Of a DNA stretch of 33,255 nucleotides, positions 1-33,255 are shown piece after piece. The position numbers were made by a program, and so were the translations under genes. Source of the DNA: Candidatus Nitrosocosmicus sp. (GTDB lineage Archaea; Thermoproteota; Nitrososphaeria; Nitrososphaerales; Nitrososphaeraceae); contig JAICXY010000033.1 in NCBI GenBank assembly GCA_025934495.1, positions 1-33,255 on the forward strand. The letters run 5' to 3'. The notes under the pieces were generated by a model. The model made no database searches, had not been told where the DNA came from, and saw only the letters and a program-made list of their open reading frames with translations. Positions within the stretch are counted from its first letter, which is position 1; each line of letters opens with the position of its first letter.

Positions 1-255
1 ATTCCCACATGCAGGTCCTACAAATTTTATTGTATTTGGAGAATTATTTGTTATTGTTGCTGTAATTTTGAAATTATTTTGTACATGTACTGTCGAAGGA
101 TTCGTATTAATCTGAGAAATTGTGATTCCAGTAGATTTCTTTAGAAGGGAAATTGCAGATATGTTTTGAGATAGAGAGGCAGTAGTAATAGTACCTATAG
201 ATATTGTACCAATTATTAAAATAAGGAATATTGCATTTGTTTTGGCTTTATACAT
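1..255 (-). CDS. Partial secreted/membrane-anchored protein (C-terminus beyond window)
   Basis: An open reading frame of 85 codons starts with ATG at 255 and runs off the left edge without a stop. Residues 1-30 are a short basic start (MYKAKTN) followed by a hydrophobic stretch, which looks like a signal peptide or N-terminal anchor. The visible mature part (about residues 45-85) is Thr/Asn/Ile-rich beta-type sequence with a segment like FKITATITNNSPNTI, reminiscent of CARDB or other extracellular Ig-like folds common in archaeal surface proteins. A TATA-like stretch lies just upstream, fitting a leaderless transcript. No function can be assigned because only the N-terminus is visible. The family is a guess; the export signal is seen directly. 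Confidence 0.6.
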   Translation of the reverse strand, partial: MYKAKTNAIFLILIIGTISIGTITTASLSQNISAISLLKKSTGITISQINTNPSTVHVQNNFKITATITNNSPNTIKFVGPACGN

Positions 256-268
256 ATTCTGGGATATC

Positions 269-281
269 TATATAAATATAT
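269..281 (-). promoter_or_regulatory. TATA-like promoter element for the partial secreted gene
   Basis: The run tatataaatatat lies about 14-26 nt upstream of the ATG at 255 on the minus strand. Its upstream half sits near the spacing expected for an archaeal TATA box feeding a leaderless or short-leader mRNA. AT-rich background makes this weak evidence alone. Confidence 0.3.
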
Positions 282-332
282 AAGTATATGAGAATGGGTG
301 AGTAATTCTTTCATAAGAAAATGCGGCTACCA

Positions 333-1312
333 TTATTCACAAATAGTTGCATGAATTACATCTTCACTATCTACTATATATTTTAATTTTAATTTAGAAA
401 CAGCTTTGCACAATCTGAATACTGTTTCCAGGGCTCTTTTTGATTCAAAATTTGGATTGGATTTATTTAAATTAGTATAGTATTCTTGTAGCATTCTTGC
501 AGCTTCTGGACTTGGAATTGGTTTTATTTTTCTTGCATATTCTATGTATTTTTGAAGGAAAATATCATAATTTGGAATATAATTGGTTTGCAATTCTGTC
601 TTTCTTTCAGCATATTCTTTTAGTGAATGAATATTTCTATTATCTTTTAAAATAACTATTAAATCAAATCTATCTAAAAGTTGTCTTTGAAGCGGCAGAT
701 GATAGCTGAATCTTATCATCGATATCAAAATAACTATCAAAAGTACTTGAACTTGTTAAATTTGTAGATGCCATAATTGTGGTGGGTGCTTGGATTTTAG
801 AATTAAATCCATGTTTGTTGATGGTAAATTCACCCTCCTCCATTACATCTAATAGATGATTCTGTTCATCTTGTAGCATTGTTCCTATTTCATTTAGTCC
901 ACAAATACTTCCCTTTGAAATAGGGATAGGTCCCAACCTTAGAAAGTATTGTTCCTCTTCTTCTAATACTATTGCAGTTAAACTTTTTGCAGTGGAATGC
1001 TGTACACTTTCATATCTACTATTTTTTATTAAAGATATAGCTTTTTTTAAAAGAACTTTTTCCCAAACCAGGATTTCCAGCTAAAAGAACATTAATCCTG
1101 TTAATTTCATTTTCTTCTGCAGTTATATAATCGCATATTATATTTGCATTTTCAATATTGTATTTAACAAGTTCTTTTAAAATGGAATTAAAATAGGTCT
1201 TTGTACAAGTTTGAGTTATAGAATCAATTTTTCTATTTATCAATTCATACTCTGTTTTTATTGTTTTGTTATTTCCTTGCAGTTGATTGTTGCAGTCTTG
1301 CTTTTCTGCCAA
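333..1312 (-). pseudogene. MCM-like replicative helicase relic, two frameshifts
   Basis: Three consecutive minus-strand frames rebuild one MCM-type AAA+ core. The first (1312-1019) holds a Walker A motif, AGNPGLGKSS. The second (from about 1042 to 700) continues with the Walker B region GSICGLNEIG, an EEGEFTINKHG segment typical of MCM, and the sensor-1 region ASTN. The third (about 698-333) carries the arginine-finger motif LLDRFDLI and the C-terminal lid. The first shift lies in an A7 run (T7 on the plus strand, 1042-1048); removing one base restores frame. The second is a 7-nt excess near 699-705. Even when joined it is short (about 325 residues): the MCM N-terminal OB/zinc domain is missing, because the frame begins only about 80 residues before Walker A. 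The usual Walker B Asp is Asn. It ends about 70 nt from a tRNA-Ser gene. Likely a decayed accessory MCM, possibly from an integrated element. The motifs are seen directly; the origin is inferred. Confidence 0.8.
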
Positions 1313-1380
1313 GTCTTTACTTTTTAAAGGCGGTTCGTTTTTCTTATTTTTATTAATATCCTATAAATCCCCAAGAAAGG

Positions 1381-1464
1381 CGCGGGGAGTGGGATTCGAA
1401 CCCACGAGTTCTTGCGAACATGGGATTAGCAATCCCACGCCCTACCAGGCTAGGCGACCCCCGC
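1381..1464 (-). tRNA. tRNA-Ser(GCU)
   Basis: The minus strand folds as a type II tRNA. The acceptor arm is GCGGGGG paired with UCCCCGC (one G-U), and the discriminator is G at 1381. The anticodon stem GGGAU/AUCCC encloses the loop with anticodon GCU (reads AGC/AGU serine codons). There is a long variable arm (tgttcgcaagaac) as expected for tRNA-Ser, and a T arm with GTGGG TTCGAAT CCCAC. No intron is seen and CCA is not encoded (CCT follows). Confidence 0.95.
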
Positions 1465-1606
1465 ATTAAAATTACTTTTTTTTAAGGGTATATTAATTAT
1501 TTGCATCTATTTCGATTATACTTTGTCAATCTACAATTTAAAATAATGGAAAAATATAAAATAACTACTAAAAGTTTAATTATTTATTAATCTAACTAAA
1601 TTTCTC

Positions 1607-1861
1607 ATGCCAACTGCCTATGTATTATTAAACTGTGATTTGGGTTCTGAAACCGAGATAATAAAAAAAATCAAACAAGTACCTGAAGTAATAGAAGTGA
1701 GCGGAGTATTCGGTGTTTATGATATTATTGTGAGGGTTTCATCCGATGATATGGATAAATTAAGAGAAATTATTACTTGGAATATTAGAAAAATAGATAA
1801 GGTTCGATCTACACTTACAATGATTGTAATCGAAGGACAGGGACAAGGACAGCTGAGTTAG
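1607..1861 (+). CDS. Stand-alone RAM-domain (Lrp/AsnC ligand-binding) protein
   Basis: The 84-residue product begins MPTAYVLLNCDLGSE and matches the AsnC-type ligand-binding (RAM/ACT-like) fold: a first strand AYVLLNC, helix ETEIIKKIKQVPEV, the pair SGVFGVYDIIVRVSS with the family's G-x-Y/D-x-x-V pattern, a helix DKLREIITWNIRKI, and the closing strand STLTMIVIE. It has no helix-turn-helix, so it cannot bind DNA like a full Lrp. Single-domain proteins of this type are frequent in archaea and may sense amino acids or pair with full-length Lrp proteins. The C-terminus is a short Gly/Gln tail. It is transcribed alone, 143 nt from the divergent tRNA-Ser, and converges with the PLP enzyme 17 nt downstream. 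Confidence 0.85.
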   Translation: MPTAYVLLNCDLGSETEIIKKIKQVPEVIEVSGVFGVYDIIVRVSSDDMDKLREIITWNIRKIDKVRSTLTMIVIEGQGQGQLS

Positions 1862-1878
1862 GATAAAAAGAAAACCTA

Positions 1879-3213
1879 TTATATTCTGGCCACTATTGCC
1901 TTTATTTCATTTGTTGTCTTTATAATTTCTTCCTCGGTATTATAAAAGTGGGGTGATGCTCTTACTATTTTTTTTAAACCTATTTCCCTTTCAGCCAATA
2001 TTATTCCCTTTTCCTGTAATTTTTCGACCAATATTTTTACTCTGTTGTTATTATTCTTTTTAAAGGAAAAACAAATCATAGACGAACGTAAATTTTCTTC
2101 AAAAGATTCATGAACGGTAATATCATTTATATTAATTATTTCTTCTCTAAAGATACCGGCAAGCTTTTTATTTTTCCTATAAATATTAGAAATCCCTATA
2201 CGAAGCAAATATCTTATTGACGATTCAAGGCCGGCTAAACCAGGATAATTTCTAAATGTAGCGTGATATTTTTCAGGATATTTATAAAATTTTAATTTTT
2301 CTCTACCGGGCTCCCCCTCTTCTCCTCGTCCTTCTTCACCATCATCTTTTCCATATTCCTTTCTTATTTTTGATAGCTTACCAACATTGTCGATATCTTT
2401 TTTTCCCCCCTCTAATTTTGCAGTTCCTGATCCAACAAATATTGGTTCAAGGTCATCCATTACTTTTTTATTTACATACAAAATTCCTATTCCTAAAGGT
2501 CCGCATATCCATTTGAATGCTGGAAAAGATAAAAAATCACATTTGATTTTTTTTACATCCACATCAATGGCACCCACACTTTGTGCACCATCTATTGAGA
2601 ATAATATTTTGTTGTTCTGATTTTTTATAATACTCCCCATTTTTTCAACAGGGGTAATTGAACCATCATTATACATAATATGACTTGTTGTTACAATTTT
2701 TGGAACCTTGGATTCTATTAAATCTTTAAAATCTTTTATAAAATTTTCTTTATGATCGGGAAAGTTATCTACAATCAATTTATTATCATTGGCTGCTTTA
2801 ATCCAGGGTAAATAATTAGAATGGTGTTCATTTTTTGAATCTCTCAATAATATTCTATCATTTTTATTCCATGCTATTCCATTAGTGATAAAGTTGATTC
2901 CTTCAGTAGTACTTTGGGTAAAAATAATTTCATCATTATTACAGTTTATTAAATCAGCTACCCTTTTCCTTGTTTCTTCTTTTAGATTAACTAAATACTC
3001 ATTGAAATCTTTAGAGTCAGGACCTTGCTCGGAATACCTTAAATAAAAATCAGTAATAGATTTAATAGTTGATATCGGAACAGGACCGATTGATCCATTA
3101 TTTAAATAAATTTTTTTTTTTGTAATTAAAAAATCACCTTGTATACTATCATTTAATTCTGTATCCGAAATATTATGATTAGATGATGATGATTTTTCTT
3201 CCTTCTTTAGCAA
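1879..3213 (-). CDS. Class V aminotransferase-like PLP enzyme
   Basis: The 444-residue protein has the fold-type I class V layout: NNGSIGPVP near residues 38-46, EHHSN at 129-133 where the second His stacks on PLP, DGAQSVGAI at 208-216 with the PLP-pyridine Asp, and the Schiff-base Lys in FPAFKWICGP (K234). It resembles cysteine desulfurase, selenocysteine lyase and isopenicillin-N epimerase. However, the C-terminal loop where SufS/CsdB enzymes carry the catalytic Cys (RTGHHC-like) reads ILAEREIGLKKIVRAS and has no Cys, so desulfurase activity is unlikely. A charged Gly/Glu/Asp-rich insert at about residues 288-305 and a Ser run at 8-11 look like low-complexity expansions. The start is TTG at 3213 since no internal ATG precedes the fold. 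The substrate is unknown. Confidence 0.8.
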   Translation of the reverse strand: MLKKEEKSSSSNHNISDTELNDSIQGDFLITKKKIYLNNGSIGPVPISTIKSITDFYLRYSEQGPDSKDFNEYLVNLKEETRKRVADLINCNNDEIIFTQSTTEGINFITNGIAWNKNDRILLRDSKNEHHSNYLPWIKAANDNKLIVDNFPDHKENFIKDFKDLIESKVPKIVTTSHIMYNDGSITPVEKMGSIIKNQNNKILFSIDGAQSVGAIDVDVKKIKCDFLSFPAFKWICGPLGIGILYVNKKVMDDLEPIFVGSGTAKLEGGKKDIDNVGKLSKIRKEYGKDDGEEGRGEEGEPGREKLKFYKYPEKYHATFRNYPGLAGLESSIRYLLRIGISNIYRKNKKLAGIFREEIININDITVHESFEENLRSSMICFSFKKNNNNRVKILVEKLQEKGIILAEREIGLKKIVRASPHFYNTEEEIIKTTNEIKAIVARI

Positions 3214-3364
3214 TAAATAATAGATTAATTATTGATATTTAAGGTGTCTTAAATTCATACATAATTATCCTCATTCTCATACCTATTTCTCTGAATTTAT
3301 CTCAAATGGTATCAATTTAGCTTATTTTCATGATATTACTGGAAAAATTAACTTTTTATCTTCT

Positions 3365-4021
3365 TTGCTAATTAAATTTAAAAAGCAAAAAATTTTATAT
3401 ATGGATTTTGATACAATTTTTTCCTCATATATTCAAAATAATACATTAAAATATAATTTTAATGATTTTTCTGATCTCAAAATTGTTTTACCAACAATAG
3501 AAAATCTTAGTGTTGTATTTAAAGATGCAATAGACTCTTTATCATGTACTTCAATTTTAATACTCGATTCGTTAAACGGTCTTTTTGATTTGTTAAATAC
3601 GTTAAATATTTTGAAAAATAAGAATATACATAAAAACAATACAGCAGATGCAGCAGTAGTAGAAAATAAAAGATCCCCCATATACAAATCAGCAGGATAT
3701 CAAAGCCTAAATATTTTATTTTTATTATTGAAAAAAATAGAAATCGATGAGATACCAATAATAGTTACAATGTATCAACCAATCGAAAGGTCAAAGAATA
3801 TGATTTTTGAATTAATATCAAATACAGATTTCCAACCAAATCATTTCATCAGGATATCGAATTTGGTATTATTTTTAGAGTTTATTGAAAAGGATAATAA
3901 AACTGGATTTACTATAATTAAAAAAAATTTATCAAATTCTATAACTTTATCTTTTGATATAAACTCTTGTAATTTTTATCCTTATTCTAAATGGTATTAT
4001 TATAATTTTTTTAATCTTTAA
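3365..4021 (+). CDS. Degenerate RecA/KaiC-like ATPase (RadB-like), uncertain 5' end
   Basis: Translation from TTG at 3365 gives 218 residues, but RecA-type homology continues upstream in the same open frame to about 3299: GINLAYFHDITGKINFLSS precedes the TTG, followed by KKQKILYMDFDT. This matches the Walker A-beta2 region of RecA/KaiC/RadB proteins, with the P-loop decayed: where G-x4-G-K-T is expected the frame reads F-HDIT-GKI. A Walker B-like strand is intact (SILILDSLNGLF), as is the later strand IPIIVTMYQP. The in-frame stop is at 3233-3235, and no ATG, GTG or TTG lies between it and 3365. The gene may use a rare start, be truncated, or be a young pseudogene. Nucleotide hydrolysis is unlikely. 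It is divergent from the PLP enzyme and converges with a small membrane protein. RecA-superfamily membership is inferred from motif order. Confidence 0.6.
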   Translation: MLIKFKKQKILYMDFDTIFSSYIQNNTLKYNFNDFSDLKIVLPTIENLSVVFKDAIDSLSCTSILILDSLNGLFDLLNTLNILKNKNIHKNNTADAAVVENKRSPIYKSAGYQSLNILFLLLKKIEIDEIPIIVTMYQPIERSKNMIFELISNTDFQPNHFIRISNLVLFLEFIEKDNKTGFTIIKKNLSNSITLSFDINSCNFYPYSKWYYYNFFNL

Positions 4022-4048
4022 AAATATGTAATTTATTATATGTGTACT

Positions 4049-4381
4049 TTATCCTTCTTTTAATGAAACTAGGTAATACATAAAGTAAACTGATAATGAA
4101 AATATTATAAATCCGGATATTAAAAAAATATATTTTTCATTTCTTTTGTTAACGTCGTTTGCCTTATACATTACAACTATGCCTATAAAGCCAAATATTA
4201 GGATAAATATGCCTATGATAGTTTCATAGTTATTTTGAATGGATCGGGAAGGTAAAAATTGGGATACATTATATTTTTGACCTTCGATTAATGCATTAAT
4301 TAAGCCAGCAGTAAATGCAAAAAAAACAATAAGGTAAATGCTTGCCAGAATTAAGTTAATTTTTGAATATTTTAACTTCAA
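4049..4381 (-). CDS. Small three-helix membrane protein of unknown function
   Basis: The 110-residue protein has three clear hydrophobic segments, about residues 9-32, 54-75 and 84-106. Between the first and second is a polar loop (EGQKYNVSQFLPSRSIQNNYE), and a charged loop KANDVNKRNEKY lies between the second and third. I do not recognise a family. The start is TTG at 4381, just before the basic MKLKYSK segment, with a stop a few codons upstream. It converges with the RecA-like gene (27 nt apart) and diverges from thymidylate kinase (83 nt apart). Membrane location is supported by composition only. Confidence 0.6.
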   Translation of the reverse strand: MKLKYSKINLILASIYLIVFFAFTAGLINALIEGQKYNVSQFLPSRSIQNNYETIIGIFILIFGFIGIVVMYKANDVNKRNEKYIFLISGFIIFSLSVYFMYYLVSLKEG

Positions 4382-4464
4382 TATGCTAATTAAAATATGA
4401 AGGATTTATAAATTAAAACTTTTTTTCATTAGTATTAGTAGAATTTGGGTGGTGGTCGTTTATA

Positions 4465-5166
<702 letters not shown>

Positions 5167-5214
5167 ATAAAATTATTAACTATTTTTATTTATCTGTATT
5201 TGTGAACAACCTAT

Positions 5215-6516
5215 ATGAATTTAAAATATGTAGGTGAGATTACTGATCCTATTCATAAAAATATAAAATTTACGTTATTGGAAAAAGAATTGATTGATAC
5301 ATTCATTTTTCAAAGATTAAGAAGAATTAGACAACTGGCAGGGGCACATTTAGTTTACCCCGGTGCATTACACTCTCGTTTTGAACATTCTCTTGGCTCA
5401 ATGTTTTTAGCAGGTTTAGCAGGGCAAACATTGTATAGCAAAGATTACTTTACTGATCAGGATTATATTCAAAAACTCCGAATTGCAGCCTTGTTACATG
5501 ATATAGGTCATGGTCCATTTTCACATCTTTTTGAAGAGATCTCAAAGACTAGTGCTAATAGTTTTTCTCATGAAAGTATTGGATATAAAATTATTACACA
5601 AACAATAATTTCTGATATTATAAAAAAAAACGGATATGATTCACAAGAAATAGCTTCTTTAAGCTTTGGTAAACATAAAATAAATTTTCTAAATGAAATT
5701 ATTTCAGGAGGATTATCCGTAGATTTGATGGATTATCTTCCAAGGGATAGTTATTTTTCTGGAACCGAATATGGCAAAATCGATTATCATAGAATTATAA
5801 ATTCTTTGGAAGTTGCATCAAACAATAATTTAGGAATAGATAAATCATCTTTGTATTCGTATGAATCGATGCTGATATCTAGATATCAAATGTTTAAAGC
5901 GGTCTATTTCCATAAAACTGTACGATCAGGTGAAGTAATGTTATTGAATTCTATGAAACTCCAAAATGAATTACAATGTCTTACATCTTTTAATACTCTA
6001 AATGATTTTTTTATTTTACATGATGAAATGGTTTTAGAAAAGTTATCATCTTCATCATCATCATCATATGATAATAATATTGAATTTTCTATAAAATTGG
6101 CAAAAGATTACCAAAATAGAAATCTATTAAAATGTATTTATGAATTCTTTTTACTTTCAAATCCACGGAGTAAGGGCAAATTAAATGATACTACAAATAA
6201 CAATGATAAAGATACAGTAAATGAAATAGTGTTTTTTGATAACCAGATTAGAAAATTGACACAAATGGTTGATGAATATCAACAATCTGGACATCATGTA
6301 TTTCTAGATATATCTAGAGCTCCTTCAATACCATTAGCTCCAAAAAAAGATGAGGTAACTTCAATAATGATTATGGATAAACAATCTGAATATGAAAAAT
6401 CTTTTGATAAAATTCCATTAATAAATGCTATTACAGGATATTTGGATATGATACGAATTTATACCACTAAAGAAAATAGAAAATATTTTGAAAATATTTT
6501 CAATGATTTTCTATAA
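5215..6516 (+). CDS. HD-domain phosphohydrolase (SAMHD1/dGTPase-like)
   Basis: The 433-residue protein has the SAMHD1/dNTPase-type HD layout. A leading segment TDPIHKNIKFTLLEKELIDT is followed by FQRLRRIRQLAG (33-44), YPGALHSRFEHSLG (48-61) and the metal-binding ALLHDIGHGPFSH (92-104). A later segment, SVDLMDYLPRDSYFSG, provides the last metal Asp. The family hydrolyses dNTPs or other phosphate esters; the substrate here is unknown, but placement between thymidylate kinase and UMP kinase fits nucleotide-pool control. A serine run from a TCA-type repeat (nucleotides about 6046-6067) marks a linker, and an Asn/Asp-rich stretch follows near residues 322-336. The start is ATG 48 nt after tmk. The exact activity is inferred. 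Confidence 0.85.
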   Translation: MNLKYVGEITDPIHKNIKFTLLEKELIDTFIFQRLRRIRQLAGAHLVYPGALHSRFEHSLGSMFLAGLAGQTLYSKDYFTDQDYIQKLRIAALLHDIGHGPFSHLFEEISKTSANSFSHESIGYKIITQTIISDIIKKNGYDSQEIASLSFGKHKINFLNEIISGGLSVDLMDYLPRDSYFSGTEYGKIDYHRIINSLEVASNNNLGIDKSSLYSYESMLISRYQMFKAVYFHKTVRSGEVMLLNSMKLQNELQCLTSFNTLNDFFILHDEMVLEKLSSSSSSSYDNNIEFSIKLAKDYQNRNLLKCIYEFFLLSNPRSKGKLNDTTNNNDKDTVNEIVFFDNQIRKLTQMVDEYQQSGHHVFLDISRAPSIPLAPKKDEVTSIMIMDKQSEYEKSFDKIPLINAITGYLDMIRIYTTKENRKYFENIFNDFL

Positions 6517-6567
6517 CAATATGTTTAATGAAATTTATATTAAGAAAAAGAAAAACATACAAACAAA

Positions 6568-7251
6568 GTGAATAAACCTCGTATTGTTATAAAATTAAGT
6601 GGAAGTATATTCAATTTTGAAACGGATTTTAAATTATTAAACGATTATATCAATATTATAAAAAAAATAAATGAAATTTACCAACCATTAATTATTACTG
6701 GTGGTGGCAAAATTGCACGGTTTTATATTAATTTGTCTAGATCATTGGGTTTTGATGAGTCGGGGCTTGATTTAATGGGTATACAGGTGTCTCATTTAAA
6801 TGCAAAGTTGTTTATATCTGGCCTTGGAGATTTATGTTTTCCATTAACTCCCCACAATTTGGACGAAATTTCAACTGCAGTAATCACAAACAAGATAGTT
6901 ATTACAGGCGGTTTATATCCTGGCCAAAGTACAAATGCTACTTCTGCCTTGATAGCCGAAAAGATAAATGCTGTAAAGTTTTTTAATGCAACTGATGTTG
7001 ATGGGATTTTTAACCTTGATCCTCGAACTCATCCTAACGCAACAATGTATGAATCAATAGATGTTAAAGAATGCATCAGAATTTTAAAAGTAGAAAATTC
7101 CATGGCTGGAACATATGATTTGATGGATTTGATTAGCTTAAAAGTAATTGAGCGTTCTAGATTACCAACGGTAGTTTTCAAGTCTTCTGTAGATAATCTT
7201 AAAAAAATTATTCTGGATCATGTAAAAATGGGGACAGAAATAATTATATAG
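6568..7251 (+). CDS. pyrH: UMP kinase-like amino acid kinase family protein
   Basis: The protein of about 227 residues is an amino-acid-kinase fold of the archaeal UMP-kinase type. It has the N-terminal phosphate loop VIKLSGSIF, LIITGGGKIARFYINLSRSLG, the dimer segment DLMGIQVSHLNAKL, the GGLYPGQSTNATSALIAE region and the nucleotide-binding NATDVDGIFNLDPR. It would convert UMP to UDP, upstream of CTP and dTTP synthesis. The start is GTG at 6568, directly before NKPRIVIKLSG, with no better choice nearby. Compared with classical PyrH the motif GGGKIARFYI matches well, so function is fairly secure; isopentenyl phosphate kinase or glutamate-5-kinase are less likely. Its last 8 nt overlap the 3' end of the opposite-strand gene. 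Confidence 0.82.
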   Translation: MNKPRIVIKLSGSIFNFETDFKLLNDYINIIKKINEIYQPLIITGGGKIARFYINLSRSLGFDESGLDLMGIQVSHLNAKLFISGLGDLCFPLTPHNLDEISTAVITNKIVITGGLYPGQSTNATSALIAEKINAVKFFNATDVDGIFNLDPRTHPNATMYESIDVKECIRILKVENSMAGTYDLMDLISLKVIERSRLPTVVFKSSVDNLKKIILDHVKMGTEIII

Positions 7252-7567
7252 TTTTTATCGGTCCCTTATAATTTTCAATTCCATCCTGTAACATTTTGTC
7301 AAACAATTTTTCTGCTTCTTCAATCTTTAGTGGTTTTGATTGAGCTTTTGCAAAACCTTCTTCATCTGTTAGATACAATATTATTTGATTATCATACACT
7401 GATGATTTTGCTGCAAATGTCTTTTCTCCAACCGGTAGAAATCCCTTTCCGTCTGGAGATTGCTTTATTGTATATGTCAACATTGCAAAACCTGTGTAAT
7501 TGAATAGCTTCATTTGAGCATCTTTTGAGTTTTTTTGACCAATAAATGCAGCTTCATTATATCTCAT
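7244..7567 (-). CDS. Conserved-looking protein of unknown function, 107 residues
   Basis: I do not recognise this family. The protein is soluble, with alternating strands (TGFAMLTYTIKQS, NQIILYLTDEE) and a C-terminal helix rich in Lys/Glu (KIEEAEKLFDKMLQDG). It has no cysteines, no membrane segment and no signal peptide. It begins with ATG at 7567 (MRYNEAAFIGQ), and balanced codon use suggests a real gene. It ends inside the 3' end of the UMP kinase gene (8-nt tail-to-tail overlap) and diverges from tatA across about 150 nt. Confidence 0.6.
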   Translation of the reverse strand: MRYNEAAFIGQKNSKDAQMKLFNYTGFAMLTYTIKQSPDGKGFLPVGEKTFAAKSSVYDNQIILYLTDEEGFAKAQSKPLKIEEAEKLFDKMLQDGIENYKGPIKTI

Positions 7568-7716
7568 ATGCTTTATGCTAAATAATAATAATTTATTAAA
7601 GCATTATATATTTATATTCTAATAAATATTATAAACTATTTTTATAATGATGGAAATAATATTTAATCTTTTTTTAGATATTATTGTTTATTAATGGGGA
7701 ATGCGAAATCTTTTTT

Positions 7717-8022
7717 ATGGCTTTTGTTAATGGTGCAGAATGGATTATCATAATACTTGTAATTGTTATACTTTTCTTTGGAGCAAAAAGAATTCCTGAA
7801 TTAGCCAGATCCTTGGGGAAAGCCTCATCGGAATTTCAAAAAGCAAAAATTGAAGCAAAAAAAACCCTTGAGAATGATCAGTACCGGGCTCCGCAAAAAT
7901 CAGTCGATCGAGAAAAATTAGAATCTATTGCAGAAACATTGGGTGTAGATTATACTAATAAAAACGATCAGGATTTAAAACAAGCCATTGAATCTGAATT
8001 AAAAAAACAAAGCAGTGAATAA
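7717..8022 (+). CDS. tatA: Sec-independent translocase subunit TatA
   Basis: TatA/E-type protein of about 101 residues: one membrane helix (GAEWIIIILVIVILFFGAKRIPELA), the hinge FGAKRIPELARSLGKA with the conserved Phe-Gly, and an amphipathic helix (SSEFQKAKIEAKKTL). It forms the channel-forming component of the twin-arginine pathway that exports folded proteins. The frame is open from TTG 7684, but I chose the ATG at 7717 because MAFVNGAEW is the usual short N-terminus and the extra 11 residues (FINGECEIFF) are atypical. A charged tail (about residues 50-101) resembles a small C-terminal domain with the motif KLESIAETLGVDYTNK. No TatC is visible in this window. Confidence 0.88.
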   Translation: MAFVNGAEWIIIILVIVILFFGAKRIPELARSLGKASSEFQKAKIEAKKTLENDQYRAPQKSVDREKLESIAETLGVDYTNKNDQDLKQAIESELKKQSSE

Positions 8023-8037
8023 TTATGGTGTACTCTG

Positions 8038-9177
8038 ATGCTAGATAAACTTCAATCTCAAGGTAAGGAAAACATTAAAACTATAATTGATAACTATATA
8101 ACAAATAGTTATGATTTAAAAAATATATCGATAGGTGTTATCGGCAGTCATTCTGCTCTCGATATAATGGACGGGGCAAAAGATGAAAAACTAAAAACAG
8201 TTTGTATTTGCCAAAAAGGACGAGAGCTACCTTATTTAAAATATAAACGTCTGTCCGATGAGTTGATGATCGTAGACAAATTTTCGGATATCCTCTTTAA
8301 AGAAAATCAAGAAAAGCTTTTAAATCTTAATACACTTATGATTTCACATAGGTCTTTTGCAGTATATATTGGATATGATAATATTGAAAATAATTTCCAT
8401 GTGCCTATTTTTGGTAATCGTTGGTTATTAAAAGCTGAAGAAAGAAACTTTCCAAAAAATCAATATTACTTACTGGAAAAGGCAAATATTCCTCATCCAA
8501 AAATTTTTACCGACCCCCAAGAAATTGATGGACCTGCATTTGTTAAAGTACAAGAGTCCAAGCGAAAATTAGAACGAGCGTTCTTTATTGTTAATTCCTA
8601 TGATGATTACAAAAAAAAATCGCAAGATAGAATTGATAAAGGTATAATTGATAAGGAATCTTTAAAAAACAGTTCAACAATAGAGCAGTATTTAATCGGA
8701 ACTTATTTTAATTTTAATTTCTTCTATTCACCGCTCGATGATGAAACCGAATTTTTGGGCATTGAAAGAAGATTACAAACCAATATACACGATTATACAA
8801 CCTCAATTCCTGCTAAAAATCAACTTGAAATGGATATTGAACTCCAAAATATAGAAGTAGGACATACCCCTGCAAGTATTCGCGAATCTTTACTAGATCA
8901 TGTTTTTAAAATGGGTGAAAAGTTTGTAGAGAGTACTAAAAAGGAATATCCTCCAGGAATAATAGGTCCTTTTTCATTACAAAGTGTAATTACACTTGAT
9001 TTAAATATGATTGTTTATGATGTTTCTCTAAGAGTACCTGGAAACCCCATTCTTTCTACAACCTCTCCATATACAAAATATAAATATGGTGAAACTTTTG
9101 GTGTTGGAAGGCGTATAGCCATGGAAGTCAAAAAATCATTAAAAGATTCAGAAAGTATGCTTAAAATTGTAACATAA
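8038..9177 (+). CDS. purP: Formate-dependent FAICAR synthetase PurP
   Basis: ATP-grasp enzyme of archaeal purine synthesis, which makes FAICAR from AICAR, formate and ATP. The 379-residue length fits the family. The N-terminal domain has IGVIGSHSALDIMDGAKDE and the motif TVCICQKGRELPY. The ATP-grasp part has FGNRWLLKAEERN, GPAFVKVQESKRKLERAFFIV and STIEQYLIGTYFNFNFFYSP, ending with YPPGIIGPFSLQSVI, VYDVSLRVPGNP and the glycine-rich YGETFGVGRRIAMEV. The start is ATG at 8038, 15 nt after tatA, so the two are probably cotranscribed although unrelated in function. The enzyme replaces bacterial PurH transformylase. Some archaea carry two PurP paralogs, only one of which may be fully active; this copy looks complete. 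Confidence 0.9.
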   Translation: MLDKLQSQGKENIKTIIDNYITNSYDLKNISIGVIGSHSALDIMDGAKDEKLKTVCICQKGRELPYLKYKRLSDELMIVDKFSDILFKENQEKLLNLNTLMISHRSFAVYIGYDNIENNFHVPIFGNRWLLKAEERNFPKNQYYLLEKANIPHPKIFTDPQEIDGPAFVKVQESKRKLERAFFIVNSYDDYKKKSQDRIDKGIIDKESLKNSSTIEQYLIGTYFNFNFFYSPLDDETEFLGIERRLQTNIHDYTTSIPAKNQLEMDIELQNIEVGHTPASIRESLLDHVFKMGEKFVESTKKEYPPGIIGPFSLQSVITLDLNMIVYDVSLRVPGNPILSTTSPYTKYKYGETFGVGRRIAMEVKKSLKDSESMLKIVT

Positions 9178-9434
9178 CCAATAAAGCATTAACTTAATTT
9201 AATTATTCATTTAAATTATGATATATAATTTTCTGTATTTCTCATTCTTACAATATAGATAATTATTTTATTAGATAGCTTTTGATATGCTTTTATGTAT
9301 TGTATTTATTTTATATATTATTAAAAAATGTGGGTGGGGTGGTTACCTATATTTCCCTCTCCTTTTTTACTAAAAATAATTTAAAATTATAAAGTTTTAC
9401 GATAAAACGAAAGAATTAATAGAACCGTAAAAAA

Positions 9435-12218
9435 TTATCCGATTTTTTCTTCAATGAAGCTTTGGATAATTGTTTTTAAATCATTTAATTTTTCTATTAG
9501 CTTTCCACCACCTTGGCCAAAATTTATTGAGCCTCCTCCAGAACCATCTAAAACAGTGGATACTGATTTGGCAAGAGATCCAGCATTTATGATTTTGGAT
9601 GAATATTTACCGCAGTAAACTATTACTCTTGCAGAATTCCTGTTATTTATTATTGATATATAGATCAAATGAGGATCACTCTCTATAGCATTTTTCCCAA
9701 TCATCAAATGAAATTCTTCATCAAGCTCCTCTTCTACTACATAATATAGTTTTATAATTTTGTCATTATTGTTTTTTGATTCTATCGTGATGGCATTATC
9801 CAAAACATATTGCGAATATACTTTTGAAATATTTTTAATTATATTTTTTATTTTTTTCTTTGATTTTTCAAGTTCTTCTAGATTTTTTGAAAAGGAATCC
9901 AAAACCTTCTCCTTGCTTGTACCAAGACTGTTAACAATAAACTGTATTTGGTTCTCTTGTTTTTGAACATATTTGAGTGCATTCTGCCCTGATACAAATT
10001 CAATCCTGACTACTCCATCTTGAATTCGCTCAGTTTTTAAAATTTTGATAAATCCAATTTCTCCGGTATTAAAAACATGTGTTCCACCACATGCTTCTAT
10101 ATCTACATCTCCAACGTTTACTATTCTAACATTGTTAGATGGGACTACTCCTCCTTGATAAATTCTAAAACCATAATCTTGTTCTGCTCTTCCTCTATCA
10201 AAAATATTTATATAAACGGGAAGATTTTTTTCAATTATCTCATTTGCTCTTTTTTCTATTTCTTGAATTTCTGATTTATTTAATGCAGAGTGATGCGTTA
10301 TATCAAGTCGGGCATATTTTTCTTCTTTAAATGCAGAATTTTGCCATACCCACGAACCCAAAATATTCTTAGAGGATTGATTTATTATGTGTGTAGAAGT
10401 ATGATTTTTAGTTATAGATATGCGGCGTTCTTTTTCTACAATACAATTAACCAGGTCACCTTCCTGTAAATTATTATTTTCAATAGTATGATGAAATACT
10501 ATATCTTTTATTTTTACAACATTGTCAATTTTGAATGCCCCAATGTATCCAAAATCAGGTTCTTGGCCACCACCTCTAGGATAAAAACAAGTTTTATCTA
10601 AAATTACTAAATTACTTTCAATTTTTTTTATTATTTTGGCTTCAAATATAAATTTTGTTGGATCTTCGTAATAAATCAATTTTGTCTTTGCTATAGATTC
10701 CAAATCTAGATCATCTCGAATATTTATTTCATTTTTATCTTTTTTAGGTAAATGTATTGAAGAATGCAATTCAGATAGTTGTGTATAAAAATTAGATGGC
10801 ACAGAATTTAGCAATCCCATATCAACCAGATAGTCAGGAGTGATACCATCTGATTCATATAGCCTTATCAAATCGTCTATTTCTAATTTATTATTCTCTT
10901 TTTTTATTTTATGGGCAATAGTATTAATCCTGTTTTGTGTTTCAGTAAATCGCTTGGATTCGATATCTAAAATAGTAAAAATATCATTTCTAAAATAGTT
11001 TAATTCAGGATATAATGTTTGTAGATGATCGATATGCATATCTACTATATCCGAAATTTTCAAATTAACACCCAATTTCATTAATAATGATAGCGAACGT
11101 CTGAGTAGTACTCTAAGGTTATATCCTCCTCCTACATTTGATGGTAATGAACCATCGCTTATAGCAAAAATTAATGTTTTTGTATGATCAACAATGGTAA
11201 ATAATGATTCATATGGTACAATTATTTTTTGAAGGGTTTCATACTCTACTTTTAATTCTTGCGAAATTTGCTTTTTTATCAAATTGATATCGGTATTAGA
11301 GTCAAGTTTTGATGATATTCTGCTAAAGTAATTAGCAAGTAATTTTGATTCATAATTATTTTTATCTAAAGATGAAAAGTGGTTTAATCCTAAAAGATTA
11401 TAAATATTTTTTAAAACAGGTTCAAAAGTACAATCATAACTTGTTGATGTACCATTTGTAATCCATGAAAATCTTTCTAAACCTGCACCCATATCAATTA
11501 TTTTGTTTTTCATGGTATGATATTTTTTTTCTGAACCTTCAAATTCAGTAAATACTGCATTTCCTAATTCTAAACCTCGTACAAAATATTCTAAAGAGCA
11601 CCCAAAAGCTCCAGCACCAAGCCAAACATCCTCAACAAAGGTTATTTCACTTGGGGAAATTCCAAGTACATTTACAAGAAGATCAAAATCTAGATCTATA
11701 CATCGGTCTTTCCAATAACCTCCTTCTTTATCGGCATTGCATGTCTGACCGACCATGCAAAAGGAAGTGTAATGACGCCCGCTTGTTCCGACATTCTCAA
11801 TATCATTGAATCGAAAACACATTTGAGGAACAACAAGAGGATTATGTGGTAATTCAAAAACAACTTTGTTTTCAACAATACGTTGAAAATCAACTATTGA
11901 AGCAATCGTATAGTAGAGATCGTCTCTCCATCTACAGACAACAGGATATCGATTTACTATTGTATGTCCATTTTTTTCAAAATAACTTTTTATTTCTTTC
12001 CACGTTTGAATATAGCTTAATCGTTTTGAGGTGGGTGGATTTCCAATAAAAGAATAATTCTCATGGTCGGGACAACACGAACGTTGAGAAAGGGCCCAGT
12101 AAAATTTGCCACAGATGCTACAAGATTGCCTCGTAAATCCTAATCTATCAAATAGTGATACTTTATAGAATTTTTCATAATTTGATGAAAAAATATTAAG
12201 AATTTCAGACTTATCCAA
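9435..12218 (-). CDS. alaS: Alanyl-tRNA synthetase, archaeal type
   Basis: Charges tRNA-Ala. The 927-residue protein starts with an archaeal N-terminal zinc-like segment (CSICGKFYWALSQRSCCPDH, residues 33-52), then the class II catalytic core with MCFRFNDIENVG and TFVEDVWLGAGAFG, and the tRNA-recognition helices. The editing domain has the zinc motif HTSTH near residue 603 and CGGTH near residue 708. The C-terminal DHHA1/C-Ala region ends with the glycine-rich GGGSINFGQGGG. Length and domain order are normal for archaeal AlaRS. The start is ATG at 12218, 64 nt downstream of a thioredoxin gene on the same strand, so the two may be cotranscribed. Confidence 0.95.
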   Translation of the reverse strand: MDKSEILNIFSSNYEKFYKVSLFDRLGFTRQSCSICGKFYWALSQRSCCPDHENYSFIGNPPTSKRLSYIQTWKEIKSYFEKNGHTIVNRYPVVCRWRDDLYYTIASIVDFQRIVENKVVFELPHNPLVVPQMCFRFNDIENVGTSGRHYTSFCMVGQTCNADKEGGYWKDRCIDLDFDLLVNVLGISPSEITFVEDVWLGAGAFGCSLEYFVRGLELGNAVFTEFEGSEKKYHTMKNKIIDMGAGLERFSWITNGTSTSYDCTFEPVLKNIYNLLGLNHFSSLDKNNYESKLLANYFSRISSKLDSNTDINLIKKQISQELKVEYETLQKIIVPYESLFTIVDHTKTLIFAISDGSLPSNVGGGYNLRVLLRRSLSLLMKLGVNLKISDIVDMHIDHLQTLYPELNYFRNDIFTILDIESKRFTETQNRINTIAHKIKKENNKLEIDDLIRLYESDGITPDYLVDMGLLNSVPSNFYTQLSELHSSIHLPKKDKNEINIRDDLDLESIAKTKLIYYEDPTKFIFEAKIIKKIESNLVILDKTCFYPRGGGQEPDFGYIGAFKIDNVVKIKDIVFHHTIENNNLQEGDLVNCIVEKERRISITKNHTSTHIINQSSKNILGSWVWQNSAFKEEKYARLDITHHSALNKSEIQEIEKRANEIIEKNLPVYINIFDRGRAEQDYGFRIYQGGVVPSNNVRIVNVGDVDIEACGGTHVFNTGEIGFIKILKTERIQDGVVRIEFVSGQNALKYVQKQENQIQFIVNSLGTSKEKVLDSFSKNLEELEKSKKKIKNIIKNISKVYSQYVLDNAITIESKNNNDKIIKLYYVVEEELDEEFHLMIGKNAIESDPHLIYISIINNRNSARVIVYCGKYSSKIINAGSLAKSVSTVLDGSGGGSINFGQGGGKLIEKLNDLKTIIQSFIEEKIG

Positions 12219-12282
12219 TTAAAAATTATCTGATAGTGGAGGTTATTAATGCTTTTAATAACCTTGGTTTATCTCAAATTTT

Positions 12283-12618
12283 TTATTTTGAAAGAGAATC
12301 GTTGATAAATTTTAGATATGTTTCTTTAGGGGCCGCACCAACCGTTCTATTTACTTCCCTACCTTTGTTAAAAACCATCAGAGAAGGAATCGATTGAATA
12401 CCATATTTCATTGCGATATCTTGATTTTCATCTACATTAAGTTTGACTACCTTTATTTTATCTGAATGTGTTTGTGCAATTTGTTCTACAACTGGGCCTA
12501 CCATTCGACATGGACCACACCATTCCGCCCAAAAGTCTACAAATACAGGCTTTTCTGATTTAAGAACCTCTGAATCCCAGTTACCAGAGGTTACTTGAAG
12601 TACGTTTTGATTTCCCAT
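12283..12618 (-). CDS. trxA: Thioredoxin
   Basis: The 111-residue thioredoxin has the active-site WAEWCGPCRM (Cys34 and Cys37), the cis-Pro strand region GIQSIPSLMVF and the strand-helix order beta-alpha-beta-alpha-beta-beta-alpha of the family. It lacks a signal peptide and is cytosolic. It reduces disulfides in target enzymes and takes electrons from a thioredoxin reductase, which is not in this window. The ATG at 12618 is followed by MGNQNVLQVTSGNWD, a common thioredoxin N-terminus. It probably leads alaS in one transcript. Confidence 0.95.
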   Translation of the reverse strand: MGNQNVLQVTSGNWDSEVLKSEKPVFVDFWAEWCGPCRMVGPVVEQIAQTHSDKIKVVKLNVDENQDIAMKYGIQSIPSLMVFNKGREVNRTVGAAPKETYLKFINDSLSK

Positions 12619-12825
12619 GATTAATAAATTAATTTCAACATATTTGAATATTTGTAAGTTATGTGCTAACTATGGTATAAAATAAAAGACAATTACTGAT
12701 TCTTTTAATAGCAGAAATGTTGTTTTATTTTTCAAAAGAAAAAGAGAGTGATTAAGAAATTGTTTAAAAAACATGCGATAGATAGAATTTTAATAAAGGT
12801 TATATTTTAATAAAATTTTAATTTA

Positions 12826-14268
12826 TTGTATAGATTGGATGAAGACACAATAATTAATGAACAGGATCTTGAAAATTGGCGAAGAACACATTATTCATTT
12901 CAAATAAATCCATCCCAAATAAATCAAACAATTATCATAATGGGCTGGATATCCTCTAAACGTGACCATGGGAATGTTTTATTTATTCAATTAAGGGACA
13001 AATTTGGTGATACCCAGGTCGTTGTGAAAAAAAAAGGAAACAATTTAGAAAATGAGATTTTTGATGTTTTAAAAAATTTAAAAGAGCATTCCTCAATTGG
13101 AATAAAAGGAAAAGTCGTAGAGCAAAAAAAATCTTCAACTAGCGTTGAAATAGTCCCAGAGGAGATTAAGGTTTTATCTGTTTCTACCAAATCAGCTCCT
13201 TTTTTAACTCAAGCTATTTCAAATATAGGAATTGATACCAGACTTGAATTGCGGGCTCTTGATTTAAGAAGGGACTATTTACAAAATATTTTTAAAATTA
13301 GATTTACTATCTTAAATTCGATAAGAGAATTTCTTATTTCAAATTATTTTATTGAAGTTCATACACCAAAAATGATTGCTACGGCTACCGAAGGTGGTGC
13401 TGCCCTTTTTCCAATTTTTTATTATGATAAAGAGGCATTTTTAGCTCAAAGTCCTCAGTTATACAAAGAACAATTAACAATGGCATTTGAAAATGTTTTT
13501 GAAATAGCCCCAATTTTCAGAGCAGAACCTTCAAGAACCAATAGACATCTTTCCGAAGCAATTTCCATAGATGTTGAAAAAGCATTTGTAAATTATCATG
13601 ATGTAATGAAATTACTTGATGAGCTAGTGGCATATATTATTTTGAAAATAAAAGAAAAAAATCAAACCGAATTAAACAATTTGGAATTAGAATTGCCTGA
13701 TATCCAAATTCCCTTTCCAAGGTATAGTTATTCTGAATTGGTAGATAAATTACAAAAAAATCATAAATATATAAGATGGGGTGATGATATTTCTCCTAAA
13801 ATTTTAAAAGATATTGTAGGCGATAGTTTCTATTATATTGTAGATTGGCCTTTATCCACAAAACCATTTTATGTAAAACCAAAGAATTATTCAGATATTA
13901 TAGGTTTACCACCTAACTCTACTACTACTACTACTACTACTACTACTATATCTAATGAAAACCAAAAAGATAAAGAGAGCGAGAGCAATAGAATAGTGAG
14001 TGAATCTTTTGATTTAATGTATGGAACATTAGAGCTATCTTCCGGAAGTACTCGTCTTAATAATAAGAATATCTTGCTAGACAATATGAAAAAAAAGGGC
14101 TTGAATCACGCTGCTTTTGATTATCATTTACGAGTATTTGATTATGGTGTTCCACCTCATGCCGGGTTTGGATTAGGGTTGGAAAGATTTATTATGGCTT
14201 TACTGAAAATTGAAAATATTCGAGACGCTACATTTTATCCAAGGGATATTGATAGGTTAACTCCATAA
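12826..14268 (+). CDS. aspS: Aspartyl-tRNA synthetase, archaeal/likely non-discriminating
   Basis: Class IIb synthetase of 480 residues. The N-terminal OB fold spans residues 36-115 (MGWISSKRDHGNVLFIQLRD). Motif 2 and active-site segments follow: HTPKMIATATEGGAALFP, AQSPQLYKEQL, EIAPIFRAEPSRTNRHLSE, and motif 3 GFGLGLERFIMALL, ending in YPRDIDRLTP. The start is TTG at 12826; YRLDEDTII precedes the usual WRRTHYS. A poly-Thr insert from ACT repeats (13919-13948) with a charged segment (SNENQKDKESESN) interrupts the region before SFDLMYGTLELSSGS. By a from-memory alignment with Thermococcus AspRS, the two residues tied to discriminating against tRNA-Asn (Trp26, Lys85) are Ser43 and Ser104 here. 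With gatCAB nearby, mischarging of tRNA-Asn followed by amidation is plausible. Confidence 0.9.
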   Translation: MYRLDEDTIINEQDLENWRRTHYSFQINPSQINQTIIIMGWISSKRDHGNVLFIQLRDKFGDTQVVVKKKGNNLENEIFDVLKNLKEHSSIGIKGKVVEQKKSSTSVEIVPEEIKVLSVSTKSAPFLTQAISNIGIDTRLELRALDLRRDYLQNIFKIRFTILNSIREFLISNYFIEVHTPKMIATATEGGAALFPIFYYDKEAFLAQSPQLYKEQLTMAFENVFEIAPIFRAEPSRTNRHLSEAISIDVEKAFVNYHDVMKLLDELVAYIILKIKEKNQTELNNLELELPDIQIPFPRYSYSELVDKLQKNHKYIRWGDDISPKILKDIVGDSFYYIVDWPLSTKPFYVKPKNYSDIIGLPPNSTTTTTTTTTISNENQKDKESESNRIVSESFDLMYGTLELSSGSTRLNNKNILLDNMKKKGLNHAAFDYHLRVFDYGVPPHAGFGLGLERFIMALLKIENIRDATFYPRDIDRLTP

Positions 14269-14816
14269 ATAAATAAATAAAATTTGACCTATTTTTTATT
14301 TAGTATGCCTTAACTGATCTCTTTTATTTTTAGAATTTCAAATTAATTGCATTATTTTGTACCTGTGTACAATTTAAAGACTCGAGTGATACATACTAAA
14401 TAAAAAAAATTGTAAAATATAATTATGTATAGGAAAAGATATAAAACTTATATATTTTTTATACAATAGTAACAGCTCAAATAGAAAAAGGGCAATATTA
14501 TAAAATGTAAAAAGATTTATTTATAACCAAAAAATGCTGAAAGAAAATTTGCAATATTCGTTACTAACAGTATTGGGATAATTCAGAATATTCAATATAT
14601 ATATATATATATTAGCAGAAAAGAAATCTATATACCAAAATATAAAATTCCAAATTTGAGAATAAATGGAAAAAATCTCTTCCTATAAACATAATCTTTT
14701 CTGATACATTTATTGTATTTTTATTCATGTATTTGAATATGCCAATTTATTTCTATTATTAAAAATAGGTAATTAAAATAAAATACTTTGTATAGATAGT
14801 TTATTATGTTATTCAG
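14269..14816. other. 548-nt AT-rich intergenic region
   Basis: Between aspS and the convergent nitroreductase gene I see no plausible protein-coding frame. It holds the 16-bp inverted repeat at 14292-14407 and a dinucleotide TA run near 14600-14613. The remainder is low-GC sequence without visible structure. Confidence 0.6.
14292..14407. repeat. Perfect 16-bp inverted repeat with internal hairpin
   Basis: Positions 14292-14307 (ttttttatttagtatg) and 14392-14407 (catactaaataaaaaa) are exact reverse complements with 84 nt between them. Inside the spacer is a second hairpin: TTGTAC, loop CTGT, GTACAA (about 14357-14372). The flanks contain no recognisable gene. The whole 116-nt element could be an RNA structure, a protein-binding site or a very small mobile element; I cannot tell which. 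Confidence 0.7.
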
Positions 14817-15314
14817 TTATGCATATTTTTCATGGTAAACAAGTTTATCGATAGGTAGACGATCCTTTGTTTTATTTTTAAAATTCTTTGCAGGATAACC
14901 AAAACCCATTATGACCGACGGCGTCAAATCATTTGGAATTCCAAAATCACTTTTAAGTTTGGACTCATCTATTTTTGTGTATAATCCTGAACCAACTCCA
15001 TAATTCCAAGCGGCCATCTGCATATTCTGTAACACTCTTCCAGCATCTATAAGATGGAAACTGTACTTTGGATTTGTCAATATTATTATTGCAAAATTGG
15101 CATCGATTACCCATTTTCCGCTTATGCTATCGTATGCCAGTTTTTTTAGTCTTTCTTTGTCTTCTATAACTATAAATCTCCAATGTTGGGTATTGAGACC
15201 GGAGCCCGTTAATCGCGCAGCTTCTAGTATTTTCATTCTGATTTCAGACGGAACCTGTTTTTCATTGAATTCTCTTACTTCAAACTTGGTAGAAATGCAT
15301 TCAAAAGTATCCAT
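14817..15314 (-). CDS. Nitroreductase family protein (FMN)
   Basis: The 165-residue protein matches the short nitroreductase/oxidoreductase family. The N-terminal phosphate-binding segment is VREFNEKQVP, followed by the helix EIRMKILEAARLTGSGLNTQHWRFIVI containing the S/N-x-QxWRF motif. A dimer helix LIDAGRVLQNMQMAAWNYGVGSGLYT and the C-terminal VIMGFGYPAK follow. Such proteins bind FMN and use NAD(P)H to reduce nitro compounds or quinones, or act as dehydrogenases; no substrate can be assigned. The start is ATG at 15314. Upstream lie about 310 nt of AT-rich DNA before the divergent gatC. Confidence 0.85.
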   Translation of the reverse strand: MDTFECISTKFEVREFNEKQVPSEIRMKILEAARLTGSGLNTQHWRFIVIEDKERLKKLAYDSISGKWVIDANFAIIILTNPKYSFHLIDAGRVLQNMQMAAWNYGVGSGLYTKIDESKLKSDFGIPNDLTPSVIMGFGYPAKNFKNKTKDRLPIDKLVYHEKYA

Positions 15315-15626
15315 ACTATCTATATTTTTTACTGCTTTAAAAATTATGAAAATGATTTAAAAGAATATTTTGGATGCACTTGTTAAAAATATTTAAAGTA
15401 TCAATTCATATTTACTGAATTTTATATTTATATCTTTTTTGTTTATTTAATCTTTTAAAAAAATAATTTGTTCGATAAATAGTTAAAACAACATATTTTA
15501 ATTTCCTTTTTAAGATTGTGATTAAATAAGTATATTATTCTTAAATTAATCAATAAGAATATAATTATAATAGCGTACAAAAAATTATATACGAAGGAAG
15601 AAGAACAATTTTTATTATAACTCAAA
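15315..15626. other. 312-nt intergenic region between divergent genes
   Basis: No coding frame is visible. Being between the divergent nitroreductase and gatC starts, it should hold both promoters. A TATA-like tatata (ttatatac, about 15585-15592) is about 38 nt before the gatC ATG. Nothing else was recognised. Confidence 0.5.
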
Positions 15627-15965
15627 ATGTCGGATTACTATGATATAAAAAAATTATGTGTTCTATCAAGATTGGAAATTGACGATTCTGAAATTCAACA
15701 GACGGATGATAAAATTAAAGAGATAATAACTTTTTTTAACAAATTGGATGAATTTGAAATAAATGAGGATAACCAAAATAATCAAGATGTCGTTATCACC
15801 TCTAATTGGAGTAATTGTCTAAAGTTAGAAAAAAAAATGAATGATTTACGAGATGATGTACCACAAAAAAAATTAGATGCTAATTATGATATTAAGGAAG
15901 ATATCCCTTTTGATCTTAAACTACATAATAAAAAAAATGGTTACGTGATAGGCCCTAGGATATAA
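15627..15965 (+). CDS. gatC: Asp/Glu-tRNA(Asn/Gln) amidotransferase subunit C
   Basis: The 112-residue subunit has the GatC pattern: IKKLCVLSRLEIDDSEIQ at the N-terminus, a helix DKIKEIITFFNKLDEF, an Asn-rich linker (NEDNQNNQD) in place of the short usual link, the LRDDVP motif near residue 73, and the final segment NGYVIGPRI. GatC wraps around GatA and stabilises the complex. The low sequence identity expected for GatC makes context important: the gene is 1 nt from gatA and gatB follows. The start is ATG at 15627. The acidic, Asn-rich linker is longer than in most bacterial GatC proteins. Confidence 0.88.
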   Translation: MSDYYDIKKLCVLSRLEIDDSEIQQTDDKIKEIITFFNKLDEFEINEDNQNNQDVVITSNWSNCLKLEKKMNDLRDDVPQKKLDANYDIKEDIPFDLKLHNKKNGYVIGPRI

Positions 15966-15966
15966 A

Positions 15967-17430
15967 ATGTCTGATTTGTATAAATTATCAGGGTATGAGG
16001 TTTCTCAAAAAATCAAAAATCAAGAGATATCCGCAGAAGAATATATTAATTTGATTTATGAAAGAATCACCAAGATAGACAAACAGATTAACTCATTTAT
16101 ATCTAAAAATTTTGAATCTACTTTATTAAAAGCAAAACAAATCGACAAAAAAGTTAAAAATAATGAAAAAACGGGCAGATTGCTAGGCATTCCTATTGGA
16201 ATTAAAGATAATATTTCCGTTTTAGGTTTAAAAACTACTTGTGCCTCTAAAATCTTAAAAGAATATGTATCTCCTTATAATGCCACTGTAATCGATCTAC
16301 TTGAAAAACAAGATGCATTAATAATTGGCAAAATGAATATGGATGAATTTGGAATGGGAAGCAGTTCAGAATTATCACATTATGGAGCTGTCCATAATCC
16401 TTGGAATATTGAATATGTTGCAGGTGGTTCATCTGGTGGAAGTGCTGCAGTTGTTTCTTCTTTACAGGTTCCTGTGGCATTAGGTTCAGATACTGGTGGC
16501 TCGATTCGATGTCCTTCTAGTTTTTGTTCTGTTATAGGTATGAAACCAACATATGGAACAGTTAGTAGATATGGTTTAGTATCTTATTCAAATTCTCTTG
16601 AACAAATAGGACCTATTGCAAGAACCGTTTATGATATTGTTTTAATTTTAAATACTATATGTGGTCATGATTTAAGTGATGATACTTCTATAAATAAACA
16701 ATTTGATTTTACTATAAATAGCATTGATAATATATTATCCAAAAACTATAAAATTGGAATAATATCTAATTTAATAGATAGCTCTGAAAATCAAGTGGCT
16801 AGGGCAATTAATAAAAAAATAGAAAAGTTAAAAGATTATGGTTTTAACGTTCAAGAAACATCCATAAATTATTCTGATTTTGCATTGGCTGCTTATTATA
16901 TTATTGCCACTGCTGAGGCAAGTAGCAATCTTTCAAGATTTGATAATATTCGATATGGTTTTGATTTTAGCCCAGAAGGCTATGAATGGAACAGTTATTC
17001 TTCTCATGTACGTTCAAATTTTGGGGAAGAAGTCAAAAGAAGGATTTTGGTAGGATCATTTGTTCTTTCAGCTGGTTATTATGGAAAATATTATTTAAAA
17101 GCTCAAAAAATCAGAAATATAATAAAAAATGAATTTAATAAATTGTTTAAACTTTTTGATATTTTACTCCTGCCTACCATGCCTATACTGCCTTTTAAAA
17201 TAGGTGAAAAAGGTTCAAAACCTTTGGAGCTTTACAATTTAGATATTTATACGATTCTTGCGAATTTATCAGGAATACCTGCCATATCAATACCAGCTGG
17301 TTTTAGTAAAGATGGGTTGCCTATAGGCTTACAACTATTATCAAATGAATTAAATGAACAGAAATTGTTAGATGTTGCAACTTTTTTTGAAAAAGATGAT
17401 AAATTCAACGAATGGAATCCAAAGATATGA
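15967..17430 (+). CDS. gatA: Asp/Glu-tRNA(Asn/Gln) amidotransferase subunit A
   Basis: Amidase-signature glutaminase of 487 residues, which frees ammonia from glutamine for amidation of Asp-tRNA(Asn) or Glu-tRNA(Gln). The catalytic Lys is K80 in GIPIGIKDNI. The glycine-serine motif AGGSSGGSAA provides Ser155, and the nucleophile Ser179 sits in DTGGSIRCPS. The conserved C-terminal segment IPAISIPAGFSKDGLPIGLQLL is present. The gene starts 1 nt after gatC (taa a ATG), and its end overlaps the gatB start, so the three are translationally coupled. An AGGA-type stretch (15957-15960) about 6 nt before the ATG is a possible ribosome-binding site. An AspRS gene nearby would supply its misacylated substrate. 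Confidence 0.95.
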   Translation: MSDLYKLSGYEVSQKIKNQEISAEEYINLIYERITKIDKQINSFISKNFESTLLKAKQIDKKVKNNEKTGRLLGIPIGIKDNISVLGLKTTCASKILKEYVSPYNATVIDLLEKQDALIIGKMNMDEFGMGSSSELSHYGAVHNPWNIEYVAGGSSGGSAAVVSSLQVPVALGSDTGGSIRCPSSFCSVIGMKPTYGTVSRYGLVSYSNSLEQIGPIARTVYDIVLILNTICGHDLSDDTSINKQFDFTINSIDNILSKNYKIGIISNLIDSSENQVARAINKKIEKLKDYGFNVQETSINYSDFALAAYYIIATAEASSNLSRFDNIRYGFDFSPEGYEWNSYSSHVRSNFGEEVKRRILVGSFVLSAGYYGKYYLKAQKIRNIIKNEFNKLFKLFDILLLPTMPILPFKIGEKGSKPLELYNLDIYTILANLSGIPAISIPAGFSKDGLPIGLQLLSNELNEQKLLDVATFFEKDDKFNEWNPKI

Positions 17431-19043
17431 TTAAAACTAAAGAGGAAATCCAACAATTAAAAGGTTTAGGATATAATAATGGTGATAATAATGATATAGA
17501 TGCTAAAGCGGAAAATGTAAAGATCGGCTTAGAAATTCATTGTCAATTAACAAGTTTACAAACAAAATTATTTTGTGGTTGTTTTTCCAACTATAGAAAT
17601 CTTAAACCAAATATAAATACATGCCCGATTTGCTTGGGTCTCCCTGGTTCATTACCACTGTTAAATAAAAAAGCAATAGAATATGCCACGATGATATGTA
17701 TATCATTTAATTGTAATGTCCCAGAGAAAATTACATTCTATAGAAAAAATTATTTTTATCCCGATTTACCAAAGAACTTTCAAATAACACAGTATAATTC
17801 ATACGAACTCAGTAGTATTGGATCTGATGGATCTCTTCAATATCATGATGATATCAAGGATAATAAAATTAAACGATATAACCAGAAAATTGTACGGATT
17901 AAAAGGATTCAATTAGAAGAAGATCCAGGCAAAATTGTTTATGAAAATAATAATTCCAAATTAACTAACCATTGTCTTATAGATTATAACAGAGCAGGTG
18001 TAGCATTGGTTGAAATAGTGACAGAACCCGATTTTACTAATGCTGGCGATGTTAGACTATTTCTTCATAAAATTACTAATATTTTTGAATATCTAGGTGT
18101 ATCCGACCCGAATTTGGATGGTGCTGTACGATGCGATGTCAATGTTTCAATTAAAGGTGGTAAAAAGGTGGAAATAAAAAATATTAGCTCATTCAAAGAT
18201 GTGGAAAAATCTATATTTTATGAAGTTACTCGCCAAAAAACATTGTCTACCCATGAGATAAAAGTTAAATCTGAAACAAGACATTGGGATGAAAAAAGAA
18301 AAATAACTATTCCTGCAAGGACAAAGGAAGAGGAAGACGAGTACAAGTATTTTCCAGAACCTGATATCCCAAGAATCCTTTTGGGTTCTAATTTTAAAGA
18401 AGAAATTAAAGAGAAAATGCCTGAATTACCAAGTGAAAGGTTAGACCGGTATAAGGTCATCCACAAACTTTCGGACCATATATCGACTATTCTGGTAAAT
18501 AATAAAAAAATAAGTGATTTTTATGAGAAATCTTTAAAAATATATTATTCTCCAAAAGAAATATCCAATTGGATTGTAAATGAACTTCTTTCTAAAATTA
18601 ATGATGATGATGATGATGATGATGTAGGTGAAGAAAAAGATGATTCTAATGATTCGTTTCTTTCAAATAATCGAGCCTTTAACACATCAGCAACTCCTCA
18701 ACAGATTGCAGACATAGCAAAACTTGTTGACCAATCCTCTATTAATCGAAATACTGCTAAAGATATATTTAATAAAAGTATTATAACAGGAGAAAGTCCG
18801 CTTAAATTAAGCCAAACAATAAAAGTTGAAAAAATCACAGATATCGATATTTTAACAAAATGTATTAACGATATCTTGAATGATGAAAAACATCTAGTCG
18901 AACAATCTATAAACAATCCTAATGTTTATAATTTTGTTTTGGGCAAAATGATGAAAAAAACTGGAGGACGGGCCGATCCACAAATATCATTGAAATTGAT
19001 AAAGGATATGATAGAAAAAGAAAAAGATCTATTGTATAAATGA
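17412..19043 (+). CDS. gatB: Asp/Glu-tRNA(Asn/Gln) amidotransferase subunit B
   Basis: The 543-residue kinase/amidotransferase subunit phosphorylates the misacylated tRNA and transfers ammonia from GatA. It has the GatB core: GLEIHCQLTSLQTKLFCGC, the zinc-like CPICLGLPGSLP, ITFYRKNYFYPDLPKNFQITQY, EDPGKIVYE and LVEIVTEPDF, followed by the C-terminal GatB/YqeY domain (TPQQIADIAKLVDQSS, GKMMKKTGGRADPQ). The ATG at 17412 overlaps gatA by 19 nt; an in-frame ATG at 17427 overlaps the gatA TGA as ATGA and is an equally likely start. A short Asp run from GAT repeats (about 18600-18626) lies in the linker between core and tail domain, so it may be tolerated. Confidence 0.95.
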   Translation: MESKDMIKTKEEIQQLKGLGYNNGDNNDIDAKAENVKIGLEIHCQLTSLQTKLFCGCFSNYRNLKPNINTCPICLGLPGSLPLLNKKAIEYATMICISFNCNVPEKITFYRKNYFYPDLPKNFQITQYNSYELSSIGSDGSLQYHDDIKDNKIKRYNQKIVRIKRIQLEEDPGKIVYENNNSKLTNHCLIDYNRAGVALVEIVTEPDFTNAGDVRLFLHKITNIFEYLGVSDPNLDGAVRCDVNVSIKGGKKVEIKNISSFKDVEKSIFYEVTRQKTLSTHEIKVKSETRHWDEKRKITIPARTKEEEDEYKYFPEPDIPRILLGSNFKEEIKEKMPELPSERLDRYKVIHKLSDHISTILVNNKKISDFYEKSLKIYYSPKEISNWIVNELLSKINDDDDDDDVGEEKDDSNDSFLSNNRAFNTSATPQQIADIAKLVDQSSINRNTAKDIFNKSIITGESPLKLSQTIKVEKITDIDILTKCINDILNDEKHLVEQSINNPNVYNFVLGKMMKKTGGRADPQISLKLIKDMIEKEKDLLYK

Positions 19044-19112
19044 TCGCCTCCATGATCTTTAACAATATAAAATGATCTTTTTTATCAAAATAATCTATTA
19101 GGATATACTTTT

Positions 19113-20369
19113 TTAACAAAATGTATTATTATTTTTGGAATTGGTTAATAAATCCAAATGTTTCATTATTAATGGTAGAAAAGATCCTATATCTGTTACT
19201 ATACCAATTGCCTGTGTTGTTCCTCTATCAAGTAATTTGGTGACGACGGGTTGGTTTATATCCACTGCAATTACCTTTACTGATGCAGGTATCATATTCC
19301 CTACCGCTATCGAATGAAGCATTGATGACAACATTAAAACCAAATTTGCATCTTTTAATATTATCTTATATTGTTTTTGAGCTTCAACAATATCTGTAAT
19401 AACATCAGGTATGGGACCATCATCTCTTATTGAACCACACAAAGCAAAAGGGACCTTATTAACAATACATTCATACATTATTCCACTCTTGAGGATTTTA
19501 TTTTCTACCATTGATTTGATTGAACCTGCTTTGAAAATTTCATTTACTATTACCATATGGTTACGATGCCCTCTAATCGCTAAAGTACCATCATCCACAT
19601 GCATTCCTAAAGAGGTTCCTAACAAAGCGTTTTCTATATCATGGACAGCTAATGCATTTCCTGCTAAAATTCCGTCAACAAATCCATATCTAATTAGTTT
19701 GGCTAAAATTTCCGCAGAACCAGAGTGCACTATTACCGGCCCTGAAACAACGACTATTTTTCCACCCTGTTGTTTGGTTTTAAATAAATCATCGGCAACT
19801 TTTTTGGCTATTTGTTGAGATGGTCTTTCACTTGAACTAGAACTACTCATAAACTGAAACATATCAACCCCTTCTCTTGGTCGTTCTTGAGGAATTATTT
19901 TTATTCCTCTTTCACCGGTAACTACCAGATCACCTTTTTTTACTTCTCTGTTGATTTTACATTGTGCTATATTATTCTGTGGATCTAAAACTATGCATTT
20001 ATCCATCATCATGTTCTCTACGTTTATCCACTGACCATGGAAGAAGATTTGTGTTGGGTTGTTGGTAGTGCTATAAAAATCATCTGGCAAAACCATATCT
20101 TTTGGACAGCTAATGCATTTTACTTCGTCTAATGAAATCGATGTTGCCCCTTCCCTAAAAAGAAATTCTAAAATATTTGACAAGTGATCCTTGCTATTTC
20201 CTTTAATAAGAAGTCGAGCATAACTATAGTCTTTTTTTCTTTTTCCAATGGAAAATTCCAAAACTGTAAAGTCGCCCTTTAAATCCATAATATTATCAAA
20301 TATACGAGTAAGGATTGAAGAATCGACTAAATGTCCTTTAACTTCTATTTCCTGTTCGAACTTTTCCAA
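19113..20369 (-). CDS. Archaeal ornithine cyclodeaminase-like protein (LOR/SDH N-terminal domain family)
   Basis: The 418-residue protein matches the TIGR00300/LOR-SDH family. The N-terminal alpha/beta segment (EQEIEVKGHLVDSSILTRIFD) is followed by AARLLIKG-like repeats and CISCPKDMVLPDDFYSTTN. A second half has a Rossmann-like domain: GKIVVVSGPVIVHSGSAEI, FVDGILAGNALAVHDIENALLG and GSIRDDGPIPDV. The family was described in archaea and cyanobacterial AgrE/ArgZ as an NAD-dependent ornithine cyclodeaminase making proline from ornithine; older labels (lysine-oxoglutarate reductase) are misleading. Function is assigned from family knowledge only. A Ser-rich loop (MSSSSSSERPS, near residue 174-184) lies between the two halves. 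It converges with gatB across 69 nt. Confidence 0.82.
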   Translation of the reverse strand: MEKFEQEIEVKGHLVDSSILTRIFDNIMDLKGDFTVLEFSIGKRKKDYSYARLLIKGNSKDHLSNILEFLFREGATSISLDEVKCISCPKDMVLPDDFYSTTNNPTQIFFHGQWINVENMMMDKCIVLDPQNNIAQCKINREVKKGDLVVTGERGIKIIPQERPREGVDMFQFMSSSSSSERPSQQIAKKVADDLFKTKQQGGKIVVVSGPVIVHSGSAEILAKLIRYGFVDGILAGNALAVHDIENALLGTSLGMHVDDGTLAIRGHRNHMVIVNEIFKAGSIKSMVENKILKSGIMYECIVNKVPFALCGSIRDDGPIPDVITDIVEAQKQYKIILKDANLVLMLSSMLHSIAVGNMIPASVKVIAVDINQPVVTKLLDRGTTQAIGIVTDIGSFLPLIMKHLDLLTNSKNNNTFC

Positions 20370-20426
20370 TAATATAGTTAAACTAAATGGGTTTTAAAAT
20401 TTCTTTATCTATTTATAAATTATATT

Positions 20427-20762
20427 TTAAACAGGTAAAGAAATATTTCCCAAATATTGCTTTAGATTTGCTTTAGTTTTCAAATTATTTTCTATTTCAC
20501 TTTTTTTCTCCTCTGTAAACCAATTTGCGATGGCTTTAGCTATTCCATTTTTATCGCAAATTGCGATCAGATACCCTTGGTCGCCCTTTACAATACCGTA
20601 ATAGTTTTCTTCTCCTACAGGTTCCCATATGTTTGTTTTATTGTCTTTAAGCGCAAGCGCAGGCATTGCTTGATTTTGGTTATCATCAATAAATTTGGCC
20701 AAAAAATCTTGAGCATCTTTTACTCTCTTTTCTCCAATTTTTAAGGCTATGAAATATTGCAT
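20427..20762 (-). CDS. Protein of unknown function, 111 residues
   Basis: I do not recognise this family. The protein begins MQYFIALKIGEKRVKDAQDFL and alternates strands and helices in a compact soluble fold; it has a single cysteine (ICDKNG) and no membrane segment. A segment GYLIAICDKNGIAKAIANWF and a Lys/Glu-rich C-terminus are visible. It starts 4 nt downstream of the stop of the HD protein on the same strand, so the two are probably one transcript. The start ATG (20762) is well placed. Confidence 0.65.
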   Translation of the reverse strand: MQYFIALKIGEKRVKDAQDFLAKFIDDNQNQAMPALALKDNKTNIWEPVGEENYYGIVKGDQGYLIAICDKNGIAKAIANWFTEEKKSEIENNLKTKANLKQYLGNISLPV

Positions 20763-20766
20763 ATTT

Positions 20767-21396
20767 CTATTTATTCAAATATAGTAATATTTGTTCTATT
20801 TCATCTATATCTTTTTTTTCTCCGCCTCTGATATTTTTTTTATTATTTTTGTCTTTATAGATTTCTTTGATATATTTTAATGCCGAATCAAAAAATGGAA
20901 CTATGTCAGTTTTATTTATATTTTTATTGTTCTTTTGATAATATGTGGCTTGAATCACCATTTCCATCTTATCAAAAAAATGGATTAATTTTGAGGTTTC
21001 AGTTTTATTGTCATTAAATTCATTCCAAATTTTGATATATTTTCTTTTAATTGGTTTCCAGGGGATTTTTAAAAGTATATTTTGCATTGCAACATTTTCT
21101 AATTTTTTTTTCTTTTCGTTTTCTATTGTTTCTGGAATAAAATCTCCAATAATGGATTCGCCCAAATCGTGAATTAATGTCATTTTGATCATTTTCATGG
21201 TTTTCGATATTGTATAATTATTGTAGTCTGCAAATAACATAACTAAAACAATCATGCTTAGAGTATGTTCTGCTACTGACTCTGAATTTTTTAAATGTAG
21301 TTTTGTTTTCCAGCCTGTTCTATCTATTTCTTTTAATTTATAAAAGTGATCTATAAAATTTAAAATTTTGTCTATACTAAATTTTTTCCTGCTCAT
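20767..21396 (-). CDS. HD-domain hydrolase, YfbR/HDDC2-like 5'-nucleotidase
   Basis: The 209-residue protein has the HDDC2/YfbR pattern: IDRTGWKTKLHLKNSESVAEHTLSM with the first metal His in EHT (about residue 43), the HD pair in MTLIHDLGESIIGDFIP (about residues 74-83), and the later Asp in LIHFFDKMEMVIQA. Family members remove phosphate from deoxyribonucleoside or ribonucleoside 5'-monophosphates. The tail (residues 170-209) is Lys/Asn-rich. It is the second HD-type nucleotide hydrolase in this window, the other being at 5215-6516. It opens a two-gene transcript with the unknown protein at 20427. The substrate is inferred from family. Confidence 0.82.
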   Translation of the reverse strand: MSRKKFSIDKILNFIDHFYKLKEIDRTGWKTKLHLKNSESVAEHTLSMIVLVMLFADYNNYTISKTMKMIKMTLIHDLGESIIGDFIPETIENEKKKKLENVAMQNILLKIPWKPIKRKYIKIWNEFNDNKTETSKLIHFFDKMEMVIQATYYQKNNKNINKTDIVPFFDSALKYIKEIYKDKNNKKNIRGGEKKDIDEIEQILLYLNK

Positions 21397-21540
21397 TTTA
21401 AAGTATATTATAGATATATTGTATAATTAGAATTTTCCTTGCTATATTTAAAATTCAGTATCAGCAGCTATCTTTTTCTATAGTTTATTATTGATTCTTA
21501 CACTATGTATAATATATTAATATAATTTCCAAAAGTCTGT

Positions 21541-21720
21541 TTTTAAATACATTTAAGTATTGTGTATTTTTTTTAGTCTACAAAATGTATGCTCAAATCA
21601 CAATGATATCTTTAGAATGAATCTTTTTATTGTGTTTCTTTTATGAATAACTGGAAGTTCTTCTTTTTATTTAGTAAAAATGATTTTTGTTTTAAATAGT
21701 CTTTCTTTGCCTTGTTGCAT
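21541..21720 (-). pseudogene. IS5-type transposase C-terminal relic
   Basis: On the minus strand a fragment reads FEHTFCRLKKIHNT after a stop, matching the conserved EHTICRLKKYRI motif of the better-preserved relic at 22207-22960. The upstream peptide is Lys-rich with stops (GKERLFKTKIIFTK). It is too decayed to define ends. Confidence 0.55.
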
Positions 21721-21809
21721 GATTCTCTCTTTCTAAATACATTTAGCTAATATTAACCAACAGAACATGTGAATTCCCATCTATAATCAATCTCTAGTTA
21801 GAAGAGACG

Positions 21810-22140
21810 ATGAAACTTCCTAGACTGGATATTTTTAACAACTGGGATACGGAATTAAAAGAGATGAACAAATATAAAGGCGGCGAGTCATTTCATTATT
21901 AAGATACTTTTCTTTTTTTACTGCTGGGCCATGCCAAATTTATTTTCATCTGCCCTATAGGCAAACCACAGAATGAATAGCACAAGGCCATGGTACAGGA
22001 AAAGTACCATCAATGCAGATTACAGCAGTAAAATAGGCATCAGAAGAATAAACAATTTACTTTCAAGATAAAAGTGAAAACAGATGACAAAAGTAAAGAA
22101 TTTGAAGATGAATATACATCACAATTGCAATAGATAAGAT
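21810..22140 (+). pseudogene. IS5-family transposase N-terminal relic (DDE_Tnp_1-like)
   Basis: Plus-strand frames read MKLPRLDIFNNWDTELKEMN, then after a shift FHLPYRQTTE, HGTGKVPS and DYSSKIGIRRINNL, ending at ITIAID, which resembles the first catalytic Asp strand. This matches the order of halobacterial-type IS5 transposases (PYRQTEG, VPSIPDYSTI, IAIDSTG). Stops interrupt it at least four times, and it stops abruptly about where the opposite-strand relic begins, so one element may have inserted into the other. Confidence 0.65.
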
Positions 22141-22206
22141 CTTTGCATAATTAGAAACATTCTATTCGTTTCACTAATGATATACTACTTTTCTTCTATT
22201 GATGCA

Positions 22207-22960
22207 GGTTCATCATCTATAGTTGACTAGACCTACAACTATATCTGACACCTTGTTATATTTTCTTAACTTATTTCTGAATACGTCGTTCATTATCCTG
22301 TACTTTTTCAATCTGCAAATGGTATGCTCTCTATCACTATTCGAATTCTAGAATGATTTGTTATACTTTTTTTCTTCTTGCGACAACTCTTTTTGATTTC
22401 TCTTCTTTCTATTTGGTAAGACAGATAGTAGTTGTTCTGGGAAATCCTTTTCTACTCCACCAAGGTATCCAAGATCAAATATATTTAGAACTTCTTGGGC
22501 ATGATTGGATGATTCTTTTCATATACTCAATATAATCATGTTTTCTTCCTTTTTTATAGCCTATTTTGGAAAGGATATAACATGATGATTGTTAACCATA
22601 ATTTGATTCTTTACTGTAGTATGTTTTTTGTTCTTGCCTATCGAATAGTACATCTTTCTTTTATTCTTATCAACAAGTCTTGGAATCTGTTGTTCGGTAC
22701 AATCAGTAAAAGCCATAAATCCAGGAAAGTATTGTTCAACTTCTTCTGCGGGTGGTTTTTAGCCTCTTTGTTATGTTGTATATTTCTGTGGAATTGGTAC
22801 GCATTGTCTTATCATCTTCAATATTCAATATTCAATCTTTTGAATATCTCTACAAATGTTGCTTATCCAAACAAACAGAAAACCTGCTAATGTGTAGGTT
22901 ATGTAAAGACGATAATATATCAAAAGCATAAGAAACCGGTTTTTATATCCAGTGTGAAAT
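22207..22960 (-). pseudogene. IS5-type (DDE_Tnp_4/HARBI1-like) transposase relic
   Basis: Read across frames, the minus strand contains SNICRDIQKIEY, YNITKRLKTT, VEQYFPGFMAFTDCTEQQIP, VDKNKRKMYYS, KNKKHTTVKNQIMVNNH, KKGRKHDY, NIFDLGYLGGVEKDFPEQLL, LPNRKKRNQKELSQEEKKY and EHTICRLKKYRIMNDVFRN, followed by RKYNKVSDIVVGLVNYR. The FTD (first Asp) and DLGYLG (second Asp) motifs are recognisable. At least three frameshifts and two stops disrupt it, so it is inactive. The two plus-strand open frames overlapping it are its antisense shadows. Confidence 0.8.
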
Positions 22961-23551
22961 GTCTGCCCGCACCTATGTCTCTTTCTCTATTGTTTTTTCT
23001 TTTGGATAATCTTTATTTCATGTTTGACATATCTTTTTGTTATTTCTTTATCGTAAATCTCCAAATTCTTGTACTGTAAAGCCAGTAGTGAATGATTTGA
23101 AAAGCAGTAGTGGCTTTTTGACTAAACTATCATATGAAAGCAAAAAAATGACAAGAAATTGAATAGAATCAGATCATAAAGATGGTTATTCTAATTACGC
23201 AAGAGATCTACTCTGATGACATTCAGTTCATATGATGAAAAGTAACTCCAAATGAAACAATTGGTCGACATATTGTTTTAGATAATTCTTCTCTTTGTAA
23301 AATAATTCTAAATGTATTCTACAATTAACCAGGAGTCTTGAATGTAGTATAATTATTCTTTTTATCATCTTTGTTTGGGATACAGGTTACATTTTAGCAG
23401 GTAATACAAAAACCATACCTCTATAGATTTTTGGACAGGCTTTAAAATAACAACATTGATTTGCAAATCAAAAAACACTTTTGCAAAGATTACATTTTAT
23501 GTATGTACTTTATTATTGTTCACCAAAGGAAATATTTGTAGGATCTAAAAA

Positions 23552-24265
23552 TTATTTATTTTTACTTTTATTTAACTTTGCATGAATAATAAAATGGTCT
23601 TTTTCAAATGGCTCCAGATTTATTATCTGAATTATTGTAAAATTATTTTCTTCTAGTTTTTTTGCTTCATTTTGAGTGACTGTTTTTGGGTCTGTTAATA
23701 CGTCTATACTCCTTGTTTTAATTATTATTAATAAATCGCCGTTGTCTTTTAGATAACTTTTGCAATTGTCTATTGCTATCATTGTCTGGTCTGGTTGCGC
23801 TATATCTGAATATACAATGTCAACAATCCCAAAATATCCATAATATTTTAAATAATTTCTAGCATCTGATAATATAGGAATGACATTATTTCTCTTTGAA
23901 GATACATTCTCCAACAACTCTCTGGCTACTCTCACAGAAGGTTCAACTGGGAATATTATTCCTGTATTTCCTATAATATCTGATACATGGCTTACTGTTG
24001 TTCCAGTGGATGCTCCTAAATATAGAACTTTTGATGATTGCTTTATAGGGTTTTCTTTAAGACCTTTAATTATCGCCCCTGCCAACTTGCTCCTAAAAGG
24101 ATCCCATAATCTATATTCTATATCGTCGTATTGTATTATTTTTTCGCCATATACACTATTACCATTAATAAGATTTTGTGTAGCAAGGTGTTTTTCATTT
24201 GCATTATCTGTTAAAATAACATAAGAACCATTATCAAACATTTTAAAAATATTCAGTTGATTCAT
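23552..24265 (-). CDS. flpA: Fibrillarin-like 2'-O-methyltransferase
   Basis: The catalytic subunit of archaeal C/D-box sRNPs methylates ribose 2'-OH of rRNA and tRNA at positions set by guide RNAs. The 237-residue protein shows YRLWDPFRSKLAGAI (residues 51-65), the SAM-binding KVLYLGASTGTTVSHV (79-94), VEPSVRVARELL, DIVYSDIAQPDQ and the strand LLIIIKTRSID. Start and length are normal. It lies downstream of Nop5, its partner, separated by 53 nt, as in many archaea. The downstream side is the decayed IS region. Confidence 0.95.
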   Translation of the reverse strand: MNQLNIFKMFDNGSYVILTDNANEKHLATQNLINGNSVYGEKIIQYDDIEYRLWDPFRSKLAGAIIKGLKENPIKQSSKVLYLGASTGTTVSHVSDIIGNTGIIFPVEPSVRVARELLENVSSKRNNVIPILSDARNYLKYYGYFGIVDIVYSDIAQPDQTMIAIDNCKSYLKDNGDLLIIIKTRSIDVLTDPKTVTQNEAKKLEENNFTIIQIINLEPFEKDHFIIHAKLNKSKNK

Positions 24266-24318
24266 TATTTTTTATCATCCTCTAAATATTATAATTATTT
24301 TTGCATAAATATAATTTT

Positions 24319-25671
24319 TCACCTTTTATTTGATTTATGATATCTTTTTTTGAATTTATTTTTCTTATACTTTGAGTCACTGTCTTTTCCTTTTCCTTTT
24401 CCTTTTCCTTTTCCTTTCCAACCGCCATCAGATCTATTTTGAGTATTCCTGTCAAATCCAAACCTTTTACCCCTAGTCGAAGAATTTCTTTCGTCCATCA
24501 TAGGAGGTTCTTTATATTTTTCTTGGATTTCTGCTAATCGATCATTTAGTTTATTTGAAAGAGCTTGATTAACTTCTAGATCCTGACCATATACATCTAA
24601 CCTGGCTGCTATAGCAGTTTTAGCTGCTATAGCTCTGGCCATCTTACCTCTCTGCCATTTAGGAGCTGAGTGGATTATTGGGTGTTGAAATAAAATCCCA
24701 TGTTTTGGTGGATTGGATCCTGTTTTCAAAGTCCGAAACAAAGCCTTTTCTGCACCCAATATTTGAATCGTACTTGCTGAAAGAGAAGCTAGTTTTTTTA
24801 AACTACCTGCCTTTGAAATTAGCCTCGCACCAACAGATGCAGTAAGCAAACCTTTAACATTAGGTGCTATTTCCTCCATCGAAGTTTCAATGTGTTCCTC
24901 TAAATTCTTTCTTATTTTATTTAACGATATTACTTGTTCGGCGATATTTTGAACAATTAAAAGATTCTGTTCTGTAATTTTGCCACCTCTGCTTCTCAAA
25001 GATACTTCAGATATTATTTCAATTTTGTTTTCTGGAATGTCTAGTGTTTTTAAAAATTTACTGGTTATGCCATCTCTTTTACCACAACAAGATACTATAA
25101 GAGAATACGTATTGGGATTTTGTAAAAGATTGTCAAGTTCTGGAAAATGCAATCCATACCATTCTCTCATTCTAGTTGCCAAAGTGTTTGATATTTTATC
25201 TATTTCATCCAATGCATTGATGGATTGACTTATATGTAAATCAATTTGTTCAGAGGCTTCTTGAATCTTTAATGAAGACCATTTCAAAGAAAAATCTCTT
25301 AAATCCTTTATTATTTCCTTTTCGCCGGAAAAATGGTTTGATTGCATATAGAGATCTAATTTGTGTATTTGTACATATTTTTCAATTGATGCAGGTATTT
25401 TTTCTATTGTTTCAAAATTTTTATCCGTTATTAAATTAATTATCTCCGGAAGGTTAGTTAAAATTTTAATATTTTGGGGTTTTTCAAAGATTTCTACATT
25501 CTGAATATTTTGAATATTTTGAACAATTTCATTATAATCCTTCTCCTTAATTTTTTCATGGGAACTTACTGGATTCATAAATTTATTAAAGTAAATGACA
25601 TTTTTATTGGGATCCAAAATTGCCATTCCCAACTCAAGGGTTATTATATAACGAAGGTTACCATCTATCAT
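24319..25671 (-). CDS. nop5: Nop5 (Nop56/58-like) C/D-box sRNP core protein
   Basis: The 450-residue scaffold binds the L7Ae-guide RNA complex and recruits fibrillarin. The Nop domain is clear: LRSRGGKITEQNLLIVQNIAEQV-type segments, then APNVKGLLTASVGARLISKAGSL (about residues 273-295), GAEKALFRTLKTGSNPPKHG and the HP-IIHSAPKWQRGKMARAIAAK motif. The N-terminal fibrillarin-binding part precedes it. The tail (about residues 390-450) is basic and unstructured, with a GK repeat encoded by an exact six-nucleotide repeat (plus-strand CCTTTT, about 24384-24417) and a Lys/Arg end. The repeat count could vary without disrupting frame. The start is ATG at 25671. Confidence 0.95.
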   Translation of the reverse strand: MIDGNLRYIITLELGMAILDPNKNVIYFNKFMNPVSSHEKIKEKDYNEIVQNIQNIQNVEIFEKPQNIKILTNLPEIINLITDKNFETIEKIPASIEKYVQIHKLDLYMQSNHFSGEKEIIKDLRDFSLKWSSLKIQEASEQIDLHISQSINALDEIDKISNTLATRMREWYGLHFPELDNLLQNPNTYSLIVSCCGKRDGITSKFLKTLDIPENKIEIISEVSLRSRGGKITEQNLLIVQNIAEQVISLNKIRKNLEEHIETSMEEIAPNVKGLLTASVGARLISKAGSLKKLASLSASTIQILGAEKALFRTLKTGSNPPKHGILFQHPIIHSAPKWQRGKMARAIAAKTAIAARLDVYGQDLEVNQALSNKLNDRLAEIQEKYKEPPMMDERNSSTRGKRFGFDRNTQNRSDGGWKGKGKGKGKGKDSDSKYKKNKFKKRYHKSNKR

Positions 25672-25725
25672 TTATATATAATTCAACTTAAATTAATTTA
25701 TAAAGGATAATAACCTTGTGATTTT

Positions 25726-26859
25726 TTATTTTTGATAACCTGGCTCTAGAATATTTGTTAATTCCGAATTTGAAATTATTAAAATTTTGGAACTTTTACC
25801 ATGTTTTACCAAAATTGTCTCTAAACCTTCTTTAATACTTGAAATTGTCTTTATTCCCAATTTATTTAGATAAACTTTAGGCAAAGTTGAAATGGCATAG
25901 ATATCAAATTTCTCTTTAATGATATTTAAAAAATTTATATGTTCTAAATCTTTTAGGTATTGATATTTTTTTAATCCTGTCTGATCTAACCTATTTTCTA
26001 CAAATTGTAATAAAGCCCCATATCCATCGCCTAAACCCATCCTATTCTCCGATAACAATACTATGATGCCATTTTCTTTTACAGTTTTATAATTATTCCA
26101 TAATAGATTTAAACTATTACTCAAGGTAGACTGAATATCAAAATTGCTATTCCCTGAAATAATGACTGATTTTGATTTTTCAATTTCCTTCGTAGATATT
26201 TTATTAAATTTTTCAACTGCTTTTTTAAAAGAATTTTCAATATCTCCGATATATACAGAATTTATACCATCATTGTTTGCTATAATATGAATAGGTTCAA
26301 AATTTAATGTTTTAGAAATCTCAATTGAAATATTTAATGAATCAGTAATTATTCCTGATTGCGGACATTTGTCGACAATATTTGAATACGCATTGTCCAT
26401 TTCATTTGGGAAATTCGATCTCATCAATTCTGTAGTTGCTCCTTTATACCCAAAAAAGGGATCATATTCTATTTTTTCCAATACTATAGTTTTTTCAAAG
26501 TTTTTCATTTTATTCAAAACTTCATCACATCTTATTCTATTAATAGATATTCCAAAATCACCTAATTTTCTTTTAATTTTAAGAGGCATATTTTTTGATA
26601 AGGTATTAATTTCAAAATTTTTCATTTCGATTTTTTTACTTTTTTCATTTATATATCTTAAAATAGGGATCATTTGTAAGAATGGTGTAAAATTGAGGAT
26701 TAATGTAGAACTTTTTAATTGAATTTTATTTTCTAATTCATCATTTAAAGATATATTATCTAGTAAAGGAAATTCAGGTTTGCTGTTTTCCAATATGTTC
26801 TCATACTTTATATCTAGAATAACTTCCGAATCTCCATACCCTAACCATATTTCTGGCAT
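25726..26859 (-). CDS. LarA-like (DUF2088) protein with missing signature
   Basis: The 377-residue protein resembles the LarA lactate-racemase fold. The beta start IWLGYGDSEVILDI matches the family's opening; a middle helix-strand segment has SLNISIEISKTLNFEPIHIIA then VYIGDIENSFKKAVEKF; the C-terminal half has ISGNSNFDIQSTLSNSLNLLW, GIIVLLSENRMGLGDGYG. In LarA the N-terminal motif that binds the nickel cofactor and lactate is D-H-T-R-P; here the aligned stretch reads ILNFTPFLQ, so it is absent. The His and Lys cofactor ligands were not found either. A non-catalytic or different activity is likely. It may be cotranscribed with Nop5 (54-nt gap) and is divergent from pyrE. Family placement is by pattern only. 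Confidence 0.55.
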   Translation of the reverse strand: MPEIWLGYGDSEVILDIKYENILENSKPEFPLLDNISLNDELENKIQLKSSTLILNFTPFLQMIPILRYINEKSKKIEMKNFEINTLSKNMPLKIKRKLGDFGISINRIRCDEVLNKMKNFEKTIVLEKIEYDPFFGYKGATTELMRSNFPNEMDNAYSNIVDKCPQSGIITDSLNISIEISKTLNFEPIHIIANNDGINSVYIGDIENSFKKAVEKFNKISTKEIEKSKSVIISGNSNFDIQSTLSNSLNLLWNNYKTVKENGIIVLLSENRMGLGDGYGALLQFVENRLDQTGLKKYQYLKDLEHINFLNIIKEKFDIYAISTLPKVYLNKLGIKTISSIKEGLETILVKHGKSSKILIISNSELTNILEPGYQK

Positions 26860-26886
26860 GCTTTAATATATGAATGAAAAAGCAAC

Positions 26887-26894
26887 ATATAAAA
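26887..26894. promoter_or_regulatory. TATA-like element between pyrE and LarA-like gene
   Basis: The near-symmetrical ATATAAAA is centred about 28 nt before the pyrE ATG at 26918 and about 31 nt before the LarA-like ATG at 26859 on the other strand. Archaeal TATA boxes are typically about 26-27 nt before the transcription start, so it could serve both directions. This is a positional inference. Confidence 0.4.
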
Positions 26895-26917
26895 TAAAAT
26901 GTAAAGTTTGTTTAATT

Positions 26918-27556
26918 ATGCCCATAGAAGCAGAAAAAGAAGAAAATAATAACAAATCTTTATTAAAGGATTTAATTTTATTTTTACAGACAAAAGAAGC
27001 CATTAAGATTGGAAATTTTACTTTATCAAGTGGAAAAAAAAGTAAGTTTTATATTGATTTGAGAATTTTACAAAGCTATCCAAAATATTTTAGAATCAGT
27101 ATTTTTCTATTTAAAAAATATATTATGGATAATATAGGCATGGATAATTTTGAATATATTTGTTCTATTCCAACATCTGGAACTATTTTTGGTGCTTCTC
27201 TAGCCTATGAACTATTTAAACCCCATATTTACGTTAGAAAAAATACAAAGAATTACGGAACACAAAAAACTTTTGAAGGTGATTTCGTTTCAAATTCTAA
27301 AATACTATTTATAGATGATGTTATAACTACGGGTAATTCTTTGGCGTCTTCAATTGAACTGTTAAGAGATCGATCCATTATAAACGATATTATAGTGTTT
27401 GTTGATAGGAAACAAGGCACAGATATTTTGAAAGAATATAAATTAAAAATTCATAAAATTATTTCTATTAGCGAGATTTTTGAAATTTTATATCTAAATA
27501 ATAGAATAAAAGAGAAATTTTATTATGAGTTAAAAAATGAAATAGAAAAAATTTAA
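26918..27556 (+). CDS. pyrE: Orotate phosphoribosyltransferase
   Basis: Makes OMP from orotate and PRPP in pyrimidine synthesis. Visible motifs are FTLSSGKKSKFYIDLR, where orotate and PRPP bind, YICSIPTSGTIFGASLAYE, VRKNTKNYGTQKTFEG, and the PRPP signature ILFIDDVITTGNS. The 212-residue length from ATG 26918 is normal. The frame is open from 26870, but the extra 16 residues (MNEKATYKIKCKVC) are atypical and would begin 10 nt from the divergent LarA-like gene; a TATA-like element sits about 28 nt before 26918, so I chose that start. Its 3' end overlaps the convergent TBP gene by 4 nt. It adds to the pyrimidine enzymes elsewhere in this window. Confidence 0.9.
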   Translation: MPIEAEKEENNNKSLLKDLILFLQTKEAIKIGNFTLSSGKKSKFYIDLRILQSYPKYFRISIFLFKKYIMDNIGMDNFEYICSIPTSGTIFGASLAYELFKPHIYVRKNTKNYGTQKTFEGDFVSNSKILFIDDVITTGNSLASSIELLRDRSIINDIIVFVDRKQGTDILKEYKLKIHKIISISEIFEILYLNNRIKEKFYYELKNEIEKI

Positions 27557-28116
27557 CTTTCATAAATCATTAAATTCTTTTCTTCTAACAATATATGTAA
27601 GTTTGTTACAGCCCTGTAAACCTCAGTTTCTTTTTTAGCTCCTGTGCATACCAACTTCCCACTTGCAAATAATAAAATCACCGTTTTTGGATCAAGCATC
27701 CTATGAATTAAACCTGGAAATTGTTCAGGTTCATACATACTCCTTGGCAATATTCTGGCAGCTAGCTCTAAATGGATCTTTCCACCTAAACTCGCAGATG
27801 CTACAATATTTTGAATTTCTATTATAGGATCATTTTCTACTGGTATACCTCCTTTTCTTAATTTTTGTACTACATTTTTTACTGCTTTAATAGCTTGTTC
27901 TTCTGATTTAGCTCCTGTGCATACCATTTTACCTGAACTGAAAATCAACGTAGCTGTTTTTGGCGCTTTAAGTCTAAATACTAAACCCGGAAATTGATCT
28001 GGATGATATTCTACATCGGGAAATATTTGAGTAATCAAATTTAAATTGATAGTCTGATTAACCGTTGCAGATGCCACGACATTTTCTATACTTACCATCG
28101 GCTTTGTTTGAGGCAT
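27553..28116 (-). CDS. tbp: TATA-box binding protein
   Basis: The core archaeal transcription initiation factor is a 187-residue protein with two direct saddle repeats. Repeat 1 has IENVVASATVNQTINLN, FPGLVFRLKAPKTATLIFSSGKMVCTGAKSEEQA; repeat 2 repeats the pattern with IQNIVASASLGGKIHLE, FPGLIHRMLDPKTVILLFASGKLVCTGAK. The short acidic C-terminus ends LMIYES. Recruits TFB and RNA polymerase to promoters. Reported from ATG 28116 (MPQTKPMVSIENV); the internal ATG at 28098 (MVSIENV) is an alternative, because a TATA-like TTTATATA lies only about 17 nt before the first ATG and about 35 nt before the second. It overlaps pyrE by 4 nt. Confidence 0.95.
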   Translation of the reverse strand: MPQTKPMVSIENVVASATVNQTINLNLITQIFPDVEYHPDQFPGLVFRLKAPKTATLIFSSGKMVCTGAKSEEQAIKAVKNVVQKLRKGGIPVENDPIIEIQNIVASASLGGKIHLELAARILPRSMYEPEQFPGLIHRMLDPKTVILLFASGKLVCTGAKKETEVYRAVTNLHILLEEKNLMIYES

Positions 28117-28129
28117 ACTCTTCCATGGG

Positions 28130-28137
28130 TATATAAA
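28130..28137 (-). promoter_or_regulatory. TATA-like element upstream of tbp
   Basis: TTTATATA on the minus strand, centred 17 nt before the ATG at 28116. With the usual 26-27 nt spacing, transcription would start near 28107, which favours the second ATG (28098) or use of another TATA sequence upstream near 28148-28154. Confidence 0.35.
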
Positions 28138-28241
28138 TAGTCGTTATAAATATATATTTATTTGAATATGCAAAAAACATCAAAAATGCATACCATTTAA
28201 AGATATAAAATTATATTCAGTTTTATGGTTGTGCTTATTTG

Positions 28242-28424
28242 TTATTTTGTTTGAGAATAATTACAAACAGAACAGATTTCATATTGTTCGCCATCCAGAT
28301 GATTAAAATGTATTCCACATTCCTTGCATGTATGATGAATATCTTCAAACCCATCATCTGCCAAAAAGCCTTTACTTTCAAGGAATGAACTTTTACAATT
28401 CATGCATCTACAGCTACAAATCAT
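28242..28424 (-). CDS. Small zinc-ribbon protein
   Basis: The 60-residue protein has three CxxC pairs: C7/C10 within CRCMNCK, C33/C36 in CKECG, and C51/C54 in CSVCN, plus H31, H39, H42 in between. These would bind one or two zinc ions, the pattern of small archaeal zinc-ribbon proteins thought to contact nucleic acid or other proteins. There is no membrane or signal sequence. The start is ATG at 28424. It is divergent from the DUF192 gene 52 nt away. No family name is recognised. Confidence 0.7.
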   Translation of the reverse strand: MICSCRCMNCKSSFLESKGFLADDGFEDIHHTCKECGIHFNHLDGEQYEICSVCNYSQTK

Positions 28425-28476
28425 AAATTAAAATCAACATATAAATATAAAAATTATATCATTTAATATTGCAACA

Positions 28477-29010
28477 ATGTTAAAGTATAAAATCTCGAGT
28501 GTTTCAATATCCATCATATTAATTTACCTTTTATCTATTTTCTCCCTACTTTCTTTAAATATGGTACACTATGATCAAAAAGTTTATTCGCAAACCAACA
28601 CAAACCACACTTTTCCCTCTTATGTGAAGATAAAAGGTTTGATTATCCATGTAGATTTGGCTATAACCCCTGATCAACAAGAAAAAGGACTTTCAATTAA
28701 AAATAACTTGTCTAATAATCAAGGAATGTTATTTCCATTTAATACTCCTGGGGATTACTCTTTTTGGATGAAGGATATGAAATTTCCTCTTGATATAATA
28801 TGGATTAATTCAGATAATAAAATTGTTCATATTGAAAAAAATCTCCAACCATGTGTATTTATATTACTTTGTCCAACTTATTCACCTCCAGCAAATTCAA
28901 ATACAAAATACGTGCTTGAAGTTAATGCTGATTATACCACAAAAAACAATATTAATGTTGGAGACAAAGTTTCTTTTAATAACAACAATTCAACAAGTAG
29001 GAAAATTTAA
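28477..29010 (+). CDS. Secreted or membrane-anchored DUF192 protein
   Basis: The 177-residue protein starts with a hydrophobic segment (residues 10-30, ISIILIYLLSIFSLLSLNM) that acts as a signal or anchor, then a DUF192 domain: HVDLAITPDQQEKGLSIKNNLSNNQGMLFPF, YSFWMKDMKFPLDIIWINSDNKIVHIEKNLQPC and the C-terminal YVLEVNADYTTKNNINVGDKV. The GxLF and FWMKDM/F-LDI-W motifs are diagnostic. The family is common outside the membrane in archaea and bacteria; no biochemical role is established. The start is ATG at 28477, with a basic lead (MLKYK). Confidence 0.88.
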   Translation: MLKYKISSVSISIILIYLLSIFSLLSLNMVHYDQKVYSQTNTNHTFPSYVKIKGLIIHVDLAITPDQQEKGLSIKNNLSNNQGMLFPFNTPGDYSFWMKDMKFPLDIIWINSDNKIVHIEKNLQPCVFILLCPTYSPPANSNTKYVLEVNADYTTKNNINVGDKVSFNNNNSTSRKI

Positions 29011-29025
29011 AACAAATATCTCATT

Positions 29026-29178
29026 TCATGTTTTAAAGCCATCTACCAACTTCTTATGATAGCTGCTATTGCACTGAAATTTTACATCCTGATCATCTGG
29101 GATTATTGTTAATTTCTTCATTTTTTTATTGTCATATATCGTCTGGAAAAATTTGTAACAGGTTTTGCAAATTTGCAT
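29026..29178 (-). CDS. Possible small CxxC protein, 50 residues
   Basis: The frame from ATG 29178 to TGA 29026 gives MQICKTCYKFFQTIYDN, with a CxxC pair (C4, C7) and one later Cys (C36, QCNSS) and Lys/His-rich C-terminus. The gap would otherwise be non-coding, and it ends 15 nt past the DUF192 gene. Too short to be certain. It could be a small zinc-binding protein or a chance open frame. Confidence 0.35.
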   Translation of the reverse strand: MQICKTCYKFFQTIYDNKKMKKLTIIPDDQDVKFQCNSSYHKKLVDGFKT

Positions 29179-29311
29179 TATCTATCTTTTATTAATTTAT
29201 TTGGAATTTATTATTTTCGATATTTTAAATTTATTGAATCTATTTAACTTTTATAAGAATTGATTATTGATGTTAACACTTAAAAATAGGTGATATTGTA
29301 TTCAAGTTATT

Positions 29312-29470
29312 ATGGCTGCCCGAAAAAACACATCAAGGAAAATTCGATTATTACGAAAAGTTAAACAGAATAGACCGGTGCCAGCCTGGGTCATTATTCG
29401 AACTCACCGAAAAGTCAGAACAAATCCTAAAAGAAGGTCATGGCGTCGCTCGGATGTGAATGTTGGTTAA
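29312..29470 (+). CDS. rpl39e: 50S ribosomal protein L39e
   Basis: A very basic 52-residue protein ([20 protein letters not shown], then [27 protein letters not shown]). The motif PAWV followed by R-T and the NPKRR-WRR end are diagnostic of L39e, which lines the polypeptide exit tunnel. A TATA-like ttaaaaat lies about 26-29 nt upstream of the ATG at 29312, fitting a leaderless transcript. L31e follows after 24 nt. Confidence 0.95.
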
Positions 29471-29481
29471 TGATAAAAAAA

Positions 29482-29485
29482 GGAG
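29482..29485 (+). promoter_or_regulatory. Shine-Dalgarno site for rpl31e
   Basis: GGAG lies about 9 nt before the L31e ATG (29495). It supports internal initiation within the L39e-L31e transcript, in contrast to the leaderless-looking first gene. Confidence 0.55.
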
Positions 29486-29494
29486 AGAAAATAA

Positions 29495-29908
29495 ATGTCA
29501 AATGTTGAAGAAACAATAGCGAGGATATATACAATAAATTTTAGCAAAGCTTGGTTAACTCCAAAGCATAAGAGAACAGATAGGGTAGTAAACATGATAA
29601 AAGAATTTGCAATCAAACACATGAAAAGTACACACATAAAAATTGATCAAGAATTAAATCGATATATTTGGGAAAAAGGAAAAACCAATCCACCCAGAAA
29701 AGTTCGGGTTAGAATCGTAAAAGATGAAGATGATCAAGTTATTGTGTCATTATATGAAGATATATTAAATGAGCCATCATCTGCAGAAACAGAGATAAAA
29801 TCTGACACTGTGGCCGAAAGCAATGATGATGAGGATGAGGATAATGCTTCTGATAAATCTACCCCTTATGAAGAGAATGTCAGTAACCAAAAAACAAAAA
29901 CCAAATAA
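29495..29908 (+). CDS. rpl31e: 50S ribosomal protein L31e, with acidic tail
   Basis: The core (residues 1-90) is L31e: ETIARIYTINFSKAWLTPKHKRTDRVVNMIKEFAIKHMKS and RKVRVRIVKDEDDQVIVSLYE. The protein sits near the tunnel exit. Residues about 92-137 are a Ser/Glu/Asp-rich tail, including a GAT/GAG repeat (about 29824-29845), absent from most L31e proteins, which are about 90-100 residues. A Shine-Dalgarno-like GGAG precedes the ATG. It is cotranscribed with L39e. In many archaea eIF6 follows, but here the next gene is the convergent FtsZ-like protein. Confidence 0.93.
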   Translation: MSNVEETIARIYTINFSKAWLTPKHKRTDRVVNMIKEFAIKHMKSTHIKIDQELNRYIWEKGKTNPPRKVRVRIVKDEDDQVIVSLYEDILNEPSSAETEIKSDTVAESNDDEDEDNASDKSTPYEENVSNQKTKTK

Positions 29909-29950
29909 ACCACTTTATTTTTTAATAATTTAAGATAAATTATATATGCA

Positions 29951-30952
29951 TTATTGAATTGTTTTTGCTTCGATGTTCCTTAAATATGATATTTCTTGTA
30001 TATCTTGGTTTGTTTCAGGCTCAAAATCGAGAAAGTTTTTAATGGGTATAAACTGATTTAGAGGATCGTATGACGAAAACAATGAATTATTTGTTTTAAC
30101 CATCAAATGTATTTTGGCTAGCTTATCCGTATTGGAAATTATATTAATTTCATTATCCGACTCATTTGTGATTCTTTCAACAGTTTTTATTATACTATCA
30201 ATTTTATCTATTTTCTCTTTAGCAGGATAAATATACATAAAAGTTTTTTCTACAGTTTTTATTTCAGAATTATTGGACATTGATAAAGAATTACTAAATA
30301 CTTCTTCTATATTATCGGATTCTTTACAAGTCGCAATAATATTAAAATCACCAGGAAAACCTCTTCCATAAGATGATATGATGATATCCCTGATAGCGTT
30401 GTTGGTTATTCTAAAGCATTCCAGAAAGGATAATTCAGGATTATTTTTAAGAAATGAATTATTATCTACAATTATAGTTGAATTAGAGTAAGTGCTAACA
30501 AAAGATAATGATACACCCGAATGAAAAATTTTGCATTTTTCAAATCCAAATGGCATTATTACAAAACTAAAGATCTCTTTTTCACCATTTTTATATAATA
30601 TATTTGCCAATAGAGGAATAATAGCAATTCCTAATTTAGATGCGAGATTCCCAATTATTATTATTTTGGTATAATTATTAATTATCGAATAAATATTATC
30701 CAAGTCTTGTAAAAAGGCTTCTCTTATTTTATAAATTGGAGGATTAATCCATGATTTTGTATCAATTATTATATTTTTGGCAATGTATTTTGAATTTTTT
30801 TTTGTATTCAATAACAAATATTCAGAATTAATTTCTTTAATCACATCAAGAGTAATTTTACTTCCAGTTTCTCCGATGCCAATAATTAGAAGACTATTAC
30901 TACCGTGTCTTTGTTTATTGTTATCTGACAACCATAAAAAGAAACATGCCAA
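29951..30952 (-). CDS. Divergent FtsZ/tubulin-like protein without GTPase signature
   Basis: The 333-residue protein follows the FtsZ N-domain order. LLIIGIGETGSKITLDVI (residues 21-38) replaces the G-G-A-G loop, EYLLLNTKKNSKYIAKN matches the NTD-type strand, KIIIIGNLASKLGIAIIPLLANIL (97-120) occupies the place of the tubulin signature GGGTGTG but lacks it, and IFSFVIMPFGFEKCK with NNSFLKNN matches the later FtsZ segments. The missing phosphate-binding loop argues against GTP hydrolysis. Nitrososphaeria are known to carry an unusual FtsZ while dividing mainly with Cdv proteins; this fits that type. The start is ATG at 30952. Assignment rests on pattern alignment by eye. Confidence 0.65.
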   Translation of the reverse strand: MACFFLWLSDNNKQRHGSNSLLIIGIGETGSKITLDVIKEINSEYLLLNTKKNSKYIAKNIIIDTKSWINPPIYKIREAFLQDLDNIYSIINNYTKIIIIGNLASKLGIAIIPLLANILYKNGEKEIFSFVIMPFGFEKCKIFHSGVSLSFVSTYSNSTIIVDNNSFLKNNPELSFLECFRITNNAIRDIIISSYGRGFPGDFNIIATCKESDNIEEVFSNSLSMSNNSEIKTVEKTFMYIYPAKEKIDKIDSIIKTVERITNESDNEINIISNTDKLAKIHLMVKTNNSLFSSYDPLNQFIPIKNFLDFEPETNQDIQEISYLRNIEAKTIQ

Positions 30953-30998
30953 TGGATAAAAATGTTATAGAGTTAAAATAATTGAGTTCGTATCAATT

Positions 30999-32582
30999 TT
31001 ATGTGATTTGGATTCCTTCCAACATATGATTTGAATATCCGGTTATCTTAACCTTTATGGTATTTCCCAAAGTCAACCTGTTTTTATGATTGTTTGAACT
31101 CGTTGGGTAGATATTTTTATTAGATTTTGTAAAACTACTTTTTGAATCATTATCTTCTTTTATATTCGTTAATAAATTTTCTTTAAATTCTTTGATAATA
31201 ACTGATTTATAATATTGATTTTTCCCTTTTAATAATCCATTCTCTATTTCATCGATAAGGATATTTCCCTCCCAATTTAACCATCGGGCATTTCGCTTTT
31301 TTGCGATTTGTTTTATAATGTTATGTAGCCTTTCAGATCTTTTTAACAATAGTTCATGGTTAATTCTTTTCATTTTTGATGCCGTGGTTCCAGGTCTTGG
31401 ACTGAATTTTGATGAATTAATTATATCAGGTTCTAGATCTGTTATCATTTTTAAAGTTAATTCGAAATCATCATCAGTTTCATCTGGAAATCCTGTTATT
31501 ATGTCTGTAGCTATAGTCATATCCGGCATATTTTCTCTAAATTGTCTTACTATTTCCTTGAATGTTTTAGCGGTGTGCCCTCTTTTCATCTTTCTTAAAA
31601 CTATTTCACTGCCGCTTTGGACAGGAATGTGAATAAATTTGAATATTTTGTTACTATTTAAATAGGTATTTAACAGATCGGGTATCATATCTCTTAAATA
31701 CATTGGATTCATCATTCCAACCCTTATTTTAAAATCGCCTTCTATTTCAACGCATCTTTTTAATAATTCGGCCAAATTCGTACCAATATCTCGACCATAA
31801 CAACCATTGTCTGTGGAGGTTAGCCATATCTCCTTTGCTCCTGTTATGACATCTTGTCTAATTTGATTAAGTATTCTTCCTACTCTATAACTTTGAAGAT
31901 CACCTTTTGCTAATTTTGTTTGACAAAAAGAACACTCACTAAGACATCCGGAAGCTATCTGGATTATGCTAATTATTGGATTAATTCTAATTTTTGGAAA
32001 ATCTATCTTTTCCAATTCCGAATTTTGCAAGGATATTGTCTTTTGACCATTTAATGCGGAATTTACAATTTCAATAGTCTTATCGATGGAATTAGGACCC
32101 ATTAGGCTTGCATTGGGACTTATTTTTTCAACTAATTTCAAATCAGCCGAGGGTAGACACCCTGCTATTACTAGAGGTTTATTGTTTTCCGATAATCTTT
32201 TAATTCTGTGAATCATTTTATGTTCTGTTACATCTTTAACAGAACACGTTACTATGAGATTGATAGAAGATTTGTTTGGATTATTTGAAATTTTAAAACC
32301 ATTGTTTTTTAACTGACCTGCGATCATCTCAACATCAGAAAAACTGGCAGAACATCCATATCCTTCGATCCAAAAACTTGGTTCTTGATCGTTTTCTTGT
32401 CCATTTACTTCACCATCATCAGTATTACCTGATTTAATTTGGGATTGATTTATCGATAAATTTTCATTATTTCTATTATCCTTATTTAATAATGTGATGT
32501 TATCAATTAGTTTTGGTTTTAGCGATCTGAATGTTGTAATGCCTTTAATATTAAAATTAATATTATTCTGTGTCATGGCCAA
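30999..32582 (-). CDS. tRNA t6A37 methylthiotransferase (archaeal MiaB-like)
   Basis: Radical-SAM enzyme of 527 residues, adding a methylthio group to t6A37 of tRNA. The N-terminal UPF0004 domain has Cys77 (GYGCSAS), Cys113 (VTCSVK) and Cys142 (AGCLPS) for one 4Fe-4S cluster. The radical-SAM motif C213-xxx-C217-xx-C220 lies in GCLSECSFCQTK. Following segments include STDNGCYGRD, HIPVQSGSEIVLRKMKRGHT and DIITGFPDETDDDFE. A TRAM domain ends the protein, with an Asn/Ser/Lys-rich insert just before TLGNTIKVKITGY. The first 65 residues are a low-complexity Asn/Gln/Asp-rich extension, so the true start may be internal. It precedes the FtsZ-like gene by 46 nt on the same strand. Confidence 0.9.
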   Translation of the reverse strand: MAMTQNNINFNIKGITTFRSLKPKLIDNITLLNKDNRNNENLSINQSQIKSGNTDDGEVNGQENDQEPSFWIEGYGCSASFSDVEMIAGQLKNNGFKISNNPNKSSINLIVTCSVKDVTEHKMIHRIKRLSENNKPLVIAGCLPSADLKLVEKISPNASLMGPNSIDKTIEIVNSALNGQKTISLQNSELEKIDFPKIRINPIISIIQIASGCLSECSFCQTKLAKGDLQSYRVGRILNQIRQDVITGAKEIWLTSTDNGCYGRDIGTNLAELLKRCVEIEGDFKIRVGMMNPMYLRDMIPDLLNTYLNSNKIFKFIHIPVQSGSEIVLRKMKRGHTAKTFKEIVRQFRENMPDMTIATDIITGFPDETDDDFELTLKMITDLEPDIINSSKFSPRPGTTASKMKRINHELLLKRSERLHNIIKQIAKKRNARWLNWEGNILIDEIENGLLKGKNQYYKSVIIKEFKENLLTNIKEDNDSKSSFTKSNKNIYPTSSNNHKNRLTLGNTIKVKITGYSNHMLEGIQIT

Positions 32583-33116
32583 TATACTTTCTCTGTATTT
32601 ATGTTAATACTGACAATTAATAGAAGTTTCTACTATCATTAGATTTTTTAAGGGTATAAATTCCAATATTAAAATAACTACAAATAAAAATCGGCTCTGT
32701 TAACTTAAGGTTTTTCTAGAATAATTAGTTTATTCAAATATCTATTTCCACTCAATTTCAATAAAATCATAATATTTTGAGCACAATATAATCAATTTAA
32801 TTTACAAAAATTTGTAGAAATTTATTTTATCATTGATAGCAGGTATGATGGAAATTTCAAAGATAATACCTATTACAACTGCTTAAAGAACATGCAAAGT
32901 ATGTTGAAAGAAATCAGATAAATTTATTGGTACATCCAAAATAGATAAAATAATGCGATTTATTCCCCATCTTATTCCTATTCTTGTTAATAATAAAAAT
33001 TACCCACTAATTTCCAACAACTGATTTAAACACCGTAAGAATCAACAGAACATAAATTTATTCTTTATGATATTCTGAAATCCACATTTATCCATTAATA
33101 TTTATTTATCTCTATA
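32583..33116. other. 534-nt non-coding stretch before an insertion sequence
   Basis: No plausible protein-coding frame was found on either strand. It should hold the promoter of the methylthiotransferase, and contains the first copy of a 17-bp IS-end-like repeat at 32693-32709. The rest is AT-rich without recognisable features. Confidence 0.6.
32693..32709 (+). repeat. 17-bp direct repeat copy 1 (IS-end-like)
   Basis: GGCTCTGTTAACTTAAG, identical and in the same orientation as 33117-33133, 424 nt away. The sequence after it is unrelated to the sequence after copy 2, and no transposase follows, so this may be a leftover IS end. Confidence 0.8.
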
Positions 33117-33133
33117 GGCTCTGTTAACTTAAG
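33117..33133 (+). repeat. 17-bp direct repeat copy 2, probable left IS end
   Basis: GGCTCTGTTAACTTAAG, of the GGCTCTGTT type common at IS6-family ends. A transposase-like frame starts 36 nt after it. Confidence 0.75.
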
Positions 33134-33168
33134 AAAAAGCTATAGCTAAAAACTTGTTATAACATATA

Positions 33169-33255
33169 TTGAAATATCAAAGACAAAGAACCAAGCCAAA
33201 AGATATAGCTTATTCTCTATATCTTTACTTTCTAGGTCTCTCTTATAGAAGCACC
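33169..33255 (+). CDS. Partial IS6-like transposase N-terminus
   Basis: Twenty-nine codons from TTG at 33169 to the window end read KYQRQRTKPKDIAYSLYLYFLGLSYRST (start codon read as Met). The pattern of a basic lead followed by a helix and LYFLGLSYR-ST matches the N-terminal helix-turn-helix region of IS6/IS240-like transposases. An in-frame stop lies at 33160-33162, so TTG is the only usable start. There are no stops or shifts in the visible part, so this element may be intact and recent. Confidence 0.6.
   Translation, partial: MKYQRQRTKPKDIAYSLYLYFLGLSYRST

Follow-up and report, generated by a model that had tools for sequence, protein, structure and literature searches.

The open frame considered here raises a question that its sequence poses at once: is a RecA-like gene without P-loop and start codon a conserved, non-catalytic paralog, or the remains of a gene? 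It lies in a stretch of 33,255 nucleotides from a Candidatus Nitrosocosmicus genome (contig JAICXY010000033.1; 'the window'), on whose forward strand 261 codons stay open from 3236 to a TAA at 4019-4021, a TGA at 3233-3235 closing the frame upstream. The original prediction described a RecA/KaiC-like ATPase with no ATG, GTG or TTG between the stop at 3233 and TTG 3365, a Walker A-like site with key residues replaced, and an intact Walker B-like strand. A frame scan bears out the first point, TTG 3365 (codon 44) being the earliest in-frame ATG, GTG or TTG, and both motif claims were confirmed. The former Walker A now reads FHDITGKI (residues 31-38; 3326-3349, forward strand), with the lysine and the glycine preceding it still present. 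The Walker B strand is SILILDS (3551-3571, forward strand), whose Asp and Ser do not vary among all 27 aligned orthologs, nor do both aspartates of a D-F-D motif (3404-3412, forward strand) that aligns with the DTE of RadA, the Glu of which is catalytic. Five columns of this alignment are invariant (D41, D43, P70, D95 and S96), and the old P-loop lysine and an asparagine in strand beta-1 are nearly so. Of the signatures of RecA ATPases, GxxxxGK[ST] is thus missing and the Walker B aspartate present.

An AlphaFold model computed from 3284 on, with a 27-row alignment, consists of one domain of ~245 residues (pLDDT 82.7, pTM 0.82). A VIA comparison with RecA (2zrk) gave Z 15.4 and rmsd 3.0 over 187 residues, and the Foldseek matches with E no higher than 0.001 comprise 290 chains, with 9q2a_X at the top (E 8.2e-8) and RecA, RadA, a RAD51-paralog complex and KaiC among them, at moderate query-normalised TM-scores (0.43-0.53 in the 50 of 290 listed). 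The predicted fold is that of a RecA-type core, within the RecA superfamily; structure prediction, one of the checks originally proposed, returned RecA and not an unrelated fold. In sequence searches of Pfam, NCBIfam and PDB the window protein had no match. When four orthologs were tried, NCBIfam RadB (TIGR02237) matched two, L016 and L018 (E 1.2e-6 and 1.9e-6; 28.5 and 27.9 bits, against a cut-off of 172.4), the window protein and L006 not being among the matches. In hhalign comparisons the family reached 95% with the order's P-loop-bearing RadB-like paralog, against 52% with RadA. An N-terminal domain of the RadA/RAD51 kind is absent, the core in this genus starting 15-21 codons past a conserved AAGGTG motif to which we return below. 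KaiC has two RecA domains with P-loops, and the window protein is a single domain with no P-loop. The RecA part of 'RecA/KaiC-like' therefore stands, but KaiC-like is less apt than RadB-like in view of the TIGR02237 matches and the hhalign value of 95%, in a profile comparison that covered the RadB-like paralog and RadA. We read the protein as a RadB-type paralog and an old pseudo-ATPase.

The family is not confined to the window. With a single sequence as query, 28 of 61 genomes yielded relatives, and within Ca. Nitrosocosmicus the gene is present in 14 of 15 genomes, its own included, the one without it (G002) being 86% complete. With E of at most 0.001, a profile of the 27 orthologs had matches in 305 of 400 genomes from the class, and in 192 of the 220 high-quality ones; 305 is an upper count, since at least four weak matches (L080, L081, L084 and L088) are P-loop proteins. 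These four, assigned to RadB-like paralogs or another ATPase, were left out of the ortholog count, and in two genomes (G244 and G344) the sole match was of this kind. Orthologs are spread across the order. Among the matches listed, those outside it are three of family f22 (E ~4e-4), and the one examined of these, L084, is a P-loop protein of 440 aa. The gene is not universal, since no ortholog was found in five g9 and two g2 genomes of the same family, which are among the no-match genomes listed (75 are not itemised); loss of the ortholog is possible in these two genera. In G106 (family f9) the ortholog is broken by TAG and TAA (L071, L086), and this copy was dropped from the count. A contig search with the window protein alone gave no match, and one with the genus alignment gave five named loci, four from Ca. 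Nitrosocosmicus and one from a MAG labelled Nitrosopumilus.

The P-loop is missing in every ortholog checked. The pattern [GA]xxxxGK[ST] occurs in 0 of 66 ortholog rows (64 distinct genes from 14 families, the genus included), a figure that is partly a matter of definition, since the four matches named above were set apart for carrying a P-loop. The 66 are extracted rows, a subset of the profile matches; G019 and G037 enter twice, and eight rows from family f10 are weak matches (E 2.5e-9 to 0.008). A simple Walker B pattern fits 64 of the 66, and common substitutes at the P-loop are FNNPYAK, AEDALAR and YYDINAK. The proposed check on whether orthologs too lack the P-loop was thus run, with absence in 66 of 66 rows. 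The paralogs have kept theirs, the RadB-like ones of the order in 16 of 16 cases (L253-L268) and the RadA-length ones of the class in 12 of 12 (extracted from 30 loci), and in G000 the P-loop-less gene coexists with L264, which is RadB-like and has a P-loop, and with two genes of RadA length. We infer that ATP hydrolysis is absent; ATP might still be bound through another loop, the lysine and acidic residues having remained.

The second half of the original prediction, a gene early in decay, draws on the lost P-loop and the missing start codon, and is contradicted by selection. The frame is open, and over its whole length each of the 16 pairs has a Ka/Ks (Nei-Gojobori) of 0.16-0.33, the pairs being formed among L006-L010 and among L001 and L003-L005, three of them involving the window gene; moreover, the P-loop is missing in all 14 families checked. 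A pseudogene in early decay is extremely improbable on these grounds, and the alternative of a non-catalytic RecA paralog gains support from the predicted RecA fold, the want of P-loops among the orthologs and Ka/Ks, non-hydrolysis itself being deduced from the lost motif. Such a paralog might, as the original prediction supposed, be a new regulatory component. Our preferred reading, which we put at roughly 0.6, is a conserved RecA-fold, RadB-type paralog, kept as a mediator or scaffold and decoded in Nitrosocosmicus by a non-standard route. Its P-loop would have disappeared no later than in the ancestor of this ammonia-oxidising archaeal order, and the protein would have been retained ever since. 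Without ATP hydrolysis it would depend on contacts with other proteins; its likeliest role is that of a mediator or scaffold using the RecA-type subunit interface to bind RadA or the RadB-like paralog.

A role in recombination is probable from kinship and fold. The Elongator subunits Elp4-6, which have a RecA fold without a working P-loop and act as a scaffold, suggest by analogy a scaffold outside recombination instead. Ortholog L026 has a weak match to the Pfam Elongator subunit Iki1 (Elp5), below the cut-off (E 0.0086; 16.1 bits against 22.5), and the recognised neighbours are not repair genes; RadB is nevertheless the better profile match, and we consider such a non-recombination role rather doubtful. 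In the 20 regions surveyed, no repair or recombination gene was recognised among the neighbours looked at. What recurs is a class V aminotransferase (cysteine-desulfurase-like), at 1879-3213 on the reverse strand of the window with a TTG start, which is the divergent neighbour in 12 of the 20 (L089-L092, L094, L097, L098, L100-L102, L107 and L108, from families f1, f2, f3 and f9). In L106 it adjoins on the same strand, no aminotransferase was found next to the gene in L093, L095, L096 and L103-L105, and in L099 the gene is hidden by the ORF filter behind an overlapping ORF. For the window's aminotransferase 25 NCBIfam families are listed, and its scores fall well short of their cut-offs. That our frame is non-coding antisense of this aminotransferase is ruled out by Ka/Ks and the confident predicted fold. 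A small protein that looks Lrp/AsnC-like by eye (1607-1861, forward strand in the window) often adjoins the aminotransferase, and a 110-aa membrane protein (4049-4381, reverse strand) has a relative close to the gene in 10 of the 20 regions; in several families it is convergent with the gene, and its matches are weak (e.g. OST3/OST6, E 0.012). Further off, an MCM/MoxR-like AAA+ ATPase (by eye; 333-936 and 1019-1312, reverse strand) appears to be spread over several frames and is possibly broken.

If the gene is conserved and selected, how is it translated? The following counts concern the 13 genus genomes with the N-terminus on the contig (in L013 it falls off the contig). All 13 have the AAGGTG motif, and in 11 there is no canonical start in frame between the motif and beta-1. 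In the other two, L009 and L015, a TTG precedes beta-1 by four codons, and L003-L005 lack even a near-cognate codon in frame before it. Recurrence of the layout in 13 genomes rules out, for the genus, a sequencing error or a single bad assembly. Outside the genus a canonical start lies within 40 codons before beta-1 in 38 of 39 orthologs (the non-genus rows of the 66 minus the eight f10 rows, four of f9, L100, L101, L102 and L108, and two duplicates); in the exception, L069 (G041, family f6), the first canonical start is codon 108. The original prediction would have taken orthologs with an intact P-loop and an ATG start at this position as the mark of a pseudogene here; the P-loop is in none of the 66 rows, and an ATG, GTG or TTG start is in 38 of 39 outside the genus. 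The 'rare start' it proposed is no simple matter: the start is unusual, and no single near-cognate codon suits all genomes.

Where coding begins can be narrowed down. Stops in the main frame occur at the motif or directly after it in L006-L010 and L015, which obliges main-frame decoding to start past it there; and since L006-L010 carry an in-frame TGA at the motif itself, the frame upstream of it need not be coding. In the 13-16 codons before beta-1, Ka/Ks is 0.08-0.70 in 15 of 16 pairs, the remaining pair having no synonymous change there. Changes at codon positions 1, 2 and 3 of this stretch number 24, 4 and 26 (of 120 each) among L006-L010, 6, 6 and 16 (of 36) among L003-L005, and 73, 58 and 85 (of 120) among five deep lineages. 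This N-terminal part therefore behaves as main-frame coding sequence, and in the genus protein-level selection begins directly behind the AAGGTG motif, so that decoding probably begins at the motif. In the window the protein probably starts near 3251 rather than at 3236. We suppose that the Nitrosocosmicus protein is translated although a common in-frame start is missing, and that its decoding would begin at AAGGTG by a non-standard route.

A first possibility is a canonical start deeper in the frame, so that the protein would lack strand beta-1. TTG 3365 would serve in the window, and several other orthologs have an ATG or TTG soon after beta-1 begins. However, the placing of these codons varies a great deal from ortholog to ortholog, and the preceding stretch, with its near-invariant Asn in beta-1, is under protein-level selection, which makes an internal start unlikely. 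Gene finders that require ATG, GTG or TTG would shorten the gene.

A second possibility starts from AGGTG (3242-3246, forward strand), which by eye is complementary to the 16S rRNA 3' end of the genus genome G004 (TCACCTCC); that end, GGATCACCTCCTTAG, makes it a Shine-Dalgarno match. Together with the A that may follow it, AGGTG could pair with that end and select a non-canonical ATA, ATT or ATC initiator a few bases downstream. The fourth main-frame codon from the motif is indeed such a codon in 7 of 13 genomes (L006, L007, L008, L010, L012, L014 and L015), but it is TTA in L009 and L003-L005, GCG in L011 and TTC (then ATA) in L001. Since near-cognate codons are wholly absent before beta-1 in L003-L005, we regard this route as rather unlikely for the genus.

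The third possibility is a leaderless mRNA on which initiation occurs at the GTG of the motif (3244-3246, forward strand). This candidate start lies one base out of the main frame and its own frame reads GTG TCT TAA, so that a +1 shift skipping the first base of the early stop would enter the main frame, much as bacterial RF2 is made by a +1 shift at an early stop codon. The GTG occurs in 13 of 13 genomes, and its distance to the Gly of beta-1, 46 nt in nine genomes, 55 in three and 64 in the window, is always 1 mod 3. In the GTG frame a stop follows at codon 3 in 11 of 13 (L001, L003-L011 and L014); in L012 it comes at codon 5, and in L015 at codon 8. A conserved start, an early stop and a +1 continuation, the layout expected for +1 frameshifting, are found in all 13, as a layout of sequence in which use of the start is hypothetical. 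The main-frame stops in L006-L010 and L015, which exclude earlier entry in that frame, and the lack of a near-cognate start in L003-L005 also favour it, as does a scan of 12 genus regions for T[TA]TTTAAGGTG, in which 10 of the 11 matches fall at this locus. A putative TATA-like TAAATAA (3214-3220, forward strand) stands 23 nt before GTG 3244, a spacing that by hand count is equal in L001, L006, L011, L012, L014 and L015 and one more in L003.

Several points weigh against this initiation. The shift point has no shared slippery codon; AT-rich coding DNA should often contain out-of-frame stops, and the lineages are related by descent. The motif overlaps what may be the TATA element of the divergent aminotransferase, CCTTAAATA (3236-3244, reverse strand), and by eye the start of that gene overlaps or abuts the first TATA-like box. 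A promoter profile of 258 upstream regions had no clear TATA peak and no general leaderless signal, and inspection by eye of orthologs from other genera did not reveal the AAGGTG layout. Initiation at GTG 3244 with a +1 shift is thus possible but well short of probable. That the pseudo-ATPase RadB paralog is made genus-wide only in this way, by a programmed, RF2-like +1 frameshift from a leaderless GTG at a stop 2-7 codons later, we offer as a tentative conjecture. As a separate matter, AAGGTG as a general promoter element (BRE) is unsupported, the bases before other genes' TATA-like boxes being mostly A-rich; CACC occurs 10 times among 84, and these occurrences are attributed, without being itemised, to this locus in the genus genomes.

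A control for missing starts places the anomaly in context. The regions examined in 12 genus genomes contain 331 conserved non-shadow ORFs, and 17 of these have no canonical start before the conserved part. Eight of the 17 are copies of the present gene (12 copies in those regions), four (three thioredoxins and an epimerase, by eye) have an ATG slightly downstream, and among the five others a kinase-like gene recurs, its four copies being a pair in G006 and single ones in G008 and G009, and the other four being found in one genome each. The anomaly is therefore rare but not unique to our gene. The kinase-like gene, so named by eye (L218, L219, L233 and L220), has no canonical start in its first 34 codons, before the conserved part; a short TTG ORF closed by TAA lies out of frame at that point, and here too the main frame is +1. 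A looser count, in which 104 of 1239 pairs were flagged in both partners, was set aside, since antisense shadow ORFs inflate it.

The near genus-wide lack of a start codon in a gene under selection is a clean case of non-standard initiation or frameshifting, few of which are known in archaea. The available text of PMC7531240 names AUG, GUG and UUG as archaeal start codons, and that of a 2021 review (PMC8211752) gives one demonstrated -1 frameshift in an archaeal chromosome, with other genes possible, and mentions +1 frameshifting in archaea only for a haloarchaeal virus. By that part of the review (PMC8211752), the +1 shift would, if true, be the first chromosomal one in archaea, and a recombination mediator would be tunable through termination or ribosome state. 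The closest precedent, fucA1 of Saccharolobus solfataricus, is likewise a chromosomal archaeal gene for which recoding was proposed, but its shift is -1 at an A-AAA-AAT heptamer, in contrast to the +1 proposed here. In literature on the family, archaeal starts and recoding we found nothing recognisable as this family, which leaves its absence from print unproved.

Among recombinases, the protein shares with RadB (TIGR02237) a RecA core without N-terminal domain, but RadB has a Walker A that the P-loop-less family lacks, and the ~28 bits stand far from the cut-off of 172.4. In the available text of PMC5480776, a mediator role of RadB is shown genetically in Haloferax and RadB is described as a mediator confined to Euryarchaeota, and that of PMC5797428 reports a RadB homolog for one thermophilic thaumarchaeon. 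The order's own RadB-like paralog (L253-L268) is the closest relative by profile and resides in the same genomes, with its Walker A kept in 16 of 16. With RadA/RAD51 the family shares the RecA fold and the Walker B Asp, its DxD standing at the position of the RadA DTE; unlike the family, RadA-length proteins have the P-loop (12 of 12) and ~95 or more residues before the core. This suggests that ammonia-oxidising archaea keep an extra P-loop-less RecA-fold protein beside RadA and an ATP-binding RadB-like protein.

Pseudo-ATPase RecA paralogs are also kept in eukaryotes, where the Shu subunits Csm2-Psy3 serve as a scaffold. What Csm2-Psy3 and Elp4-6 have in common with the archaeal family is the RecA fold without a working P-loop; no sequence link between them is shown, and the losses were probably independent. 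The P-loop-less RadB relative described here may thus parallel, in archaea, the pseudo-ATPase recombinase paralogs of eukaryotes.
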